From assembly GCF_000380105.1 (NCBI RefSeq), contig NZ_KB904448.1, forward strand, positions 1-64,000: DNA of 64,000 bases. The letters run 5' to 3'. Positions 1 to 64,000 of the stretch are shown here, one piece after another (within the stretch, counting starts at the first letter, position 1; each line of letters starts with the position of its first letter). The notes under the pieces are model-generated. The model saw nothing but the letters and a program-made list of their open reading frames with translations. It had not been told where the DNA came from and did not search any database. This DNA comes from Streptococcus orisratti DSM 15617. GTDB taxonomy: Bacteria > Bacillota > Bacilli > Lactobacillales > Streptococcaceae. Position numbers and translations under genes: made by a program.

Positions 1-1
1 A

Positions 2-163
2 GACGCTGTTTATGCCTGTCGAAAATTTCTTAGAGACAAACTCACTTCCTTCCAATTAGAAACCTACATTGCCAAGCACCTATCTATTATTCGACCCAAT
101 CGAACATTCCGAAGAAAAATACGAAGCCAGCTACCTGTAAGTTTCACTTATAGAGTAACATAA
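2..163 (+). CDS. 3' end of an unidentified gene (partial)
   Basis: An open frame enters from the left edge and gives 53 residues before TAA at 161-163. The tail is rich in Arg, Lys and aromatics (RPNRTFRRKIRSQLPVSFTYRV). This style is seen at the C-terminus of some transposases, but I do not recognise the family. It is followed by a strong hairpin at 215-259, as expected for a gene end. It converges on the truncated serine recombinase at 283-1305. The start is outside the window, so function cannot be judged. Confidence 0.4.
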   Translation, partial: DAVYACRKFLRDKLTSFQLETYIAKHLSIIRPNRTFRRKIRSQLPVSFTYRVT

Positions 164-214
164 TAGTTGAAAAATAGGGTTAAAAAACCTCCTTTTTGTG
201 CGCCCTAAATACAA

Positions 215-259
215 AAACTATTCCCGTTTTGTCATGAACTGCTCAGACGGGAATAGTTT
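215..259. terminator. Bidirectional hairpin terminator between convergent gene ends
   Basis: A perfect 13-bp stem (AAACTATTCCCGT at 215-227 and ACGGGAATAGTTT at 247-259) encloses a 19-nt loop, with A/T-rich flanks. It lies between the left-edge partial gene (+) and the 3' end of the recombinase (-), so it can serve both. Confidence 0.75.
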
Positions 260-282
260 CTTTAATTGGTCAAATGCTTAAC

Positions 283-1305
283 TTAATGACATTGGTAATA
301 TTCCCCATCTTTATTTTTATTTTTCTTTTTAGAGATGTTCCCATACAGACCTGCACCACATTTAGGACATCTTAAAATACCAGATAATAAGTAAACATGT
401 TCCTTCTTGGGTCTATTTACTTTTTCATATTTTTTACTCTGTGCTTTAAGCTTGTTTTGAGTCTTTTCCCAAAGTTCATCATCAATGAGTGCTTCATGTT
501 GTCCGTCAGCCAAGATATAGCTGTCTGATTTTGTAATTCTGGCTTTTTGGGTCTTAGAGTCTACTATTGTATGACGTCTTCCAAAAGCAATTTTTCCATT
601 ATATACCGGATTTTTAAGAATGTTGCGAATCACGTTAGCTGAATAGTAAGGACTCTTACCATTTTGACGAATAGGTTTTGTTATTCCTAAATTAACAAGA
701 TATTGAGCTAATTTATTCGAACCCATATCTGTATTAGCATACAGATCAAATATCAGTCTTATAGACTCTGCTTCTTCCTCATTAATTTGTAAAACACCAT
801 CTGAAATAGAATAGCCCATCGGCGCAAAGCCACCATTCCATTTGCCTTCACGTGCTTTCTGCTTTCGTCCAGCCATTGTTTGTACAAGAATATTTTCTCG
901 CTCCATTTCTGCTACTGCTGACAAAATTGTGATGACTAACTTCCCCGCATCTTTTGAACTATCCAGCCCATCATCTACACAAATCAGATTAACATTATGA
1001 GCTTCCATAATTTCAAGAGATTTGAGTGTGTCGGCAGAATTTCGTCCAAAGCGAGATAGTTTAAAAACTAGAACGTAGTCCACATTATCCTTTTCAGATT
1101 CAATGTCATCTAACATCGCCATAAATTGCCCACGACCAATTATGGATTTTCCTGACTTACCAGCATCCTCATAGGTGTTGACAATTTCTATATCATAGGC
1201 CTTAGCATATTGTCTAATTCTCTCTTCTTGAGCGCCAAGCGAATATCCATCTACTTGCATACCTGTAGATACTCGTGTGTAAACATATGCTGTTTTCTTT
1301 ACCAA
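283..1305 (-). CDS. Large serine recombinase, C-terminally truncated
   Basis: This is a site-specific DNA recombinase of the large serine (resolvase/invertase) class. The N-terminal catalytic domain has YTRVSTGMQVDG with the nucleophile Ser near residue 13, then KLSRFGRNSADTL and the ERENI region. A recombinase domain follows at about residues 155-270 (GYSISDG..., NPVYNGKIAFGRR). It stops at residue 340, just after the first zinc-ribbon knuckle (CPKCG) and YYQCH. Intact relatives continue for another 100-200 residues with the rest of the zinc ribbon and a coiled coil. The last codons run directly into unrelated sequence and a terminator, so the gene looks cut by a past rearrangement. It may bind DNA but is unlikely to be a competent integrase. 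RBS AAGGAGAAAAA precedes the ATG. Confidence 0.8.
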   Translation of the reverse strand: MVKKTAYVYTRVSTGMQVDGYSLGAQEERIRQYAKAYDIEIVNTYEDAGKSGKSIIGRGQFMAMLDDIESEKDNVDYVLVFKLSRFGRNSADTLKSLEIMEAHNVNLICVDDGLDSSKDAGKLVITILSAVAEMERENILVQTMAGRKQKAREGKWNGGFAPMGYSISDGVLQINEEEAESIRLIFDLYANTDMGSNKLAQYLVNLGITKPIRQNGKSPYYSANVIRNILKNPVYNGKIAFGRRHTIVDSKTQKARITKSDSYILADGQHEALIDDELWEKTQNKLKAQSKKYEKVNRPKKEHVYLLSGILRCPKCGAGLYGNISKKKNKNKDGEYYQCH

Positions 1306-1392
1306 GTTTTTTCTCCTTCAAAAAAGTTTGGACAGTTAAACACGTTTTCTTAAGTAATTATATATTTTTCATATATAATACACAAGTATCCA

Positions 1393-1485
1393 TCATTCAT
1401 CATCATTCTCCTTCTCTATTTTTTCTTCAACTTTTTTACCATATTTTTCTAGCATCTCTTCGACAAATCTTGCTAAGTCATCCAT
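1393..1485 (-). CDS. Very small acidic/lysine-rich ORF upstream of the recombinase
   Basis: A 30-residue frame begins MDDLARFVEEMLEKYGKKVE and ends in a run of E, K, N and D. Its evidence is a good Shine-Dalgarno (GGGAGG at about 1491-1496, 5-7 nt from the ATG). It lies about 90 nt upstream of the recombinase start in the same orientation, where mobile elements often carry small helper peptides. The predicted peptide is one charged helix with no motif I can name. It could be a translated leader rather than a functional protein. Confidence 0.45.
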   Translation of the reverse strand: MDDLARFVEEMLEKYGKKVEEKIEKENDDE

Positions 1486-1693
1486 ACAAGACCTCCCGAA
1501 CAACCCGAGACCAACTGTATTGAATTTATTTTTTTAATTTCAAATTGTAATAAAATCATTCGTTGGCCTCCTTTCATTTTTCTACTAGAAATCAAAAGTA
1601 ACTTTTTAAATAATTATTTCAGAAAATTTTCATGCTTTTGATAACACTCTCTCTACATACTCTAAATCCAATATCTTCTTCTAGATTATTTCT

Positions 1694-1858
1694 CTACTCT
1701 TCATTCAAATTATGAAAAGTCAAAACTACATCTTCGTCTACAACTATTGCTGCAACATTGTGCAGTCGCCAAATACCAGTAACTTCCTCTGCAGTAGAAT
1801 AACCATTCTTCTCTTTGTAACTAATATTACAAATAGATAATTTAGTCAGAATTTTCAT
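1694..1858 (-). CDS. Small hypothetical protein coupled to the primase-helicase
   Basis: A 54-residue frame begins MKILTKLSICNISYKEKNGY and ends HNLNEE. Its ATG overlaps the TGA stop of the primase-helicase (ATGA), so translation is probably coupled and it is the last gene of that unit. The sequence looks like a compact beta-rich protein (GIWRLHNVAAIVVDEDVVLTF). I recognise no family. 1486-1693 upstream of the tiny ORF is otherwise empty apart from A/T-rich DNA. Confidence 0.5.
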   Translation of the reverse strand: MKILTKLSICNISYKEKNGYSTAEEVTGIWRLHNVAAIVVDEDVVLTFHNLNEE

Positions 1859-3798
1859 GATTCTTTCTTCTCATCAAAATAGTTAAACATTGCATAGAAA
1901 TCAAAACCTATCTTCGTGCCAGCCCTTCCATTTCGATTTTTTAAGATAACAAGTTCAATTTCTCGCGGATTTCTTGACTTTGCATCGTTTACATCAAAAC
2001 CAATCTCTCCTACACCTTTAAATTGAAGTCCAATAAGTACATCACTTGAATATTCAATCGCACCACTTTCTTTAAACGATTGCATACTGGCTATATTGTT
2101 GTAGCTATCTCGATTAAAACTTGAAATAGCAATGACTGGTGTCTTAAAATCACGACTTATCCGTTTAAGTTCTATAACTGCCTTGTCTGTATTTTGCTTA
2201 TCTGTTGCACGTTCATTGAATGGTGCAAGAATCTGTAAATAATCAATAACAACGACAGGTGTATTATCTGTAAATTTCTGATGGTTACTCACTATAGTCC
2301 TTACTTTATCAACATCAATATCGCCAATTCCCTCAACGATATAAATATGATTTGCATACTGACTATAGCTCTTAACTGCATTTTGGATTAATTTGATTTC
2401 TTCTGAGTTGTAATTTTCATACCGACTACCTGTCGTAATGCCTCGAACTGTTTTTGCATTACGTATATCACCATCATTTGTCATAACTTCTTTTACTGTA
2501 TTACGACTGATGCTCTTAGCCATAATCTCCTTTCGAGCCATCTCTAGACTAATAATCAAAACATCATATCCTTGCTCAGCAATCTGATCTGCTATCTGAG
2601 TAACTATTGTAGTTTTGCCAAGCGATGAGATCGCACCAACTATATACAATCCATCATATAGACCACCGTCCAATAGTTTGTCAAGACCTTTAAAATTAGT
2701 TGGAATGAAAAGAGCATTATCACCATCAGCGATTTCATCCACAAAATTTTGAAGATGCCTATTAGTTGATAGATTTAAGTGGCATTCTTTTTCATCTTGT
2801 GGAATGTTAGAGGCTTCAGCAACAAGTTTAGAAAAAGTCTGACGATCTGTAACAAGCATCTCATTTGGATCCTTAATATCTCCTACCGTAAGCTTGGCAA
2901 TTTTATAAGGAATTCCTTTTACTTTTAGCTGATGCGCCAGTTTCTCCTGCATCTCTCGTCCAGCACTATCATTATCTAGTGAAAGAATCAATGGGTGTTG
3001 AAGTTTCGTGCCTTCTAATGTTTTAAGTAACTTCTGAATATTACTAGTACCTCCTAATCCAACCGCTACTCCGCCAACTTCCATGATGCTCAAAGCATCA
3101 ATTTCACCTTCCACAATAAAAATTGGTTTTTCAAAAATTTTTTTCAGTGCATTTCCATTGAAAATATTAACTTTTCCAACTTTTGATTTTGCATAGTTTT
3201 GCTGACATTCTGGAATCTCATCTCTAGTATCCCGAGCAAAATAACTATCTCTAGCGGTTGGAATGATGAGTCTGGGACTTCCAGTTATATTTTCAGAAGC
3301 ATTTGGATGTTTCCAATTTTTGACATATCCAATCATAAAACGATTTAAAGTCTCGTCACTCAAACCACGTTTATGTGCGTAATCTGTCTCATTAATGTGT
3401 GCATGAGCCTCTTTATAGAAGTCAATGAAATCTTGACCTTCTTTTTCTGATATTGTTTTATACTTCTTATTTAAATCGTTGTGATGGTTAGTAAAGTCAT
3501 ATTGAGAATAATTTCCGAGTGGAATATTAAATATTTCACTTGCTCGGTTCAACTGATCAGAAAAATTATCAATCCCTTCGACAAATCCAATAAGATCAAA
3601 TATATCTCCACCACGCCCACATGAGAAACATTTCCATCTCAATCCGTCCTTATCGATTGAAAGTGCCCCAGTTTTATTCCTTCCAGTGCCACTGCCACAT
3701 AGTGGGCAAATGTATCCTTTTCGATTCCCTTTTATACTATGCTCAGTCAATCCCTTAACATAGTTAGTTAACTGATTTTTAATTTGATTTAGCGGCAT
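1855..3798 (-). CDS. Primase-helicase (zinc ribbon, TOPRIM and RecA/DnaB-like domains)
   Basis: This 647-aa replication protein resembles mobile-element primase-helicases (T7 gp4-like layout). The N-terminal CHC2-type zinc ribbon uses CPLCGSG at about residue 31 and CFSCGRGGD at about 57. A TOPRIM core follows at about 225-300, with FIVEGEIDALSIM (metal-binding Glu) and LSLDNDSAGREM. A RecA/DnaB-like ATPase occupies about 365-640, with a Walker A variant ISSLGKTTIVTQ and Walker B VVVIDYLQIL. It sits downstream of a replication initiator (4052-5164) and an iteron cluster, which suggests an integrated, formerly autonomous replicon. The start ATG follows AAAAGGGGACTGT. Confidence 0.85.
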   Translation of the reverse strand: MPLNQIKNQLTNYVKGLTEHSIKGNRKGYICPLCGSGTGRNKTGALSIDKDGLRWKCFSCGRGGDIFDLIGFVEGIDNFSDQLNRASEIFNIPLGNYSQYDFTNHHNDLNKKYKTISEKEGQDFIDFYKEAHAHINETDYAHKRGLSDETLNRFMIGYVKNWKHPNASENITGSPRLIIPTARDSYFARDTRDEIPECQQNYAKSKVGKVNIFNGNALKKIFEKPIFIVEGEIDALSIMEVGGVAVGLGGTSNIQKLLKTLEGTKLQHPLILSLDNDSAGREMQEKLAHQLKVKGIPYKIAKLTVGDIKDPNEMLVTDRQTFSKLVAEASNIPQDEKECHLNLSTNRHLQNFVDEIADGDNALFIPTNFKGLDKLLDGGLYDGLYIVGAISSLGKTTIVTQIADQIAEQGYDVLIISLEMARKEIMAKSISRNTVKEVMTNDGDIRNAKTVRGITTGSRYENYNSEEIKLIQNAVKSYSQYANHIYIVEGIGDIDVDKVRTIVSNHQKFTDNTPVVVIDYLQILAPFNERATDKQNTDKAVIELKRISRDFKTPVIAISSFNRDSYNNIASMQSFKESGAIEYSSDVLIGLQFKGVGEIGFDVNDAKSRNPREIELVILKNRNGRAGTKIGFDFYAMFNYFDEKKES

Positions 3799-3984
3799 AC
3801 AGTCCCCTTTTCTAAAAGAATTCCTATAAAGAGAAAACCGGCTTTTTCTTTACGGGGATAGTTTAGCATTTCAGCCAAATTTCAATTTGGACTGAAAATG
3901 AAGTTGCTAGTATTACTAGTATTGAAATTATGACGCTTTATAACCCTTGATATATCAAGCTGAAAAAATTTTTATACTAATCGA

Positions 3985-4038
3985 ACATCCCCCTTTCCCA
4001 AAAGCAACATCCCCCTATTCCTAATCAAACTTCCCCTT
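3985..4038. repeat. Three 22-bp-spaced iterons, candidate replication origin
   Basis: ACATCCCCCT occurs at 3985 and 4007 and a variant ACTTCCCCTT at 4029, exactly 22 bp apart. That is two DNA turns, as in plasmid iterons bound by Rep initiators. About 80 bp further left, 3881-3905 holds an inverted repeat (TCAG.CCAAATT TC AATTTGG.CTGA), followed by AT-rich DNA with a CTAGTATT direct repeat. The whole 253-bp gap between the initiator and primase genes (3799-4051) is non-coding, as expected for an origin. Confidence 0.6.
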
Positions 4039-4051
4039 AGTCTATACTCTA

Positions 4052-5164
4052 CTAGTCAATACCTTTCACTGAGAACTTTACATATAGCTCGCTGAAAATA
4101 TAATAATTGATATCTGCTAACTGCTCATTGGAAATAGAAGTCCCTTTTGAATTACAGAATTCCCAGTATTCTAGAAGTTCAATTCCTACTTTCTTACTCT
4201 TACAATTAACTTGACCAACCAATTTATCTAATGCATCAGTCAGTGGTTCTTCAATTCGTTTACTCCAAGAACCATTGTTCTTCCGTACATCATCAATTGA
4301 CGGAATCTCAGGGGCAACGTTAAGTAAACTCTTGACAGAAATGATATGGCTTGTTCTTTTTTTCCGGTTATTTTTAATACTTTGATGTAATGCTAATTTT
4401 CTACCTATTGAATATGCATTAGATCCACGCTCATCAAGAGAAAATAGCAAAAGTGGAAATTGCATGATATAGCTAGTATTTAGAAATTCAGCAAACTTAT
4501 CACTAAATATGACTGTATAAACACCATTGTCTACAGAATAGTCCTGAGAAATAGGCATCTTGCTAAAATATCTCACTTCTGCATTTCTTTTTTCATATGT
4601 TTCAATCGAATAACTATTTATTGTCACTAATGCCTCTTTCAAGATACGTCTTACATCTTTCTTAGTTGATGTGCTACTTGGATGGGTTTTCCCTAAAATG
4701 GCGGCATACTCTTCCAGCGTGAAAGTCACGTTAGCATTTATTTTTGAATTTTTTTCTTTATAGGAGTTTTTTTCAGAAAAACGCATAGCTAAAAAGTCTA
4801 ATAATTTTTTCGTTCGTAATTTAATCCATTTGTTTTGTTCATAATGACCGATAAACAGAACAGCTGGGTGATTCTCATCCGCTGACATCAATTCAAATCT
4901 AGCTTCATTTCCTAGTAATTTATTAATTTCATTCGGCTCTTGATTACGCTTGATACTAAACAATTGATTAAGTGTAGGTGTATTCAAAATACCTACAATT
5001 TGAGGATGGTCCTGTTCAGTTTGTAATGTTAATTTAGTCTCTAGTTTGCATATTTCTTTTTGAGTCTCTTTCAATATTAAGGCCTGCCTTTTGGTTTGTT
5101 TTTGAGCCTTAAATAAAATTTTGATAACAAAAAAAGAGTCATCGACATATTGCCAATGACTCAC
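4052..5164 (-). CDS. Replication initiator-like protein (RepB/Rep_3 style)
   Basis: The 370-codon frame contains a region typical of winged-helix plasmid initiators: FTLEEYAAILG, KKDVRRILKEAL, FSDKFAEFLN and SNAYSIGRKLALHQ, consistent with paired winged helices contacting iterons. Three 22-bp iterons lie immediately downstream, and the primase-helicase follows, forming a replication module. The start is uncertain. The longest frame begins with GTG at 5164, but a terminator hairpin (5129-5162) lies inside its first codons and no RBS precedes it. A TTG at 5074 preceded by AGGCAGG is a more plausible start, giving about 340 aa. The family call rests on overall pattern and context. Confidence 0.65.
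   Translation of the reverse strand: MSHWQYVDDSFFVIKILFKAQKQTKRQALILKETQKEICKLETKLTLQTEQDHPQIVGILNTPTLNQLFSIKRNQEPNEINKLLGNEARFELMSADENHPAVLFIGHYEQNKWIKLRTKKLLDFLAMRFSEKNSYKEKNSKINANVTFTLEEYAAILGKTHPSSTSTKKDVRRILKEALVTINSYSIETYEKRNAEVRYFSKMPISQDYSVDNGVYTVIFSDKFAEFLNTSYIMQFPLLLFSLDERGSNAYSIGRKLALHQSIKNNRKKRTSHIISVKSLLNVAPEIPSIDDVRKNNGSWSKRIEEPLTDALDKLVGQVNCKSKKVGIELLEYWEFCNSKGTSISNEQLADINYYIFSELYVKFSVKGID
5129..5162 (-). terminator. Hairpin plus T-tract after the tyrosine recombinase
   Basis: On the minus strand GAGTCAT...ATGACTC (7-bp stem, 5136-5162) is followed by seven T (complement of 5129-5135). It would end transcription from the recombinase gene at 5236-6237. It also argues against starting the initiator protein at 5164. 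Confidence 0.6.
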
Positions 5165-5235
5165 TCTAAAGTTAGTTTTATTTAATTCTCGCCTATAAGT
5201 ATGCCTTAAAAAGAATTTTAAAAAGATACGCTATT

Positions 5236-6237
5236 TCAACTCCAAAGTTTATATGCATATGACTTCTGAAACTCATCTGCCCGGGAATGTCCTAAAGCAC
5301 GCGATACCACTTTGCATGCTTTACGATCCAACCAAATACCACTAAGCTCCTTTCGTAACTTTACCACCTCTCCTTGATTAGCAATCTTTCTAGGATCACG
5401 TGCAATTTTTCGATACAATCGACATGCATAATCTGCACGATATTTGTGTGGCTTCAGGGCAGATGGTACGTTAAAAACTCGTTTTTTACCTGCAAGTTGG
5501 AATATTTCAACAATTTCTTGTAATTCATTTTCGTTGCGTGTTAAAATCGGAGTCCACCTATCACGATGTCCTTTCGACTTATGTTTTTTACCAAGGATAT
5601 GTAGATAGTATTGACCATCATCTCTCTGTACTAATGCATCACCAGTAATTGATAATAATTCACGTTTTCTCAACCCTGTTGCTGAAACAATCTTATACCA
5701 GTAAGCATTACTTTCTTTTGATAACCTTAAATCAGTATCTTTATTTCTATTATTAGTCTTATTTGCTCGATATCGAGGTTTGGTAGGTACAAAATTAGTA
5801 GATGACACACCAAGTACCTTCGATAGTGCAGCCTTATAAGTTGCTTGAGTAGCAGCTGATAATCCACTTTTCATACAATGACAAAGATATTGATTGACTA
5901 GGATTATATAATCTTCAAGTTTATCTAAACTTTCAATTGCTCCCATTTCTTCCTCAGATATTATTCCTGCTACAAATAAGCTAAACCGATCCCATGATCC
6001 AGCATAATTATGAAGTGTGCGGTCAGTGTGAATCAACTGGATATCTTCACCTGTTTTCTTAGTTTGGTGTCTTTTCTTACCTTTTCCTTCTTTATAACGC
6101 TGGGTCAAATTTTTCAACCCGAGTGCTCTGATGTACTCGTAGCGTCCCCACTTTGTAGCAAATGCACTTTTTTGTCTCTTAATAGCCAGCTGTTTAGCCT
6201 TTCGACGTTCGGAGCGGCTTCGTCTCTTTCTGGACAT
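5236..6237 (-). CDS. Tyrosine recombinase/integrase-like protein
   Basis: This 333-aa protein has a basic N-terminus (SRKRRSRSERRKAK) and a SAM-like core-binding region at about 60-145. The catalytic half has the box I Arg in SATGLRKRELLSITG (about 190), a Lys-rich beta-hairpin (HILGKKHKSKGHRDRW), HKYRADYACR as the His-x-x-Arg box, and LGHSRADEFQKSYAY with a candidate nucleophile Tyr near 329. It may integrate the element or resolve replicon dimers, since it lies next to replication genes. RBS AAGGTAGGTGA precedes the ATG. The sequence is divergent from classical integrases. I am confident of the superfamily but not of the substrate. Confidence 0.75.
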   Translation of the reverse strand: MSRKRRSRSERRKAKQLAIKRQKSAFATKWGRYEYIRALGLKNLTQRYKEGKGKKRHQTKKTGEDIQLIHTDRTLHNYAGSWDRFSLFVAGIISEEEMGAIESLDKLEDYIILVNQYLCHCMKSGLSAATQATYKAALSKVLGVSSTNFVPTKPRYRANKTNNRNKDTDLRLSKESNAYWYKIVSATGLRKRELLSITGDALVQRDDGQYYLHILGKKHKSKGHRDRWTPILTRNENELQEIVEIFQLAGKKRVFNVPSALKPHKYRADYACRLYRKIARDPRKIANQGEVVKLRKELSGIWLDRKACKVVSRALGHSRADEFQKSYAYKLWS

Positions 6238-7100
6238 CTATTTCACCTACCTTACTTAATAATCTTAACTCAACAATTCTGTTAAAGAATCTTTTGTGGC
6301 GTAGCACCTTTATCCGCAAAAATTGTATCTTCCCTTGTGCAGGGTGCTGCTTAATTTTTAACGGCTAAGCAGATAACCATGCTCTTTGGTAATAGTTGTG
6401 AGAGCTACAACTTGCTCAAATATACTTGAGTAATATTTGCCGAAAAAGCGTATTAACTTCTCCCGCATTTTTTCTTTTTGTGTGATAGACTTGTGCTTGA
6501 ACTTCGCAATCGAATCAATAGTATTTCAGCTGAAATTCTTATTTATCATTTTTCATTTTCTTGTTTATTTTCTTTGTTCTTAGCCTATTTTTGTTTACCT
6601 ATAATACTTTTGATTTCTGATATTGAATCTTATAATAAATTTTCTATTTTATTTTTAATCAATGAAGTATATCTATCCTTAGTTTTAAAATTACCCATTA
6701 GGATTACGCTTTTTTTACCTAGTTATTTTTACTATTTTTCTTTTACCTTTTTTCAACTAAAACTGGTTCTAGATTTTCGACCTCAAGTCTCTCTTAATTC
6801 TCATTGAGAGTTACCTCTCTTTAATCGGTCTCTACTACATCAATTATCCATACTTATTATGCCACTTTTTATAATTTTAAAAAAATGGACATTTAAAAAT
6901 ATTTAGAACGATACTGTTAATCCTTAGGAACTATAATTACGTGTTTAGCGTGATTAAAATCTACGCTAAACACGTATAACAATAAATATAATAATCTTCA
7001 CTATTTATAGGACTATTGACTTATTGTAGATTAATTCTGAAAATCATAAATAAGTAATATCATATTCCTCATCTACTGACGATTATATTATGTTTATATC
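6238..7100. other. Long non-coding/degenerate interval between the recombinase and SOS operon A
   Basis: About 860 bp holds no convincing gene. The only long frame (6478-6807, +) needs a TTG start, lacks an RBS and is an unbroken Phe/Leu/Tyr-rich string typical of T-rich DNA. Near 6300-6355, GTAGCACC and GGTGCTGC form an imperfect inverted repeat. A long perfect inverted repeat lies at 6938-6976. The rest is A/T-rich and featureless to me. It may include the boundary between the plasmid-like segment and the SOS operon. Confidence 0.5.
6938..6976. repeat. 14-bp perfect inverted repeat with 11-nt spacer
   Basis: TACGTGTTTAGCGT (6938-6951) and ACGCTAAACACGTA (6963-6976) flank GATTAAAATCT. No T-tract follows, so it is not an obvious terminator. 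The geometry (long arms, short central spacer) resembles a recombinase core site or a dimeric operator. Confidence 0.7.
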
Positions 7101-7150
7101 TTGTATAAATCCAAAAGATATTTTATAATATTTGTTAGTTTATAAAACAA
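7101..7150 (+). promoter_or_regulatory. Promoter and candidate operator of SOS operon A
   Basis: TTGTAT (7101-7106), 17 bp, TATAAT (7124-7129) form a near-consensus sigma-A promoter. TTGTT (7132-7136) and AACAA (7146-7150) form an inverted repeat over the expected start of transcription. This is a plausible self-binding site for the HdiR-like repressor. A similar arrangement precedes copy B at 62234-62283. Confidence 0.7.
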
Positions 7151-7170
7151 CAGATGATTCAGGAGGTTCT

Positions 7171-7863
7171 ATGTTTTCGGGAAATCGTTTAAAAGAGAGG
7201 CGGATGCTTTTAGGTTATTCACAATCTGCTGTGGCAGATAAACTTCATATCAACCGTTCCTCCTATTTTAATTGGGAAAACGGAAAGACTAAGCCAAATC
7301 AAAAGAATCTCCAACAACTAGCCACCATCTTAAAAGTTCCAGAAACTTACTTTGAATCTGAATACAAGATTGTTAGTACTTACCTCCAGCTCTCTTCGGA
7401 TAATCAAAAAAAGGTTGATGGCTATGCTGAAGAATTGCTTCAAAAACAACAATCACATGGTGACATTGTTCCACTGTTTTCTGTGGAGGTCCTATCTGAT
7501 GTGGCTCTTTCTGCTGGTCTTGGTGAGTCTCTCTTTGATGAATATGAGACAGAAACCGTTTATTCAGACGAAGAACAATATAACTACGATATTGCTGCTT
7601 GGATTAAAGGAGACTCCATGGAACCTGTATACTTAGATGGTGAAGTTGCTCTTATTCGTGCCAGTAGTTTTGATTACGACGGGGCTGTCTATGCACTGTC
7701 ATGGAATGAGTCCGTCTATATCAAGAAACTCTATCGAGAAGAAAATGGGTTTCGGATGGTATCTCTAAATGATGATTATCCTGATCGATTTATCCCCTAT
7801 GAGGATCAGCCACGTATTGTTGGATTAGTCGTCAGTCACTTCATGCCCACTATAAGAAGCTGA
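7171..7863 (+). CDS. HdiR/LexA-like SOS repressor with S24 self-cleavage domain (copy A)
   Basis: A 230-aa repressor. Residues 1-65 form an XRE helix-turn-helix (SQSAVADKLHINRSSYFNWENGK). Residues 100-225 form a peptidase S24 (LexA/HdiR) domain with cleavage site LSAGLGE (Ala-Gly), catalytic Ser in GDSMEP and Lys in SVYIKKLYRE. Family knowledge: DNA damage and RecA stimulate self-cleavage, which releases the operon. The start at 7171 has AGGAGG 6 nt upstream; an upstream in-frame start lacks an RBS. It leads a five-gene SOS mutagenesis operon ending at the 10098-10130 terminator. A paralogue at 62296-62985 shares the peptidase domain closely but has a diverged HTH. Confidence 0.9.
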   Translation: MFSGNRLKERRMLLGYSQSAVADKLHINRSSYFNWENGKTKPNQKNLQQLATILKVPETYFESEYKIVSTYLQLSSDNQKKVDGYAEELLQKQQSHGDIVPLFSVEVLSDVALSAGLGESLFDEYETETVYSDEEQYNYDIAAWIKGDSMEPVYLDGEVALIRASSFDYDGAVYALSWNESVYIKKLYREENGFRMVSLNDDYPDRFIPYEDQPRIVGLVVSHFMPTIRS

Positions 7864-7865
7864 TT

Positions 7866-7973
7866 GTGATACCACCTGCTAAAACTATCATTTGTAGTAA
7901 AGAGCATATTTACATTGCACCACAACATATTGAATATGAGATAACAGATCATATCGATGAACTGGAAAGTTAG
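7866..7973 (+). CDS. Small conserved ORF between the SOS repressor and umuC (copy A)
   Basis: A 35-residue frame starting GTG (MIPPAKTIICSKEHIYIAPQ...) ends TDHIDELES. It matches by position and pattern the 46-aa ORF at 63193-63333 in operon copy B (shared ...IxI..., Y-E/D-I-T-D-x-I-x-E-L-E). That conservation is the evidence that it is real. It begins 2 nt after the repressor stop, has no good RBS and probably depends on coupling. Its start may be eroded relative to copy B. Function unknown. Confidence 0.6.
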   Translation: MIPPAKTIICSKEHIYIAPQHIEYEITDHIDELES

Positions 7974-7998
7974 AAGGAGATAAGGAGGAACTAAAACC

Positions 7999-9414
7999 AT
8001 GGGCTATATTGATTATTCCAAAGAACCTCAATCTGATATAGCTTTCGTTGATATGAAGTCTTTCTATGCCAGTGTAGAATGTGTTGACCGTGGATTAAAT
8101 CCCTTGCACACTTCTCTGTGCGTTATGAGTAGAGCTGAAAACGCTGCGGGGTTAATTTTAGCATCGTCTCCCATGTTTAAAAAAGTCTTTGGAAAAAACA
8201 ATGTCGGACGTGCTTACGATTTACCCTTTGATATTCAGACGAGAAGGTTCAATTACTATAATGCTAAACGCCAAGGACTTGACATCTCACCCAGGTATAT
8301 CTCTTATATTGAAAGCTGGGCTAAAAGAACACTGATTGTCCCTCCCCGGATGGATCGCTATATTGAGAAAAACATCGAAATTCAGCATATCTTTCAAGAC
8401 TATGCTGCACCTGATGACATTCTTCCCTACTCTATTGATGAGGGCTTTATTGATCTAACCTCTTCTCTCAACTACTTCATCAGAGATAACTCATTGAATC
8501 GAAAGCAGAAACTGGATGTACTATCTTCCAAATTACAACATGATATCTGGGAAAAAACAGGGATCTATTCAACTGTTGGTATGAGCAATGCTAACCCACT
8601 ACTAGCTAAATTAGCTCTTGATAATGAAGCGAAAAAGACACCGACCATGCGAGCCAATTGGTCTTATGAAGATGTCGAATCAAAACTTTGGTCTCTTCCA
8701 CACCTAACTGACTTCTGGGGTATTGGCAGACGTACAGAGAAACGACTCCATAAATTGGGCATCACCTCTATCAAAGAACTGGCTAATGCTAATCCAGATA
8801 CACTTCAAAAAGAATTTGGAAAAGTCGGCGTTAAATTGTGGTTCCATGCCAACGGTGTAGATGAGAGTAATGTTCACAAGCCTTACAAACCCAAGTCTCA
8901 CGGTCTAGGTAATTCTCAGGTTTTACCTCGTGACTATCACTCAAAACGAGAGATTGAGACCGTCTTATCGGAAATGGCAGAACAGGTAGCGAATCGATTA
9001 AGAGCGGCTCACAAAAAGGCCACGGTAGTATCTATCCAAGTCGGTTACTCAAAAATAGAGAGGAAGCGACCTATTATGGCGCAAAAGAAAATTGAGCCTG
9101 CCAATCTAACAAAAACAATGGTGAATCATGTACTGGAGTTATTCCGCAGTAAATATAACTCTGGGGCCGTGAGAAATATCGGCGTATTCTACAGTGGCTT
9201 TGTCGATGAAAGCATTGGACTCCTATCACTTTTCGATGATGTTGAAACGATAGAAAAGGAAGAAAGACTCCAAGCAGCCATTGATACTGTTAGGGAACAA
9301 TTTGGTTTTTTGGCTATACAAAAAGGAACCGTCCTTACAGAAGGTTCCAGAAATATTGAAAGAAGTAAACTCATCGGCGGACACTCCGCTGGAGGATTAG
9401 AGGGACTAAAATGA
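7999..9414 (+). CDS. umuC: UmuC/ImpB-like Y-family DNA polymerase (copy A)
   Basis: This 471-aa Y-family translesion polymerase has catalytic motifs AFVDMKSFYASVE (Asp metal ligand, about residue 17) and YSIDEGFIDL (the second acidic pair, about 147-150). It then has the helix-hairpin-helix thumb (FWGIGRRTEKRLHKLGI) and a little-finger domain to about 430. Length and order fit the streptococcal/lactococcal UmuC-MucB type carried on conjugative elements. It follows TAAGGAGGAACT and overlaps the YolD-like gene by ATGA. It is regulated by the upstream HdiR-like repressor. The product should allow error-prone bypass and UV tolerance. Confidence 0.92.
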   Translation: MGYIDYSKEPQSDIAFVDMKSFYASVECVDRGLNPLHTSLCVMSRAENAAGLILASSPMFKKVFGKNNVGRAYDLPFDIQTRRFNYYNAKRQGLDISPRYISYIESWAKRTLIVPPRMDRYIEKNIEIQHIFQDYAAPDDILPYSIDEGFIDLTSSLNYFIRDNSLNRKQKLDVLSSKLQHDIWEKTGIYSTVGMSNANPLLAKLALDNEAKKTPTMRANWSYEDVESKLWSLPHLTDFWGIGRRTEKRLHKLGITSIKELANANPDTLQKEFGKVGVKLWFHANGVDESNVHKPYKPKSHGLGNSQVLPRDYHSKREIETVLSEMAEQVANRLRAAHKKATVVSIQVGYSKIERKRPIMAQKKIEPANLTKTMVNHVLELFRSKYNSGAVRNIGVFYSGFVDESIGLLSLFDDVETIEKEERLQAAIDTVREQFGFLAIQKGTVLTEGSRNIERSKLIGGHSAGGLEGLK

Positions 9415-9782
9415 TAGATCGTTCTTATTTACCTTTTCAATCAGCAAGGGAATATCAAGATGTTGGGATGCAAAAATGGATGGGATTTTTCTTGTCAGAG
9501 CACACTGCTGCTCTTTCTGATGATGCGAGTAGAAGGACTTATCAGTCTGAATTAACTATGGAAATGAAACATCTGCTGCTAGGTCAGTTGTATGTCAATC
9601 AACTGACCGCACGAATCACAGTAAAAGAAAAGAACAATTTAAACTATGTCATTGGTAACGTCCTAACGCTCACAAGTGACCATGTTTTAGTGAAATCGAC
9701 TGATGGGCATATCACTATCGCGCTTGAAGATATGCTTGCTATTGAACTTTTGGAGGAGGCGCCCCTGCATGAATCGGCTTGA
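9411..9782 (+). CDS. YolD-like protein (SOS operon A)
   Basis: A 123-aa protein whose body (DRSYLPFQSAREYQDVGMQKWMGFFLSEHT) matches the YolD-like family that accompanies UmuC/YqjW polymerases in Firmicutes. It probably acts as an accessory or regulator of the polymerase, although its biochemistry is not established. The C-terminal half (NYVIGNVLTLTSDHVLVKSTDGHITIALEDML) looks like a small SH3/Sm-like barrel. It overlaps umuC by 4 nt and the next gene by 14 nt, so translation is coupled. Confidence 0.75.
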   Translation: MIDRSYLPFQSAREYQDVGMQKWMGFFLSEHTAALSDDASRRTYQSELTMEMKHLLLGQLYVNQLTARITVKEKNNLNYVIGNVLTLTSDHVLVKSTDGHITIALEDMLAIELLEEAPLHESA

Positions 9783-10065
9783 CTTTCATCGTAATGAGTT
9801 ACAAATGGACTATTTTAGCGATAGCTATCGTCGCTTTGAGACGGATTTCTATCGTTACTCTGCCTTAGACATTCCCTTAACATTCTTAACAGATGACATT
9901 CTCTTAACCATGTCCAAATCCCAACATAACTACTTCAAGCTCAATAAAGAGAATGCTAAGGATAATAGGGACCACTACTTCATCTTTGATATTAAACCTG
10001 TAGAGGAAGAAAAGCTAATTCGGAAGTTTGTCTATTTAAAAACAAGTCTTCAGCTCTTCTCTTGA
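9769..10065 (+). CDS. DUF5960-like small protein, last gene of SOS operon A
   Basis: A 98-aa protein (MNRLDFHRNELQMDYFSDSYRRF...). The chosen ATG at 9769 has TGGAGGAGG about 11 nt upstream and overlaps the YolD-like gene. The sequence resembles the uncharacterised streptococcal family I know as DUF5960, commonly found at the end of such umuC operons. It has no recognised catalytic motif. Its SOS association is inferred from the operon. A terminator follows within 35 nt. Confidence 0.65.
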   Translation: MNRLDFHRNELQMDYFSDSYRRFETDFYRYSALDIPLTFLTDDILLTMSKSQHNYFKLNKENAKDNRDHYFIFDIKPVEEEKLIRKFVYLKTSLQLFS

Positions 10066-10097
10066 AATACCTAACAGCAATTTAGGCTACTAATAAG

Positions 10098-10130
10098 AAA
10101 TGGGCTAGTTCGCTTCGTACTAGCCCATTT
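10098..10130. terminator. Terminator after SOS operon A
   Basis: A 12-bp perfect stem AAATGGGCTAGT (10098-10109) and ACTAGCCCATTT (10119-10130) with a 9-nt loop. It ends the rightward SOS operon and can also serve the leftward genes that finish at 10171. Confidence 0.85.
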
Positions 10131-10170
10131 TCGCATTATTTAAACAATTAATTGAATGAAAATATTATAA

Positions 10171-10797
10171 TTACGACTGTTTTCGATTAAAGAAGTAATA
10201 GCCGCATCCGCCCCCTAAAATTAGGAGAACGAGTAAAGAGAAAATGGTTTTAGAGTGTCCTCTAGATTGTTGCACCTGTGCTTGGCTAAAGCCTTGCATA
10301 GCAATTGATTCTTGATAGTGCTGTTCCATCTTTTCACGTGAAATTTCACCTTTTAGCATACTGCCATCTGTACGCTGAAAATCTACCATTCCATAGAAAT
10401 CCGAAAGATAATCCTTGCTTCCCTCCATAGCAACAAAACGTGGGGTTTTATCAACATTTCCTTTAACTTCTGGATTTACCACAACCTCTTTTGTCATCAG
10501 AGTTCCTTTTACTTTAGTAAGAGAGCGTGGAGAAAGTCCATCTATAGAGGCTTCAATTTTATAATTTCCAACGGGGACATTAGCTTTTTGAACCCAATGA
10601 TTTTCTTCATTAATTTTAAAGGTTTTTGCAACATCACCAGTATCCGCATTGATAAGGTCAATAGTCATCTCAAGATCATAATTATCTTGAACAATCCCTT
10701 GAACTACAACTGGTCCTTTGTTTGAATCAAATAGAAATACTTTTACTAAAAATACCAACCCTAATAGTAGGGCACTTATTACCAATATCTTCTTCAT
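10171..10797 (-). CDS. Membrane-anchored hypothetical protein of the zinc-ribbon cluster
   Basis: A 208-aa protein starting MKKILVISALLLGLVFLVKV, an N-terminal membrane segment. A longer in-frame start overlaps the previous gene and is not needed. A second hydrophobic segment near the C-terminus (TIFSLLVLLILGGGCGYYFF) is followed by NRKQS. The middle (about 30-180) looks like beta-sandwich repeats (VVVQGIVQDNYDLEMTIDLIN, NYKIEASIDGLS), probably extracytoplasmic. It lies 4 nt after the zinc-ribbon gene in a three-gene minus-strand operon. The design recalls zinc-ribbon/membrane stress proteins such as TcaA in spirit, but I cannot assign a function. Confidence 0.6.
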   Translation of the reverse strand: MKKILVISALLLGLVFLVKVFLFDSNKGPVVVQGIVQDNYDLEMTIDLINADTGDVAKTFKINEENHWVQKANVPVGNYKIEASIDGLSPRSLTKVKGTLMTKEVVVNPEVKGNVDKTPRFVAMEGSKDYLSDFYGMVDFQRTDGSMLKGEISREKMEQHYQESIAMQGFSQAQVQQSRGHSKTIFSLLVLLILGGGCGYYFFNRKQS

Positions 10798-10801
10798 TAT
10801 T

Positions 10802-11317
10802 TTAAACCTTACTACCACACTCAACACAGAATAGAGCACCATCAGCTAACGTTGCCCCACAATTGGTACAGAATGCTTGATTTACTTCTTCAGCTACTTC
10901 GATGCTTTCAAAAGTATCAATTGCAGATGAGGTCATTTCTTGATTAGAAACTTGTACTACTTCTTCTGATTGATTCAGCTTTTGTCCACAATGAGGACAA
11001 AAAGATAACCCTTTCTCAATAAATTTACCACAGGAAGCACACTGGTCAGTTTTTAATGAATTTTCAACTGTATAAGATTGAATCGTCTCATCACAAAGTT
11101 TAATTTGCGAAACTAGCTCTTGAAATTCAATATCAATATCATCTCGATATTTCTCATAATATACGGAACCTAGTGACTTGAGTAAATCATCCCGTTTCCG
11201 TTTTTCTTTTAGAACTATATTTTGAATTTTTACATTCTGAGTCAATGCTTGAGTTTTCTGACTAGCTATCGTTTTAGCATCAGTAAGTTTTGATGTAAGT
11301 TCGTCTAAAAATGACAT
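10802..11317 (-). CDS. Double zinc-ribbon protein with coiled-coil N-terminus
   Basis: A 171-aa cytoplasmic protein. Residues 1-90 are predicted helical/coiled (SFLDELTSKLTDAKTIASQKTQ, KEKRKRDDLLKSLGSVYYEKY). Two treble-clef zinc ribbons follow: CASCGKFIEKGLSFCPHCG at about 93-111 and CTNCGATLADGALFCVECG at about 149-167. All eight Cys are intact. It is the middle gene of the 11707-10171 operon; each flanking protein has membrane segments, so it may be the cytosolic partner of a membrane complex. The substrate is unknown. Confidence 0.7.
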   Translation of the reverse strand: MSFLDELTSKLTDAKTIASQKTQALTQNVKIQNIVLKEKRKRDDLLKSLGSVYYEKYRDDIDIEFQELVSQIKLCDETIQSYTVENSLKTDQCASCGKFIEKGLSFCPHCGQKLNQSEEVVQVSNQEMTSSAIDTFESIEVAEEVNQAFCTNCGATLADGALFCVECGSKV

Positions 11318-11329
11318 TCTAACCCTCCA

Positions 11330-11707
11330 CTAGAGACTATTATAACTATTTACCATGCCTAAAAACACTGCAAAGGTCAGAACCAAAGCAATAATCAATA
11401 TCATTGTATGTAATGAACGATTTGTAGTATGTTTTCTTCCCATTAATGCTGCAATCACAGAGAATAACCCAGAAATAACTCCGATACCAGGTTTTATTGC
11501 CCATAATAATAGTGTTAAAGCAATCAGAGCAGCTGACAAATAAGTGTAAAAATCAGGAGATTGACCTAGTTTGTTAGTAGGCTGCACATTGTTATTCATT
11601 ACTGGCTGACTATTATTTGTAGTATTGGCTTTTTGAAGTGTGTTCCCACATGACATACAAAATTTACTATTCGCATTATTTTTAGCACCGCATTTTGAGC
11701 AAAACAT
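11330..11707 (-). CDS. Zinc-ribbon membrane protein
   Basis: A 125-aa protein starting with zinc ribbon CSKCGAKNNANSKFCMSCG (residues 3-21). An Asn/Gln/Thr-rich linker follows, then two or three hydrophobic segments (TYLSAALIALTLLLWAI, GVISGLFSVIAALMG, MILIIALVLTFAVFLGMV). The layout is that of bacterial zinc_ribbon_2/DUF4190-type membrane proteins. It is first in the three-gene cluster and diverges from the XRE regulator at 11867. A perfect palindrome (11776-11797) lies in the shared upstream region. Confidence 0.7.
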   Translation of the reverse strand: MFCSKCGAKNNANSKFCMSCGNTLQKANTTNNSQPVMNNNVQPTNKLGQSPDFYTYLSAALIALTLLLWAIKPGIGVISGLFSVIAALMGRKHTTNRSLHTMILIIALVLTFAVFLGMVNSYNSL

Positions 11708-11775
11708 TATCTTTACCTCACCCTTATGTTATTTTAAGTATACTTTATGTAATATACTATAGATATTATACCATA

Positions 11776-11797
11776 AACTATCCTTTTAAGGATAGTT
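11776..11797. promoter_or_regulatory. Palindromic operator between divergent zinc-ribbon and XRE genes
   Basis: AACTATCCTT-TT-AAGGATAGTT is a 10-bp perfect dyad, 70 nt from both start codons. Its position between divergent units and next to an XRE-type repressor gene suggests it is that regulator's binding site, controlling itself and the zinc-ribbon operon. Confidence 0.7.
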
Positions 11798-11866
11798 ATT
11801 TAAACCTTTTAGTATCTGTAAACTGTTCCAAAAAATCTATATCCTTAAATACAGGGAGGGCAGATT

Positions 11867-12208
11867 ATGACTCTGGATCAATTTGTCGCTAAAAGGATTC
11901 AAACCTTAAGAAAAGAATTTGGATTAACACAAGAACAATTGGCTGAAGCAGCCCAGTTAGATATCTCCTCAATTGCAAAAATTGAACGTGGAGAACGCTC
12001 TAATATAACAGTGAATACGTTAGAAAAAATTATAGATGGGTTTGGACTGTCTATGCAAAGCTTCTTCGATGGCTACAAAGACGAAATCAATGGAGCTAAC
12101 GATCCATCAGTTGAAAGATTTCAGAAATATATGATGACAATTAGCCCTGAAAAGCGTAAAAAATATTTAGAAGCATTTGAAGAGATTGTTTCTATCGATA
12201 CTTTATAA
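11867..12208 (+). CDS. XRE-family transcriptional regulator
   Basis: A 113-aa protein with an N-terminal Cro/C1-type helix-turn-helix at residues 8-62: RIQTLRKEFGLTQEQLAEAAQLDISSIAKIERGERSNITVNTLEKI. The C-terminal helical tail (SVERFQKYMMTISPEKRKKYLEAFEEI) probably dimerises. The start follows CAGGGAGGGCAGATT. It is a single gene ended by a terminator at 12260-12308. It is likely autoregulated through the palindrome at 11776-11797. Confidence 0.85.
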   Translation: MTLDQFVAKRIQTLRKEFGLTQEQLAEAAQLDISSIAKIERGERSNITVNTLEKIIDGFGLSMQSFFDGYKDEINGANDPSVERFQKYMMTISPEKRKKYLEAFEEIVSIDTL

Positions 12209-12259
12209 CAACTTGAACATTACTAATATTTTTTCTAACTGCATTTGAATATAAATAAG

Positions 12260-12308
12260 AACACAAAAATTATTTAACCTGAAAATGGGTATAAATAATT
12301 TTTGTGTT
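12260..12308. terminator. Long hairpin terminator after the XRE gene
   Basis: A 17-bp stem (AACACAAAAATTATTTA at 12260-12276; TAAATAATTTTTGTGTT at 12292-12308) with a 15-nt loop and a following T-rich tract. The rest of 12209-12441 is A/T-rich and without a gene. Confidence 0.8.
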
Positions 12309-12441
12309 TTTGATTAACAGAAAGTGTGCTCGAAATTGTGATAAAAAATATTAAATAATCCAAGAAAAAATTTTTTAAAGATTTTATCTATGAATGATGT
12401 CGTAGTATTCTAAATAATTAAGAAAGTAAAGAATCATGATT

Positions 12442-12822
12442 TTAGATATCTTGCCTTGCATGAACTATAAAACTGTTACGACTCGTTGACTTTAAATTAG
12501 ACAAAATATCTACGAGTTGCTCAAAACCTATGCTTAATGCAAGATTCAAATATGAATTCAAAAAATCTTGAAGTTCTTCTGGTGTTAACCCTGAAGCGGG
12601 ATACACTGTAGCTTTATGCTCATCACCATCATAAGTGTATATAATAATCGTACCATTTTTCTTCAACTGAATTTCAACAGTCCAATTCTTCATGATTAAA
12701 TAGAAATATCTGACAGTTTTACTACATTCACTCGTAATCTTTCCTTCAAATTTTGAAAAAGATTGTAGAAGAACAGCAAAAACGATATTACTTCTCAAAT
12801 CTAAACCATTTTTTGTCAGCAT
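12442..12822 (-). CDS. Hypothetical protein
   Basis: A 126-aa protein; the ATG at 12822 has GAGGAG 7 nt upstream. The C-terminal 80 residues from MKNWTVEIQLKKNGT look like a compact alpha/beta domain (beta strands TVEIQL, TIIIYTYD, KATVYPAS, then two helices). I recognise no family and see no membrane segment. It stands alone, flanked by about 200 bp of non-coding DNA on each side, which is typical of island cargo. Confidence 0.55.
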   Translation of the reverse strand: MLTKNGLDLRSNIVFAVLLQSFSKFEGKITSECSKTVRYFYLIMKNWTVEIQLKKNGTIIIYTYDGDEHKATVYPASGLTPEELQDFLNSYLNLALSIGFEQLVDILSNLKSTSRNSFIVHARQDI

Positions 12823-13025
12823 AATTTTTCTCCTCTTTATATTTAATACTCTTTGAAAATCAAAATTATACTTTATTGACTTCAGCTTACCTTAAGACAA
12901 TAAACTTTCCGCTTTGTCACCTCGTCTATTTTTATTTTCGTTGAGTATAATATTATTATGCCACATTTATTAAATTAAAAAATCTCTCTATAAAGAGAGA
13001 GAATAAAATATTTTATAACAATATT

Positions 13026-13424
13026 TCACATACATCCACCCATAGTAAGGATAATTTGTGTATGTTTAAAGCCTGAATTTTTACTACTACATTCCATGAC
13101 AATGTAGTAATCATCATCTCCTTCTGCTTTTACGACAATCCCTATTGAATATGGAGTTTTCCAAAGAGGTTCAACTCCATAGAACTTTGCTACAAACTCA
13201 TTTGTTGGATTTGGTGTTTCCGTACTAAAACCATTCTCGAATAGCCAAGCATGCCAATTTTTAAACGCTGGAGGAAAGCCTAACATATGGACTGCTTGCA
13301 TTGTTGCTATCGCAAATTCCATTTCATCATCTAAATTAATAACATACTTCTCAGTAGGATTTAGTCTATATCCATCTATAGTTTTTTCTGATTTCATATC
13401 ACTATTAAGTTTAAGCTTTTTCAT
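13026..13424 (-). CDS. Hypothetical partner of the DUF4365-like gene
   Basis: A 132-aa acidic, soluble protein (MKKLKLNSDMKSEKTIDGYR...) with aromatic-rich stretches (AFKNWHAWLFENGF, VEPLWKTPYSIGIVVK). It begins 12 nt after the DUF4365-like gene, with AAAGGAG as RBS, so the two form an operon. No motif is recognised. Tight pairing with a nuclease-like protein would fit an immunity or accessory role in a small defence module, but that is inference. Confidence 0.55.
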   Translation of the reverse strand: MKKLKLNSDMKSEKTIDGYRLNPTEKYVINLDDEMEFAIATMQAVHMLGFPPAFKNWHAWLFENGFSTETPNPTNEFVAKFYGVEPLWKTPYSIGIVVKAEGDDDYYIVMECSSKNSGFKHTQIILTMGGCM

Positions 13425-13436
13425 GATAATGCTCCT

Positions 13437-14402
13437 TTATTTATCTTTTGATTCTGGTCTTGCTTTTGCATACGGGCGATTTTGTGATACAAACTGCTCT
13501 ACTTCTAAGAATGCTCTGCCTAGTTCATTTAAACTGAGAACTAACATAAATTCTGCAACTTCACCAACATGGTCAATGTACCGCATTGGATCTAATTTCT
13601 GGCGAAATTCCTCAAATGTATCCCCAACAACTAACCACTTTTCAATTTCTTGATCATAGTAACAATGATATTGCTTCCATAGTTTCTCATCCTCTTCCTC
13701 AACAAAGTCTTCATCGGAAGAAAAATTAGCCCATGGAAATAACTTAGGGAACACCTCCGTGTAAGGAGTATATGGAAACCAATATGGATACGAGTATTCC
13801 TTTACTTTTTCTCCATCGTTGACAATTAATTTTGTTTCACCTCTACCGCTTGATTTATTAACCCACTCTTTTGAATGGAGTTTAACTTCACCACCATTTT
13901 GGATAATTTCCATAAATCTTTTCTGAGATAATAAAAAGTTATAGTTCTGTATATGTTGCGGTAAATTTGAATAAGAAAGGAGTTTCTTATTAGATGATTC
14001 ATCCAAAAAAATTTGATTTAGAGGGACTTCTACATAAAATCCTTTACCAGTTCCATCTTTGGTGCGTTTAATTGTATCCGTAGTTAATTCTTGCCATATG
14101 CACATATTGTCATCTGTATTATATAGAACAATTATGCAAGGTAGAGAATTCATAGTCCAATAATTATACTGCCTCTCATTAATATTTCTAAAGATGATAC
14201 AGTCATCTTTTTTCTCCTTAAACCAACTTGGACCAGACTTAATTTGTAAAGCAAGAAGTTGTCTTGGTTTATCATCCTCAATAAATTCCATATGGGCATC
14301 TATTCCTATATCATCAATAGGCTGCTCTCTAAAAATCCATTTGTTACGTGCAGCAATTTTACCGCAATGAAATACACCTTCCCGTTCAGTTGAATTACTC
14401 AT
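13437..14402 (-). CDS. DUF4365 domain protein, PD-(D/E)XK nuclease-like
   Basis: A 321-aa protein. The N-terminal 150 residues match the DUF4365 pattern: AARNKWIFREQPIDDIGIDAHMEF, then LALQIKSG. The Asp of GIDAHMEF and the Gln-x-Lys of LQIKSG resemble the catalytic D...(D/E/Q)xK core of PD-(D/E)XK nucleases. The rest (about 165-321) is unrecognised, with acidic segments (SSDEDFVEEEDEK). DUF4365 proteins are often found in defence islands; this one lies among accessory genes beside a prophage. RBS GAGGTAG precedes the ATG. A role in phage defence is plausible but unproven. Confidence 0.7.
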   Translation of the reverse strand: MSNSTEREGVFHCGKIAARNKWIFREQPIDDIGIDAHMEFIEDDKPRQLLALQIKSGPSWFKEKKDDCIIFRNINERQYNYWTMNSLPCIIVLYNTDDNMCIWQELTTDTIKRTKDGTGKGFYVEVPLNQIFLDESSNKKLLSYSNLPQHIQNYNFLLSQKRFMEIIQNGGEVKLHSKEWVNKSSGRGETKLIVNDGEKVKEYSYPYWFPYTPYTEVFPKLFPWANFSSDEDFVEEEDEKLWKQYHCYYDQEIEKWLVVGDTFEEFRQKLDPMRYIDHVGEVAEFMLVLSLNELGRAFLEVEQFVSQNRPYAKARPESKDK

Positions 14403-14427
14403 AAAACTACCTCATCTTGAACTATAC

Positions 14428-14458
14428 CCCAAAAGTTAACATCAGACTAACTTTTGGG
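14428..14458. repeat. 11-bp perfect inverted repeat upstream of the DUF4365-like gene
   Basis: CCCAAAAGTTA (14428-14438) and TAACTTTTGGG (14448-14458) with a 9-nt centre lie 26 nt from the start codon at 14402. It could be an operator, or the end hairpin of the gene at 14499-14813. The T-tract is on the wrong side for leftward termination, which favours the operator reading. Confidence 0.5.
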
Positions 14459-14498
14459 ATACTTTTTATTTGAAATTAACTAAAATAAATAATAACAA

Positions 14499-14813
14499 CT
14501 ATATCATACCAAACCAAGCTAAGGCATCCTTAATGGCCTCGACTTTTTCAGGAGGACAGTTTGGAACACGTTGCTCACTTTTCAACTTATTTGACTTATT
14601 ATAATTCTCTCGCTCAACCAAACCAAACTGTCGTTTCACTTGTGCAATATAGAGACTAGAAACTTTAAATCCATATTTTTTTGAAACATAGTCTTTAATT
14701 TCTGGATAAGTCGCATCCTTTTTTACTTGGATTTCCTTAAGATCTTCCTCATCAATTTCGATGTTGACATGATGATCTACATCTAGTTTGGACAATAGTG
14801 CAACCGTCTCCAC
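14499..14813 (-). pseudogene. RlmD/RumA-type C-terminal extension, detached fragment at an integration-site remnant
   Basis: This 104-codon frame with a GTG start reads ...DLSPHVETVALLSKLDVDHH... when followed upstream to the nearest stop. HVETVALLS is the C-terminal end of 23S rRNA (uracil-5-)-methyltransferase RlmD/RumA. What follows (DLKEIQVKKDATYPEIKDYV..., SSLYIAQVKRQFGL, PEKVEAIKDALAWFGMI) is the extension that integrative elements add when inserted into that gene. The catalytic body of RlmD is absent: a stop precedes DLSPH and unrelated DNA lies beyond about 14834. I therefore read it as an element terminus whose host half has been lost. It may still be translated as a small DNA-binding-like protein. 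Confidence 0.6.
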
Positions 14814-14909
14814 ATGTGGTGATAGGTCTTACCCATATTATGGAACGAAATGACCAAGGTAAAATTTAAATTACACTATGAAACGTAATCATTACTGCTC
14901 TTAAATCTA

Positions 14910-14938
14910 TTGTTATTTAGATAAAAAAATATTATAAT
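14910..14938 (+). promoter_or_regulatory. Sigma-A promoter for the small amphipathic peptide
   Basis: TTGTTA (14910-14915), 17 bp, TATAAT (14933-14938). The -10 is perfect. The transcript would start near 14945 and cover the 39-aa ORF and the terminator at 15124-15149, giving a compact RNA of about 200 nt. Confidence 0.7.
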
Positions 14939-14992
14939 GTTCCTGTTGAGTATCGATGTTCTCTTTATCTTATTCGAAAGGAGAATAATTCC

Positions 14993-15112
14993 ATGAAGAA
15001 TTTAAGTGACCAGGACATCCTTAATATCGTCAAGGACATACAGAATACTACTCGTAGTGTTCGTGACATCATATATGCTGTCAAGGATATCATCCAAATG
15101 TTTAAACGATAA
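14993..15112 (+). CDS. 39-aa cationic amphipathic peptide with its own promoter and terminator
   Basis: The frame MKNLSDQDILNIVKDIQNTT... ends AVKDIIQMFKR. Translation is supported by AAAGGAG 9 nt before the ATG. The peptide is predicted to be one amphipathic helix with an internal near-repeat: ILNIVKDIQ and IIYAVKDII. It resembles small membrane-active peptides (type I toxins, modulins, leaderless bacteriocins) in size and pattern only; I know no homologue. It is transcribed alone and converges on the HEPN-motif protein with only 41 nt between the stop codons. Confidence 0.6.
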   Translation: MKNLSDQDILNIVKDIQNTTRSVRDIIYAVKDIIQMFKR

Positions 15113-15123
15113 GGCTCAACTCT

Positions 15124-15149
15124 AGACAAAGTCTATACTGACTTTGTCT
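15124..15149. terminator. Rho-independent terminator between convergent genes
   Basis: AGACAAAGTC (15124-15133) and GACTTTGTCT (15140-15149), 6-nt loop, then a run of T on the plus strand. It ends the peptide transcript and lies at the very 3' end of the leftward gene at 15154. Confidence 0.85.
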
Positions 15150-15153
15150 TTTT

Positions 15154-16890
15154 TTAATGAACTAGTTTTTCAATTTTCCGACAATATAGGACAATCCCAC
15201 TTATTTTATTCATTAAAATCTTATGTTCAGCTTTGTAAATATCCAATAATTTCTCAACCAAATCGACTACTTGTAGTTCAGCAATATCTGCAGCAAACAA
15301 ATTTAAAGATTGCACATTATATAAGTGACTCAATTCCAAATGTTCTCCATTTAACAGTTGATATTTTTGGGAGATATATTTTTTTCTATCAAACACTTTG
15401 AGCAAATATGCATTAAGTTGCCACTCCCCATTATGAGAACTTACCATGAACACTAGACCTGGAATTTCAATTGGTAAATCAAACTTTAAAGCTTTATTAA
15501 ACCAATTCTTGAAATTTATATACACTGAGTCAATGTTAAACTTTTCTTTCACTATTACCTCTTTATCATGTATTCCCAACTCCTTCAGTTGTATACTTGA
15601 AAACTCCAACCCGCCTAATATGATAAAGTATAAAAATAGTGTTAACGATCTTATCTCATCGATTTTATTATCCTGTTTATATAGATTATGTTTATGAAAA
15701 TACCCATTTCGTTGATATCTTGTCCATTGTGAAATTGCATGATTCATACAGCCTCTGACTTTTGCTGATAAAGCTAATTTTGCTTCTTTCGAGGTAATGA
15801 ATTCATTCAATGACCCTAACGTACTATCAATCATTTCAGCATTGTCTTTAGTATATTGAATCCTTCGGTTTCCGTTTTGTCTGTTTGATCTTATAGAAAA
15901 TCCCTTATCAATATTAAGTTGAACTATCTTATACATTAATTGTTCTATTGACTTTAGATACCCTGATATTATACCTGTTAATTCTAACTCACCCATCGAA
16001 TGGCTATAAATATCAAATAACCATTCAGCACTGATGAAACTCTCTGAAAAATCATTTTTGCCAGTCATTGCGAGATACATCTTATTCTCTAAAAACTTCC
16101 CTTCAACTTTCAAAAAATCTTCATTTGTAAGGAATCCTGATTTACCATAGTCGAATATTGCTTTATAATCCATAGTTTGTAACATTTCGGACTTTTTTGT
16201 TCGAAAAGCTGATAATGTATTTTTACTTGGGATAATTACCGTTTTATAAGTTATTTCACTCATGATTCGTTCATGAAACTCTCTTGCGAAACTGATAAAA
16301 GAATTATATTCTGCTTCATCAAAATACTGTAAAAAGAATGATTTTATTGGGAAGACTTTTACTAAACCATTTTGATTTAACTCACTATTCCCATTCACCA
16401 AGTTAGCTAAGTCCACAAAATGTATTGCATCACGTAAAATAAATATATGGATTTCATCAACATTATCAGCCTTAGCATGAAGAGATTTTGAAATTTTATC
16501 ATAATCCGTATTGCTAGCACTTTCATATGAAATATCATAAAGAAAAAATACTTCAACTCGTATGCCATTAGGGCAAAGCAACATGGAGTATGCCTCAGTT
16601 CCATCTCCATAATAATGTTCCTCAAAGAAGATTGATTTTCGCTCTAAAATATTTTTGATGATTTTAAAGATATATATTTCAATCCAAGAACGGTACTCTG
16701 ATTCTTGAGCTTTGAACCTATTAAATTCTACATTTCCAATATCAAATAGATGCTTCGAGGGAAGAAATATTAAATCTTCCTCATCAATAGTTTCATCATA
16801 GATAGGGGATTCCCCAATCAAAGATTTTATGTGATAATATAATGCTCCAAAGTGATGCTCGTAAATATCGAAATTCAAATTATTTTCCAT
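15154..16890 (-). CDS. Large protein with a HEPN-type RNxxxH motif, candidate defence effector
   Basis: A 578-aa protein from the ATG at 16890 (MENNLNFDIYEHHF...); a TTG 15 nt upstream is less likely. About residues 390-470 form a helical stretch containing WTRYQRNGYFHKHNL. RNGYFH fits the HEPN ribonuclease signature R-[NDH]-x3-H, followed by a hydrophobic helix (LTLFLYFIILGGL). The N-terminal 200 residues (EEHYYGDGTEAYSMLLCPNGIRVEVFF) look like a separate alpha/beta domain I cannot name. There are no clear membrane segments. Standing alone next to a prophage, it suggests an RNA-cleaving abortive-infection protein, but this is inference from one motif. Confidence 0.55.
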   Translation of the reverse strand: MENNLNFDIYEHHFGALYYHIKSLIGESPIYDETIDEEDLIFLPSKHLFDIGNVEFNRFKAQESEYRSWIEIYIFKIIKNILERKSIFFEEHYYGDGTEAYSMLLCPNGIRVEVFFLYDISYESASNTDYDKISKSLHAKADNVDEIHIFILRDAIHFVDLANLVNGNSELNQNGLVKVFPIKSFFLQYFDEAEYNSFISFAREFHERIMSEITYKTVIIPSKNTLSAFRTKKSEMLQTMDYKAIFDYGKSGFLTNEDFLKVEGKFLENKMYLAMTGKNDFSESFISAEWLFDIYSHSMGELELTGIISGYLKSIEQLMYKIVQLNIDKGFSIRSNRQNGNRRIQYTKDNAEMIDSTLGSLNEFITSKEAKLALSAKVRGCMNHAISQWTRYQRNGYFHKHNLYKQDNKIDEIRSLTLFLYFIILGGLEFSSIQLKELGIHDKEVIVKEKFNIDSVYINFKNWFNKALKFDLPIEIPGLVFMVSSHNGEWQLNAYLLKVFDRKKYISQKYQLLNGEHLELSHLYNVQSLNLFAADIAELQVVDLVEKLLDIYKAEHKILMNKISGIVLYCRKIEKLVH

Positions 16891-16971
16891 GTAATTCACC
16901 ATCAATTATGATTTATACGGCTATTATACCACTAAAAACGAAAAAAACTGCAACCTTTCAGTCACAGTCAC

Positions 16972-18360
16972 TTACAAGTCTACCTCTGTCCCCTCTAAGA
17001 ATTTTACACTTATCTGCCCATCTTCTGAAATTGTAATGCTATCCAATACCTGACACATCTCATACGAATCGAATTCCCAGGAAGGCTTGTTTATCATTTC
17101 AGCCAACTTCGTACTATAATGCTTTTCTAGCGGACGATTTTCTTCTAGAATCTTATTCCACTTCCCATGCAACAGATCCACGTTCTCACTCAATAGTTCT
17201 ACAGCCATTACTACGGCTCTCTCTAACGTTTCTTCATCAATATGGTTATTCTGACAGCCAATCTGTCCTTTGACCCTATATCGATTGTTACATTGCCAAA
17301 CCTTGCGTTTACCTCGACTGGTGGTCCAGTTCTTTCGACCAAAGGCTGAACCACATTCTTTACAGAACACCTTAGTTGTAAAAGGGTTATCGTCATTTTG
17401 CATGATATAGGACTTGAGCTGATGCTCCTCTCGGTAGGCTTTCCTCCTTGCCAATTCCAACTGTACTAATTCCCAAGTGTCTTTGTCAATAATAGCTTCA
17501 TGGCTATTTTCTACATAGTATTGGTTAACTTGACCATCATTGGCAATCCGTTTCTTAGTCAAAAAATCAACTGTAAAAGTCTTTTGTAATAAGGCATCAC
17601 CCTTATACTTTTCATTTTGAAGCATTTTCTGTATTGCGCTTGGATACCAATTTGCCTTTCCCGTCCAACCAGGTATTTCATTGTCATTCAAATACTTAGC
17701 AATGGATTCAGGACTATACCCCTCTAAGAATTTCTCGTATATGTATTTTACAGTTTCAGCTTGCTGAGGGTTAATGATAAGCCTACCATTCTCATCCTTG
17801 TCATAACCCATGAACTTTGTGGTATTCACCCGAACTTCCCCACGTTCAAACTTCTTACGAATTCCCCACGTCGCATTCTCTGAGATAGAGCGTGACTCAT
17901 CCTGTGCTAAGGAAGAAAGGATTGTAAGGAGAACTTCACCTTTGGAATCCAGGCTGTCAATATTCTCTTTCTCAAAAGTCACACCAACACCAAGTTCTTT
18001 CAACTCTCGGACGTACTTAATGCAGTCAAGGGTGTTTCTGGCAAAGCGACTGATCGACTTGACCAAAATCCTATCCACCTTACCAGCCTTACAATCTTGT
18101 ATCAAGCGATTAAAAGCATCACGTTTTTTGGTATTGGTTGCTGAGATGCCCTCATCCGCATAGATGTCAACTAACTCATAATCTTCGTGTTTTGAGATAA
18201 ACTCTCGGTAATAATTAACTTGGTTTTCATAACTTGATAGCTGTTCTTCTTGGTCTGTGGACACTCGACAATATGCGGCTACCTTGATTTTCTTCCTGTC
18301 CTGATGAAGAATACTGGTCTGCACTTTCTTGGCTGGAATAACTGTAATACTTTTCCCCAT
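16972..18360 (-). CDS. Large serine recombinase, phage integrase subunit 1
   Basis: A 462-aa site-specific recombinase. Its resolvase domain has AAYCRVSTDQEEQ (nucleophile Ser near residue 34), ILVKSISRFARNT and LAQDESRSISEN. The recombinase domain at about 190-300 has GYDKDENG and NEKYKGDALLQKT. The zinc ribbon is complete (CKECG...CNNRYR...GC, about 335-375), and a helical C-terminus ends FLEGTEVDL. It appears full length. Its start lies inside the 3' end of the second recombinase gene (134-nt overlap), so the two are co-translated. Paired serine recombinases are known in this phage group and probably integrate and excise it together. Confidence 0.9.
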   Translation of the reverse strand: MGKSITVIPAKKVQTSILHQDRKKIKVAAYCRVSTDQEEQLSSYENQVNYYREFISKHEDYELVDIYADEGISATNTKKRDAFNRLIQDCKAGKVDRILVKSISRFARNTLDCIKYVRELKELGVGVTFEKENIDSLDSKGEVLLTILSSLAQDESRSISENATWGIRKKFERGEVRVNTTKFMGYDKDENGRLIINPQQAETVKYIYEKFLEGYSPESIAKYLNDNEIPGWTGKANWYPSAIQKMLQNEKYKGDALLQKTFTVDFLTKKRIANDGQVNQYYVENSHEAIIDKDTWELVQLELARRKAYREEHQLKSYIMQNDDNPFTTKVFCKECGSAFGRKNWTTSRGKRKVWQCNNRYRVKGQIGCQNNHIDEETLERAVVMAVELLSENVDLLHGKWNKILEENRPLEKHYSTKLAEMINKPSWEFDSYEMCQVLDSITISEDGQISVKFLEGTEVDL

Positions 18361-19468
18361 CTCTATCCCTTTCTATTACTGTTACTGGCGAGGTTACTGT
18401 CCAATTTGAGATATCTACTTCTGGCACACGCATCCCCTTACAAGCTGCTTTTCCCTCTTTTATGTATTTGGAACAGCACCAAACAATTTTTTTCTTGTAA
18501 GAAACTTGTCTCTTTAAAGTCGAACCACAATGCTGACACTTTAATAACCCCGTAAATTTATAGGTTTTGTTTCTACCTTGTTGCCATCTTCTACTATTTA
18601 ATTTGTCCTGAACTGCTTGCCAATCTTCTTTTGAAATAATGGCTTCATGATTATCTTCAATCAAGTATTGTTCAAGTTCGCCTTGGTTCAATTTTTTAGG
18701 ACCATTCACACCATCATGGAAATACTTCTGCAGTAAGACTGAACCTTTGTATTTTTCATTGCTTAACATTTGACGGATCGTGGTATCATGCCATTTAGCA
18801 CCTGTGACAGTCGCAACTCCCTTTTCATTTAACTGTTTGGCAATGCGATGTGTACCATTTCCTGCAAGGTAAAGTGCAAATATTTCCCTTACTATTAAGG
18901 CTTCTTCAGGATTGATAATCAACTCACCGTTTTCGTCAACATCGTATCCTAAGAATCGCTTGGTGTTAATGACCAACTCTCCTCGTTGGAATTTCTTTTG
19001 AAATGCCCAACGTTGATTGCCACTCATACTCCTCAACTCGTCCTCAGCAATACTAGCTAATACTGAAAGCATCACTTCCCCTTCACTAGAAAGGGTATGA
19101 ATGTTTTGTTCCTCAAAGAAAATGTCTACTCCTATTGCCTTCAGTTCACGACTAATTTCAAGAACTGTAACCGTGTTTCTAGCAAATCGAGCAATTGACT
19201 TGGTATGAATAATATCAATCATACCTTTACGACAATCTTCAATCATGGCTTGAAAATTTGGACGATTATCCTTAGAACCAGATATACCTCTGTCATGATA
19301 AACACCTACAAAATCAATATCGTCTCTATTGGAATACAGGTTTTCAAAATACTGTTTCTGATTTTCTAACGATTCTAACTGACTTCCATTAGTCGTCGAA
19401 ACTCGAATGTAGGCACAGACCCTCTTCCTATGTTTTTGTCTATTGACTCTAATCTTCTTTACGGACAT
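18227..19468 (-). CDS. Large serine recombinase, phage integrase subunit 2
   Basis: A 413-aa recombinase with catalytic domain VCAYIRVSTTNGSQ (Ser near residue 24), HTKSIARFARNTV and IAEDELRSMSGNQ. The recombinase domain includes GYDVDENGELIINPEEA. A zinc ribbon (CQHCG...CCSKYIKEGKAAC, about 315-345) is followed by a short Ser/Gln/Arg-rich tail encoded in the region shared with the downstream recombinase. The tail's low complexity fits its being forced by the overlap. RBS AAGGAGAG. It heads the recombinase unit and is preceded by the composite control element at 19598-19630. Confidence 0.9.
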   Translation of the reverse strand: MSVKKIRVNRQKHRKRVCAYIRVSTTNGSQLESLENQKQYFENLYSNRDDIDFVGVYHDRGISGSKDNRPNFQAMIEDCRKGMIDIIHTKSIARFARNTVTVLEISRELKAIGVDIFFEEQNIHTLSSEGEVMLSVLASIAEDELRSMSGNQRWAFQKKFQRGELVINTKRFLGYDVDENGELIINPEEALIVREIFALYLAGNGTHRIAKQLNEKGVATVTGAKWHDTTIRQMLSNEKYKGSVLLQKYFHDGVNGPKKLNQGELEQYLIEDNHEAIISKEDWQAVQDKLNSRRWQQGRNKTYKFTGLLKCQHCGSTLKRQVSYKKKIVWCCSKYIKEGKAACKGMRVPEVDISNWTVTSPVTVIERDRDGEKYYSYSSQESADQYSSSGQEENQGSRILSSVHRPRRTAIKL

Positions 19469-19597
19469 TTACTCTCCTTCCTATGTAATGGCACACTATA
19501 TATCACTCTAAAGGGAATATTAGTCAAGTTATCAGACCAACTATTTCGACCTGATAAATTTATGCCACAGTTCATGGAATACAAATATTCCTCCTAC

Positions 19598-19630
19598 CTT
19601 ACTAGGTAGGTTTTGGAGTAATTTTTCCGC
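19598..19630 (-). promoter_or_regulatory. Composite phage control element facing the recombinase unit
   Basis: Read on the minus strand: GCGGAAAAAT, 10 nt, then CCTACCTAGTAAG (a variant of the CTTACTTAGTAAG palindrome). The palindrome half also forms a 7-bp hairpin CCTACCT/AGGTAGG at 19593-19610. The same box-spacing-palindrome occurs at 49890-49922 and twice near 50.0-50.1 kb. The flanking A-rich tracts of the first two are also alike. Confidence 0.65.
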
Positions 19631-19651
19631 ACTTATTGAAAAAAAAAGACA

Positions 19652-19684
19652 AAAAAAATAAAGCCTGATGTTTCCACCAGGCTT
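19652..19684 (-). terminator. Terminator of the phage late/lysis operon
   Basis: On the minus strand AAGCCTG...CAGGCTT (7-bp stem, 10-nt loop, 19661-19684) is followed by TTTATTTTTTTT. It sits 9 nt past the lysin stop and closes the leftward late operon. Confidence 0.85.
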
Positions 19685-19693
19685 ATATCTTAA

Positions 19694-21163
19694 TTATGAA
19701 ATTCTAAACCAACCTACAACTTTACCGAGTTTAACTGTTCCAGTTGAATCGTAGAGTGAGCCATCCGCCATCCATTGACGTTTTACACGACGAGTGATAC
19801 CACCGCCACCTATTTCCAATTGGTCATTGATACCGTTCTTATTATGGTCAGAATATCCATCAATATTCTGTTCCACGCCATCAATACTTTTTCCGTCTGA
19901 ATCCGTCACACAGACACCAATGTGACCATATACCAAACCATCCGTCTGAATGACATAAAAATCACCTGCTTTAGGATTCACACCCCAAGCATCGTAGATT
20001 ACTTGAAAACCATTCGATTTTGCTTTCTTCAAACAATCAATGGCATTAGTATAGGACATATTCTTATCCGTAAGTTCTTGAACAATCTTATCCACCAAGG
20101 CAACACACTGTCCACCATAAGGGTTAGATGGAACAGTCACCTTTTGACCGACCTTGGATAATGCTGACGCAACCACACGACTGGCAACACTGGTTGGAAT
20201 AGCGGTTGTTGTCCTTGAAGCCGCATTGACCTTTAGAGTTTGTCCACCTCTTAAAATATCCGTCTTCTTCAAGCCATTAATCGCAAGAAGAGCATCAACT
20301 GTTAAACCAAACTTCCGAGCGATTCCATAATACGTATCGCCTTTCTGTGCTTGATAGGTCTGCTCACTATGGCCTTTAGTTGTTCCTACTACATCCTGCT
20401 CAAGCACCCATGACTTGATTCCATCAAGTAGATAAGCTCTCTTACTGTTGGACTGGTGAACATTCTTCACTTGGATGATTTTGTAGGTTCGCCCCTTGAC
20501 CCAGTTGGCAATTTTCTGACCAGTCTGATAATGAGTCGCATGAGGCAACACCCTAAGACTATCACCAACAAGATAGATTGGTTTTGAAGGAGTTCCTGAA
20601 CTCCCAACAGTTGAACTGGGGGGCGAGGGAACTATTGTCTTGACTTCAACTCCTGTTATTGCTGATACAAGACCTTTCGCAATGTCCTCTTTCTTCTTTT
20701 CAAAAATCGCCATATCTTGTTCATTATCAATGAAGGCAATTTCCACCAAACGATAGGTGTATCCACGACTTGCTGCTTGGTTGGCATTATAGAGCCAATC
20801 TACCTTCTTAATGCCACGATTTTGGAAATAACGTGAAAGAAGAGATAGGATAGCCATATCTTCCTTATCCGCTTCTAAGGAAGATTGAATCAAGACTTCT
20901 GTTCCTTTTGCACTACCATTAAAGGCATTGAAGTGCAATTCAGTAATCGAGTCGTATCCCTTACCAATACTAGTAATACTCCGATAATCATAAACATTTT
21001 GTTCGGTAATAAAATCAATCTGTTGTCCACTGTACTTAGACATGATCTTGGCTAATTCTCGAACCTTTCCTGCTTCTGTGATGCCTAGTTTGGTATTCAC
21101 AGCTCCAGGATCATAGCCTGTTCGCCCTTGACCATGACCACAAATGACTAGATGTTTTCCCAT
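19694..21163 (-). CDS. Phage endolysin: Amidase_3, SH3-like, LysM and CHAP domains
   Basis: This 489-aa cell-wall hydrolase has an N-terminal zinc N-acetylmuramoyl-L-alanine amidase (residues 1-170): ICGHGQGRTGYDPGA, ELHFNAF and the Glu of LVEIAFIDN. A linker and SH3-like segment (about 195-265, YLVGDSLRVLPHATHY) follow. A LysM at about 270-315 (YQAQKGDTYYGIARKFGL) binds peptidoglycan. A CHAP amidase/peptidase at about 345-470 has the Cys in GGQCVAL and His in YGHIGVC. Two catalytic domains on one chain is unusual but known in streptococcal phages. There is no signal peptide, so export depends on the holin gene 6 nt upstream. Confidence 0.92.
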   Translation of the reverse strand: MGKHLVICGHGQGRTGYDPGAVNTKLGITEAGKVRELAKIMSKYSGQQIDFITEQNVYDYRSITSIGKGYDSITELHFNAFNGSAKGTEVLIQSSLEADKEDMAILSLLSRYFQNRGIKKVDWLYNANQAASRGYTYRLVEIAFIDNEQDMAIFEKKKEDIAKGLVSAITGVEVKTIVPSPPSSTVGSSGTPSKPIYLVGDSLRVLPHATHYQTGQKIANWVKGRTYKIIQVKNVHQSNSKRAYLLDGIKSWVLEQDVVGTTKGHSEQTYQAQKGDTYYGIARKFGLTVDALLAINGLKKTDILRGGQTLKVNAASRTTTAIPTSVASRVVASALSKVGQKVTVPSNPYGGQCVALVDKIVQELTDKNMSYTNAIDCLKKAKSNGFQVIYDAWGVNPKAGDFYVIQTDGLVYGHIGVCVTDSDGKSIDGVEQNIDGYSDHNKNGINDQLEIGGGGITRRVKRQWMADGSLYDSTGTVKLGKVVGWFRIS

Positions 21164-21169
21164 ATCTTC

Positions 21170-21565
21170 TCACCTCTCGTTGATTTGTTTTAAGATTGCT
21201 TGTAGTTTCTCAGGTATTGGTAGACCAATTCGAACGGTATTTTCTAGAATACTTAACCCCTCATTACTGAGATAAAAGAAAATGACCATGGTTCGAATCG
21301 TTCCACCCTGCTTGATGATTGCAGTATCAATTAAATGACCTAGTGAAACTAAAAATAAAATGGCTATCTTTTTAAAGATGCCACGAAAACCAATACTACT
21401 CGATAATTGTTTCTCTACAATTGCCGCAAATATTCCTGTAAGATAGTCGATAATGATGAAGACAAGTAAAGCATATAAGATGCCGTCTAACTCCCCAAAT
21501 AGACTACCAATCAAGCCTCCAATCATGGAAAATAAAATCTTATTAAGAGTTAACAGTTCCTTCAT
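21170..21565 (-). CDS. Phage holin (TcdE/Cph1 holin family 4-like)
   Basis: A 131-aa membrane protein with three hydrophobic segments (FSMIGGLIGSLFG; ILYALLVFIIIDYLTGIFAAI; KIAILFLVSLGHLIDTAII) and the DYLTGIFAA signature typical of the family 4 holins. The C-terminus is soluble and charged (PEKLQAILKQINER). Its RBS (GAGGTGA) lies inside the upstream gene, which it overlaps by 23 nt. It forms membrane lesions that release or time the lysin. Confidence 0.85.
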   Translation of the reverse strand: MKELLTLNKILFSMIGGLIGSLFGELDGILYALLVFIIIDYLTGIFAAIVEKQLSSSIGFRGIFKKIAILFLVSLGHLIDTAIIKQGGTIRTMVIFFYLSNEGLSILENTVRIGLPIPEKLQAILKQINER

Positions 21566-21911
21566 CGGTCACCTCGCTTTCTACTGAACCTTCCTGTACA
21601 ATGGTAGGGTCTGACCAATCCGGTTGACCGTTCTCATCAAACCGCATCAGATAAAAACATTCATGGAATAAATCAGAAAGGTTCAGAGTTAATGTCGTAC
21701 TACCCCACTGATTAAAAGCCCAAACTGTTTCTGTTGTAACCAACTGCCGCTTTCCATTTTTAATGGCAGGCCGCCTTACTTCTTCAAGATACATGTAAAA
21801 ATCCTGCTCTCCTGTCTTACAACGAATGAATTCTCCATTCTTACGCATGTAAGTGAGAGCTGTCTCCAAATCAAATGGTTCTGTTACTTTGTCAATATTG
21901 AGAAGTGCCAT
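21543..21911 (-). CDS. Phage hypothetical protein between tail fibre and holin
   Basis: A 122-aa soluble protein (MALLNIDKVTEPFDLETALTYMRKNGEFIRC...). It occupies the slot between receptor-binding protein and holin where streptococcal siphophages keep small conserved proteins of unknown role. An acidic C-terminal tail (VQEGSVESEVTDEGTVNS) overlaps the holin start. No motif is recognised. Probably tail-tip or lysis-associated, by position only. Confidence 0.6.
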   Translation of the reverse strand: MALLNIDKVTEPFDLETALTYMRKNGEFIRCKTGEQDFYMYLEEVRRPAIKNGKRQLVTTETVWAFNQWGSTTLTLNLSDLFHECFYLMRFDENGQPDWSDPTIVQEGSVESEVTDEGTVNS

Positions 21912-21916
21912 GAGAA

Positions 21917-22123
21917 CTATTCTCCTTTCCTTTCTTCAGGTTTTGTCTGAACTTCTAATAGCTCAGTCAATTCCTGTTTTTCTTTACGCAATAGGCTAAG
22001 TTCCTCATCCTTTTCCACCAATTGGATGGCAATGAGGTTCTTAGCGGTGATTTCATCAGATAGCTTGGTCACAAGTTCCTGAATGGTTAGTTTTAGTGAT
22101 TGGTTGATTTGTTCTAGATTCAT
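21917..22123 (-). CDS. Small coiled-coil phage protein
   Basis: A 68-aa, almost entirely helical, charged protein (LKLTIQELVTKLSDEITAKNL, VEKDEELSLLRKEKQELTELLEVQ) with heptad-like Leu/Ile spacing. AAAGGAG precedes the ATG. It lies between the tail fibre and the 122-aa protein. Similar short coiled coils appear here in many streptococcal phages; function unknown. Confidence 0.65.
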   Translation of the reverse strand: MNLEQINQSLKLTIQELVTKLSDEITAKNLIAIQLVEKDEELSLLRKEKQELTELLEVQTKPEERKGE

Positions 22124-22135
22124 CTGTGAACTCCT

Positions 22136-25100
22136 TTATTTAATCGTATCCCATGTCAATATGACGTCACCTCGACCTGTGATGTTTACTAAGTGTTTAA
22201 AATTGTGATTGAATTGATGAAGTACGTCTTTCAAGCTGACATAGGTTGTCCCATTTCGATAGATGCGGATATCACCGATATTCAAAATGGAGCTTGGGCG
22301 GTCAGAAGCTTTAAATGCATCAATACTCAATCGGTTAGGCAATGTTACAATTTCCCAGCCATCTGGATTGGTATATGGAGCACTAGCTAAACGTACCTTA
22401 TCGCCCACCACATCAATTTGGTCGGTATCAGTACCGTTCCATGCTCGAATCCCTACAAAGCCACCGTCATTGGCATTCCAGTTGTTCCATCGATTCGAAC
22501 CGATAATGGTTACACCACAAGGCTTACCGTTTGATGTTCCTGTCTCAAAGGAAACCCATTGGTGAGGGTAACCACTAATCTCACGAGAAATGGATGGAGA
22601 GTTTGTAAAGAACTTGATGTTACCAAGTGATAGATTGATTTTCATAGCTCCGTTGATTGCTGACAAAATACCTCCAGAAATTTTGTTGGCTGATAGGGTT
22701 ACTGACTGCACTTGGGTTATAAAGGCTGATTTGGCAAACAACTGCTTGAGAAAGGCTTCCGTCGCCATAAACTTGGTAAAGAAAGCTTGGTCGACCTTTA
22801 ACTTATCCGCAGTGATAGCTTCTGCTCCAATTCGAGCTGCAGAGATGATGCCTGACGTAATCTTGCCTGCATCAAGACTGGCAATCTTACCGCTCGCTAT
22901 CACACCATCTTGGATATAGGTCGTGCCTGTAATTTGAACGAGTTTTCCATCAATTTTGACTGTCCCATCCTTGTTGAGATTGAGCTGACTCAATACTGTT
23001 CCTGCACTGGTCAGATTTCGAACCGACCACGATCCTGCAAGTGTTGAAACCTGTGTTTGAATGGCATTTACTGTGGCTGTGGTCGCTCGACTTGTTTCTA
23101 GATTTCCGACTCGTGTCACTATCCCATTAGCCGTTTGAACAACCTGACTGATTTGATTGGTGTGATCTCCAATTGTTCGAGTATGACTACTTACAGTATC
23201 CCGCACTTCATGAAAGGCGGTTACTGTCGTAAAGTCGTCTAATGACGGTGTCCAATAGTCTGGAAAGATATCACCAGTTGATATCATTAAAGCTCTTACA
23301 TGGAACTTACCAGTTTTAACTCCATCTATTCTGACTTGAAGTTCAAATCCTTTAGAATGTTGGTACATCTCTTGCGTGACGGTAGAGGTTAGTTTGATTA
23401 ACCGATAATTGTTACCAGTTGTCAGATTGCTGCTCCACTTATTGTAGAAAGGGTGATACAAATTCCAGTTGGTCCATGTCCAAGCATTTTGACTATCCAA
23501 AATTGGACCTTGGAGTTTCATAGTACGTGTCGTCACCGCAGGGTCAAATGTAATCTCATCCGCTGAGACATGAACATATAAATGAACTTTTGATCCAACA
23601 TAGATACCACTACTATCTCCAAATTGAACTCTTCCTAAAGAGGCTATCCAGTTACTATTGGTATTTATCGTCTGATAAGCACTCCATCTGTCTGAAGTAC
23701 CAGCTATTAAGTTGCGATGCGAAACTGAGGTAGGGATTCTGCTTTCCGTTTGACTGATTCGCTGGGTAAAACTATCATAGGTGGTTCTAACCAAATTCTG
23801 CACACTAGTTGTCGTCGCATAGGGCTGGAGAGAACTGCTGGTTAGATAGCCACGACCAGTAATATTGGAATCTACCTGTGACTTGGTTTGGTAACCTTTT
23901 GAGTTAATAGCTGATTCAACTTGTGTACTTGTTAGTCGTTGTTCAATTTGCCCAGCCTGTGTACGTATAGTGGATTCTGCACTTGCTACTCGACCAGTCA
24001 AGTTATTAAAATCCGTCTTTGCGACTTTCTGTGAAATGGCATCATTGGCAATCCGTAAGTCTGCCTTTGTTTGAGTAATCTGACTTGCATTTGTATTGGC
24101 CTTAGCCAGGGCATTGTCAGCGGTTGTTTTGACCCCTTCAAGAACGGTCTTATCAGCCTTAAGCAAAATAGATTGTTGTGTTTGTTGGATGGATGTAGTA
24201 TGTCCCTCAACTGTTCGTTTCAAGCTATTGAAATCCGTTTGACTAATCTTTGAGGATACATCCGAAACTAATTGTCGAATCTGGGTTTCACTACTTGAAA
24301 TCCTGCCACTTGCCTCGGTTAATCTTGTAGAAACCTGCTCTACACCAGAAGCTGTTTGAGTGATGAGTGTCCGTTGGGTGTTCAATTCACCAGCAATATC
24401 TGCTGGATTTTCTGAATAGCCTGTGTCTAGTGAGGTCTTTGCGACTTTCAATCCTGCCACATAGAATTTATTGCCATTTGGGATAGTGCTGCCATTGTAC
24501 TCTGTCCGAAATTGGAGTGATCCATCAGATAAGACATGAACTGTTTTCCAGTAGCGTTTCCAGTCACTGGTGACAGAAATGATATCGTCTGATTCTCTCA
24601 CTCTTGCGACTGGAGATCGATAAACACTCGAACCAGTCCAAATCGCTGAAACTTTGATGGAAGAAAGTGGCTGATTCGCTTTGGCATAAAAGCTAAAAGT
24701 AATGACATCTCCTGCTTTCACAACAATATTCTGATGACTTCCGTTAAACCCTGCTTGGGTTGAACGAACAACCAGTCCTCTGAAATTCTCTGTTTCGGTA
24801 GACCAGTTGTTTCCTATATGCCAGGCATTTCCTCTATTCGACCAATCACGAGTACCAGTCATCAAATTTAGGCCATCTAGGCTAGTTGGAATTTTCGCAT
24901 CCACCTGACTGATTTCAGTTGTTATGCGATTACCCAATTGCGTAATAGATGACTCGGCAGTTTCGATTCTCTGTTTTGCTTGGTTAAAATCATTGGTTTT
25001 AACACGCTGGGAAATTTGGTCTGCTTGCACTTGAATCATGGATTCTGCACCGGTTACTCGACCAGTCAGACTATCCACCAGTTGCTTACTCGCAAGAAGT

Positions 25101-26683
25101 TTTATATCCTCCTTGGTTTGCGAGAGACTTGTACTTACAGTAGCCAACTGTCCACTCAACAGTGATTTTGCTACATCAACCAAACGACTAGCTTCAGAGA
25201 TAGCTTGTGATTTAGCTGTCGCAATTTTTGACTCTGTTTGACTACGCTCCGTTGAAGTCAATCGGTTAGCTTCATTAATGGCATCAAGTTTGGCTTGTTC
25301 TGCCCTTCTGAGGGCTTCAGTTGCCCCAGTTTGAGCCTGTTCTGCCTTTTGTTTGGCTTCTGTGGCTAGGTTGGTATTTACCCCAGCCTTTGCCATTAAA
25401 TCACGAGTTGTGCGTTGCTGCTCCTCTTCCTGTTGCCGCATCTGTTGGTGGATAGAAGAAAGTTCACTATCAATGCTGGACTTTAATCGGTCCGCATAGA
25501 CCTCCCCACGACTTTGAGCCTGTTCGATAGCGTTATCAATGACTACTTGACGTTTCTCAAATTCCGCATCAAAGGCTCTGTTGGCATTCTCAAGGGCAAT
25601 TTCAACGGCAACATCCTCACTCCGCCTATTCCCATCAAGGAGATTATTTGCTAGTGTACTTAAGCTACCGCCAGTTTTACCTGTTCCGATACTTGCCTTA
25701 TCATCAAATGTGATAGAGCGGTAATTCTTAGCTAAAGGATCATAATCATAGGCGATGGCTTTCTTCCTCACATCAATCCCGTGTAGCTTGCTTTTTAAAG
25801 TCACTGTATCGCCTAGATGAACCGTTTGACCATCTAACTCAAATGCCTCAATGATGATGGCATCTTTTGGTTTATCAATTCCCTCTAAGCGAAACTTGCT
25901 ACTAGCCCACTCTATTAACTCTTGACGAGATCTGAGGTTATTATTGGTATAGGTCACCTCATTGATGAAAGGATAGGAGTTTATCAGTGGACTGTCTACT
26001 GTGACTTGAAGTTCAGTTTCCCTATCCTGCCCCTCTTGTTTAAACCTTGAAGTGGCATGGATTCGAGTGATAATCTGTGAACTTTCTTTTGTTCTCTGAT
26101 ACTTTTTCAAATTGTAGTGAGTAGAGACGACTACCCCACGGTCTTGTCCTCGCTCACTCTTTATAGTTAGGGCAAGATTATCACGAACCAGTTCCCCCTC
26201 CCAAGTTCCAATAATAGAATGTTTGCCATCCAACAGGCTGGAGTATAGCGTCTGTTCCTTATCTGTTGTATAGGTTCTGTTTTTGACAATGTCGCTGGTA
26301 AAAGAAAAATCTCCCAATGGAGACTTGCTTGCCATGACCATGCTTGATAGTGCTGTTGCACAGGGTACCTGTTCACACCTAAATGGCGATACCAACCTTG
26401 TCATGATGTCATCTGATATGTGATAGGCCACAACTTCAAGACTGGTGTCTCCTTCAATGACTTTCTTTATCCGAAACAATTGGTGTCCCAATACTGGAAC
26501 TGGACTACGAACGAGGTAGTCCTCTTTTAACTCTCGAAATAGTCCGCTATCTGTGATCGGATAGGTAAAGTTCAAGACAAAATCTCCATTCAATGTTTCT
26601 TTGACGCTTGCCTTAATGGTCTCAGGAAGTGGTTTCCCATGCCATTTTGCCGTTCGAACGGTTTTATCTAATAAAGATAGCAC
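22136..26683 (-). CDS. Phage tail-tip/receptor-binding protein (Tal-like, with long coiled-coil region)
   Basis: A very large structural protein of 1515 aa. I choose the GTG at 26683, which follows GGGGGTGGG and overlaps the Dit stop (TTAGTG); a TTG five codons upstream is possible. Residues 1-330 match the prophage minor structural/tail-associated lysin N-domain. About 345-560 is Ala/Gln/Glu-rich coiled coil (ALENANRAFDAEFEKRQ, SQTESKIATAKSQ). Two similar carbohydrate-binding-like blocks follow (LNLMTGTRDWSNRGN near 600; NLIAGTSDRWSAYQ near 1000), separated by more coiled coil. The C-terminal 250 residues (AWNGTDTDQIDVVG) probably contact the host surface. Confidence 0.8.
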   Translation of the reverse strand: MLSLLDKTVRTAKWHGKPLPETIKASVKETLNGDFVLNFTYPITDSGLFRELKEDYLVRSPVPVLGHQLFRIKKVIEGDTSLEVVAYHISDDIMTRLVSPFRCEQVPCATALSSMVMASKSPLGDFSFTSDIVKNRTYTTDKEQTLYSSLLDGKHSIIGTWEGELVRDNLALTIKSERGQDRGVVVSTHYNLKKYQRTKESSQIITRIHATSRFKQEGQDRETELQVTVDSPLINSYPFINEVTYTNNNLRSRQELIEWASSKFRLEGIDKPKDAIIIEAFELDGQTVHLGDTVTLKSKLHGIDVRKKAIAYDYDPLAKNYRSITFDDKASIGTGKTGGSLSTLANNLLDGNRRSEDVAVEIALENANRAFDAEFEKRQVVIDNAIEQAQSRGEVYADRLKSSIDSELSSIHQQMRQQEEEQQRTTRDLMAKAGVNTNLATEAKQKAEQAQTGATEALRRAEQAKLDAINEANRLTSTERSQTESKIATAKSQAISEASRLVDVAKSLLSGQLATVSTSLSQTKEDIKLLASKQLVDSLTGRVTGAESMIQVQADQISQRVKTNDFNQAKQRIETAESSITQLGNRITTEISQVDAKIPTSLDGLNLMTGTRDWSNRGNAWHIGNNWSTETENFRGLVVRSTQAGFNGSHQNIVVKAGDVITFSFYAKANQPLSSIKVSAIWTGSSVYRSPVARVRESDDIISVTSDWKRYWKTVHVLSDGSLQFRTEYNGSTIPNGNKFYVAGLKVAKTSLDTGYSENPADIAGELNTQRTLITQTASGVEQVSTRLTEASGRISSSETQIRQLVSDVSSKISQTDFNSLKRTVEGHTTSIQQTQQSILLKADKTVLEGVKTTADNALAKANTNASQITQTKADLRIANDAISQKVAKTDFNNLTGRVASAESTIRTQAGQIEQRLTSTQVESAINSKGYQTKSQVDSNITGRGYLTSSSLQPYATTTSVQNLVRTTYDSFTQRISQTESRIPTSVSHRNLIAGTSDRWSAYQTINTNSNWIASLGRVQFGDSSGIYVGSKVHLYVHVSADEITFDPAVTTRTMKLQGPILDSQNAWTWTNWNLYHPFYNKWSSNLTTGNNYRLIKLTSTVTQEMYQHSKGFELQVRIDGVKTGKFHVRALMISTGDIFPDYWTPSLDDFTTVTAFHEVRDTVSSHTRTIGDHTNQISQVVQTANGIVTRVGNLETSRATTATVNAIQTQVSTLAGSWSVRNLTSAGTVLSQLNLNKDGTVKIDGKLVQITGTTYIQDGVIASGKIASLDAGKITSGIISAARIGAEAITADKLKVDQAFFTKFMATEAFLKQLFAKSAFITQVQSVTLSANKISGGILSAINGAMKINLSLGNIKFFTNSPSISREISGYPHQWVSFETGTSNGKPCGVTIIGSNRWNNWNANDGGFVGIRAWNGTDTDQIDVVGDKVRLASAPYTNPDGWEIVTLPNRLSIDAFKASDRPSSILNIGDIRIYRNGTTYVSLKDVLHQFNHNFKHLVNITGRGDVILTWDTIK

Positions 26684-27405
26684 TAAGCCCACCCCCAATT
26701 CATTTCTATTGTTAATGATGTGATGCCAGCACCTAAGACAACTCCAACAGAGTCATTCCTGCCTGCATCAATGGAGATAAAATCACCAGACCATTTTACA
26801 GGCTGACCTCTTTGTGTCTTAAAACTTGGCTGACTAGGATTATTATCCATAATGAGTGTTTCTTGTAATCGCTCCAAGCGGATGACATCATCCCCAATCG
26901 TAAAGCTAGTTTCACTAGTTGAGTTGCCGTTTATGGTAATCTTTGGAAAAGCGATGGCTGAACCTTGACATCGCAAAACACCACTGGTTCTAAACACCTG
27001 CGAGGTCGTCGTTTTGAACCACTTGGTTGGGTGACAAGAAAAGGTAACCTTAAGCTCATACACCCCCAACTTATCCTTTTGAACTGGAGTATGGTAAACC
27101 TTGTAACACCAAAATCGTATAGTCTTGAAACTAGCGTTCTCAAGCCAAAATCCTTCTTTCAAAAATAGCTTCAAAAAGAAAAATAACTGTTCTTCACTAG
27201 GTTTAACAAGATAGAGGGTGTAGCTCAGTTCCATGACACTTCTGCGAGGATTGGATTGAAGAACCGCTCCTGACAGGCCTTGGTGTTCTATCAATTGCGT
27301 TTTACTTTCGCTTACTGTGATTGAAGGACTATCTTCCACGATTACCTTAAAAGGAAAAGAACTCGTGGATACTCCACCAATGGTTAATGCATTATGTCTA
27401 ATCAT
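26683..27405 (-). CDS. Phage distal tail protein (Dit)
   Basis: A 240-aa protein starting MIRHNALTIGGVSTSSFPFKV, typical of siphophage Dit/phage_tail family members (N-terminal ring-forming domain, later galectin-like part SAIAFPKITINGNSTSETSF). It forms the hub joining the tail tube to the tail-tip protein. Its ATG overlaps the tape measure stop (ATGA) and its stop overlaps the Tal start, as usual in the TMP-Dit-Tal order. Confidence 0.85.
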   Translation of the reverse strand: MIRHNALTIGGVSTSSFPFKVIVEDSPSITVSESKTQLIEHQGLSGAVLQSNPRRSVMELSYTLYLVKPSEEQLFFFLKLFLKEGFWLENASFKTIRFWCYKVYHTPVQKDKLGVYELKVTFSCHPTKWFKTTTSQVFRTSGVLRCQGSAIAFPKITINGNSTSETSFTIGDDVIRLERLQETLIMDNNPSQPSFKTQRGQPVKWSGDFISIDAGRNDSVGVVLGAGITSLTIEMNWGWA

Positions 27406-30260
27406 GGTTTCACTCCTCTCAATCCTTGTTGACGTTCTAATTCATATACTAGTTTCTCTCCAACCATCTCCGCAAGTCGATGAAGGTCAGTCTCTTCTCT
27501 TACAGTATTTCCAGTAATGGTGATGTGAATGGTTGGCAGGTTGCTTGTCATGGTTTTTGCGATTCCTCGACCAATCGCACCCAAGGTTTGCTCATTCAAA
27601 GGCAACACCGCTTCTTTTCCTGCTTCACCACCAACCATCAGGCTATTACCATTCATTCCAAATGCCGTTGGTTTGGTTAAGATACCTCCCTTGGCATACC
27701 AATCAATAGAAATTCTTGGAATACCACCCTTCAACCAATCAAGAGGATTAGCAGATCCTGACACCCTAAAGTGAGGGAGGGGAATATGCGGCCAGCGAAT
27801 TTGGAAGTTGAAGAGATTTTTGATGGCATTAATAGCGTTACTTACGGCATCTCTTGCACCATTGATAGCACTTGAAATGGTATTTTTCACACCGTTCCAA
27901 ACAGATGAAACCGTATTAGATATACCATTCAAGATGTTGGATATGGTACTTCTGATACCATTCCATATAGTTGATACTGTTGAACCAATCGCAGACAGGA
28001 CACTGGATATTGTTGATTGAATAGCTGACCAAATGGATGAAATGACAGAACTAATGGCAGATAGTACATTTGAGATGGTATTCTTGATACCTGTCCAAGC
28101 AGTTGAGATGTACTGGGTGATGAAATTGAGGGCTAAGGAAATAAGGGACTTGATGCCCTCCCATGCTATCGACAAGACCTGTTTGATGGTTTCCCAAGCG
28201 CCAGTCCAATCACCAGTGATAACCTGCATGACTGCCTTGATGATACCAAGTACCACATTGATAGCAGTCTCGACAACAATCTTTATCATCTCCCAAGCGG
28301 CTGTGATGATGAGTTTGATATTCTCCCAACTTGCTTGGATGAGCGGTCCAAGAATAGTCATCACCGTTTGAATAACCGTAGTGATGGCATTCCATACCGT
28401 GGTTGCAGCATTTAGAATCAATTGCTGGTTTTCAGTCCACCATGTGGTTAACGTTCCCCAGATGGACATGACAAAACTTGTAATCTGCTGGATGATCATG
28501 GACAGAAAGGCATAGATACTATTCCAGATTTCCGTCACGGCCGTTCGAAAGCCTTCGTGATTCGTCCAGAGTTCTTTTAACCCAACAATCAGTAAGGTAA
28601 TGGCAGCTACAATACCAACAATAATCCCCACAATCGGCAAAAATGCCGTTATCATTCCAACAACGGTTGTCCCCATAGCGACTGCCGCAACCTGTAAGCC
28701 CAAGAAAACCGGAAGTAACATCCCTACCACGGCTAAAATTCCTGTGAAGATAATGACGACTTCCTTGATGGGACTGGATAAGTTGGTAAACCAAGTCGCT
28801 AGTTGACTAACAATGTCTGCCAAACTTTGAAAGACTGGAATAAGCATCTCTAGAATCGGTTGACCGATTGCGGCTAGAGCATTAGTTCCAGACTGTCTTA
28901 AGTTACCCAGAACGTTTTCCAGTCCGTCTGATTCCCTTGCAGCTTGCCCCAAGGCTCCCGAGAGTTCATTGCCGTCCTCTACCATTTGAAGGAGGGTTAA
29001 CTGCTTCTGAGCTTCTGATAGTTCATTGAAGGACTTTCCATAGAGCTTGTTCGCCGCTGCATTACGAGTGGTTTCTGTCGCAGAAATACCTAGAGCTGCG
29101 TCATTTTCATAGTTTCCTTTGAGGAAGGACTGTAGGTTTTCGGTGACTTCTTCGATGGATTTGTCGTAAAATGCTGCCCCATCAGCCGCTGCTCTGGTGG
29201 CACGAGTGGTCAGATCCAAAGCCTGAGCCGTATCCATTCCAGAGGTTTTGGCAAAGGAAGCCATCTGAGTGAAGGAGCCTTGAAGACGCTCTGGAACAAT
29301 GTCCATCTCTTCCCCAATCTTATTGAGGGCATCCTTAGCAGCATTCTCCATATCCCCAAATACGGTAGAGAATTGGGCATTACTGGCTTGAAGTTGAGCT
29401 GCCGCAGACATGGACTCTGTTCCGACTTCGAAGATTTTCTGAGAGATGTCTGCTAGCTTCTCACTGGTCGCTTGAAGTGCCTCAGCCCGAATGGTGTCAG
29501 ACATGGCTTTCATGCCATCCTGAGCACCATCGGCAGAGGATTTAGTCTCATCCATCTCGTTGTTCAAGTTATTGAGAGCGGTCTTTGCTTGGTTCAACTC
29601 AGCTTCCATCTTATTCGCTTCAATGGAATTCTCACCATATTCACTCTTTGTCAGGGCTAGTTGCTTTTCGAGATTGGAAATCTGTTTAGAAACAATTTCT
29701 GACTGTGCTCCAATCTTTTGTTGGGCTATGGCATTGCGTTCTGCTTCGGAACTATTGGATGACAAAGCACTTTCTTGTAACTCAAATTGAGATGTGACCT
29801 TGTTCATCTCACTTGCTAACTGCCCCTGCTCCACTTGGAGTTTATCTAATTGTTGAGTCGCTGAACTACTAGCTCGACCGTGATTCTCAAGTGTTGATGA
29901 CACATCAGCTAACTTAGTTTCATAGGACGTTAGCAACCTTTGAGTAGTTTCCACCTCACGTTGAAAGGCACGGTACTGGTCTGCCCCAATATCCCCAGCC
30001 TTAAATTGAGCTTCCACCTGTGATTGGGCTTGACGGAGCGTTGCCAATTTTTCTTTGGTTGTCTCGACTTGTTTTGCCAAGACTTCCTGCTTTTGAGTAA
30101 GGAGGGTGACATTGCCTGTATCAAACTTGAGAGCCTTATCAATTTGTCTTAGTTCTTTGGTAGCTTCAGATGCTTGTTTGTTTACACCCTTTAAGGCATC
30201 TTGTAAGGGTTGAGTATCGCCACCAATTTCAATCGTAATTCCCTTTATGTTTCCTGCCAT
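27402..30260 (-). CDS. Phage tail tape measure protein
   Basis: A 952-aa protein. Residues 1-260 are coiled coil (KGITIEIGGDTQPLQDALK, QKEVLAKQVETTKEKLATL). 270-480 is the conserved TMP core (FSTVFGDMENAAKDALNK, FAKTSGMDTAQALDLTTRA). 480-580 holds strong hydrophobic helices (VIIFTGILAVVGMLLPVFLG; FLPIVGIIVGIVAAITLLIV). From about 590 to 830 is a series of 11-residue-like repeats with Trp (STIWNGIRSTISNILNG, SSVWNGVKNTISSAING), typical of tape measures. Family rule of thumb (about 0.15 nm per residue) suggests a tail near 140 nm. It ruler-sizes the tail tube and enters the host membrane on infection. Confidence 0.92.
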   Translation of the reverse strand: MAGNIKGITIEIGGDTQPLQDALKGVNKQASEATKELRQIDKALKFDTGNVTLLTQKQEVLAKQVETTKEKLATLRQAQSQVEAQFKAGDIGADQYRAFQREVETTQRLLTSYETKLADVSSTLENHGRASSSATQQLDKLQVEQGQLASEMNKVTSQFELQESALSSNSSEAERNAIAQQKIGAQSEIVSKQISNLEKQLALTKSEYGENSIEANKMEAELNQAKTALNNLNNEMDETKSSADGAQDGMKAMSDTIRAEALQATSEKLADISQKIFEVGTESMSAAAQLQASNAQFSTVFGDMENAAKDALNKIGEEMDIVPERLQGSFTQMASFAKTSGMDTAQALDLTTRATRAAADGAAFYDKSIEEVTENLQSFLKGNYENDAALGISATETTRNAAANKLYGKSFNELSEAQKQLTLLQMVEDGNELSGALGQAARESDGLENVLGNLRQSGTNALAAIGQPILEMLIPVFQSLADIVSQLATWFTNLSSPIKEVVIIFTGILAVVGMLLPVFLGLQVAAVAMGTTVVGMITAFLPIVGIIVGIVAAITLLIVGLKELWTNHEGFRTAVTEIWNSIYAFLSMIIQQITSFVMSIWGTLTTWWTENQQLILNAATTVWNAITTVIQTVMTILGPLIQASWENIKLIITAAWEMIKIVVETAINVVLGIIKAVMQVITGDWTGAWETIKQVLSIAWEGIKSLISLALNFITQYISTAWTGIKNTISNVLSAISSVISSIWSAIQSTISSVLSAIGSTVSTIWNGIRSTISNILNGISNTVSSVWNGVKNTISSAINGARDAVSNAINAIKNLFNFQIRWPHIPLPHFRVSGSANPLDWLKGGIPRISIDWYAKGGILTKPTAFGMNGNSLMVGGEAGKEAVLPLNEQTLGAIGRGIAKTMTSNLPTIHITITGNTVREETDLHRLAEMVGEKLVYELERQQGLRGVKP

Positions 30261-30278
30261 AGTCCCTCCTTTCTACCA

Positions 30279-30862
30279 TCAGAAATTATCAAAATCAGCT
30301 TGAGTTGCTGGGCGTGTTTGAGAAGTTTCTCGAGTACGCATCTCCACATAGTCCGTTTGGTAGTCAAGTGCCATCCCAATAGAGATATGTTTTAAATCGT
30401 CAATAGTCAGACCAGTCTCCTTACAACAGGAGAAATAACTCTCTACTGTGAAGATTTCTTCACTCGCTGTTTCTGTTTCATCTGCTTTTTTCTGGTTGAC
30501 ATCCCTTGGTTCAACATATTCATCAAGACAGGGGCTACTTCCTGCACTGGAAATTCTTCCATCTCCATATAAAAATCCACAAATGGTTTCACTCGTGGAT
30601 TGGCTGACTTCGCAAAGACCCAAAAGATTCGATGGAAAAATGTCATATCGAAATCAGACAGAATAGAAACATCAATATGATGTGCCTGTAATTCCTCTCC
30701 ATCTTCTAACTGGTCAAGTTTTGCCAAGATTGCTTGACTATTTACCATCGAGAATAAATCTTGAAAATAATCCTTACCAAACTGCTCTTTATAAGCGATT
30801 GGGGTATAGGCATTGGTTGCTAACTCGTAGGTCGTGCCTGCTATGGTAATACTTTCTCTCAT
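30279..30862 (-). CDS. Tail assembly chaperone gpGT, made by -1 frameshift
   Basis: The short chaperone frame (30443-30862) and a second frame ending at 30279 overlap and are joined by a slippery heptamer A-AAA-AAG (complement of 30485-30491), in the correct zero-frame phase. After AAG the ribosome slips back one base and continues ADETETASEEIFTVESYF... to RPATQADFDNF, giving about 194 aa. The G/GT arrangement directly upstream of the tape measure is a hallmark of siphophages. The extended form helps load the tube protein on the tape measure. Confidence 0.85.
30443..30862 (-). CDS. Tail assembly chaperone gpG (unshifted form)
   Basis: A 139-aa product of normal decoding: MRESITIAGTTYELATNAYTPI..., ending MSTRKKQMKQKQRVKKSSQ. 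The beginning is typical of tail chaperones of the phi13/Lambda G class (short beta hairpin, then helices). The basic tail is encoded after the slippery site. It lies between the major tail protein and the tape measure, as expected. Most ribosomes should make this form. Confidence 0.85.
   Translation of the reverse strand: MRESITIAGTTYELATNAYTPIAYKEQFGKDYFQDLFSMVNSQAILAKLDQLEDGEELQAHHIDVSILSDFDMTFFHRIFWVFAKSANPRVKPFVDFYMEMEEFPVQEVAPVLMNMLNQGMSTRKKQMKQKQRVKKSSQ
30485..30491 (-). other. Programmed -1 frameshift slippery heptamer
   Basis: The sequence A-AAA-AAG on the minus strand is in phase with gpG codons AGA AAA AAG. This is the same heptamer class that drives dnaX and phage G/GT frameshifting. 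The downstream -1 frame stays open for 68 codons with a protein-like composition. Confidence 0.85.
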
Positions 30863-30873
30863 TGCCTTCTCCC

Positions 30874-31443
30874 TTACTTACGAGGCTCAAAAACTGCCTT
30901 GAACCAGTTTTCACGAATCTCATCGCTCGTTTCCTCTGTTGTTCGTCGACGTACAACCTTATCAAGTGGGCGAGGACTGGCAGTAAAGGTCAACTCTACC
31001 TCATTGATATCTGAACCAGACTTGGTTTTTGAACCAACAGTCGGACGAGATGCGTAACAATAATACAAAACGTGTAATGTTTCTTTTTTATCCCCTTCAA
31101 AACGGAACATCAACGCAAAATTTTTCTTTTCGCTGTTTGCGATCTCTGAAATGGTGTTTGTCGTCGCATCCAACTGTTCTCCAAGGACTCGTGTCAAAAA
31201 TTCCTGCGTTAGAAGGGCAACTTTTAGTGTTCCCTCATAGCCATCATTTGACTCTGTTGTATAAAAATTGATATTGTCTGCCTTATAAGAACCCTTATCT
31301 CCTGTTGGTTCAAGGGTTAATTCTGCAGCACCACGAAGTCGTTCTACATTGCCGTATGTCAACGTACCATCAGAACCTTCGCTTGTAACTTCTGCCCAAT
31401 GGACATCTTGTAGTCCAAAGGTGACCTTATTCTTTTCAGCCAT
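30874..31443 (-). CDS. Phage major tail tube protein
   Basis: A 189-aa protein from ATG 31443 (MAEKNKVTFGLQDVHWAEVTSEGSDG...), with GGAGG 6 nt upstream; an ATG four codons earlier lacks an RBS. The pattern GLQDVHWAEVT...TYGNVERLRGAAELTLEP is that of phi13-type major tail proteins. Other beta-rich blocks (NFALMFRFEGDKKETLHVLYYCYASRP) fit the tube fold. It stands immediately upstream of the G/GT chaperone genes. Confidence 0.88.
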   Translation of the reverse strand: MAEKNKVTFGLQDVHWAEVTSEGSDGTLTYGNVERLRGAAELTLEPTGDKGSYKADNINFYTTESNDGYEGTLKVALLTQEFLTRVLGEQLDATTNTISEIANSEKKNFALMFRFEGDKKETLHVLYYCYASRPTVGSKTKSGSDINEVELTFTASPRPLDKVVRRRTTEETSDEIRENWFKAVFEPRK

Positions 31444-31444
31444 A

Positions 31445-31771
31445 TTATCCTCCATGTAATGTGATGTAATAGGTTATTTGGTAGAGTTTCTCTGATGAGA
31501 TATAGGTCTCTACTTTTTCAAAATAAATAAGGTGGCTGTCAAATAATGACTCCACCTTTTGTTCAATTGCTAAATCTTTCTTAGTGGTATAGAGTTCCAC
31601 TAGCAGGTTAGTCTGCTTATGATAAGACCAATTGTCTGCACCATGATTTTCTGAATCAGTCACCAAATAAACTAGATACGGTGGTCTTGGACGACTCCCT
31701 TCTTCAAAATGATGGTAGGCAAGAGGAAACTGTAATTCTTTGAGAATGGCGTACAATTCGCTCAGTAACAT
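31445..31771 (-). CDS. Phage tail terminator/completion protein
   Basis: A 108-aa protein (MLLSELYAILKELQFPLAYHHFEEGSRPRPPYLVYL...) in the slot before the major tail protein. The motif PPYLVYLVTDSENHGADNWSYHK and the length fit the minor capsid/tail completion proteins of HK97-like siphophages, which cap the tail tube before joining to the head. It starts 6 nt past the gp10-like gene. Confidence 0.75.
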   Translation of the reverse strand: MLLSELYAILKELQFPLAYHHFEEGSRPRPPYLVYLVTDSENHGADNWSYHKQTNLLVELYTTKKDLAIEQKVESLFDSHLIYFEKVETYISSEKLYQITYYITLHGG

Positions 31772-31777
31772 GTCCTA

Positions 31778-32146
31778 TCACACTCGCTTTCTCAGCTTTT
31801 CTTCTAAGGATTGTATCGCTTGTTTCTCAACGGGAGCGATATGCTTTATACCCTCAACTCGCCCACCAGAGCTTTTGGCATGACCATTTTCTAAGAGATG
31901 TGTCAGACCTGGCGTTCGATTATGAATGGTCTTGGTTAGTCCTGTACTGGTATCAATCGTCGCTTTACTCTTCCACCCTTTGGCATAAGAACCACTCTTT
32001 CTAGGTGACGTTGCTTTCAAGGTTACGATGGATTCCTGGGTGACTTCCTCTACAACTTCACGCATCACCTCTGTTGTATCCTCTACAAATTCCGCCAGCT
32101 CATTTGCGATGGCAGATTCTAGTGCATCCAGTCCAATTTTAGTCAT
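31778..32146 (-). CDS. HK97 gp10-like neck/tail-joining protein
   Basis: A 122-aa protein starting MTKIGLDALESAIANELAEF (ATG at 32146 after GGAGGAG). It continues with TTEVMREVVEEVTQESIVTLKATSPRKSGSYAKGWKSK and HLLENGHAKSSGGRVEGIKHI. The SPRKSG...GW and L-x-E-x-GH...GG motifs are signature features of the HK97 gp10 family. It overlaps the head closure gene by 8 nt. Confidence 0.88.
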   Translation of the reverse strand: MTKIGLDALESAIANELAEFVEDTTEVMREVVEEVTQESIVTLKATSPRKSGSYAKGWKSKATIDTSTGLTKTIHNRTPGLTHLLENGHAKSSGGRVEGIKHIAPVEKQAIQSLEEKLRKRV

Positions 32147-32477
32147 AACTCTCCTCCTTAATGGCAACGATGTAAATCAGTTGCCTTGGCACTGTATCTC
32201 CATCAATCGACTCAATCTCATAGGTTTGACCTCGAAATTGAATGTGAGTCGTTAAGGAATGAAGTCCAAGAATCGCCTTTTCATACCTGAGGGTGAACTG
32301 GACTTTCTCTTGTTCCAGTTTTGTCACACTCCCATCCCTTTCGGTCAAGGTGAGTGGACGACAAGAACACCATCGTTCAAATAAAGCTATCCAGGTCGAA
32401 GTTTCATTGCCAATCTCATCTTGAACAATCTGTCGAACATGAAATGACAATCGTTCCCTCAAAGGTGCAATCTTCAT
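32139..32477 (-). CDS. Phage head closure/head-tail adaptor protein
   Basis: A 112-aa protein (MKIAPLRERLSFHVRQIVQDEIGNETSTWIALFERWC...). The R-x-R-L-S/T-F...D-x-x-G-N...W start and Q-x-Y-E-I-x-x-I-D near the end match the head-tail joining protein family (SPP1 gp16/HK97 type). It overlaps neighbours at both ends, consistent with tight structural operon packing. Confidence 0.82.
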   Translation of the reverse strand: MKIAPLRERLSFHVRQIVQDEIGNETSTWIALFERWCSCRPLTLTERDGSVTKLEQEKVQFTLRYEKAILGLHSLTTHIQFRGQTYEIESIDGDTVPRQLIYIVAIKEESYD

Positions 32478-32737
32478 CAGAACACATCCTTTCGTTCAGC
32501 CAACAACAAGTGATAAAGCGTTTCTTTCAACTCCTTATGATTTGCATCTTCTCTATGTTCATAAAGATAGGCAACCCCATATAGGATTGCCGTCTTTAGA
32601 ACTTCTGAATAAATTGATTGACGCAAAATATCTTCACAGAGTTGTTGACTGGTTTCGAGCAACTGCTCAATCAGTCCATCCTCATCATCGTGTTCCACTT
32701 TGAGATACTGTTTTGCTTCTGCTAAACTAACCATCAT
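32477..32737 (-). CDS. Phage head-tail connector protein (gp6-like)
   Basis: An 86-aa protein beginning MMVSLAEAKQYLKVEHDDEDGLIEQLL, the classic start of the phage_gp6_gp15 connector family, which binds under the portal. It continues with CEDILRQSIYSEVLKTAILYGVAYLYEHRE. It directly follows the capsid gene (the stop and start share bases) and overlaps the head closure gene. Confidence 0.88.
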   Translation of the reverse strand: MMVSLAEAKQYLKVEHDDEDGLIEQLLETSQQLCEDILRQSIYSEVLKTAILYGVAYLYEHREDANHKELKETLYHLLLAERKDVF

Positions 32738-33942
32738 TACTTAGCCTTCACAGTTAGTGTCTTAACGGCTTCAGGTAGGACTAACTTACCATCCACACGT
32801 TGTGAAGCAAGAAAACCAATCTGTCCATTATTGGCATAGAGTTCATTCAGACGTTTGAAGGTACGTCCCTGACGATCCGCAATCCAATAATAAGAGAAAT
32901 CACCAAACGCAATGGCTTTATTTCCTGCTTCAGGTAGTGGAGCAAATGTCGATGTGTAGTATGGACGATTTAAAATCAGATCTGGTTGTCCAGCTTGAGT
33001 GGATGGCTGCCAAATGTAATTACCATTGTTGTCCTTGAGTTTACGGATAGCTTTGACAGTCGTATCATGTAAAATCCAAACAGCATTCTTACGATACGGT
33101 GCTGGTAGAGAATGATACAGTTCAATCATATCGTCAAAGGTAATATCCTTTGTAGCAGTCGTTGGACCTGTAACTTCTGCCTGAGTAAAGATACCAGTTG
33201 GTTTCTTAGAACCATCACCAATCAAGAATGCTTTTTCTTCTTCCGTTCCAATGCGACGAGCAAATTCAGCTGTCATATAGGATTCAAGGTCAAAGACTGA
33301 ATCGTTAAGCAACTCTTCTGAAATACGAATGGCAGTCCCAATCTTATGAGAGTCTAGTGTCACCTGACCAAAGGTTTCTTCTGTTTCAGGATAAAGACCA
33401 TTTTCATCCATCCATGATGCTGAACCATGTCCAGTCACAACAGGAATCTTACGCTCACCACTAGATGTTTTGATAACAGTCGCAAGGCTACGGAAGAAAT
33501 TCTCTTCTTGTAATCCTTGAACCAGTTTCTTCTCATATTCATCAGGGACAAGGTGACCACCTTCGGTATCTTCTCCTACTCGAAGGACATCCTTGACATC
33601 AAAGAAGTGACGTTTTCGGACACTTGTCCAAAATGTCTTGGCATAGCTATCTGAAGCTACACCTTTCTTTTCCTCTTCAGTAGACTTATCATTCAAAACT
33701 GTAGTGGGCTGCCCAATTAGAGCCTGTGATGCTGGTTGAGAAAGTTCAAGGTCAATCTTTTCTTGACGCTCCAACCGAGCAATCTCTTGATTGTAGAGGT
33801 TGATTTTTGCTTCCATTTCATCATAGCGTTTGGAATCTTCCTCTGATACCAGTCCGTCTTCTGAACGAACAGAGTCAAGGAAGGTTTTTGCTTGTTGCCA
33901 AGCTTGGTTACGTTTTTCTTTCAATTCAAGTAATTTAGACAT
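32737..33942 (-). CDS. HK97-family major capsid protein
   Basis: A 401-aa protein. Residues 1-105 are a helical, charged scaffold-like delta domain (KEKRNQAWQQAKTFLDSVRSEDGLV, EMEAKINLYNQEIARLERQEK). The mature shell domain follows (GEDTEGGHLVPDEYEKKLVQGLQEENFFRSLA, ISEELLNDSVFDLESYMTAEFARR, WILHDTTVKAIRKLKD). The ClpP-like protease upstream probably removes the delta domain. The start follows CGAAAGGAATATGAACTC. Confidence 0.95.
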   Translation of the reverse strand: MSKLLELKEKRNQAWQQAKTFLDSVRSEDGLVSEEDSKRYDEMEAKINLYNQEIARLERQEKIDLELSQPASQALIGQPTTVLNDKSTEEEKKGVASDSYAKTFWTSVRKRHFFDVKDVLRVGEDTEGGHLVPDEYEKKLVQGLQEENFFRSLATVIKTSSGERKIPVVTGHGSASWMDENGLYPETEETFGQVTLDSHKIGTAIRISEELLNDSVFDLESYMTAEFARRIGTEEEKAFLIGDGSKKPTGIFTQAEVTGPTTATKDITFDDMIELYHSLPAPYRKNAVWILHDTTVKAIRKLKDNNGNYIWQPSTQAGQPDLILNRPYYTSTFAPLPEAGNKAIAFGDFSYYWIADRQGRTFKRLNELYANNGQIGFLASQRVDGKLVLPEAVKTLTVKAK

Positions 33943-33960
33943 GAGTTCATATTCCTTTCG

Positions 33961-34656
33961 TTAATTGAGCAAATTCAATCGTTTTTCCAACTGATTGATA
34001 GGGATTGTTTTCTTTGGTTGTTGGACTTCAAGTTTCGCCTGCATTTTTACAAGTAAATCTTGTTGGACAGCTTTTCGACTGAAAGAATAACTCTCAGTAT
34101 CCATTCCTTGTTTATCTTGTTTGTCAAAGAGAATCTTGTCCGCAAAGCCTAGTTCAACAGCCTTTTTGGCATTGAACCAAGACTCTGAGTCCATGAGGTG
34201 CGAGAGTTTGGTTCTTGAAAGTCCTGTTCTTAGTTCATAGGCATTGATGATGGATTCCTTAATTTCTCCCAACATTTCAATAACCTTCTGCATGTCCTTG
34301 GCTTCACCTTGTGCCACAGTCCAAGGGTTGTGAATCATCATCATGGCAACTGGACTCATAGAAACCGTTGTACCTGCCATGGCAATGACACTAGCAGCAC
34401 TTGCGGCTAATCCATCAATCACTACATGGACATCACCTTTGTAATCCATCAGCATGTTATAGATTTGTGCAGCCGCAAAAACATCACCCCCCGGACTATT
34501 AATCCAGAGGGTGATGTCTCCGTTTCCTGCATGTAAATCATTTTTAAATACTTGTGGCGTGACTTCATCGCCAAACCACGTCTCTTCAGCAATCTGTCCT
34601 TCAATACGAAGTGTTCGACCACTATCATCTTCTGTAAAATTCCAAAACTTATGCAT
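33961..34656 (-). CDS. ClpP-like phage head maturation protease
   Basis: A 231-aa serine protease of the ClpP fold: LWINSPGGDVFAAAQIYNML, catalytic Ser in GLAASAASVIAMAG (about residue 96), His in MMMIHNPW (about 120) and an Asp in the following helix region. The C-terminal 50 residues are basic and probably interact with the prohead. It overlaps the portal gene by 8 nt and precedes the capsid gene. It cleaves the capsid delta domain during prohead maturation. Confidence 0.93.
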   Translation of the reverse strand: MHKFWNFTEDDSGRTLRIEGQIAEETWFGDEVTPQVFKNDLHAGNGDITLWINSPGGDVFAAAQIYNMLMDYKGDVHVVIDGLAASAASVIAMAGTTVSMSPVAMMMIHNPWTVAQGEAKDMQKVIEMLGEIKESIINAYELRTGLSRTKLSHLMDSESWFNAKKAVELGFADKILFDKQDKQGMDTESYSFSRKAVQQDLLVKMQAKLEVQQPKKTIPINQLEKRLNLLN

Positions 34657-35932
34657 CTATATCCTCCTCAGATTGAGTTTCTTGTTCTACTGGTCCTTGT
34701 TTCATAAAGCCACCCGCATCCTTCAGTTTCGTCATGTTTCCATTTATCAAGTAGAGATTGCCTCCTTCCTCATCTGAAAGGAGATTCAAGTCCTCAAGTT
34801 CACGAATATCATTCGTCGACAGCCAGCCATTTTGTCTACCAATCGCATAGCCGTTCATCCGACTCTGATAATCGCCACGAAGAAGACCATCTACATTGAA
34901 CTTCACAAAGTAGGTTTTCTTTTCCTCAGGTAAAAAAAGAGACCTCTTGAAAGCCTGTTCGAGACGAACTACCCAAGGGTCTAAGGTATATTTAACAAAT
35001 TCTAGAGATTGTTGCTCAATGTTTGAAAATGAGGATTTCTCCAAGTCGCCAACCATATGAGGTGGAATGCGGTAGAGCCTTGCAATTTCATTGATTTGGA
35101 ATTTTCTAGTTTGGAGAAACTGGGCTTCTTCTGGAGGAATACCTACTTGAGTGTATTTCATCCCTTCCTCTAGCACTGCCACTTTATGGGCATTTGTTAC
35201 CCCATTGTAGACTGCATTCCATGAATCTCTCACTCGTTTGGGATCTTTGAGAATGCCTGGGTGTTCCAAAACGCCACCAGGATTTGCACCATTTTTAAAG
35301 AATGATGCCCCATAGTTTTCCGTTGCCAAGGTCATACCGATAGCATTTTTAGCAAGAGCAATTGGAGAATAACCTATCAAGCCATCAAAACCCAGACCAG
35401 GTACATGAAGAACATCTTCTGCTCTCAAGATAGCATTACCCTTTTCCTTAAAGTTAGGATTTTCTTCTGACTGACGCTTGTATTTGTAATAGAGCTTTCC
35501 ACTATCATCACGATGAACAGACATCTTATCTGGTAAAAGTGGGTAAAGACTGATAACCTGTCCACTCCTATCTCGGATAATCTGGACATAGGCATTGCCC
35601 CATATCAGTAGATGGGTCATCAAGGTTTCTCTAAAAACAAAGGATGACATCTCAGGGTTAGGTTCATCATGTAAGAGAAAATAAAGGGGATGTTCCACCT
35701 TCTTCTCCTTTCCAGTTGCCATTCTCTCATATACATGAATGGGTAATGAAGCAACTGCTTCAGCTAAGATACGGACACAAGCATACACAGCTGTCGTCTG
35801 CATAGCTTTAAACTCATCTACGTTCTCCCCACTGGTCGTTCGTCCAAACAGATATGAGAAGTCCTGACCTTCATAACTATTTCGTGGTTTATCTCTAGCA
35901 CGCTTACGTCCCAGAAAATCTAGTAGTCCCAT
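34649..35932 (-). CDS. HK97-family portal protein
   Basis: A 427-aa protein starting MGLLDFLGRKRARDKPRNSY (ATG at 35932 after AAAGGGGGAACT; an upstream in-frame ATG lies in the terminator). Portal signatures are YACVRILAEAVASLPIHVYER, GNAYVQIIRDRSGQVISLYPL, GIPPEEAQFLQTRKFQINEIARLYRIPPHMVGD and SNIEQQSLEFVKYTLDPW. It forms the dodecameric DNA channel. The portal is separated from terminase by the inserted Phd/Doc pair. Confidence 0.93.
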   Translation of the reverse strand: MGLLDFLGRKRARDKPRNSYEGQDFSYLFGRTTSGENVDEFKAMQTTAVYACVRILAEAVASLPIHVYERMATGKEKKVEHPLYFLLHDEPNPEMSSFVFRETLMTHLLIWGNAYVQIIRDRSGQVISLYPLLPDKMSVHRDDSGKLYYKYKRQSEENPNFKEKGNAILRAEDVLHVPGLGFDGLIGYSPIALAKNAIGMTLATENYGASFFKNGANPGGVLEHPGILKDPKRVRDSWNAVYNGVTNAHKVAVLEEGMKYTQVGIPPEEAQFLQTRKFQINEIARLYRIPPHMVGDLEKSSFSNIEQQSLEFVKYTLDPWVVRLEQAFKRSLFLPEEKKTYFVKFNVDGLLRGDYQSRMNGYAIGRQNGWLSTNDIRELEDLNLLSDEEGGNLYLINGNMTKLKDAGGFMKQGPVEQETQSEEDIDA

Positions 35933-35952
35933 AGTTCCCCCTTTTGAGTACG

Positions 35953-35982
35953 AAAAAAGCACCTCAATTGAAGTGCTTTTCG
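35953..35982 (-). terminator. Hairpin between the Doc gene and portal gene
   Basis: AAAAGCACCTC...AATTG...AAGTGCTTTT forms a stem with one G.T position. On the minus strand it follows the toxin gene and ends in TTTTTTCG. The 35983-36072 remainder has no gene. If effective it insulates the toxin-antitoxin transcript from the head genes or attenuates read-through. Confidence 0.6.
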
Positions 35983-36072
35983 ATTATTCTTAGATGGTTT
36001 TCATCTCTCCTTCTTCAAGAAGATACCATGTTCTATCACTTTCTTGAAGTTATATCCTCAATAAGAAAAGTT

Positions 36073-36444
36073 TTAATGATTCCGAATGTATTCTAAAATT
36101 GCATCATAATCTAATTCTGATGAAGCTACTCCAAGTCCTAGCTTCACTACTTCATCATCAGTCTGATTTAATATAATGCCATTTAATTCTAGGAAAATAA
36201 TCATGACAAAAACTCCAATTCGCTTGTTCCCATCAAGGAAGGCATGATTATTAACTAGCGAATAACAAAGTCTAGCAGCCTTTTCTTCAATACTTGGATA
36301 CTTCTCAACACCAAAATAAGTACTAAAAGCTGAAGATAGTGAAGATTCTATTAAACCAACATCCCTAACACCATCTAAACCCCCAGTAGCTTGAATTAAC
36401 CTAGTGTGTAATTCAATAACCTGTTCAACAGTTAATACTTTCAT
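36073..36444 (-). CDS. doc: Doc-like toxin (Fic-fold kinase) of a Phd/Doc pair
   Basis: A 123-aa protein with the Doc/Fic signature HAFLDGNKRIG at about residues 67-77 and the N-terminal VEQVIELHTRLIQATGG...RDVGLIESSL typical of Doc. Family knowledge: Doc phosphorylates EF-Tu and stops translation; the antitoxin's C-terminus inhibits it. Its ATG overlaps the antitoxin stop (ATGA). It sits inside the late structural operon between portal and terminase, so it is a cargo insertion (moron) that may stabilise the prophage. Confidence 0.9.
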   Translation of the reverse strand: MKVLTVEQVIELHTRLIQATGGLDGVRDVGLIESSLSSAFSTYFGVEKYPSIEEKAARLCYSLVNNHAFLDGNKRIGVFVMIIFLELNGIILNQTDDEVVKLGLGVASSELDYDAILEYIRNH

Positions 36445-36698
36445 TTTGCCAATTCCTTAAATGCATCAAGATGGCGTGATAAAACCGAAGTCGCAACTTC
36501 ATCCAAAGTTGATTGTTCAACAACCGTAGGGGTTGCCTGTTCCTCTTTAATTAGACTCTGATAGTCCACTAATACATACTTTGGTGTGTTATTTTTCAAT
36601 ATTACTGCAGTACCATTCGTATCGACCATACGAGCTACCTTAGAAAAGTTTTGATTTGCTTCAGAAATAGAGACTAAGTTTTCAATATTGATTTGCAT
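36441..36698 (-). CDS. phd: Phd/YefM-like antitoxin
   Basis: An 85-aa protein. The N-terminus (NLVSISEANQNFSKVARMVDTNGTAVILKNNTPKYVLVDY) is the Phd/YefM DNA-binding fold. The C-terminal 35 residues (VVEQSTLDEVATSVLSRHLDAFKELAK) are the likely toxin-neutralising helix. AGGAGGATATTACC precedes the ATG. It should repress its own promoter through the palindromic boxes at 36729-36775. Confidence 0.9.
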   Translation of the reverse strand: MQINIENLVSISEANQNFSKVARMVDTNGTAVILKNNTPKYVLVDYQSLIKEEQATPTVVEQSTLDEVATSVLSRHLDAFKELAK

Positions 36699-36719
36699 GG
36701 TAATATCCTCCTTTTCTCT

Positions 36720-36775
36720 ATTCTACCACTTTTTAGGATATATTCAACCTATTTAGGTAGTTTTCATCCTAAAAG
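36720..36775 (-). promoter_or_regulatory. Promoter and operator boxes of phd-doc
   Basis: Minus-strand TTGAAT (36742-36747), 16 bp, TAGAAT (36720-36725). Overlapping it are three dyad boxes: CTTTTTAGGAT (36729-36739), CCTATTTAGG (36748-36757) and ATCCTAAAAG (36766-36775), the outer two inverted relative to each other. The right box includes the TerL stop codon. The layout fits Phd-type cooperative autorepression. Confidence 0.7.
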
Positions 36776-38360
36776 CTTAATATACCACGTTCATCATACA
36801 CACTTCCTTCATCGGTTTGATGACGAATACAACGGTCCAGTCCCATAATGAGTGCTACGATACCGTCAATTTTCTCAACTGACTTTTCCTTATCAGGCTT
36901 GATATTGCCAGCTGGGTCTTGCCTCATGACTACGTTTTGTCCCATCCATTTCAGAACTGGATGGCCACCATGTTGAATCTTACCTTCCATCATAAGTTTG
37001 TAGAGTTCCTTAGACGGTGGACTCATGTCTTTATAACCTTGACCGAAAGGCACCAAGGTCAAACCCATCTCTTCTAGATTCTGAACCATCTGTGTCGCAT
37101 TCAACGGTCATAGGCTATTTCCTTGATATGATAGATTTCCGATAAGTCTTCAATAAATTTTTCGATAAAACCATAGTGAACAACATTACCCTCTGTAGTT
37201 TTGATATAGCCCTGACGCTCCCAAACATCATACAGAACATGGTCACGACGACATCTGAGTTCCAAGGTATCTTCTGGTAACCAAAAGAAAGGTAAGATAA
37301 TGTAGTTCTCCTCACTATTCCGTGGCGGAAAGACTAAGACTAAGGCTGTAATGTCAGATGTGCTCGATAAGTCAAGCCCTGCGTAACAATCACGACCTTT
37401 AAGAGCTACATAGTCAATTGGGGCATTGCCTTTCGCATAAACATGTTCTGGAATCCAAGCAACACTTGAACTTGTCCACATATTTAGACGGAGCTGCTTA
37501 AAGACATTCTCTTCAGCTGGGTTATCAAGTGCCTGTTCGTAGGCTTCTCTAACACGGTCAATCCCAATAGTATGCCCTAGTGAAGGGTTGACTCTTCTCC
37601 AGTTCGCTTCATCATTCCAATCATCTTCATCGGATAATCCATAAACCACTGGATAGAATGAAGTGTCCTTCTTTCTACCATTCAAAATATCCAATGCTTT
37701 AGTATGCAATTCATAACAGATGGAGTTCCTATCTGTTCCAGCTGTCGTGATAATAAAAAAGAGGGGTTGTTCCCTTGCATCTCCTGACCCTTTGGTCAAT
37801 ACATCATACAAATGGCGATTAGGCTGAGCGTGGATTTCATCAAAGACCAAGCCAGATACGTTTAGTCCATGCTTTGTCCCAGTCTCTGCAGAAAGAACTT
37901 GGTAAAACCCAGCATTAGAATAATTGACAATACGCTTGGTAGCACCCATTATCTTAGAACGCTTTTCCAAGGGGCGACTCATCTGCACCATCTGTTTGGC
38001 CACATCAAATACGATTGATGCTTGGTTTCGGTCACAAGCCGCACCATAAACTTCCGCACTGGCTTCATTATCCGCATATAGTAGATAAAGAGCGATAGCC
38101 GCTGCTAGCTCAGACTTACCATTCTTCTTTGGAATTTCTATATAGGCTGTTAAGAACTGACGGTTACCATCCTCCTTGACAATTCCAAATAGGTCACGGA
38201 CAATCTGTTCCTGCCACGGCAACAAATCAAATCGCTTTCCTGCCCACTTGCCTTTGGTATGGGAGAGGTTATTGATAAATGTTACTGCCCTATCAGCCTT
38301 TACCTTATCATAGTGTGAGGTTGGAAGCATGAATGGACTTGGTTCATAATGATAGCTCAT
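36769..38360 (-). pseudogene. Terminase large subunit, split by an apparent one-base deletion
   Basis: Frame 1 (38360 to 37101) gives 419 aa: Walker A-like IEIPKKNGKSELAAAIAL, Walker B-like VSGLVFDEIHAQ, and nuclease motif CYAGLDLSSTSDITALVLVFP. It ends IKEIAYDR-stop. The other frame resumes NATQMVQNLEEMGLTLVPFGQGY to DERGILSF-stop at 36769. The bases at the join read CGT TGA ATG CG, where relatives have CGT TGG AAT GCG (R-W-N-A), so loss of one G explains everything. The TTG at 37104 is not a natural start. The missing half carries part of the nuclease domain, so DNA packaging should fail unless the join is a sequencing error or a programmed shift. Confidence 0.85.
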
Positions 38361-38830
38361 AAAATTCCTCCTAACAAATCTTCCATTTCATCACCAGTAC
38401 CAACTTCCGAATCCATCGTCGCTAAACGGTTACGTGCTGATGGTGTTAAACCAAACTGTTCACAGAATTTAAGCATGATTTTGAGATTAGTCTGGCTGAT
38501 AGAGACTTGAGGGACTTGTTGGAGATAGCCATTCGGGGTTTTGATAATGGAGCCATGCTTGGTAAGAAACTCTTCCGCCTCTTTCCAGCGTGCGTAAGCT
38601 TGACAATATCCTGCAAATGCAGTCATGTCCATTTCGGTTAAAATTCCCATTTGTTCGAGAATTTTTCCCATCCGTTTCCACTCCTTCTTTGCATCATCTT
38701 CAAGCCACTGTGGGCAACGTGGGGCTTTTTGTTTGGGTTTGACTTCATTCGTAGGAAGTGGTCGCTTACCAGGATTTCCCTCAAGTATTTTCATATTCGT
38801 AGGCTTTGGTTTTCGCCCCCTGATTGCCAC
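38357..38830 (-). CDS. Terminase small subunit (P27 family)
   Basis: A 157-aa DNA-binding packaging protein: MAIRGRKPKPTNMKILEGNPGKRPLP (basic start), APRCPQWLEDDAKKEWKRMGKIL, DMTAFAGYCQAYARWKEAEEFL and QTNLKIMLKFCEQFGLTPSARNRL, all characteristic of the P27 family used by cos-type siphophages. Its stop overlaps the TerL start. RBS CTAAAGGAGGTG. Confidence 0.93.
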   Translation of the reverse strand: MAIRGRKPKPTNMKILEGNPGKRPLPTNEVKPKQKAPRCPQWLEDDAKKEWKRMGKILEQMGILTEMDMTAFAGYCQAYARWKEAEEFLTKHGSIIKTPNGYLQQVPQVSISQTNLKIMLKFCEQFGLTPSARNRLATMDSEVGTGDEMEDLLGGIL

Positions 38831-38853
38831 AATCTCACCTCCTTTAGAGTAAG

Positions 38854-38880
38854 AAAAAAGAACTCAATTCGAGTTCATTC
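38854..38880 (-). terminator. Weak hairpin plus T-tract upstream of terS
   Basis: On the minus strand GAACTC/GAGTTC (6-bp stem) is followed by TTTTTTC. It separates the small accessory genes from terminase and probably causes partial termination. Confidence 0.5.
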
Positions 38881-39111
38881 TTAAAGTTCATTAAAGTTAT
38901 CAAGAACAGCCTGACAGACAGTTCTGTCAATATCGTCCATGTTATCTATTTCGTTCCCATATCTATATTGGTAGATATATTCACCATCACGTTTTATTGT
39001 CAGAATTCTAATCCAAGCACCGTCTATATTTCTCGGGTCTGTTGTATCTTCACGGAGAAATTCACAAACGTAATGCCTATCACCAACCGTTCGAGTCATT
39101 ATTTCCCACAT
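38881..39111 (-). CDS. Small phage hypothetical protein
   Basis: A 76-aa acidic protein (MWEIMTRTVGDRHYVCEFLREDTTDPRNID...) with aromatic beta-like segments (GEYIYQYRYGNEID). The gene starts 1 nt after the stop of the DUF4314-like gene, so it is co-translated. No family is recognised. An internal ATG (39099) is an alternative start. Confidence 0.55.
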   Translation of the reverse strand: MWEIMTRTVGDRHYVCEFLREDTTDPRNIDGAWIRILTIKRDGEYIYQYRYGNEIDNMDDIDRTVCQAVLDNFNEL

Positions 39112-39112
39112 C

Positions 39113-39325
39113 TTACTTTACCTTTTCCACGATATCTATTCCATATAAAACATTCAGGCAACTGCCATTTTCCCACTTAACTAAGAGTGAACCAATGTCA
39201 TCCACTCCAATAACTGTACCAATTGTTCCTTTAGGAACTGGATGTGGATCATCCATTTTTACTAATCTAACCTTTGTACCAACCGGATAGATTGTCTTTA
39301 GGTTATTGAAAATTTTTGAGTCCAT
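39113..39325 (-). CDS. DUF4314-like phage protein
   Basis: A 70-aa protein starting MDSKIFNNLKTIYPVGTKVRLV (ATG 39325 after TTGGAGAATAAC). The block YPVGTKVRLVKMDDPHPVPKGTIGTVIGVDDIGSLLVKWENGSCLNVLYG is the DUF4314 pattern, a small SH3/KOW-like barrel common in Firmicute phages near terminase and methylase genes. The molecular role is unknown. Confidence 0.8.
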   Translation of the reverse strand: MDSKIFNNLKTIYPVGTKVRLVKMDDPHPVPKGTIGTVIGVDDIGSLLVKWENGSCLNVLYGIDIVEKVK

Positions 39326-39326
39326 G

Positions 39327-39575
39327 TTATTCTCCAAACATATCGAATGCCCACTTGACAGCGTGACCAAGATCCGTAACAATTATTGATTCCTTGTATA
39401 TGCGGTTAAGTCGGCATTCAAATAATTCAAATTCTTCAAGGCTATCAACGATTTCGTAAATCTCAACTACTGTTTCTTTGTTTCCTTTGGATGCAACGAT
39501 AACCCATTCCTTGTAAGGAATGATACTTGCAGTTGTTGGGTAGGTTTCATAGAGTTTTTCAAGTGTTGTTGTCAT
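39327..39575 (-). CDS. Small phage hypothetical protein with duplicated promoter/leader
   Basis: An 82-aa protein from MTTTLEKLYETYPTTASIIPY. The ATG at 39575 has GAAGAGGAGAAC upstream; the longer frame MYTTKEEEN... is just the translated leader. No family is recognised. The notable point is upstream: the leader and promoter (39576-39635) are nearly identical to those of the 60-aa gene at 44788-44970, although the proteins are unrelated. Confidence 0.6.
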   Translation of the reverse strand: MTTTLEKLYETYPTTASIIPYKEWVIVASKGNKETVVEIYEIVDSLEEFELFECRLNRIYKESIIVTDLGHAVKWAFDMFGE

Positions 39576-39606
39576 GGTTTTGTTCTCCTCTTCTTTTGTT
39601 GTGTAC

Positions 39607-39635
39607 ATATTAACTCTAAAGGAGACTTATATCCA
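39607..39635 (-). promoter_or_regulatory. Phage promoter, copy 1 of a duplicated cassette
   Basis: Minus strand TGGATA (39630-39635), 17-bp spacer, TAATAT (39607-39612), then TACACAACAAAAGAAGAGGAG leading to the start. The copy at 45002-45030 has an altered spacer sequence but exactly the same length. Confidence 0.65.
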
Positions 39636-39668
39636 GTCATTTATAGATTATTTTGAAGGTATTTTCGA

Positions 39669-40928
39669 CTATTTTTCACTTGCTAGAATGGCACATCCAA
39701 TGGCATAGACAACTGTTACCGTCACTCCATTTCCAGCTTGTTTATACAGTTGGGCATCGGAGTTTACTGCTTGGGCTTTCTCGAACAAATCATCCGAAAA
39801 TCCTTGTAGTCGAAAACATTCTCGAGGGGTTAATCGTCTGATTTTTACAACTCGATCATTCCAAACCACAGCACCCATTTGACCACCGCATGATAGGTTA
39901 TGGGCGATTCCTTTCCCAACTCTTGCTCGTCTAGTTGGAGAGTTGGGATAGGATATATCCACGGAATCTCCTACCTCAGCAACTTGATAACCTTGCTTTG
40001 TACCATTTCTGACCTTGATACCTTCAAGAACGCCATGGCGGTCTTGAGAGGTCAATGTGAACATTGGCTCATCCTGTTCCTTGAGCCTACGTCCATTTTG
40101 ACGCTTATTGATTCGATTGGGTGTCAGAATAGGTTGAATTTCGAGTACTCCAGAATTCATAGCCGTCCGCTTTGTAGCTCCAGCAGTATATCGTGCAGTG
40201 ATACAACGTGCCTCATCTGTCAACTTTGGTTCTGTCAAAGATTGGTCAATCAAATAAAGACCAGTCTTAGCTCCCAGTCCACCACCCGCACCAACAAGGG
40301 TTGTGGCAATTCCACTAGGGTCGTAGACACGATAGCTTTGCATACCACCTACAAGTTGCTTAAGATGGCTACCGCTTTCTCCGCTGATAGGTAGTACTTT
40401 TCGTCGACCTCTACTTCTAAGATGTCCGATAGTGTAGATGCGTTCTCGATTTTGGGGAACTCCGTAGTCTTTTGAATTGAACACTTGCCACTCAAGGTCG
40501 TACCCTGCTTCATCCAGGATAGAGAGATAGTCGAGATAATCTCGTCCCCCGCCACTTGATAAAAGTCCCTTAACATTTTCAAGGAGTATCCACTCGGGTT
40601 TATCTTCTTCCTCTTGGCTTTGGATGATGTCAACAAATGTAAAAAAGAGTCCACTTCGTTCACCGTATAGGCCTGCTCGCTTTCCTGCGATAGACACATT
40701 TTGACAAGGGCTTCCCGCACACCAGAGATCTGCTTTTGGAAGTTGTGTTGGGTCAATGCTTGTGATGTCGTCATGAAACCATTCTCCTTTCGTGTCGTAC
40801 ATTGCTTCATAAGATTTTCTTGCAAATTTATCCTTTTCACAGTAACCGATACATTTGAAACCAGCTAATTCCAAACCACGACGAAAACCACCCACTCCTG
40901 CAAAGAAATCAAGAAAGGTTAGGCTCAT
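39669..40928 (-). CDS. Phage DNA (cytosine-5) methyltransferase
   Basis: A 419-aa m5C methylase. Motif I is FFAGVGGFRRGLELAG (residues 8-23), motif IV GSPCQNVSIAGKR with catalytic Cys near 76, motif VI ENVKGLL, motif VIII QNRERIYTIG, and motif X QAGNGVTVTVVYAIG at the C-terminus. The target-recognition region (about 240-340) is protein specific, so the DNA target cannot be predicted. ATGA overlap with the upstream ParB/methylase gene suggests they act together to mask phage DNA from host restriction. Confidence 0.92.
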   Translation of the reverse strand: MSLTFLDFFAGVGGFRRGLELAGFKCIGYCEKDKFARKSYEAMYDTKGEWFHDDITSIDPTQLPKADLWCAGSPCQNVSIAGKRAGLYGERSGLFFTFVDIIQSQEEEDKPEWILLENVKGLLSSGGGRDYLDYLSILDEAGYDLEWQVFNSKDYGVPQNRERIYTIGHLRSRGRRKVLPISGESGSHLKQLVGGMQSYRVYDPSGIATTLVGAGGGLGAKTGLYLIDQSLTEPKLTDEARCITARYTAGATKRTAMNSGVLEIQPILTPNRINKRQNGRRLKEQDEPMFTLTSQDRHGVLEGIKVRNGTKQGYQVAEVGDSVDISYPNSPTRRARVGKGIAHNLSCGGQMGAVVWNDRVVKIRRLTPRECFRLQGFSDDLFEKAQAVNSDAQLYKQAGNGVTVTVVYAIGCAILASEK

Positions 40929-42181
40929 ACCGTCCCCTCCATCATTGAATAGGCTTCATCAAAGGTCAAAGTCTGTCCATCACGCAACACCGTCACGTTA
41001 TGATTTCCTGTTGACTCTATATAACGTTTGACAATGACATCCACAAACTTCACATCCAACTCAATGCCGTAACAAACCCTTCCAGTTTGGTCTGCGGCCA
41101 TTAGGGTCGAACCAGAACCAAGGAATGGATCAAGAACAATTGTCCCACGCATGGATGAGTTTTGAATAGGATAGGCCATGAGCGGAATTGGTTTCATTGT
41201 TGGGTGGTCTTTACTAGATATTGGACGGTCATATTCCCAAATGGTTGTTTGTTTACGGTCACTGAACCATTGATGTTTTCCCTTTTGTTTCCAGCCAAAG
41301 AGACATGGTTCATGTTGCCACTGGTAGGGACTACGTCCAAGCACTAATGAGTTCTTCTTCCAAATGCAGCACCCACTGAGATAAAAACCAGCATCCTTAA
41401 ATGCCTTACGGAAGTTCAATCCTTCTGTATCCGCATGGAATACATAGATAGAGGCATCAGATTCTATATGTTTTTCTACCTGAGTGAACATGTCAAAAAG
41501 AAACTGGTAAAATTCACTATCTGGCATATTATCATTGAGAATCTTTCCAGCTGTTTCTTCCACGTCAACATTATAGGGAGGATCTGTCACAACCAAATTT
41601 GCCTTTTTATCACCTAACAGTTGGCCATATGTTTTGGCTTTTGTAGAGTCTCCACAAATCACTCGATGTTTACCAAGTTGCCAAATGTCCCCTCGTTTTG
41701 AAAAGGTGGGTTTATTTAATTCCTCTTCTACATCAAAGTCATCATCTGATAGGTCTTTATCATGGACATTTGATAGGATGTCATCAATTTCTGGTGGTTC
41801 AAAACCAGTCAGGTCGAGATTGAAATCCGATTCCTGTAAATCCAAAAGCAAGTCCGCCAAAAGCTGGTCATCCCATTGACCTGTGATTTTGTTAAGGGCA
41901 ATGTTCAGTGCCTTTTCATCTTCCTTGGATAAATTGACAATGACACATTTGGCAGTTTCATAGTCTAAGTCCTTCAATACAGTTAATCGTTGATGGCCAC
42001 CAATTACCGTCAAGTCTTTATTGACGATGATGGGGTCAACGTAACCAAACTTGAGTAGGCTTTGCTTAATCTTTTCATACTCCTTGTCACCCTTTTTGAG
42101 TTTTTTTCGAGGATTGTAGGAGGCTGGGTGTAGTTCAGATAATCGAATCTCTCTAATTTCCATTGTTGGTTGACTTGTCAT
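40925..42181 (-). CDS. ParB-like domain fused to an amino-DNA methyltransferase
   Basis: A 418-aa protein (ATG 42181 after AAAGGAGAAACC). Residues 1-130 are a ParB/Srx nuclease-like fold (LSELHPASYNPRK, YVDPIIVNKDLTVIGGHQRLTVLKDL). 190-418 is an N6-adenine/N4-cytosine methylase with motif IV DPPYNVD, a central helical part and motif I-type DPFLGSGSTLMAADQTGR. The order (catalytic motif before the AdoMet motif) is beta class. ParB-methylase fusions are common in Firmicute phages; the ParB part may bind or nick DNA or supply specificity. Confidence 0.9.
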   Translation of the reverse strand: MTSQPTMEIREIRLSELHPASYNPRKKLKKGDKEYEKIKQSLLKFGYVDPIIVNKDLTVIGGHQRLTVLKDLDYETAKCVIVNLSKEDEKALNIALNKITGQWDDQLLADLLLDLQESDFNLDLTGFEPPEIDDILSNVHDKDLSDDDFDVEEELNKPTFSKRGDIWQLGKHRVICGDSTKAKTYGQLLGDKKANLVVTDPPYNVDVEETAGKILNDNMPDSEFYQFLFDMFTQVEKHIESDASIYVFHADTEGLNFRKAFKDAGFYLSGCCIWKKNSLVLGRSPYQWQHEPCLFGWKQKGKHQWFSDRKQTTIWEYDRPISSKDHPTMKPIPLMAYPIQNSSMRGTIVLDPFLGSGSTLMAADQTGRVCYGIELDVKFVDVIVKRYIESTGNHNVTVLRDGQTLTFDEAYSMMEGTV

Positions 42182-42614
42182 TGGTTTCTCCTTTATAAAA
42201 GCGTGATTGGATGTAACACGAATGGCTACAAAATTTTCTATTTGGATTGGCATAAGATAAAAATGACCTGCCACATTGCTGGCAAGTCAAATCTTCATAT
42301 GCGGTTTTTGATTTATCGTGTTCGTTAGAATGTGTTGTCCACCAAACCTTACGACACTTATCCGAACAGAACTTCTTTGGTCTTCCTATTTTATGAATTT
42401 TCAGTGCTTGATAACACTGGGGGCAACGGAGTCCGTCATTCTGGTCGGCTTTTGCCATCTGCTTTGTCGCCGCTCCATGACCAAGCAATGCTGGATTTCG
42501 TTTACAGTATTTTTTAACAGAATCTCTAGATAGTCCTGTAGCCTTACCGATTAAGCCATAGCCAAGACCTTCTGCTCGCATTTTCCAGATTTGTTTGCGT
42601 TGACTTTCGTCCAT
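42153..42614 (-). CDS. Phage HTH and double zinc-finger protein
   Basis: A 153-aa protein from MDESQRKQIWKMRAEGLGYGLIGKATGLSRDSVKKYCKRN, a sigma-70 region 4-like/resolvase-like HTH. Two zinc knuckles follow: CPQCYQALKI...KFCSDKCRKVWW and CQQCGRSFLSY...KFCSHSCYIQSRF. The combination suggests a DNA-binding regulator or packaging/recombination helper. It lies upstream of, and overlaps, the ParB/methylase gene. The start choice rests on GGAAAGGAAAACAA. Confidence 0.65.
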   Translation of the reverse strand: MDESQRKQIWKMRAEGLGYGLIGKATGLSRDSVKKYCKRNPALLGHGAATKQMAKADQNDGLRCPQCYQALKIHKIGRPKKFCSDKCRKVWWTTHSNEHDKSKTAYEDLTCQQCGRSFLSYANPNRKFCSHSCYIQSRFYKGETNDKSTNNGN

Positions 42615-42912
42615 TTGTTTTCCTTTCCAGCAAAAAAGGACTAAAAACAACTATTTTCTACATTGTTTCTAGCCTTTTTCACTATTTTATTACCAAAATG
42701 ACATACTAGGGAACGCTACATCCCCACATTAGAAACGTGATAACGGTGGGAACGAACGTAATAATTGAGCGATTTAAATGTACCCGCTTGCGAATTTTGC
42801 GAAATTGCACGTTTGAGGGGGCGTCGGTCTTAGTCTCCCAAGGGTTTAGAGATTTCATCCCCCCTCCCCCATATGGTTAAAAATTGGATACTTTTGTAAC
42901 GAAACTCCAAGA
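42615..42912. other. Non-coding GC-rich interval between HNH and downstream phage genes; candidate cos region
   Basis: Nearly 300 bp has no gene and is richer in G/C than its surroundings (GAGGGGGCGTCGG near 42815-42828; CCCCCCTCCCCC near 42860-42870). In HK97-like phages an HNH endonuclease precedes the terminase genes and helps cleave the cos site nearby. I cannot define single-stranded end sequences from this alone. Confidence 0.35.
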
Positions 42913-43278
42913 CTAAAATCGATACGTATACTCCACATATCGGTCAGTCGTCTTGGTCTTCCTGTCATGACAAGACTTACAAAGTGCTTGCCAGTTGGTT
43001 TGATTCCAAAAGAGTTCTTGGTCACCTCTGTGGGGTGTGATATGGTCAACCACTATTGCCTTGGTCAATCGACCTTTGACTTTACATTGAACACAGAGTG
43101 GATGAACTTTTAAGTAACGAAGTCGTGCTTTATTCCACTGGGCATTGTATCCTTTGGCTCTGGTTGACTTGGTATCCAGTTGGTAGTTTGCTTTATGGTT
43201 CTCACAATACTTCTGTCCATAAGGTACTAGGTTAGGACAACCATTTTGTTTACAAGGTGTGCTTGGTCTTCTTGGCAT
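42913..43278 (-). CDS. HNH endonuclease
   Basis: A 121-aa protein (MPRRPSTPCKQNGCPNLVPYGQKYCENH...; ATG 43278 after GGAGGG). An N-terminal zinc knuckle CKQNGCPN...KYCENH is followed by the HNH domain: HPLCVQCKVKGRL, IVVDHITPHRGDQELFWNQTNWQALCKSCHDRKT, with the catalytic Asp-His pair in VDHITPH, the Asn in QTNW and the distal CxxCH. It is typical of phage packaging-associated HNH nucleases, upstream of terminase in transcription order. Confidence 0.93.
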   Translation of the reverse strand: MPRRPSTPCKQNGCPNLVPYGQKYCENHKANYQLDTKSTRAKGYNAQWNKARLRYLKVHPLCVQCKVKGRLTKAIVVDHITPHRGDQELFWNQTNWQALCKSCHDRKTKTTDRYVEYTYRF

Positions 43279-43302
43279 TTTCCCTCCAAAGAAAAAGCAC
43301 AA

Positions 43303-43674
43303 TTATTCAAGGTAATTGTACTTTACTAATCTATTTATTGCCCTACAAAATAACGTCCATTCTCTTGGAAAATTATTATCGCCCGAGCAATTGTAGGTTC
43401 TTCCATTCATGACAAATGATACATTCCACTGAGTACCATCTAAAATCTCCATCTCATTTGAATAATATTCCTTCCATTCAGACAGTTTCACACGTTTTAA
43501 TTGATTTAAGAAGAAAAATAATCGGAGATTGGAGATTGTTTTTATCTCTGCTTCTGTCTCAGGAAATTTTTGGATCCTTACCAATTTTTCTTCTACGTTA
43601 ACGTCAATTGAAATCATCGGCAACATGAAACTAAAAAGTGATACGGTTATATATGATACTTGAGGATTGGACAT
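43303..43674 (-). CDS. Phage hypothetical protein
   Basis: A 123-aa protein (MSNPQVSYITVSLFSFMLPMISIDVNVEEKLVRIQKF...). The hydrophobic opening (VSLFSFMLPMISI) may be a buried strand or a weak membrane segment. The rest is mixed alpha/beta with a late Cys (YNCSGDNNFPREWTLF). AAGGAGTATTCAT precedes the ATG. It sits between MetK and HNH; no family is recognised. Confidence 0.55.
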   Translation of the reverse strand: MSNPQVSYITVSLFSFMLPMISIDVNVEEKLVRIQKFPETEAEIKTISNLRLFFFLNQLKRVKLSEWKEYYSNEMEILDGTQWNVSFVMNGRTYNCSGDNNFPREWTLFCRAINRLVKYNYLE

Positions 43675-43704
43675 ATGAATACTCCTTTACTCTCAATTAT
43701 ATCA

Positions 43705-44742
43705 CTATTTCTCCCAAGGAAGATAGGCTTTTGTGAAATGCCCAAAGCAAGTTGTCTCGGTGTAGTCTACATTCAAGAGATTAAGTTCCTTAATGATACC
43801 TCGTGGTGTTAAATCATAACGCTCACGAATCATTCCTTCCAGTTGTTTTGCGGTGTAGCGACTGGTACCAAAGGTATCTACATACACCGAAACAGGTTTG
43901 GCTACTCCAATGGCATAGGCTAATTGTACTTCACATCGTTTCGCATACCCTTCTCGAACAATATCCTTAGCAATCTTTCGTGCCATGTATGTAGCTGAGC
44001 GGTCCACCTTGCTTGGATCTTTTCCAGAGAAAGCACCGCCACCATGATGTGCGAAACCACCATAGGTATCTGCCACAATTTTTCGACCAGTAACTCCTGC
44101 ATCCGCAAATGAGCCACCAAGAACAAAACGTCCAGTTGGATTGACTAGAACTTTGAAATCTAGATTCTGACGGTAACGAAGGGCAACTGACATCATTGCC
44201 TCTGTCACAATTCGTTTCACTTTATCCAAGTCAGCCGATGCTGTATGTTGGATAGAAACCAAAAAGGTATCAATCCGATTCTTCTCATAGTCGTAGGAAA
44301 CCTGAGCTTTGGCATCCTTTCCAAGTAAGGGGTTACCAAGCGACATCAGTTTCTCAAGGACTCGGGTTGCTAGAACATAAGGAAGTGGTAGGTACTCAGG
44401 AGTTTCGTCTGTCGCATAACCAAACATCATTCCTTGGTCACCAGCACCACCATTATCTACTCCTTGTGCAATATCTGAGCTTTGGAGCCCAAGTAAATTT
44501 GTTACTTGGACGTTCTTCAAACCAAGTGGCTCGACAACCTGACGAACAATGTTCTCGAGATTAATGTAATGTCTTGTCGAAATTTCACCAGCTACTATAA
44601 CCTGGTTATCTTTGATTAAGGTCTCAACTGCCACTCGACTTGATTTGTCATACTTTAGACACTCCGTCAAAATGGCATCTGAAATCTGATCACAGATTTT
44701 ATCTGGGTGTCCAACCGACACTTGTTCACTAGAAATAATCAT
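43705..44742 (-). CDS. metK: Phage-borne S-adenosylmethionine synthetase
   Basis: This 345-aa enzyme makes AdoMet from methionine and ATP. Family motifs are present: SVGHPDKICDQISDAIL (N-terminal ATP-binding His), GAGDQGMMFGYA, FVLGGSFADAGVTGRKIVADTYGG, GGGAFSGKDPSKVDRSATYMAR and KPVSVYVDTFGTS. It is about 40-50 residues shorter than cellular MetK (about 395 aa), with most core motifs retained. Its position among two DNA methylases implies it secures methyl donor for phage DNA modification. The RBS is within GTGGAGGAATT. Confidence 0.95.
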   Translation of the reverse strand: MIISSEQVSVGHPDKICDQISDAILTECLKYDKSSRVAVETLIKDNQVIVAGEISTRHYINLENIVRQVVEPLGLKNVQVTNLLGLQSSDIAQGVDNGGAGDQGMMFGYATDETPEYLPLPYVLATRVLEKLMSLGNPLLGKDAKAQVSYDYEKNRIDTFLVSIQHTASADLDKVKRIVTEAMMSVALRYRQNLDFKVLVNPTGRFVLGGSFADAGVTGRKIVADTYGGFAHHGGGAFSGKDPSKVDRSATYMARKIAKDIVREGYAKRCEVQLAYAIGVAKPVSVYVDTFGTSRYTAKQLEGMIRERYDLTPRGIIKELNLLNVDYTETTCFGHFTKAYLPWEK

Positions 44743-44754
44743 AATTCCTCCACG

Positions 44755-44777
44755 AAAAAAAGCCCAACCCTTGGGCT
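44755..44777 (-). terminator. Terminator between the 60-aa gene and metK
   Basis: On the minus strand AGCCCAA-GGG-TTGGGCT (7-bp stem, 3-nt loop) is followed by TTTTTTTCG. It lies 10 nt past the stop of the small gene and 13 nt before the metK start, so metK transcription would need read-through or its own promoter. Confidence 0.8.
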
Positions 44778-44787
44778 AGGCTTTGGT

Positions 44788-44970
44788 TTATTTTACTGAT
44801 TGACGACCTGCTTCGTAGGCTCTCTCCAATGCTCTTTTGATTCCCCAAACCGAAACATCGTAGAAATCGAGGTTGTCGCTCCAACGTTTTTCCAAAGTTT
44901 CAACTTGAAGTTCTTCTTTAGCAATCTCTGTTAAAATGGCATTGAGTTTTTCTTGTTGACGCTTTGTCAT
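44788..44970 (-). CDS. Small phage protein (DUF6900-like)
   Basis: A 60-aa helical protein (MTKRQQEKLNAILTEIAKEELQVETLEKRWSDNLDFYDVSVWGIKRALERAYEAGRQSVK is the full product; its key part is the VSVWGIKRALERAYEAG block). That block resembles a small Firmicute phage family I know as DUF6900, with modest confidence. ATG 44970 follows GAAGAGGAGAAC; the longer frame is leader. It is transcribed from the duplicated promoter at 45002-45030 and ended by a terminator. Confidence 0.6.
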   Translation of the reverse strand: MTKRQQEKLNAILTEIAKEELQVETLEKRWSDNLDFYDVSVWGIKRALERAYEAGRQSVK

Positions 44971-45001
44971 GGTATTGTTCTCCTCTTCTTTTGTTGTGTA
45001 C

Positions 45002-45030
45002 ATATTAACTCTAAAAAGGAGATATATCCA
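45002..45030 (-). promoter_or_regulatory. Phage promoter, copy 2 of a duplicated cassette
   Basis: Minus strand TGGATA (45025-45030), 17 bp, TAATAT (45002-45007). The -35 is weak, as in activator-dependent promoters. The 11-bp-period array at 45096-45167 lies 66-137 bp upstream. Confidence 0.65.
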
Positions 45031-45095
45031 GTCATTACTGGGTATTTTTTATCTTTTTTGACACTTACAATTCTACCACAAATTTTGACAAAGTG

Positions 45096-45167
45096 AGGTC
45101 AATGTTAGGTCACACTTAGTGCAGGGGTAGGTTACTGGTAGGTCAAGGGTAGGTCAGGGAGAGGTTA
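45096..45167. repeat. Seven AGGTCA-type repeats with exact 11-bp period
   Basis: Units start at 45096 (AGGTCA), 45107 (AGGTCA), 45118 (AGTGCA, degenerate), 45129 (AGGTTA), 45140 (AGGTCA), 45151 (AGGTCA) and 45162 (AGGTTA). Several share a GGGT or GGT lead. All sites face the same side of the helix. The last unit reaches into the stop codon of the HTH gene at 45165. It could be an activator/initiator binding array or part of an origin. Confidence 0.75.
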
Positions 45168-45641
45168 CTTTTCCAAAGAAAATCCCATCTTCATATTCAC
45201 TTCCCTAACATGGTCTAAGACCTTACGACGCCAATTTCTAACAGTACTTCGACTAATATGAAACTCTCTCATCAAACTATCCCAATTACTATCTGTCTTA
45301 AGCATGGATTGCGCAAAATCATACAAATCTCCCTTTAGAAATTTTAAAGCCATCTCAAAATTATCAAGGTCATTAGCCAATCGGATATATCGTTGCGATA
45401 AATCCGCCAATTGTTCCTCATTTTCCTGAATCATCTTCTCACGAAAATTCAGTGCAATCATCTCTGACCGTCGATTGGTAGGTGTACTTTTAACTCTAGG
45501 TTCATCAGATTTTTCAAAAACGAGTGAACCAATAACCTCATTTTCTGTCACTGGTTTGAAATGTTCCAAACGATACTTTAACATCTCCAAGTCACTTTTG
45601 AGTTCATTGTAATTCGTCAGTATGTGCTCTGCCTTATCCAT
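45165..45641 (-). CDS. Phage sigma-like/ArpU-type HTH regulator
   Basis: A 158-aa protein. Most of it is helical (HILTNYNELKSDLEMLKYRLEHF, EMIALNFREKMIQENEEQLADL). A C-terminal helix-turn-helix (MLKTDSNWDSLMREFHISRSTVRNWRRKVLDHV) resembles sigma region 4/DUF1492-ArpU late regulators of streptococcal and enterococcal phages. It lies beside the seven-repeat array and upstream of the structural genes in transcription order, so it is a fair candidate for the late-gene activator. RBS AGGAGGGGC, overlapping the SNF2 gene by 8 nt. Confidence 0.7.
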   Translation of the reverse strand: MDKAEHILTNYNELKSDLEMLKYRLEHFKPVTENEVIGSLVFEKSDEPRVKSTPTNRRSEMIALNFREKMIQENEEQLADLSQRYIRLANDLDNFEMALKFLKGDLYDFAQSMLKTDSNWDSLMREFHISRSTVRNWRRKVLDHVREVNMKMGFSLEK

Positions 45642-47010
45642 CTGCCCCTCCTACTTGTGCTTTAACAGCTGCAATCAGCCGTTCTTGTTGTGCATCTTTG
45701 TTTTCTAATGCCTTAAGGATTTCCTCATCAATCGTTCCTTCAGTCACAATGTGTTGGATAACAACTGTCTCAGCCTCCTGACCTTGACGCCAAAGTCGTG
45801 CATTGGTTTGTTGGTATAGTTCCAAAGACCACGTTAATCCAAACCAGACCAAGTTGTGACCACCTTTTTGGAGGTTCAACCCATGACCTGCTCCAGCTGG
45901 ATGAAGTAAGCCAACTGGAACATTACCCTTATTCCATTCACGAATATCTTCTTCTGTTTTCAACACCCGACTCTTTACCTTGAGTTTTTCTAAACGACCC
46001 ATAATCCGAGCCAAGTCATGTTTGAACCAATAGGCAACTAAGACAGGTTCTCCATTCGCGGATTCGAGGATATCTTCAAGGGCATCTAGTTTCTGTTCAT
46101 GTAATGCCACAACCGTATGATCATCAGAATATACGGCTCCATTGGACAACTGAACTAACTTGTTCGTAAGGCTTGCAGCATTGGAAGCAGTTACTTCTAG
46201 TCCATCTAACTCTGACAATACATACTCTTTCTTAAACTGAATGTATTTTTCTTTTTCCTTTTCTGTCATACGCATCAGTTTCTTGGTTGAAATCAATTCA
46301 GGCATCTCCAGATAGTCTAATGCTTTCATGGAAATGGTTATATCACTAATCTTGTCTTGAATTTGACACTCCGCATAGTCCATGGGGATGTATTCATAGA
46401 CAATATTGCCATTGCGACGACCTTCTTCAAAGTAGCGACTACGAAACTCACCAATGAATCGACCAAGACGTTCCCCACCATCAATGACTTTAAACTCTGC
46501 GAACAAGTCCATCAGTCCATTAGAACTCGGTGTTCCTGTTAGTCCAACCACTCGCTTCATGTAAGGTCGCATAGCCATGAAGGCTTTGAAACGCTTGGAT
46601 TGCCATGACTTGAAAGAACTCAATTCATCAATTACTACCATATCCCACTTGAAATAGGGACTACATTGTTCTACCAACCAAGGGAGGTTTTCACGATTGA
46701 CGATATAGATATCCGCATCTTTCTGAAGAGCTTCCTTTCGTTGCTTGGGAGTACCAACTATTTTCGAATACCGTAAGTGACGCAACTCAGACCATTGCTC
46801 AATCTCATCACTCCAGACAGTATTTGCGACTCGAAGTGGGGCAATAACCAAAACCTTTGTGACTTCAAATCTGTCAAACATCAATTCATTCACTGCAGAC
46901 AAGGTTGTAGCCGTCTTCCCCATCCCCATGTCTAATATGACTGCTGCATAAGGGTGACCTATGATGAAGTCCTTGGCGACTACCTGATAGTTATGTAATG
47001 TCAATTTCAT
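45634..47010 (-). CDS. SNF2/DEAD-type phage helicase
   Basis: A 458-aa SF2 translocase. Motif I is ILDMGMGKTATTLSAV (about residues 26-41), Ia VLVIAPLRVANTVW, II VIDELSSFKSW (DELS variant of DEAH), III GLTGTPSSNGLMDL. The C-terminal RecA lobe has VLVAYWFKHDLARIM, LHPAGAGHGLNLQKGGHNLVWFGLTWSLELYQQTNARLWRQGQ (motifs V-VI with QTNARLWRQGQ). It overlaps the VRR-NUC gene by 20 nt, a standard pairing in this replication module. Confidence 0.93.
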   Translation of the reverse strand: MKLTLHNYQVVAKDFIIGHPYAAVILDMGMGKTATTLSAVNELMFDRFEVTKVLVIAPLRVANTVWSDEIEQWSELRHLRYSKIVGTPKQRKEALQKDADIYIVNRENLPWLVEQCSPYFKWDMVVIDELSSFKSWQSKRFKAFMAMRPYMKRVVGLTGTPSSNGLMDLFAEFKVIDGGERLGRFIGEFRSRYFEEGRRNGNIVYEYIPMDYAECQIQDKISDITISMKALDYLEMPELISTKKLMRMTEKEKEKYIQFKKEYVLSELDGLEVTASNAASLTNKLVQLSNGAVYSDDHTVVALHEQKLDALEDILESANGEPVLVAYWFKHDLARIMGRLEKLKVKSRVLKTEEDIREWNKGNVPVGLLHPAGAGHGLNLQKGGHNLVWFGLTWSLELYQQTNARLWRQGQEAETVVIQHIVTEGTIDEEILKALENKDAQQERLIAAVKAQVGGADG

Positions 47011-47272
47011 CTAGCACTTCTCCAATCATCTCAATGCGGTCAATCACATAAACCTTGAAACCTAACCGTGCGAACAGTTTATGCCTTGACACTTGTAACT
47101 CCCTTGGCTTTTGGTCAGGAGCCTTCACTTCCACCAAGCCAAACTTACCCTTAGGTAAAAACACCAAACGATCTGGTACACCAGAAAAAGATGGCGATAC
47201 CCATTTAAGACAAATGCCTCCTCTAGCTTTCACAGACTTCACCAAGGCTTGCTCAACGTACTTTTCTCTCAT
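46991..47272 (-). CDS. VRR-NUC endonuclease
   Basis: A 93-aa PD-(D/E)XK nuclease of the virus-type replication-repair family. It reads REKYVEQALVKSVKARGGICLKWVSPSFSGVPDRLVFLPKGKFGLVEVKAPDQ, with catalytic Glu near the start, Asp in GVPDRL and E-V-K in LVEVKAP. Such nucleases cut branched DNA and pair with SNF2 helicases in Firmicute phages. The start at 47272 is chosen from AAAGGA upstream; an ATG seven codons earlier is in frame. Confidence 0.93.
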   Translation of the reverse strand: MREKYVEQALVKSVKARGGICLKWVSPSFSGVPDRLVFLPKGKFGLVEVKAPDQKPRELQVSRHKLFARLGFKVYVIDRIEMIGEVLDEIDIT

Positions 47273-47554
47273 CGTTCTAAATCCTTTCATCAAATTGAAG
47301 TGTGTAGGTCTAGTGCAGTCATTTCCAAAACTCCTCTTATAGGCTTTTTTATAGTAATTTTTGCTTATAGGATAGTTTTAGAAAAGACCATAATAGACCT
47401 ACATAAAATCAAAAAATGTCACTCATGTTGGTCGTTTAACTAATTTGTTCTAGTAATTAGAATTTATTAGTTTTTGACAAAGGGGCAACGACCGACACGT
47501 TTCCAATCTCTATCGACCTCTGGTGTGGAGGTAGACCGTAAAAAATGTCGGTCA
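47273..47554. other. Non-coding interval with inverted repeats between primase and VRR-NUC
   Basis: It holds TGTAGGTCTA (47303-47312) and its exact inverse TAGACCTACA (47394-47403), two TTATAGG direct repeats, and GACCTCTGGTGTGGAGGTAGACC near 47515-47537. The AGGTC core recalls the array at 45096-45167. Placed next to the primase-helicase gene, it is a candidate phage replication origin. No gene is seen. Confidence 0.5.
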
Positions 47555-49840
47555 TTAATCTAAGAAATCATAGCCATCCTCTACCAATTTCAAACCAAGA
47601 ATGAAGTTACCTTTACTTGTCCGTTTTCGTTTAAACCCTGCCTGCTCAAGTGCAGAATAAAAATCGGTTGTACTGCGTGTATACTCCATGTTTTTGGCGC
47701 AATAAGCACGATACTGACTGTATAGTTCTCCTGATTTTTCTGACAACTGGTCGCCAACTTGACAACAGTCACCAAGGAAGTGTCCTAACCAATCATTTGC
47801 TTCACGATAGGCTTTGACGGAAGCTGATACGGCAGCTGGTACATTTGTTTTGAAGTTCGCTTTGATGGCTTTTTCTGCACCTTCGATAATCCAAGACATG
47901 ATGGCTGGTGCTGCATTGTCATACAAATGGTCCGCAAAGTTTTTGATGTCAGAGCGACCAGTGATTTTGGCATTAAATGGGATAACAAGCAAACGTCGCC
48001 ACGTTCCATCATCGTTCGCTCCTACTTTAGGCAGATGGTTAGTGTAAAGAACTAGCGTATGTGATGGCACGAAGTGAAAAGGGTCCTTGTACTTTTTCTC
48101 AGCTTGGATTTCATCTGTTGAGGTTATCTGCTTAACAACGGCTGTATTGAGCCGCATACCCTCAGCCATCTCAGAAGCAATGACCAGACGTTTACCTTTA
48201 AGCTCAGCAAGCTCAGGACTGACATTTCGCTTGTTTGACATAGTTAAGGCATCAGCTGATAGTTTCCCAGAGTAGCTTCCAAGTACTCGAGCGATGGTGT
48301 TCCAAAAAGTAGACTTGCCGTTCGCTCCGCCTCCATAGGCAATAATCATGTGTTCCTGATAGACCTTACCGATAGCTGCCATACCAATAATTTCTTGAAC
48401 ATAATCAATTAATTCTTGGTCATTACAGAAAAAGGTAGCTAAAGTTTCCTGCCATAATCCCATTCCCTGATCACTAGGGGAGACTGCGGTTATTTTAGTT
48501 ATATAATCTTCAGGATTGTGTTCTTGTTGCCCATTTATTCCTTTTCGTAAATCATAGGTAGCCTCTGGGGTATTGAGTAATAAGTTATCACTATCTAATT
48601 CTGACAATTCAACTGAAAGCATCGGCTTGGCTGTATTATAGACAGCCATCAAATTCTTATAGTCACGATGTTTCATAACAAATTTATGAAACTCTTTAGC
48701 TGCAAGATAAGCTTTTAAATATTTCAATTGAAGTGGAGTTTCGACTGCATTTTCTAGACGCTTTCCTCCAGCCTTTATGGTTAATTCATCAATACCTGAA
48801 GACTGAAGTTGCTTATCTGCAGATTCCAAGAGTGCATTCGCTTCAGCAAGTTGCTCATCAGTAAAGTGTACAACTGCACCTAGTGCCAACTGCTTATTCT
48901 CACGCCAGTGAGTTCCGTCATAGTAAAGATAGTCAGTTGCGTTGGTGTAGGCCAGCTTATTAGCATATTCTCTAGCAAGCACACCAGCCTCGCCTACATC
49001 TGAGTAATCATCTGGTTTTAATGTTTCTCTATTGAAAGCATCGGGAGCCACGTAGCCTTTAGATGTTTTTATAGTTCTATTGTAGAATCGCACAGCACTA
49101 CCCCAGATGGTATCTAACTCTGCTTTATCAAGTGGCGGTACACATTTCTGAGCCTGTTCATCAAAGCTATCTCTTGATTCTTGCGTTACTCCTAAACGTT
49201 TTAGAATTTTTGCTGCAAAGACTGACATGGTAGAGTTACGACTGCCTTGCTGGATTGGACCATTTGGTGGCGTATAGAAGTCTGCATCGAAATCTTCCTC
49301 GTCATCAATAGATACAGCTTGAAACAAATCTTCATCAATAATTAGCCATGAATCATGCCATATAACCTGTGCATTTGGATTTCCAAAGAAGAAACGTGCC
49401 GCATCCTTGGCATTATCATCAAAAAACTTGTATTGATTACAAAGTTCTTCCTTCATAGCTACGTAGACATCTTTATCAGTTACCTCATTGATTTGGAAGT
49501 AAATATGATATTTTGGTCTTGGAGCTTTTCCTGCCTTTGCCTGCATATGACTTCGACTAGTTACCAAGGCAAAATTGTAATCCGCAAAGATTTCTTTTAA
49601 TCGCTCGACCGTCATCCATTCATCTGGATTTTCAGAATGGTCATTATCAATATCCATGACCAAAACGTCCGACTTAATGAAATTTGCATTTGAGCGTGTA
49701 TTGTTTAAAAACAGCCCTGCCACATGGTCAAATTGCGCAACAGTTTGTAGCGATATTTCATCAGTAATAGTAACTTGATTGGGATAGACCGTGGTTGTCT
49801 GAACCCCATTCTGTCCTGAATGAGATAAGGTAAATTGCAT
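47555..49840 (-). CDS. Phage primase-helicase (P4/D5 type, SF3)
   Basis: A 761-aa protein. The N-terminal half holds a primase-like region with VLVMDIDNDHSENPDEW (catalytic DxD) and PKYHIYFQ. A D5_N helical domain occupies about 300-460. The SF3 helicase has Walker A AYGGGANGKSTFWNTI at about residue 510, Walker B and motif C in LVIASEMAEG and HTLVLYTNHLPKV. The C-terminus (DWLGHFLGDCCQVGDQ) is the usual winged-helix zone. It starts phage DNA synthesis. TATGGAGGGTGC precedes the ATG. It is controlled by the composite element at 49890-49922. Confidence 0.9.
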   Translation of the reverse strand: MQFTLSHSGQNGVQTTTVYPNQVTITDEISLQTVAQFDHVAGLFLNNTRSNANFIKSDVLVMDIDNDHSENPDEWMTVERLKEIFADYNFALVTSRSHMQAKAGKAPRPKYHIYFQINEVTDKDVYVAMKEELCNQYKFFDDNAKDAARFFFGNPNAQVIWHDSWLIIDEDLFQAVSIDDEEDFDADFYTPPNGPIQQGSRNSTMSVFAAKILKRLGVTQESRDSFDEQAQKCVPPLDKAELDTIWGSAVRFYNRTIKTSKGYVAPDAFNRETLKPDDYSDVGEAGVLAREYANKLAYTNATDYLYYDGTHWRENKQLALGAVVHFTDEQLAEANALLESADKQLQSSGIDELTIKAGGKRLENAVETPLQLKYLKAYLAAKEFHKFVMKHRDYKNLMAVYNTAKPMLSVELSELDSDNLLLNTPEATYDLRKGINGQQEHNPEDYITKITAVSPSDQGMGLWQETLATFFCNDQELIDYVQEIIGMAAIGKVYQEHMIIAYGGGANGKSTFWNTIARVLGSYSGKLSADALTMSNKRNVSPELAELKGKRLVIASEMAEGMRLNTAVVKQITSTDEIQAEKKYKDPFHFVPSHTLVLYTNHLPKVGANDDGTWRRLLVIPFNAKITGRSDIKNFADHLYDNAAPAIMSWIIEGAEKAIKANFKTNVPAAVSASVKAYREANDWLGHFLGDCCQVGDQLSEKSGELYSQYRAYCAKNMEYTRSTTDFYSALEQAGFKRKRTSKGNFILGLKLVEDGYDFLD

Positions 49841-49889
49841 TATGCACCCTCCATATTTTTGCAGTAATTTTAGAAATATATCTTCTTAA

Positions 49890-49922
49890 CTTACTAAGTA
49901 AGAATCTGACAAATTTTTCCGC
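49890..49922 (-). promoter_or_regulatory. Composite phage control element facing the primase unit
   Basis: Minus strand GCGGAAAAAT (49913-49922), 10 nt, CTTACTTAGTAAG (49890-49902, perfect 13-bp palindrome). It lies 50 nt upstream of the primase start. It shares box, spacing and an adjacent A-rich tract with the element at 19598-19630. The surrounding 49841-50128 interval is otherwise non-coding and contains the next two copies. Confidence 0.7.
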
Positions 49923-50012
49923 TCTTTCAGAAAAAAACATTCAAAAAAATAGAAGTTTCCTATTAAATTGCACAGGAAACTTTTTTGATATTCAAAAATT
50001 TTTTCAAATCTA

Positions 50013-50045
50013 ACGGAAAAACATCACTTGGTTCTACTTAGTAAT
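50013..50045 (+). promoter_or_regulatory. Composite control element facing the early rightward operon, distal copy
   Basis: ACGGAAAAAC (50013-50022), 10 nt, TCTACTTAGTAAT (50033-50045). It matches the strong copies in 8 of 10 box bases and 10 of 13 palindrome bases, with the same 10-nt spacing and opposite orientation to the primase copy. Confidence 0.6.
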
Positions 50046-50080
50046 GTGTAAGAGGTATGTCTAAAAAAATCTCTTGCAAA

Positions 50081-50113
50081 GTGGAAAATTTAATAAAAAC
50101 CTTACTTAGTAAG
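50081..50113 (+). promoter_or_regulatory. Composite control element facing the early rightward operon, proximal copy
   Basis: GTGGAAAATT (50081-50090), 10 nt, CTTACTTAGTAAG (50101-50113, perfect). It ends 15 nt before the first ATG (50129) and abuts the RBS. This favours an operator or translational-leader role over a simple -10 box for this copy. Confidence 0.65.
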
Positions 50114-50128
50114 ATAGGAGGACCAAAT

Positions 50129-50263
50129 ATGGTAAACGAACCATACATCAAACCTGATGAAGACGTAGCTGATACTCTCATAGCTATCAGCGTCATCTCA
50201 AAACTACTCGCTAAAAAAATTATGGAGGAAGAAAGTAATGAGCAAAATGAAAGAACTGAATAG
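50129..50263 (+). CDS. Small acidic early phage protein
   Basis: A 44-aa protein (MVNEPYIKPDEDVADTLIAI...SNEQNERTE). The ATG at 50129 has AGGAGG 7 nt upstream; an earlier in-frame start lacks an RBS and would run through the control element. It is one charged helix; no family is recognised. First gene of the rightward operon and overlapping the next by 26 nt. Confidence 0.6.
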   Translation: MVNEPYIKPDEDVADTLIAISVISKLLAKKIMEEESNEQNERTE

Positions 50264-50561
50264 ACTAATTCATGATATGGAAGAAACCGCAAAGTACTAC
50301 CTTCGATTGGTGGATGAGTTCAAAAAACTCCTATCTACTGATGATGAAACAGTTCCTGAACCAATATCACCCAAATCTGAACCACAAAAGGAAATTCAAT
50401 TGGAGGATGTCCGTGCAGCCCTTGCGACCAAAGCTAAAGACGGGTTTAAAAATGAGGTTCGCGCTCTTCTAAATACTTACGGTGCTTCTTCTCTATCAGC
50501 TCTTGACCCTAAACACTTTGCGGCAGTCCTTGAAGAAGCTGGAGGGATTGGTAATGACTAA
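50238..50561 (+). CDS. Early phage hypothetical protein preceding DUF2800
   Basis: A 107-aa protein. The first half is helical (MSKMKELNRLIHDMEETAKYYLRLVDEF), followed by a Pro/Glu linker and a compact C-terminal domain (LEDVRAALATKAKDGFKNEVRALLNTYGASSLSALDPKHFAAVLEEA). Similar proteins regularly precede DUF2800 genes and are sometimes loosely labelled rRNA biogenesis-like; the true role is unknown. The C-terminal fold resembles small replication-protein interaction domains. RBS TATGGAGGAAG. Confidence 0.7.
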   Translation: MSKMKELNRLIHDMEETAKYYLRLVDEFKKLLSTDDETVPEPISPKSEPQKEIQLEDVRAALATKAKDGFKNEVRALLNTYGASSLSALDPKHFAAVLEEAGGIGND

Positions 50562-51675
50562 CCATGCCATTCTATCCGCATCTGCTTCACACCGATGGTT
50601 GAACTGCCCACCATCTGTTCGTCTCACCGAAGATTTACCAGACACAACTTCTGATTTCGCTCTTGAAGGGACGGATGCCCACGAGTTGTGTGCTTATCTA
50701 GTCGAGAAAGCTTTAGGTAGGAATGCGCGTGATCCGACTAAGGATTTAGCATTTTACAATCATGAAATGCAGGATTGCGCTGAAGAATACCGCAACTACG
50801 TCATGGAACAAGTCGAGAAAGCCAGAGGCTACTCTCGTGACCCTACAGTTCTTATCGAACAACGACTGGACTTTTCTAAGTGGGTACCTGAAGGATTTGG
50901 AACTGGGGATTGCATCATCGTGGCGGATGGACTTCTTCAGGTAATTGACTACAAGCACGGGCTTGGTGTTCTAGTTGATGCAGACCACAACTCTCAGATG
51001 ATGTGCTACGCTTTAGGAGCTCTTGAGATGTTTGATGGACTTTATGATTTTGATAAAGTCACCATGACTATCTTTCAACCACGAAAACATAACATATCTA
51101 CCTTTGAGATAGAAAAGACAGAGTTGCTTGAATGGGCTGAAAATGAACTCGCTCCAAAAGCTGAACTTGCATTCAAAGGTGAAGGGGAGATGCAGTCTGG
51201 TAAACACTGCCAGTTCTGTAAACTAAAGAATATCTGTCGAAAGCGTGCGGAGGATAATTTGGCTCTTGCCAAGATGGAGTTTGCGAATCCAGATACCCTT
51301 GATAACGAGGACATTGCAGAGATTTTGCCTAAACTAGATTTGTTGATTTCATGGGCAAACGACATCAAAGCTTATGCATTAAATCAAGCAACAGATGGAC
51401 ATCCTATCCCAGGATATAAACTGGTTGAAGGTCGCTCTGTTCGTAAATTCTCAGATGAGTCAGCTGTTAGCCAAGCTGTGATTGAAGCTGGCTATGACCC
51501 TTATGAGAAGAAACTACTAACCATTACAGCCATGACTAAGTTACTTGGCAAGAAAACCTTTAATGATCTCCTTGGTGGTCTCATAATAAAACCAAGTGGT
51601 AAACCAACACTCGTTCCAATTGACGATACCCGTCAAGAGATGAACCTAGCAAAAAATGAATTTAAAGAGGATTAA
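50554..51675 (+). CDS. DUF2800 Cas4/RecB-like PD-(D/E)XK nuclease
   Basis: A 373-aa protein (MTNHAILSASASHRWLNCPPSVRLTE, the typical opening; ATG 50554 after GGAGGGATTGGTA). The nuclease core has FALEGTDAHELCAYLVE, GTGDCIIVADGLLQVIDYKHG (catalytic D...DYK), SQMMCYALGAL, and a C-terminal cysteine cluster HCQFCKLKNICRKR suggesting an Fe-S cluster as in Cas4/AddB. It probably acts in phage recombination with the DUF2815 protein and PolA downstream. Confidence 0.9.
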   Translation: MTNHAILSASASHRWLNCPPSVRLTEDLPDTTSDFALEGTDAHELCAYLVEKALGRNARDPTKDLAFYNHEMQDCAEEYRNYVMEQVEKARGYSRDPTVLIEQRLDFSKWVPEGFGTGDCIIVADGLLQVIDYKHGLGVLVDADHNSQMMCYALGALEMFDGLYDFDKVTMTIFQPRKHNISTFEIEKTELLEWAENELAPKAELAFKGEGEMQSGKHCQFCKLKNICRKRAEDNLALAKMEFANPDTLDNEDIAEILPKLDLLISWANDIKAYALNQATDGHPIPGYKLVEGRSVRKFSDESAVSQAVIEAGYDPYEKKLLTITAMTKLLGKKTFNDLLGGLIIKPSGKPTLVPIDDTRQEMNLAKNEFKED

Positions 51676-51679
51676 CTAT

Positions 51680-52228
51680 ATGACAACTAAAGTAATTACA
51701 GGACCAAACACTCGCTTCAGCTACTTAAATGCCAATGAGCCAAAATCGATTAACGGTAGTATTCCCAAGTACAGTGCCTCACTCATCATCCCAAAAGAGG
51801 ATACTGTCACCATTAACAAAATCAAGGCTGCTATTGAGCAAGCATACAAAGAAGGTGAGTCAAAACTCAAGGGCAACGGTAAATCTGTACCCGCATTATC
51901 TACTCTGAAAACACCGCTTCGTGATGGTGACCTTGAACGCCCTGATGATGAAGCATACAAAAATGCTTACTTTGTGAATGCCAACTCTCCACACAAACCT
52001 GGGGTGGTTGACGGCAATCGTCAAGAAATCATTGATACATCAGAATTGTATTCAGGCATCTACGGACGTGCTTCTATCACCTTCTACGCATTTAATTCCA
52101 ATGGCAATAAAGGGATTGCTTGCGGTTTGAATAACTTGCAAAAATTGCGTGATGGGGAACCCCTCGGAGGACGCACTCGTGCTGAGGATGATTTTGCGAC
52201 AGAAGACGATGATGACTTTTTGAACTAG
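51680..52228 (+). CDS. DUF2815 protein, probable single-stranded DNA-binding protein
   Basis: A 182-aa protein starting MTTKVITGPNTRFSYLNANEPKSING (ATG 51680 after AAAGAGGATTAAC). The pattern IPKYSASLIIPKEDTVTINKIKAAIEQAYKEGESKL and FVNANSPHKPGVVDGN...SELYSGIYGRASITFYAFNSNGNKGIACGLNNLQ defines DUF2815, an OB-fold ssDNA-binding family. The acidic C-terminal tail (DDFATEDDDDFLN) is typical of SSB-type proteins that recruit partners. Confidence 0.88.
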   Translation: MTTKVITGPNTRFSYLNANEPKSINGSIPKYSASLIIPKEDTVTINKIKAAIEQAYKEGESKLKGNGKSVPALSTLKTPLRDGDLERPDDEAYKNAYFVNANSPHKPGVVDGNRQEIIDTSELYSGIYGRASITFYAFNSNGNKGIACGLNNLQKLRDGEPLGGRTRAEDDFATEDDDDFLN

Positions 52229-52246
52229 AAATGGAGAATTAGATTG

Positions 52247-52414
52247 ATGATGTATACTATTTTAACTTGTACTATTATGGGCCTCTGGGTGCTTATCGGA
52301 CTATACTTCGGGTATATGACCATTAGAGATGATATTCGAAATGAAATGGAACGAAAGGCAAAGCAAAATAAAGAAAAACTTAGCCAAACACCACTCAGTC
52401 GAAAAAACAAATAG
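52247..52414 (+). CDS. Small single-pass membrane protein in the early operon
   Basis: A 55-aa frame MMYTILTCTIMGLWVLIGLYFGYM followed by TIRDDIRNEMERKAKQNKEKL. There is one N-terminal membrane helix and a charged cytoplasmic coil. TGGAGAATTAG precedes the tandem ATGs. It fills the gap between DUF2815 and PolA. It may be a membrane-associated phage protein (for example superinfection or anti-defence), but no homologue is recognised. Confidence 0.6.
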   Translation: MMYTILTCTIMGLWVLIGLYFGYMTIRDDIRNEMERKAKQNKEKLSQTPLSRKNK

Positions 52415-52462
52415 AACTTTAGGTGGCAGTACTTCTGTCACCTTTTTCAGAAAGGACGTACT

Positions 52463-54418
52463 ATGCCAATTAGAGAACTCAGCATTGACATCGAAACTTA
52501 TTGTGAAATTGACTTACGAAAATCTGGTGTCTATCGCTATGCGGAGGATAACAGTTTTGAAATCCTTTTATTTGCGGTATCTGTCGATAATGGACCAGTA
52601 ACTGTTTACGACTTAACTAAGGAGAAGTTACCACAAGATATTCTTGAAGCTTTAGTAGACGATAGAGTCATCAAATGGGCATTCAACGCTTCATTTGAAC
52701 GAATTTGTCTATCAAACTGGCTCAAGAAATATCAACCCAAATTGTTATCAGATGAATTTTTATCTCCAGTTTCATGGAGATGTAGCATGATTTGGTCCGC
52801 CTATTTAGGACTCCCACTCTCCCTTGAAGGAGTTGGAACAGTTCTCAAACTCAAAGACCAAAAGATGAGAGAGGGTGCTGACCTCATTCGCTACTTCTGC
52901 GTACCTTGTAAGCCTACTAAGGTCAATGGAGGGCGAGTTCGCAACTTTCCTCATCACGCGCCTGACAAGTGGGCTACCTTTATCGATTACAACAGACGTG
53001 ATGTTGAGGTCGAATTGGCCATCAAGGAACGACTGAAAAACTTCCCAGTTCCTGATTTTGTTTGGGATGAGTACCTCCAGGATCAGATTATCAACGACCG
53101 TGGAATTGGAATTGATTTGGACTTTGTAATAGCTGCTATAAAAATTGATTCAGAGAGCAAAGTTAAAATCCAAGAGGAACTAAAAGCTTTAACAGGTCTT
53201 GAAAATCCTAACTCAGTCCTGCAGATGATTGGCTGGTTACGAGATCACGGAGTAAATACTGATTCGCTAGACAAAAAAGCTGTGAAAGAACTCCTCAAAA
53301 CAGTCGATGATAAAACGGCAATAGTCCTCAAACTTCGGCAGCAAGCTGCCAAATCAAGTGTTTCCAAATATCAAGCCATGATGAACTGTGTTTGTAAGGA
53401 CGGTCGAGCAAGAGGAATGTTTCAATTCTATGGGGCAAACCGAACTGGTCGATGGGCTGGTCGCTTGGTGCAACTTCAGAACTTACCACAGAACCACCTT
53501 CCTGACCTAGAGGAAGCTAGAGAACTTTTCAGAACTGGTGACTTAGAAGCTACTGAGCTACTCTACGACACACAAGATACCTTATCTCAACTTATCCGAA
53601 CAGCCTTTGTCCCTAGCAAAGGAAAGAAATTCATTGTTTGCGACTTTTCAGCAATCGAAGCTCGTGTCCTGTCCCACTTGGCAGGGGAGAGATGGCGTAG
53701 TAAGGTATTTGATCTAGGAAAAGACATCTACTGTATGTCCGCTTCTCAGATGTTTGGAGTACCAGTTGAAAAACATGGACAAAATTCTAAATTGAGACAA
53801 AAAGGGAAAATTGCGGAGCTTGCTTGCGGATATGGTGGTTCAGTCGGTGCACTCAAAGCCATGGGTGCACTTGATATGGGACTATCAGAGGACGAACTCC
53901 AACCACTTGTTAACTCATGGCGACAAGCAAATCCCAATATCGTTCTCTTATGGTGGGATGTCGATAATGCTGTAAAGACTGCTGTAAAGGAACAAATTCC
54001 AACATCTACTCACGGTATTCAATTTGATGTAAGAAGCGGCATTCTATTCATTACACTCCCATCTGGTCGTAAATTATCATATATTAAACCAAGAATTGAC
54101 GAGAACCAATTCGGTGGAGAGTCTGTCACTTATGAAGGAACTGGAACTGCCAAACGTTGGGAGAGGCTCGAAAGTTACGGCCCCAAATTTGTGGAGAACA
54201 TTGTCCAGGCTATCAGTCGTGATATTCTTGCTTACTCTTTGGAGCAACTGAAAGAGTTTAAAGTTGTAGGACATGTACATGATGAAGTAATAATCGAATG
54301 CCCAATGGAACAAAAACTTGATGAGATTGCATCATTAATGGGGATTGCACCAGACTGGATGTCTGATATTAACCTTCGTGCCGATGGATACGAATGCATA
54401 TTCTATCAGAAAGATTAG
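52463..54418 (+). CDS. Phage DNA polymerase I family A
   Basis: A 651-aa replicative polymerase. The 3'-5' exonuclease domain spans residues 1-220: LSIDIETYCEIDL (DxE), WAFNASFERICL and YNRRDVEVELAI. The polymerase domain has motif A VCDFSAIEARVLSHLAGE (about 395-412), motif B RQKGKIAELACGYGGSVGALKAMG and motif C VGHVHDEVIIECP (HDE). Its length and compact exonuclease are typical of Firmicute phage PolA. It is the last gene of the early operon; a terminator follows. Confidence 0.95.
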   Translation: MPIRELSIDIETYCEIDLRKSGVYRYAEDNSFEILLFAVSVDNGPVTVYDLTKEKLPQDILEALVDDRVIKWAFNASFERICLSNWLKKYQPKLLSDEFLSPVSWRCSMIWSAYLGLPLSLEGVGTVLKLKDQKMREGADLIRYFCVPCKPTKVNGGRVRNFPHHAPDKWATFIDYNRRDVEVELAIKERLKNFPVPDFVWDEYLQDQIINDRGIGIDLDFVIAAIKIDSESKVKIQEELKALTGLENPNSVLQMIGWLRDHGVNTDSLDKKAVKELLKTVDDKTAIVLKLRQQAAKSSVSKYQAMMNCVCKDGRARGMFQFYGANRTGRWAGRLVQLQNLPQNHLPDLEEARELFRTGDLEATELLYDTQDTLSQLIRTAFVPSKGKKFIVCDFSAIEARVLSHLAGERWRSKVFDLGKDIYCMSASQMFGVPVEKHGQNSKLRQKGKIAELACGYGGSVGALKAMGALDMGLSEDELQPLVNSWRQANPNIVLLWWDVDNAVKTAVKEQIPTSTHGIQFDVRSGILFITLPSGRKLSYIKPRIDENQFGGESVTYEGTGTAKRWERLESYGPKFVENIVQAISRDILAYSLEQLKEFKVVGHVHDEVIIECPMEQKLDEIASLMGIAPDWMSDINLRADGYECIFYQKD

Positions 54419-54423
54419 CAAAA

Positions 54424-54453
54424 AATCGCCACCTCACAATTGAGATGGCGATT
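54424..54453. terminator. Bidirectional terminator after polA
   Basis: AATCGCCACCTCA (54424-54436) and TGAGATGGCGATT (54441-54453) form a 13-bp stem with one mismatch and a CAAT loop, flanked by A- and T-rich tracts. It lies between convergent stops at 54418 and 54457. Confidence 0.85.
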
Positions 54454-54456
54454 CTA

Positions 54457-55026
54457 TTATTTATTTAATTCTTTGTAAAGCTCAAACCCTTCTTTCTTAG
54501 TATTATTGACTTTTTTATAGCCTGCAGATTTCTGAACTCCTAGTTTTTCAAAGATTTCCTTATTCTCATAACCATCAAATAGCATTTCCAAAATTTCTGG
54601 TGCTTGAAAGTTTGATTCTGCAAGTTTTGATTTCAAAAACTCAAATTGATCCATGAATAGATAAAGCTCAATCCCATCATCAATTACTGGTAAATCTTGT
54701 TTCTCTGTGAATGCTTCCCATGATGAAATCTTAGGGGCATTTTTACTTGGCTTACGAAAATCTTTGAGATAATCATTAACTGAGTTGTTATACCACCAGA
54801 CCATCTGTTCATAGTCCTCTTCTGCGACTGGAACAAAGGCAGTTAGTATTGAAATACCCATGATACGACATTGACGAAACGTGCCACGTAGCAAACCTGA
54901 ATGATGTGAAGTCATGTAGTAATCCTGTACAAACATAGGTGCTAGTACTTCACTTTCAGTTGGATGTACTCCAGTTGATGAAGATTGAGCTTGGCAGTAG
55001 TTGAAAAAGTTGACGTTGATTGTCAT
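54457..55026 (-). CDS. Hypothetical protein at the right end of the prophage
   Basis: A 189-aa soluble protein. The N-terminal part (MTINVNFFNYCQAQSSSTGVHPTE, QDYYMTSHHSGLLRGTFRQCRIMGISI) is unfamiliar. The C-terminal 50 residues (APEILEMLFDGYENKEIFEKLGVQKSAGYKKVNNTKKEGF) look like a transposase/sigma-like helix-turn-helix. It is the last leftward gene before a gap with complex inverted repeats. It may be the phage's regulatory protein, but this is a guess from position and the possible HTH. Confidence 0.5.
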   Translation of the reverse strand: MTINVNFFNYCQAQSSSTGVHPTESEVLAPMFVQDYYMTSHHSGLLRGTFRQCRIMGISILTAFVPVAEEDYEQMVWWYNNSVNDYLKDFRKPSKNAPKISSWEAFTEKQDLPVIDDGIELYLFMDQFEFLKSKLAESNFQAPEILEMLFDGYENKEIFEKLGVQKSAGYKKVNNTKKEGFELYKELNK

Positions 55027-55371
55027 GATTGATTGACTTTCCAGTTAATACCGAAAGTACACATGACAAATCAAGGCATGCAAAAAATATTCTTGACCGC
55101 ATAGTTACTTTCCTCTATGTTATCGGTCAGCCAATTTCACAAGCTGAAAAAAGTAATCAATACCAAAACGTCTGAAATTATGGTCGTCGTCACGACTCAG
55201 TTTTGGTAATGATAATCGTTTAGAGATATCTCATCTCATAGTTAAATTGTAATAGAAAACAATCCGTAATTGAAGTTCACGATTAAATCGATTACTATAT
55301 AATATCGTTATTGTTTTTTTATTTATTTTAGGTTAAAATTACTTTATAATAATCCTGAAAGTAAGCTATAT
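55027..55371. other. Non-coding gap with two complex inverted repeats; candidate prophage end
   Basis: The first structure is TGACCGCATAG (55094-55104) against CTATG-TTAT-CGGTCA (55115-55129). The second has outer arms TACCAAAAC (55161-55169) and GTTTTGGTA (55200-55208) enclosing GTCGT/ACGAC (55183-55196). Neither has a T-tract. A -10-like TATAAT at 55345-55350 could serve the gene at 55372. I could not match this gap to the 16891-16971 region, so an attachment site is only possible. Confidence 0.5.
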
Positions 55372-56526
55372 ATGGAAAGTAAATTTACATTCGAAAATAA
55401 GATTGAAAACTATTCATTAACAGATACTTTTGATCCGAACTCTGGTCAAGAGATTCTTACATTATATTGTTCACATTTGCCTAAACCTAATTATGCAAAA
55501 TATAATTTTGATAGCTTAACGGGTCTTGTTACAAGTAATGTAGATACAAAAAAAAATAATCCATTTGGTGAGTTCTTGTCCATTAACAAAAGTACCTTTA
55601 TGGATTATTTAACTAAATATGGATTTTTATTTGATTGGGAAAGTAGTGAAAATTTTGATAGCATTGAGTTTAATTACATTCTTGAATTTCAAAGCAGACT
55701 TAAACTTCTTTTATCGATTTTCAACAATATCGCCAAATCTATTGAATACAAAGAATTATTGTTAAGTACATTCTTATTAATAGGTAAGCCACAATTAGAG
55801 CTAAATCTTGGAAAAAGTAAATACATATTCCCTTCTTTATTTCCATTTCATAGGCTTCGCAATTCAATACCAGAAAAAAACTTAAATGATATGACATCCA
55901 GACATACCTCTTCAACTGGTAAAATAACAACGTACATAAAAGTAGAGAATATATTTACCGAAAATGGATTTACATGTGATTTAAATATTTCACTTTATCA
56001 AGACATAATTGAAAATTCCCAATACGATGATTTTATAAAGGATATTTTTTATCTGTATGTAAACAAGCCTGCAAATCTTGAACCTATAACAGTACACATT
56101 ATTGACTTCATATATTTGTTCTTCAGTAAAGTTGGTATTTGCGACATTTCAAATTCAAATTTAAATTTTGAAGATGAAGACTTATCAAATTTTATGAAAT
56201 CAAGTGAATTGAAAAATGCACTATTAATCTTGTCAAAGGAAATACTTGCACTGGAAATTAATAGAGGATTAGCTAAAGTGCAACCTAAAATAAATTTAGA
56301 TACTCTACTACCTGATTGGAATTTACCAGATTTAATTTCAGCATTTTACTTCACTTTATTTTACTCAAACCCTAAAATTGCTATGTACAAAATTTGCGAG
56401 AATGTAGGATGTAACACCCCATTTTATGTTCAAAGGTCAAATACAATAAAAAAATATTGCTCTGAAAGTTGTAAGAACGCTTCTTCTCAGAGAAGATATA
56501 GAAATAAACAAAAAGACTTTCAGTGA
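55372..56526 (+). CDS. CGNR-like zinc-finger protein
   Basis: A 384-aa protein. Residues 1-330 are helical/mixed and unrecognised (SLTDTFDPNSGQEILTLYCSHLP..., NLPDLISAFYFTLFYSNP). The last 45 residues, ICENVGCNTPFYVQRSNTIKKYCSESCKNASSQRRYRNKQ, match the CGNR/ABATE-type zinc finger (Cys-x4-Cys, YCS-x2-C, then QRRYR). Family proteins are DNA-binding and often lie in accessory or defence loci. It is convergent with the LlaJI-like operon. It has low GC and an A/T-rich leader, suggesting separate acquisition. The RBS is weak. Confidence 0.6.
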   Translation: MESKFTFENKIENYSLTDTFDPNSGQEILTLYCSHLPKPNYAKYNFDSLTGLVTSNVDTKKNNPFGEFLSINKSTFMDYLTKYGFLFDWESSENFDSIEFNYILEFQSRLKLLLSIFNNIAKSIEYKELLLSTFLLIGKPQLELNLGKSKYIFPSLFPFHRLRNSIPEKNLNDMTSRHTSSTGKITTYIKVENIFTENGFTCDLNISLYQDIIENSQYDDFIKDIFYLYVNKPANLEPITVHIIDFIYLFFSKVGICDISNSNLNFEDEDLSNFMKSSELKNALLILSKEILALEINRGLAKVQPKINLDTLLPDWNLPDLISAFYFTLFYSNPKIAMYKICENVGCNTPFYVQRSNTIKKYCSESCKNASSQRRYRNKQKDFQ

Positions 56527-56546
56527 AAATTATCACTGAAAGTCTT
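56513..56546. terminator. Bidirectional terminator overlapping the zinc-finger gene stop
   Basis: A 14-bp perfect stem AAGACTTTCAGTGA (56513-56526) and TCACTGAAAGTCTT (56533-56546) with a 6-nt loop. The TGA stop at 56524-56526 is inside the left arm; the restriction gene stops 2 nt beyond the right arm. Confidence 0.85.
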
Positions 56547-56547
56547 A

Positions 56548-57828
56548 TTACATATTTGCTAATTTTTCATCAACCTTTTCGGAGATTAAATCGGATAATT
56601 CTTGAATATACTGAGTTCGATTTCTTGCAGAATTATGTACCAATGTTTTTACATCAACTAAAATACCTTGAACACGCTCATAAGTTTTATCCTGACCCTT
56701 CCACTCACCAAGAGCTTCTCCGATATATTGATACATTCCGTCTGTTTGAAAAATTTCGTGACTCTTTGAAAATGGCATTAAGAATGCATTATATACTTTT
56801 GAATTATGTCCATGTATTTCTTTTAGCGAATCTTGATTTGCCACATACTCACCATATGTAATTTGCTTATTAATACTTGTTGACGGAGGCAAATCTTTCA
56901 TTAAGTTAGTTTGACCGAACTTGTAGTATTTTGCATCTAATACAAAAACATTATCATTGTAAACCATAATAGTATCCGGTTCTAGTGCATACCCTTTTGA
57001 AGTTTTTGTCTCAAAAACTAAATCCCATTTTGTTCTAGGAAAATATGAAGTTTTATTGGCAATTCCATATGTATAATCTATTAGATTTTCCCAGATAAAT
57101 TGGAAATTATTAGTTCCAAAATAAAACTTATCCGGTTCCTCTTGCCTATCCTTATAATTAAGTATGTCAATCATACTTTGGAAAAGTCTTCTCTCCATAT
57201 CATTAAAAGTTGTAGCCATCTTTTTTTTGATAATAGACTCAAATTGAGATCTATTATAGTTTATACGAGCTTTTTCAGGTAGAGGAAGCTGATACAGCCA
57301 CCCCATATTTAGAAACGCTTCATATACACAGAATTTGTTTATTTCCGTTAAAAGAGTAATGTCAGTATCACTTTGCTTTTTAGATTCCATTTTCAAAAAT
57401 TTGAATCCATTTCCTTGAACAACTGGTTGAACACGTTTTATAGTCCTCGACCAGTTAATGCGGCCTCCCAAAGTTTGAATATAGTACTCTTCAGTCTCCT
57501 TATAATATGTACCACGATTAATAAAATCATGTATAACAAATGTATAAGCCTCCATTGGAAAGTTTAACGTTTTTAGAGCTTGATTCACGTCTACAGTTCT
57601 TAGGCGAGACTCTTCATCATTATGAGCTTGTAAGACGGAAACAAGGGCAATTATATCTCTTCTTGCTGTTTCTGCATCTTTTGCAATCTCAAAACCTAAT
57701 GGAAAATTGACAGTAACTTCTTGTACACCTTCTATTATCTCAGCTTTAATACCAACAAACGTATCACCTTCCATATTTGTTGCAACACGACACATATCCA
57801 GTAAGGATTTATTCGGTACTGTCAGCAT
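56548..57828 (-). CDS. LlaJI-type restriction endonuclease subunit R2 (McrC-like)
   Basis: This 426-aa protein matches the LlaJI restriction endonuclease (McrC-like) family. The C-terminal nuclease core YALEPDTIMVYNDNVFVLDAKYYKFGQ holds a PD-(D/E)XK motif (Asp of EPDT, D-A-K in VLDAKYYK). The N-terminal 200 residues include LGGRINWSRTIKRVQPVVQGNGFKF. It is the last gene of the four-gene operon and overlaps the McrB-like gene by 20 nt. It should cleave unmethylated target DNA when driven by the GTPase partner. Confidence 0.85.
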   Translation of the reverse strand: MLTVPNKSLLDMCRVATNMEGDTFVGIKAEIIEGVQEVTVNFPLGFEIAKDAETARRDIIALVSVLQAHNDEESRLRTVDVNQALKTLNFPMEAYTFVIHDFINRGTYYKETEEYYIQTLGGRINWSRTIKRVQPVVQGNGFKFLKMESKKQSDTDITLLTEINKFCVYEAFLNMGWLYQLPLPEKARINYNRSQFESIIKKKMATTFNDMERRLFQSMIDILNYKDRQEEPDKFYFGTNNFQFIWENLIDYTYGIANKTSYFPRTKWDLVFETKTSKGYALEPDTIMVYNDNVFVLDAKYYKFGQTNLMKDLPPSTSINKQITYGEYVANQDSLKEIHGHNSKVYNAFLMPFSKSHEIFQTDGMYQYIGEALGEWKGQDKTYERVQGILVDVKTLVHNSARNRTQYIQELSDLISEKVDEKLANM

Positions 57829-59566
57829 CTTCTTCTCCTGTGTCGATATTATTATCTATTAAAGTTGCTTCCCTAAGATTTTCTAACTCCTCTTTGATAT
57901 CTTTTGCGAAAACATCAAAACGCCCATTTTCAGGATTATCATTATCCGTGAATCGCTTAATAATTGCCTCTAAACTTGGATACAAAGCAACATCAAAGAT
58001 ATCTTCACGATTAAACTTGAAGGCATCATCCCAAAGATATTTCAAAACTTTTTCTGCAAAGCGTTTATTCTTTTTATTGAAATCTTTACCAGAATCACCT
58101 GCTGGTACTTGGCGTATCCGTTCAATATTCAATACATTGCCAGAAATAAAGTATGCTCCCATTCGCTTATCTTCTGATGTTAGAGTCTGGCTACTAGTCT
58201 CAAGAATTTTTTTATTGATAACTTTGTTGAATACTTTCCAAGAATATTGTGTATCTGCAATAAAATAATTCCCATATTTCGATAAATCAACATCATTTTC
58301 AATCATTTCCATTGTCCATCGACGTTGAAATGCTGTATCAAGAGTGAATACATTTTGGTCTGCGGTATTCATTGTTGCAAGTAACGATAAGTTAGAAGGG
58401 ATTTTAATTTGATGAGACTTATCACCATAAATTTCCGTAGCAAGTATTGAATTGTTAATACCGTACACGCTCTCACCACTAACACTTCTATCCAATAATT
58501 GAAAGATTTCTCCAAATATTCCTGGAGCATTACCTCGATTTAACTCCTCAATTACAAGATAATAGTGTTCACTAGGATTAGCAATTGCTTTTTTCACAAT
58601 TCTTGTAAAAGGCCCTGGTGAAAATAGGTAGGTAATATCTCCATTATCTTTTACAGTAGGCATTATTTGACCAACAAAGTCAGTATTCATATAATCTGGA
58701 TGAAAAACTAATCGCTCCATTCTATTTTCATCATTACAATATTCGGTAGCAATTTTATAACTTTTTCCAGATCCTGGAACCCCATATAAGAGGATATTTT
58801 CTCCACCTCTTATTATATTCTCCTTACTTAATTTACTCACATCTTGATTTATTTCTAAAAATTTATCCACGTTATAAATTTTTAATGATTTCAATCGATC
58901 TGAAAACTTTTCAAATACTGAAGGATTTATTACAATTCCTTTATCTTCTGAATTCTTTGAAATCTCTAGGAATCCCCATCTTTCCAACATCATGATTGGT
59001 TTACAATCTACATATTTCTGTGCTTCTTCAGGAACTACTACACCTCCTTTATTCCTAGCGGCTCTCACTTCTAATATGCTTTCTGTGTATGATTTACCAT
59101 GATCAACCATAGAATTCAATAAATAAGCAAATTCTTTATAGCTTAGATAATCTAAATCAATGATTCCACGAATAAAAAGTGAGGGTGGTTCAACGTCAGA
59201 ATTACTTGATGGCACTCCAAAATTATCTCTACCAAATTTAATATTCTCCAACGCATCCATAATGATTTCTTGCATCGCAGATTTATCGGATGCCATTAAA
59301 GCCTCGTACATCTTCTTTCCAGCTGTTGTAATTCTTCTTTGAGACTGAGCATTATTTATATCTTGCCATTCCGTAAAACCAAAATAAGAAGTTATTTGAG
59401 ATTTCTTTGTATAAGATGAAGAGTACTGATCAGCACCAATTAGTTCTTTTAATTGAATTTTGTACTCCTCATTGGGTAACCATCCGTCTGCTTCATAGTA
59501 TATTTTCAGCACTGCTTCAATTTCATTTAAAAGTGCACTATTTTTAGGCATTACTATCTTTTCCAT
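57809..59566 (-). CDS. LlaJI-type restriction subunit R1 (McrB-like AAA+ GTPase)
   Basis: A 585-aa protein from ATG 59566 (RBS GGAGCGAG). The N-terminal 250 residues (specificity/DNA binding) include SSSYTKKSQITSYFGFTEW. The AAA+ core has Walker A YGVPGSGKSYKIATEY at about 270, Walker B YLVIEELNRGNAPGIFGEIFQLLDR, and the McrB signature MNTADQNVFTLDTAFQRRW (NTAD and arginine finger). Family knowledge: McrB-type motors hydrolyse GTP and translocate DNA with McrC. The acidic tail overlaps the R2 gene. Confidence 0.88.
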   Translation of the reverse strand: MEKIVMPKNSALLNEIEAVLKIYYEADGWLPNEEYKIQLKELIGADQYSSSYTKKSQITSYFGFTEWQDINNAQSQRRITTAGKKMYEALMASDKSAMQEIIMDALENIKFGRDNFGVPSSNSDVEPPSLFIRGIIDLDYLSYKEFAYLLNSMVDHGKSYTESILEVRAARNKGGVVVPEEAQKYVDCKPIMMLERWGFLEISKNSEDKGIVINPSVFEKFSDRLKSLKIYNVDKFLEINQDVSKLSKENIIRGGENILLYGVPGSGKSYKIATEYCNDENRMERLVFHPDYMNTDFVGQIMPTVKDNGDITYLFSPGPFTRIVKKAIANPSEHYYLVIEELNRGNAPGIFGEIFQLLDRSVSGESVYGINNSILATEIYGDKSHQIKIPSNLSLLATMNTADQNVFTLDTAFQRRWTMEMIENDVDLSKYGNYFIADTQYSWKVFNKVINKKILETSSQTLTSEDKRMGAYFISGNVLNIERIRQVPAGDSGKDFNKKNKRFAEKVLKYLWDDAFKFNREDIFDVALYPSLEAIIKRFTDNDNPENGRFDVFAKDIKEELENLREATLIDNNIDTGEEDADSTE

Positions 59567-59567
59567 A

Positions 59568-60713
59568 TTATCTCGCTCCATCTAATTTTTTCAAAAGCTC
59601 TAACATTATTCGTTTGACCATATTTGATGGTATCCCTTCTCCAATTACTCGCCTAATGAAGCGCTCATTCGCCCAATCAGGTATATTCCAGTCTAGAGGC
59701 AAACTCATTACGATTAGTATTTCATAAATTGTTAGAACTCTTGCATCCGAGTATAAATTGGTTCCTTTTATCAACCTACCTGGGTGTACGCAAGCAAGTG
59801 ATGAGATTACACCATTATTTTGAGTTATTGTACGACCCGCCATATCCCATTTTTGCCGTCTATAATTATTATGGTGTGCTTTTATTCTTTTTCCATCTTT
59901 CTTACATGGATAATATTCTTTATTGTATATTGCTGAAGTACCTGTTGGAGTATGTTGCATCCATTCAACATGCCTTAACGAATGAACAGGAGGATAGTGC
60001 CATTTTGAAACTTTTAATCCTTCTAGTCTTTTCGTTTCAAAATTCGGAAACATTTTCAATGTAATATCCTTTCCTTCTCGAATTTCTGGGTCAAGAGATG
60101 GCAACCCCCCAATCGCTTCTTCTAAAGTGATTTCAGGCAATTCTTCAGGAAATTCCCATTTAATATCTATATCATTCCGAACTAAAATATAAATATTTCT
60201 TTCTCGTAACTGAGGAACACCTTGATACCTAGCTTTTATTAAAGTGTCATCGTTAAATTTATAATCCATCCCTAGTTCCATTTTGATATACTCTGGAATT
60301 AACATAATTTCATCATTGTGCACGATTTTTGTCGTCAATTGTTTTGGTACATTTTCTAATAAAATAAATTCTGGCTTTATTCTCTTAATAACATCTATTG
60401 CATAAAAAATCAACTGATTTCGTTCATCGAATTCTTTCCTCAAACCAGCTTCACTCATACCTTGGCACGGTGGTGTTGCAATAATGAAATTTACTTTATT
60501 TTCAATAGATTGATTTACAATTTCATCGCGTATATTATCATCTGTAATATCACCACAAATCATTTTGGTTTTTGGGTAAAGATGCTCATAAAACTTTGCA
60601 CGTTTTTCATCTATCTCGTTAGCCACTTTGATAGCAACTCCAATGTCTTCGAAATAAGCCTCGGCCACTCCAACATTTGAGAATAAAGACAACCCCCTAA
60701 TTTTTTCCATCAT
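59568..60713 (-). CDS. LlaJI-type cytosine-5 DNA methyltransferase M2
   Basis: A 381-aa m5C methylase. Motif I is LSLFSNVGVAEAYFEDIG (FS-N-G variant), motif IV ATPPCQGMSEAG with catalytic Cys, motif VI LLENVP, motif VIII PQLRERNIYILVR, and the C-terminal motif GEGIPSNMVKRIM. It is paralogous to M1 upstream (shared SNVGVAEAY, PPCQGMS, EGIPxxxVK blocks) but lacks its N-terminal extension. The two presumably methylate opposite strands of an asymmetric target. Starts ATGATGG overlapping the M1 stop. Confidence 0.92.
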   Translation of the reverse strand: MMEKIRGLSLFSNVGVAEAYFEDIGVAIKVANEIDEKRAKFYEHLYPKTKMICGDITDDNIRDEIVNQSIENKVNFIIATPPCQGMSEAGLRKEFDERNQLIFYAIDVIKRIKPEFILLENVPKQLTTKIVHNDEIMLIPEYIKMELGMDYKFNDDTLIKARYQGVPQLRERNIYILVRNDIDIKWEFPEELPEITLEEAIGGLPSLDPEIREGKDITLKMFPNFETKRLEGLKVSKWHYPPVHSLRHVEWMQHTPTGTSAIYNKEYYPCKKDGKRIKAHHNNYRRQKWDMAGRTITQNNGVISSLACVHPGRLIKGTNLYSDARVLTIYEILIVMSLPLDWNIPDWANERFIRRVIGEGIPSNMVKRIMLELLKKLDGAR

Positions 60714-62125
60714 TCCATACCTCTTATACCAGATAAGTTATTAAATACTTTTTTTACGAAAAGTGGAGGAATCCCTTCACCTATTATTCGGCGAACAAAA
60801 GCCTCTGGAGCGTTATCTGGAATATTCCAATTTTCTGGAATTGTCATAATTAACATTATTTCATATAAAGTCAGAGTCCTAGCATCTGAATAAATATTTT
60901 CTCCGTTTTTGGTAGTAATTTTTCTCCCAGGATGAACATTATTTTGAGAGGATATTTTTCTATTATCCATAGTAACTGTATAAGCTGGGCGATCCCAACT
61001 CTGCCGCTTATAGGTATTTCTGTAGCCCTTAACTGCTGTTCCATCAGCTTTTCGAGGATAAAATACCTCATTATCAAATGCAGTTTCCCCTGATGCCGTA
61101 TGTTGCATTACTTCCACTTGCCTAAAAATATGATGTGGTGGCTCATGCCACTTTGAAATTTTTAACGCTTTAGCACGTTTCTCAGAAAAGAACGGAAATA
61201 TTTTATTACGTTCTTCCTCATTTAAATCCTTAATAAAAGGATCTAAATCTGGTAAATGTCCTATAGCATCTCTTAATGTTACCTTCTTGCCATCAGGTGT
61301 AGGAATTTCCCAAATTAAATCAAGATCTATTCTTGTAAGTAATATTATAGCTCTTTCCCTACTTTGAGGGACTCCGAAATCGCTCACATCAATAGATGAA
61401 ATACTAAAGCGATATTTTTCTGATAGTTTTTCTTGTAAAAAATCAATAATTAATTTATTTTCGCCTTCAACAAATATACTCGTTTTAAGAAACATTGGTA
61501 CATTTTCTATAAAAACATATTTCGGATTGATTAACTCTACTGCATCAATAACAGGTAAAATCAACATATTCCGATCATCATCTATCTGCTGCCTTCCAGC
61601 TGTACTCATACCCTGACATGGCGGAGTAGCCATTAAGACATCTACATTTTTGCTTTTAGCTTTTTCTACAAACATATCAAAAACGTCTTGATTAGTTATG
61701 TCTCCGACAATCATTTCAGTCCTTGGATATATTGAAGAATATAGCTTTGCGCGCCTTTCCTCCAATTCATTAGCAACAACAACATCAAATCCTATTTTTT
61801 CTAGATATGCTTCTGCTACACCAATATTAGAGAACATGGAACAAACTTTAATTGGATTTGTAATCTCATTTGTCTGCTCTGTATGGGAATGATAAAATTC
61901 TAAAAACTCAAAATAAAGGCGAATAGATCGTCTTAACTGTGACTTTACAGAAGATGATGCAGAAATATCCGCTATGATTTCATAATAACTATCAATTTTT
62001 AAATTTTGATTTAACCCTAAATATCTATTTACTCTATTTAAACGACATACTATATCTTTCACTACCTTCTGAGAATAACTTTTATTTAATACAAGCCAAT
62101 CCCTGAACTCAAATTCATTAAGCAT
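60710..62125 (-). CDS. LlaJI-type cytosine-5 DNA methyltransferase M1 with N-terminal extension
   Basis: A 471-aa methylase (ATG 62125 after GAAAGGTAGATC). Residues 1-95 are a helical extension (DWLVLNKSYSQKVVKDIVCRLNRVNRYL, SSVKSQLRRSIRLYFEFLEFY) reminiscent of a core-binding/SAM-like DNA-binding fold, absent from M2. The catalytic part has CSMFSNIGVAEAY, ATPPCQGMSTAGR, IENVPMF, PQSRERAIILL and GEGIPPLFVKKV. It leads the operon, as in LlaJI, where M1 also represses the promoter by methylating it. A strong promoter precedes it at 62149-62177. Confidence 0.9.
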   Translation of the reverse strand: MLNEFEFRDWLVLNKSYSQKVVKDIVCRLNRVNRYLGLNQNLKIDSYYEIIADISASSSVKSQLRRSIRLYFEFLEFYHSHTEQTNEITNPIKVCSMFSNIGVAEAYLEKIGFDVVVANELEERRAKLYSSIYPRTEMIVGDITNQDVFDMFVEKAKSKNVDVLMATPPCQGMSTAGRQQIDDDRNMLILPVIDAVELINPKYVFIENVPMFLKTSIFVEGENKLIIDFLQEKLSEKYRFSISSIDVSDFGVPQSRERAIILLTRIDLDLIWEIPTPDGKKVTLRDAIGHLPDLDPFIKDLNEEERNKIFPFFSEKRAKALKISKWHEPPHHIFRQVEVMQHTASGETAFDNEVFYPRKADGTAVKGYRNTYKRQSWDRPAYTVTMDNRKISSQNNVHPGRKITTKNGENIYSDARTLTLYEIMLIMTIPENWNIPDNAPEAFVRRIIGEGIPPLFVKKVFNNLSGIRGME

Positions 62126-62148
62126 ATGATCTACCTTTCTAAAGTACA

Positions 62149-62177
62149 ATCATACCACAAACCCAAAAAGGCGTCAA
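62149..62177 (-). promoter_or_regulatory. Promoter of the LlaJI-like operon, with GACGC in the -35 region
   Basis: Minus strand TTGACG (62172-62177), 17 bp, TATGAT (62149-62154). The -35 is part of TTGACGCC, so a GACGC/GCGTC pentamer lies at 62171-62175. GACGC is the recognition sequence I recall for LlaJI, whose operon is repressed by operator methylation. Confidence 0.75.
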
Positions 62178-62233
62178 TTTTTATTCTTTTTTGGGAATTA
62201 AAAATTTTAGATACGAACGAAATTATTCTATTC

Positions 62234-62283
62234 TTGAAAAATTTATCTTTTTTTTATATAATTGTTGCATAATAAAGCAACAA
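62234..62283 (+). promoter_or_regulatory. Promoter and operator of SOS operon B
   Basis: TTGAAA (62234-62239), 17 bp, TATAAT (62257-62262). The -10 shares its final T with TTGTTGC (62262-62268), the left arm of a dyad completed by GCAACAA (62277-62283); a third half-site GCAAC lies just before the ATG. It is analogous to copy A at 7101-7150 but with different arms and spacing. Confidence 0.75.
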
Positions 62284-62295
62284 AGGTAGAGCAAC

Positions 62296-62985
62296 ATGTT
62301 TTCGGGAATTCGTCTCAAAGAAAAAAGAATTGAAAAAAATTTAAATCAGTCTGAAATTGCCAATAAATTGGATATCAATAGAGCTTCTTATAGTAAGTGG
62401 GAATCAGGTAAATCTATCCCAAATCAGAAAAACCTCACAGCTCTCGCCAAAATCCTAGATGTTCCAGTCACTTATTTTGAATCTGAATACAATATCGTCA
62501 ATAACTATCTTCAGTTATCTCCTAACAACCAAGTAAAGGCAGAGGAGTATGTGGAGGAGCTTCTACTTTCACAACAAACCTCAAACGTCACTCCACTCTT
62601 CTCAGTACAAGTTCTATCAGATGTTCAACTATCTGCTGGTCTCGGAGAAGGATTCTTTGACGAGTTTGAAACTGAAACTGTCTACTCCGATGAGGAACAA
62701 TACGGTTACGACTTTGCAGCTTGGATTGAGGGAGATTCTATGGAGCCTGTTTATAAGAGTGGTGAAGTCGCGCTTATTCGCTCGAACGGATTCGATTATG
62801 ATGGAGCTGTCTATGCATTATCATGGAATGACTCAGTTTATATCAAAAAACTCTACCGCGAAGAATATGGGTTCAGAATGGTTTCCCTGAATAAGGACTA
62901 TCCTGAAAAGTTCATCCCTTATGAAGATGAGCCGAGAATTGTTGGTCTAGTTGTTGGACACTTTATGCCTGTCGAGGGAGTGTAG
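62296..62985 (+). CDS. HdiR/LexA-like SOS repressor with S24 domain (copy B)
   Basis: A 229-aa paralogue of the 7171-7863 repressor. The HTH (NQSEIANKLDINRASYSKWESGK) differs from copy A at many positions. The cleavage site (LSAGLGE), Ser (GDSMEP), Lys (SVYIKKLYRE) and the C-terminal half are close to identical. It should respond to the same RecA signal but read a different operator. No strong RBS is visible: AAAGGTAGAGC precedes the ATG, 7 nt away, overlapping the third operator half-site. Confidence 0.9.
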   Translation: MFSGIRLKEKRIEKNLNQSEIANKLDINRASYSKWESGKSIPNQKNLTALAKILDVPVTYFESEYNIVNNYLQLSPNNQVKAEEYVEELLLSQQTSNVTPLFSVQVLSDVQLSAGLGEGFFDEFETETVYSDEEQYGYDFAAWIEGDSMEPVYKSGEVALIRSNGFDYDGAVYALSWNDSVYIKKLYREEYGFRMVSLNKDYPEKFIPYEDEPRIVGLVVGHFMPVEGV

Positions 62986-62987
62986 TC

Positions 62988-63215
62988 ATGAAATTAAAAG
63001 ATATTTTAGAACTTGGAACATATGGTTTCAATCCTGATTGTAAAGTTGAAATTTTCAAAATGGACAACTTTGAAGAGCGGCTAGAGAATGAAGGATTCGA
63101 TGAAATTCTTATTCCTCAAAATGATGACGTAACAATCTATCCCTACGCATTTTTGATTGAGGATTCTATTTTGATTGCTATGACCGAGGAGGATGACAAT
63201 ACCAATGTATGTTAA
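62988..63215 (+). CDS. Small acidic protein unique to SOS operon B
   Basis: A 75-aa acidic protein (MKLKDILELGTYGFNPDCKVEIFKMDNFEERLENEGFDE...EDDNTNVC). It begins 2 nt after the repressor stop and overlaps the next small ORF by 23 nt. Copy A has no equivalent, so it was gained or lost in one lineage. No family is recognised; the acidic pI and size would suit a DNA mimic or regulator, but that is speculation. Confidence 0.6.
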   Translation: MKLKDILELGTYGFNPDCKVEIFKMDNFEERLENEGFDEILIPQNDDVTIYPYAFLIEDSILIAMTEEDDNTNVC

Positions 63216-63333
63216 AGAAATGATTTACATCAAAGACGAACGTATTATCTTCACCCCTGACAAATTTGAATACGACATCACGGACTACATCGGTGAGCTT
63301 ATCGAAGAGCTAGAAAAACTCAAAAGAAGATAA
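63193..63333 (+). CDS. Small conserved ORF upstream of umuC (copy B)
   Basis: A 46-aa protein (MTIPMYVKEMIYIKDERIIF..., EYDITDYIGELIEELEKLKRR). GAGGAGG lies a few nt before the ATG. It is homologous in position and pattern to the 35-aa ORF at 7866-7973 of copy A. It ends 4 nt before umuC, so it may couple translation. Function unknown. Confidence 0.65.
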   Translation: MTIPMYVKEMIYIKDERIIFTPDKFEYDITDYIGELIEELEKLKRR

Positions 63334-63337
63334 TCCT

Positions 63338-64000
63338 ATGGGCTATATCGACTATTCTATTGAACCTCAAAGTGACATAGCCTTCCTCGATATGAAGTCC
63401 TTCTACGCTTCTGTAGAATGTGTGGATAGAGGTTTGCATCCACTCTATACATCACTGTGCGTCATGAGCCGTGCAGACAACTCGGCAGGATTGATTCTCG
63501 CTTCTTCTCCAATGTTTAAAAAAGTATTCGGTAAAGCAAATGTAGGTCGTTCCTACGACTTGCCATTTGATATAAACACTCGAAAATTCAGCTACCAGAA
63601 TGCGTGGAAACAAGGTCTTGAGGTATCACCGAAGTATAAATCTTTCATCGAACACTGGGCAAAGCGTACACTCATTGTTCCGCCACGCATGGACAGATAT
63701 ATTGAGAAGAATCTAGAGATTCAGCATATCTTTCAAGATTATGCTGCTCCAGATGACATTCTCCCCTATTCGATCGATGAAGGCTTTATTGACCTTACTA
63801 GCTCACTCTCTTACTTTATTTCTGATAAGTCCATGTCAAGGAAAGATAAGTTAGATAATATTTCGGCTATGATTCAGAGAGATATTTACCGTAAAACAGG
63901 TATTATCTCAACTGTGGGAATGAGCAATTCCAATCCTCTTCTAGCTAAACTAGCTCTAGATAATGAAGCTAAGAAAACTGCTACAATGAGAGCTAACTGG
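63338..64000 (+). CDS. umuC: UmuC-like Y-family DNA polymerase (copy B), 3' end beyond the window
   Basis: 221 codons are visible, starting MGYIDYSIEPQSDIAFLDMKSFYASVE, with catalytic Asp in FLDMKSFYASVE and SIDEGFIDL. It closely parallels the copy A polymerase over its whole visible length (for example NVGRSYDLPFDI, FQDYAAPDDILPYS), with scattered substitutions. It is cut by the window edge at about 47% of expected length. Regulated by the copy B repressor. Confidence 0.92.
   Translation, partial: MGYIDYSIEPQSDIAFLDMKSFYASVECVDRGLHPLYTSLCVMSRADNSAGLILASSPMFKKVFGKANVGRSYDLPFDINTRKFSYQNAWKQGLEVSPKYKSFIEHWAKRTLIVPPRMDRYIEKNLEIQHIFQDYAAPDDILPYSIDEGFIDLTSSLSYFISDKSMSRKDKLDNISAMIQRDIYRKTGIISTVGMSNSNPLLAKLALDNEAKKTATMRANW

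Follow-up and report, generated by a model that had tools for sequence, protein, structure and literature searches.

What is the function of a row of seven short, similar sites, set exactly 11 base pairs apart, that directly adjoins the gene for a small helix-turn-helix (HTH) protein in a prophage of Streptococcus orisratti DSM 15617? An earlier note on this DNA had drawn attention to the row within the window (that is, the entire 64,000-nucleotide stretch of contig NZ_KB904448.1 analyzed here), and had suggested that it might correspond either to an activator array for late transcription or to an initiator array. The first of these suggestions is supported below as the likeliest reading, and the second is the weaker one.

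Position, units and periodicity of the array

The proposed operator array spans positions 45096..45167 and comprises seven units with an 11-bp period and the consensus TGACCT-N5, arranged head to tail on the minus strand. From the outermost inward, these are unit 1 (TAACCT, 45162..45167), in which the regulator gene's own TAA stop lies (45167-45165); unit 2 (TGACCT, 45151..45156); unit 3 (TGACCT, 45140..45145); unit 4 (TAACCT, 45129..45134); unit 5 (TGCACT, 45118..45123); unit 6 (TGACCT, 45107..45112); and the promoter-proximal unit 7 (TGACCT, 45096..45101), which lies within the -35 region. The array therefore adjoins the HTH gene as originally described, with that gene's stop codon inside the outermost unit, while the strand on which its units are read was corrected to the minus strand, which is that of the gene.

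Direct reading and a repeat search both established that the intervals between the unit starts (45096, 45107, 45118, 45129, 45140, 45151 and 45162, all as first claimed) are exactly 11 bp, and Tandem Repeats Finder reported period 11 over parts of the array. At a lag of 11 the array produces 32 matches out of 49, the best lag-11 site of the 64-kb window; 300 simulated 64-kb windows (first-order Markov) gave a maximum of 30 such matches and none reached 32, with the qualification that this statistic was picked only after the array had been seen. The pattern TGACCTN5TGACCT, at no more than two mismatches, has 14 occurrences in the window where 4.92 would be expected, five of the 14 being inside the array, and the exact pair is found at three places in the bacterium's own genome, two of them in the array. 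The array and its exact 11-bp period are thereby confirmed as real. Near the array the Rfam hits belonged to two microRNA families, scored well short of the family cut-offs, and were taken as chance; literature searches, which most subscription papers lay beyond, returned no title that reports the array.

The unit at 45118 had been described as degenerate. Its sequence is TGCACT, and the same hexamer forms the third unit from the promoter in all 26 loci of the window's cluster of relatives (defined below) and in five of the seven loci of the cluster of L021; since it is held at a fixed third position across loci, it is a conserved variant and not the product of random decay.

The adjoining promoter and downstream region

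An extended -10 element of the proposed late promoter, TGTGGTAGAAT, is located at 45070..45080 on the minus strand, with its hexamer (TAGAAT, 45075-45070) placed 20 bp from the last unit of the array. There is no recognisable -35 at this promoter, and sigma-70-type consensus scans list nothing there. Transcription would be expected to start about 7 bp past the hexamer, near 45063, and relative to such a start the array would extend from approximately -104 to -33.

Sites near a promoter can also repress, and the array might accordingly bind a repressor or an autoregulator, with the protein silencing the promoter and causing no late activation; the overlap of the outermost unit with the regulator's stop codon could be read in the same way. 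However, a promoter that has no recognisable -35 and carries an array in that slot has the layout of an activator-dependent promoter, and promoter P23 of phage phi13 is inactive once its repeats are deleted, according to the accessible part of its description (PMC13123087). Repression is consequently regarded as a very improbable account.

The earlier note had instead paired the array with a promoter at 45002-45030, some 50 bp beyond the extended -10. That element (TGGATA-17-TAATAT, identified by eye) is part of a leader block at 44975..45040 on the minus strand, of which 35 bases (44975-45009) recur identically at 39580-39614 on the same strand, the two copies forming the leaders of two different small genes; moreover, a diverged version of the element persists in a relative, L062, in which the array is lost. 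For these reasons the pairing was rejected in favor of the adjoining promoter at 45080-45070, which holds a distance of 20-22 bp to the array across clusters. The leader element could be a second promoter.

The first open frame past the promoter (44788..45003, minus strand) encodes 71 aa as listed, corresponds to DUF6900, and is annotated with a later start in relatives. It is followed by an intrinsic-terminator-like hairpin (44759..44784, minus strand) directly before the SAM synthetase gene and 286 bp downstream of the -10; upstream of metK, the motif (G)GGCTTTT is present in 29 of 32 loci, with at most six loci per cluster looked at. Because of this hairpin, which may attenuate late transcription, late transcripts would need read-through, and because terS additionally lies about 6 kb from the array promoter, control of the late operon is something that we infer.

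The array among related phages

A homologue of the regulator is present in 107 phage records, 51 of them at less than 60% identity. A set of 80 loci (window included) was assembled from viral contigs, genome contigs and phage records, the regulators were grouped at 90% identity into 18 clusters, and one representative per cluster was tested for its lag, with z-scores derived from single-base shuffles. An 11-bp array is found in ten of the 18 clusters, corresponding to 71 of the 80 loci, and each of those 71 loci has three or more units spaced in register at 11 bp. In nine representatives (those of the window, L021, L032, L033, L034, L036, L037, L040 and L042), a lag of 11 is either the top lag around the stop codon or second only to its double, 22, with lag-11 z-scores of 4.5-9.5. 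In the tenth, L039 (Javan405), the array (z 9.3) lies further on, past a toxin-like gene annotated YdcE, so that it adjoins the -10 while the toxin-like gene is found between array and regulator gene. A YdcE- or MazF-like gene also directly follows the regulator in L044 and L045, and similar genes were recognised by eye, from sequence only, in L062-L064.

The 11-bp array is absent from seven clusters (L060, L062/L063, L043, L044, L045, L064 and L046). Four of these (L043, L044, L045 and L064) are gut or metagenomic phages whose regulators are 25-28% identical; L046 displays a period of 12 instead of 11 (z 4.6); and L062 and L063 have lost both array and -10. Loss of the array with retention of the gene and promoter, which had been named as the outcome that would count against the proposal, was observed at a single locus, L060, where the regulator gene and the -10 are kept and the array is reduced to about one unit. 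At positions 1990-2030 of L060, a TGACCT-type -10 stands behind a different regulator type, in an arrangement suggestive of a recombination scar.

Of the 80 loci, 72 contain the extended -10 pattern, and it occurs in all ten array clusters. Its distance from the last core, taken as the register that yields the most units among 16-27 bp, is constant within each cluster: 20 bp in the TGACCT and TGAACT clusters, 21 bp in L036, L039, L040 and L042, and 22 bp in L032 and L037. The distance from stop codon to hexamer, in turn, changes by whole turns. In the window's cluster it is 89 bp in 17 loci, 78 bp in six, and 100, 111 and 133 bp in one each, all of which equal 1 modulo 11 (26 of 26 loci); steps of 11 bp likewise separate the values in L032 (83 bp in 15 loci and 94 bp in six; 21 of 21) and in L021 (78 bp in two and 89 bp in five; 7 of 7), and account for six of seven loci in L036 (63 bp in two, 74 bp in three and 85 bp in one). 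The odd value in that last cluster, 62 bp, belongs to L067, which carries a natural 1-bp deletion inside its array relative to L066, such that its outer units are shifted.

Across the ten clusters the counted units number from 3 to 11. Since the low counts of L067 (three) and L009 (four) result from that deletion and from two changed cores, respectively, intact arrays are taken to contain 5 to 11 units. Many of the loci are near-identical, the 26 loci of the window's cluster amounting to 19 distinct arrays. An alignment search that used a 14-row alignment returned no conserved stretch.

Motif classes, spacers and the putative recognition helix

The motif of the array varies with the type of regulator (TGACCT, TGAACT, GTACT, CGAACT or GGTACT), while its period does not. 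Information content was calculated over distinct arrays, and the following core values are to be read with the understanding that units were accepted by positions 4-6, leaving only positions 1-3 and the spacer unbiased: cores and spacers carry 1.63 and 0.73 bits, respectively, in the window's cluster (137 units, 19 distinct arrays), 1.54 and 0.66 in L021 (20 units), 2.00 and 0.24 in the TGAACT arrays (13 units), 1.77 and 0.78 in L039 (13 units), 1.77 and 0.91 in L040/L042 (24 units), 1.54 and 1.39 in L032 (26 units), 1.59 and 1.49 in L037 (12 units), and 1.55 and 1.34 in L036 (27 units). Five of the eight motif groups thus have spacers clearly freer than their cores; in the other three, where part of the spacer is fixed, the difference is slight. 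The comparison that had been proposed as a check, namely whether the period is kept in relatives while spacer bases vary, accordingly came out in favor of the original suggestion, given the period in ten of 18 clusters and the clear freedom of spacers in those five groups.

These observations also bear upon the idea of the array as a passive, functionless tandem duplication. Copy number does shift by whole units, as slippage would produce, and a scan of viral sequences (described below) recovered 55 stretches with exact TGACCTN5 triplets, a number of which are simple tandem repeats. Against this, the cores are kept while the spacers differ, the period stays the same where clusters differ in motif, and a fixed distance separates the array from the -10; furthermore, in Javan51 and Javan639 the regulator extends to 165 aa, the TGAACT array takes in its final codons, and the cores run unbroken through that coding end. 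Passive duplication is the least credible of the explanations considered, with very little chance of being correct.

The residues of a helix at approximately positions 129-137 of the regulator vary along with the motif: ISRSTVRN accompanies TGACCT (33 loci, one of which reads ISRSTIRN), ISRGTVHN accompanies TGAACT (two loci), SHSTLAYR accompanies GTACT (23 loci), SRSTISYR accompanies CGAACT (seven loci), SRMTVSRY accompanies GTTACT/GGTACT (four loci), and SRSSITRW accompanies GGTACT (two loci). This pairing of motif and helix is consistent with co-evolution but is not proof of it, as shared descent could yield the same pairing.

The 158-residue regulator

The proposed activator is encoded at 45165..45641 on the minus strand and is predicted to consist of long N-terminal helices followed by a C-terminal, sigma-region-4-like HTH. 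Nearly its entire length (residues 1-157 of 158) matches PHROG 36, 'transcriptional regulator' (E=1.5e-26). Its Pfam matches, several of them to HTH families, all fall below the curated cut-offs; neither the ArpU (TIGR01637) nor the RinA (TIGR01636) model of NCBIfam is listed for it at E<=1, PHROG 2198 (Alt-like) is not listed at E<=0.01, and a sigma region 2 model is absent from its listed family matches. The isoelectric point is 6.1 for the whole protein, which is therefore not basic, and 9.4 for its last 55 residues.

An AlphaFold model built from a 14-row alignment (mean pLDDT 81.6, pTM 0.67) places helices at residues 3-26, 33-40, 57-100, 105-113, 120-127 and 131-157, with residues 41-49 unreliable. 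A Foldseek search of the PDB with this model returned nothing at E<=0.001; a sigma32 complex headed the list (E 0.12), sigma region 4 structures (3hug, 6onu, 4g6d and 2h27; E 0.6-3.2) ranked best among single domains, and KorA and FixJ appeared as well. VIA-align superimposed the model on 2h27, which is sigma E region 4 on -35 DNA, with Z 7.7 (69 residues, 2.4 A), and on 3hug with Z 7.7 (78 residues, 3.4 A), while the response regulator DesR, the second-best match, scored Z 8.7 (56 residues, 1.1 A). A viral structure library contained no match at 0.001, and its best matches (E ~0.002) were phage proteins, several of them named 'Sigma-70, region 4' or DUF1492; a profile search of PDB sequences gave a single match below 0.01, to a sigma factor, in two weak stretches (E=6.7e-5). 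The modelled HTH is of a sigma-region-4-like fold that is not specific to sigma factors, because DesR outscores the sigma structures and middling Z values of this kind are common for helical models. Of the earlier description of the protein as sigma/ArpU-like, the first half fits this fold, and the protein falls in PHROG 36, while the NCBIfam ArpU model is unmatched.

The gene order (primase, nuclease and helicase, then regulator, then array and -10, with functions assigned from sequence and from the annotation of relatives) raises the further possibility that the array is a set of iterons, in which case the adjacent protein would serve as replication initiator and the AT-rich DNA found beyond the array as melting region of an origin. 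The position of the gene after those for replication functions agrees with that explanation, as does a weak match of the protein to PHROG 277, 'replication initiation O-like' (E=0.0021). The principal family match, however, is to the transcriptional regulators of PHROG 36; each of the ten array clusters has an extended -10 at 20-22 bp from the array; the array of L039 goes with the -10 and not with the gene; and those studied phages that possess a layout of regulator, repeats and promoter use it for late transcription, so far as the accessible part of the relevant report indicates (PMC13123087). An iteron function is, on balance, hardly to be expected.

The wider family and searches by DNA pattern

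When 148 genomes from the order and 151 from the class were searched for PHROG 36, every one gave a match, as did 12 of the 14 control genomes; host sigma factors apparently account for this, and the mere presence of such a match is therefore uninformative. From 56 fetched loci, 51 with open reading frames of 125-210 aa furnished 46 representatives below 60% identity for a lag test, from which L203-L206, the window itself and five further loci more than 60% identical were left out. A lag of 10 or 11 near the stop codon (p<0.01) was detected in nine of the 46, with about one expected, versus at most three of 184 control segments; examples are TTGGCACA at 10 bp (L181) and TTATTAGA at 11 bp (L190). 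The other 37 representatives gave no lag-10 or lag-11 signal at the sensitivity of the test. A spacing of one helical turn may be general in the PHROG 36 family.

Scanning a viral collection for exact TGACCTN5TGACCTN5TGACCT produced the 55 stretches mentioned above, among which a number are plain tandem repeats with identical spacers. Regulators were found in two of them: L095, a relative by BLAST, and L104, which encodes a sigma-like PHROG 36 protein (E=3.2e-17) with no BLAST similarity to the regulator in the window and no match in phage records. The layout of L104 consists of a 150-aa open reading frame, 6 bp, an array of four TGACCT units and one TGAGCT at 11 bp, a further 21 bp, and TATAAT. 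An open reading frame of 100-230 aa ends close upstream in ten of the 55 stretches, of which the PHROGs scan covered L104 and L123 (an integrase). As only two of 55 stretches yielded regulators, the exact pattern was rejected as a specific marker of them. Other viral contigs (L088, L100, L102 and L122) carry four or five TGACCT units spaced 11 bp apart, with no such regulator recognised by eye among the nearby open reading frames.

A corresponding scan of Streptococcus for three consecutive TGANCTN5 units matched four of 284 genomes, and a relative of the regulator was present in the fetched stretch of all four, on which basis the spreading of arrays unaccompanied by the regulator was rejected within this genus. 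The S. orisratti genome itself fails this strict pattern, being interrupted by its TAACCT and TGCACT units, and the scan therefore misses arrays of that kind.

An inverted repeat at 47.3 kb

The earlier note had also regarded AGGTC cores at 47303-47403 as related sites. These proved to belong to a long hairpin between the primase and nuclease genes (47295-47415, minus strand; -35.7 kcal/mol, z -6.84), whose two inverted arms they form, and not to a phased array. Membership of this repeat in the same system was rejected, because the GACCT of its right arm is lost in four of 14 aligned relatives that possess TGACCT arrays. Its sequence is strongly conserved in 14 aligned sequences, none of its 38 pairs is changed on both sides among those 14 (that is, no covariation is seen), and it is possibly a regulatory RNA or an origin.

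A model for the array and its implications

The observations described above (the array and its period, its tie to one regulator family, its fixed distance to the -10, and the change of its motif at constant period) are very probably explained if the array is the operator of the adjacent phage activator at a late promoter, in an arrangement where binding, start site and late-gene control, along with self-association and contact with polymerase, are deduced rather than seen. Copies of the 158-residue protein would bind the TGACCT units head to tail, perhaps with self-association through the long N-terminal helices, and would all occupy nearly one face of the DNA, since the units are 11 bp apart. 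The promoter-proximal unit would fall about 33-38 bp before the expected start, in place of a -35, and because of this placement the last bound copy could hold RNA polymerase at a promoter that offers only an extended -10, thereby switching on genes that run toward the terminase and structural genes. Switches of this type are already known; the number and wording of the sites drift between phages, and the spacing is fixed.

A bolder version of this proposal, which we hold only tentatively and consider rather doubtful, is that the array represents a row of stand-in -35 elements, along which free-standing sigma-region-4-like domains would form a one-sided, head-to-tail filament, one domain per helical turn, with the innermost taking the -35 position; that the number of turns (5-11) would act as an evolvable gain control for late genes; and that HTH and motif would drift together under a fixed spacing of one turn (10 or 11 bp) throughout a large family of phages of Gram-positive hosts. 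The motifs TGAACT, CGAACT and GGAACT, which we take to resemble the -35 elements of extracytoplasmic sigma factors, would fit such a scheme.

An operator class known from few phages becomes a readable code, in which regulator and operator are paired at 71 loci in ten clusters, and natural variants (in unit number, in the 1-bp deletion of L067, and in the loss of the array from L060) make phasing, cooperativity and the matching of HTH to motif testable. The DNA pattern by itself, though unspecific, is suggested as a handle on late activators that sequence searches miss, such as that of L104.

Comparison with known systems

The response regulator PhoB binds the pho box as head-to-tail direct repeats 11 bp apart that stand in for a -35; it is a two-component regulator of unrelated architecture, and its likeness to the array described here would be one of working mode. 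Among phages, the relative L046 (Geobacillus phage vB_GthS_PK3.5) similarly displays a RinA-family regulator immediately followed, by eye, by a tandem array of TTGCACT and a -10-like TATATT, and differs in its 12-bp period and in a protein that is only ~21% identical.

All surveyed phages of S. thermophilus encode a regulator of ArpU or Ltrb type, as stated in the accessible part of that survey (PMC5601072). The Ltr regulators are described, in the portion of the source available, as small (~130 aa), basic proteins with a repeat region in the target promoter (PMC13123087); the proposed target promoter described here likewise contains a repeat region, and the protein has 158 aa; its pI, however, is 6.1. 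Since it is not basic as a whole and is not matched by the family models, this regulator is kept outside the Ltr, ArpU and Alt classes.

In phi13, again from the accessible part of the same description, the gene for Ltr lies upstream of its own promoter, as does the gene in the window, and deletion of the repeats at -107 to -42 abolishes the activity of P23 (PMC13123087). The array in the window would cover approximately -104 to -33 relative to the expected start, and overlaps the stop codon; it comprises seven 11-bp units, whereas phi13 has three perfect repeats of 18 bp and a further partial repeat (PMC13123087), and the resemblance drawn here is one of layout as described there.

In TP901-1 (AF304433), the gene for Alt similarly precedes a promoter with imperfect direct repeats, and Alt is reported, in that same available portion, to bind four of these at -76 to -32 (PMC13123087). 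Our own examination of this phage, treated as an outgroup, demonstrated that 11 is the top lag after the alt stop codon (z 3.2), that alt lies before terS, and that the pI of Alt (6.3) is close to that of the regulator in the window. The two systems differ in that TP901-1 possesses four imperfect repeats of another motif versus seven clear units here, and in that Alt belongs to PHROG 2198, reaches only E=0.005 to PHROG 36, and is not alignable with the 158-aa protein (BLASTP E=56; profile comparison probability 1.8%, P=0.027). By analogy with these phages, the best reading is that the regulator and array of S. orisratti would work in the manner of TP901-1 Alt and phi13 Ltr.
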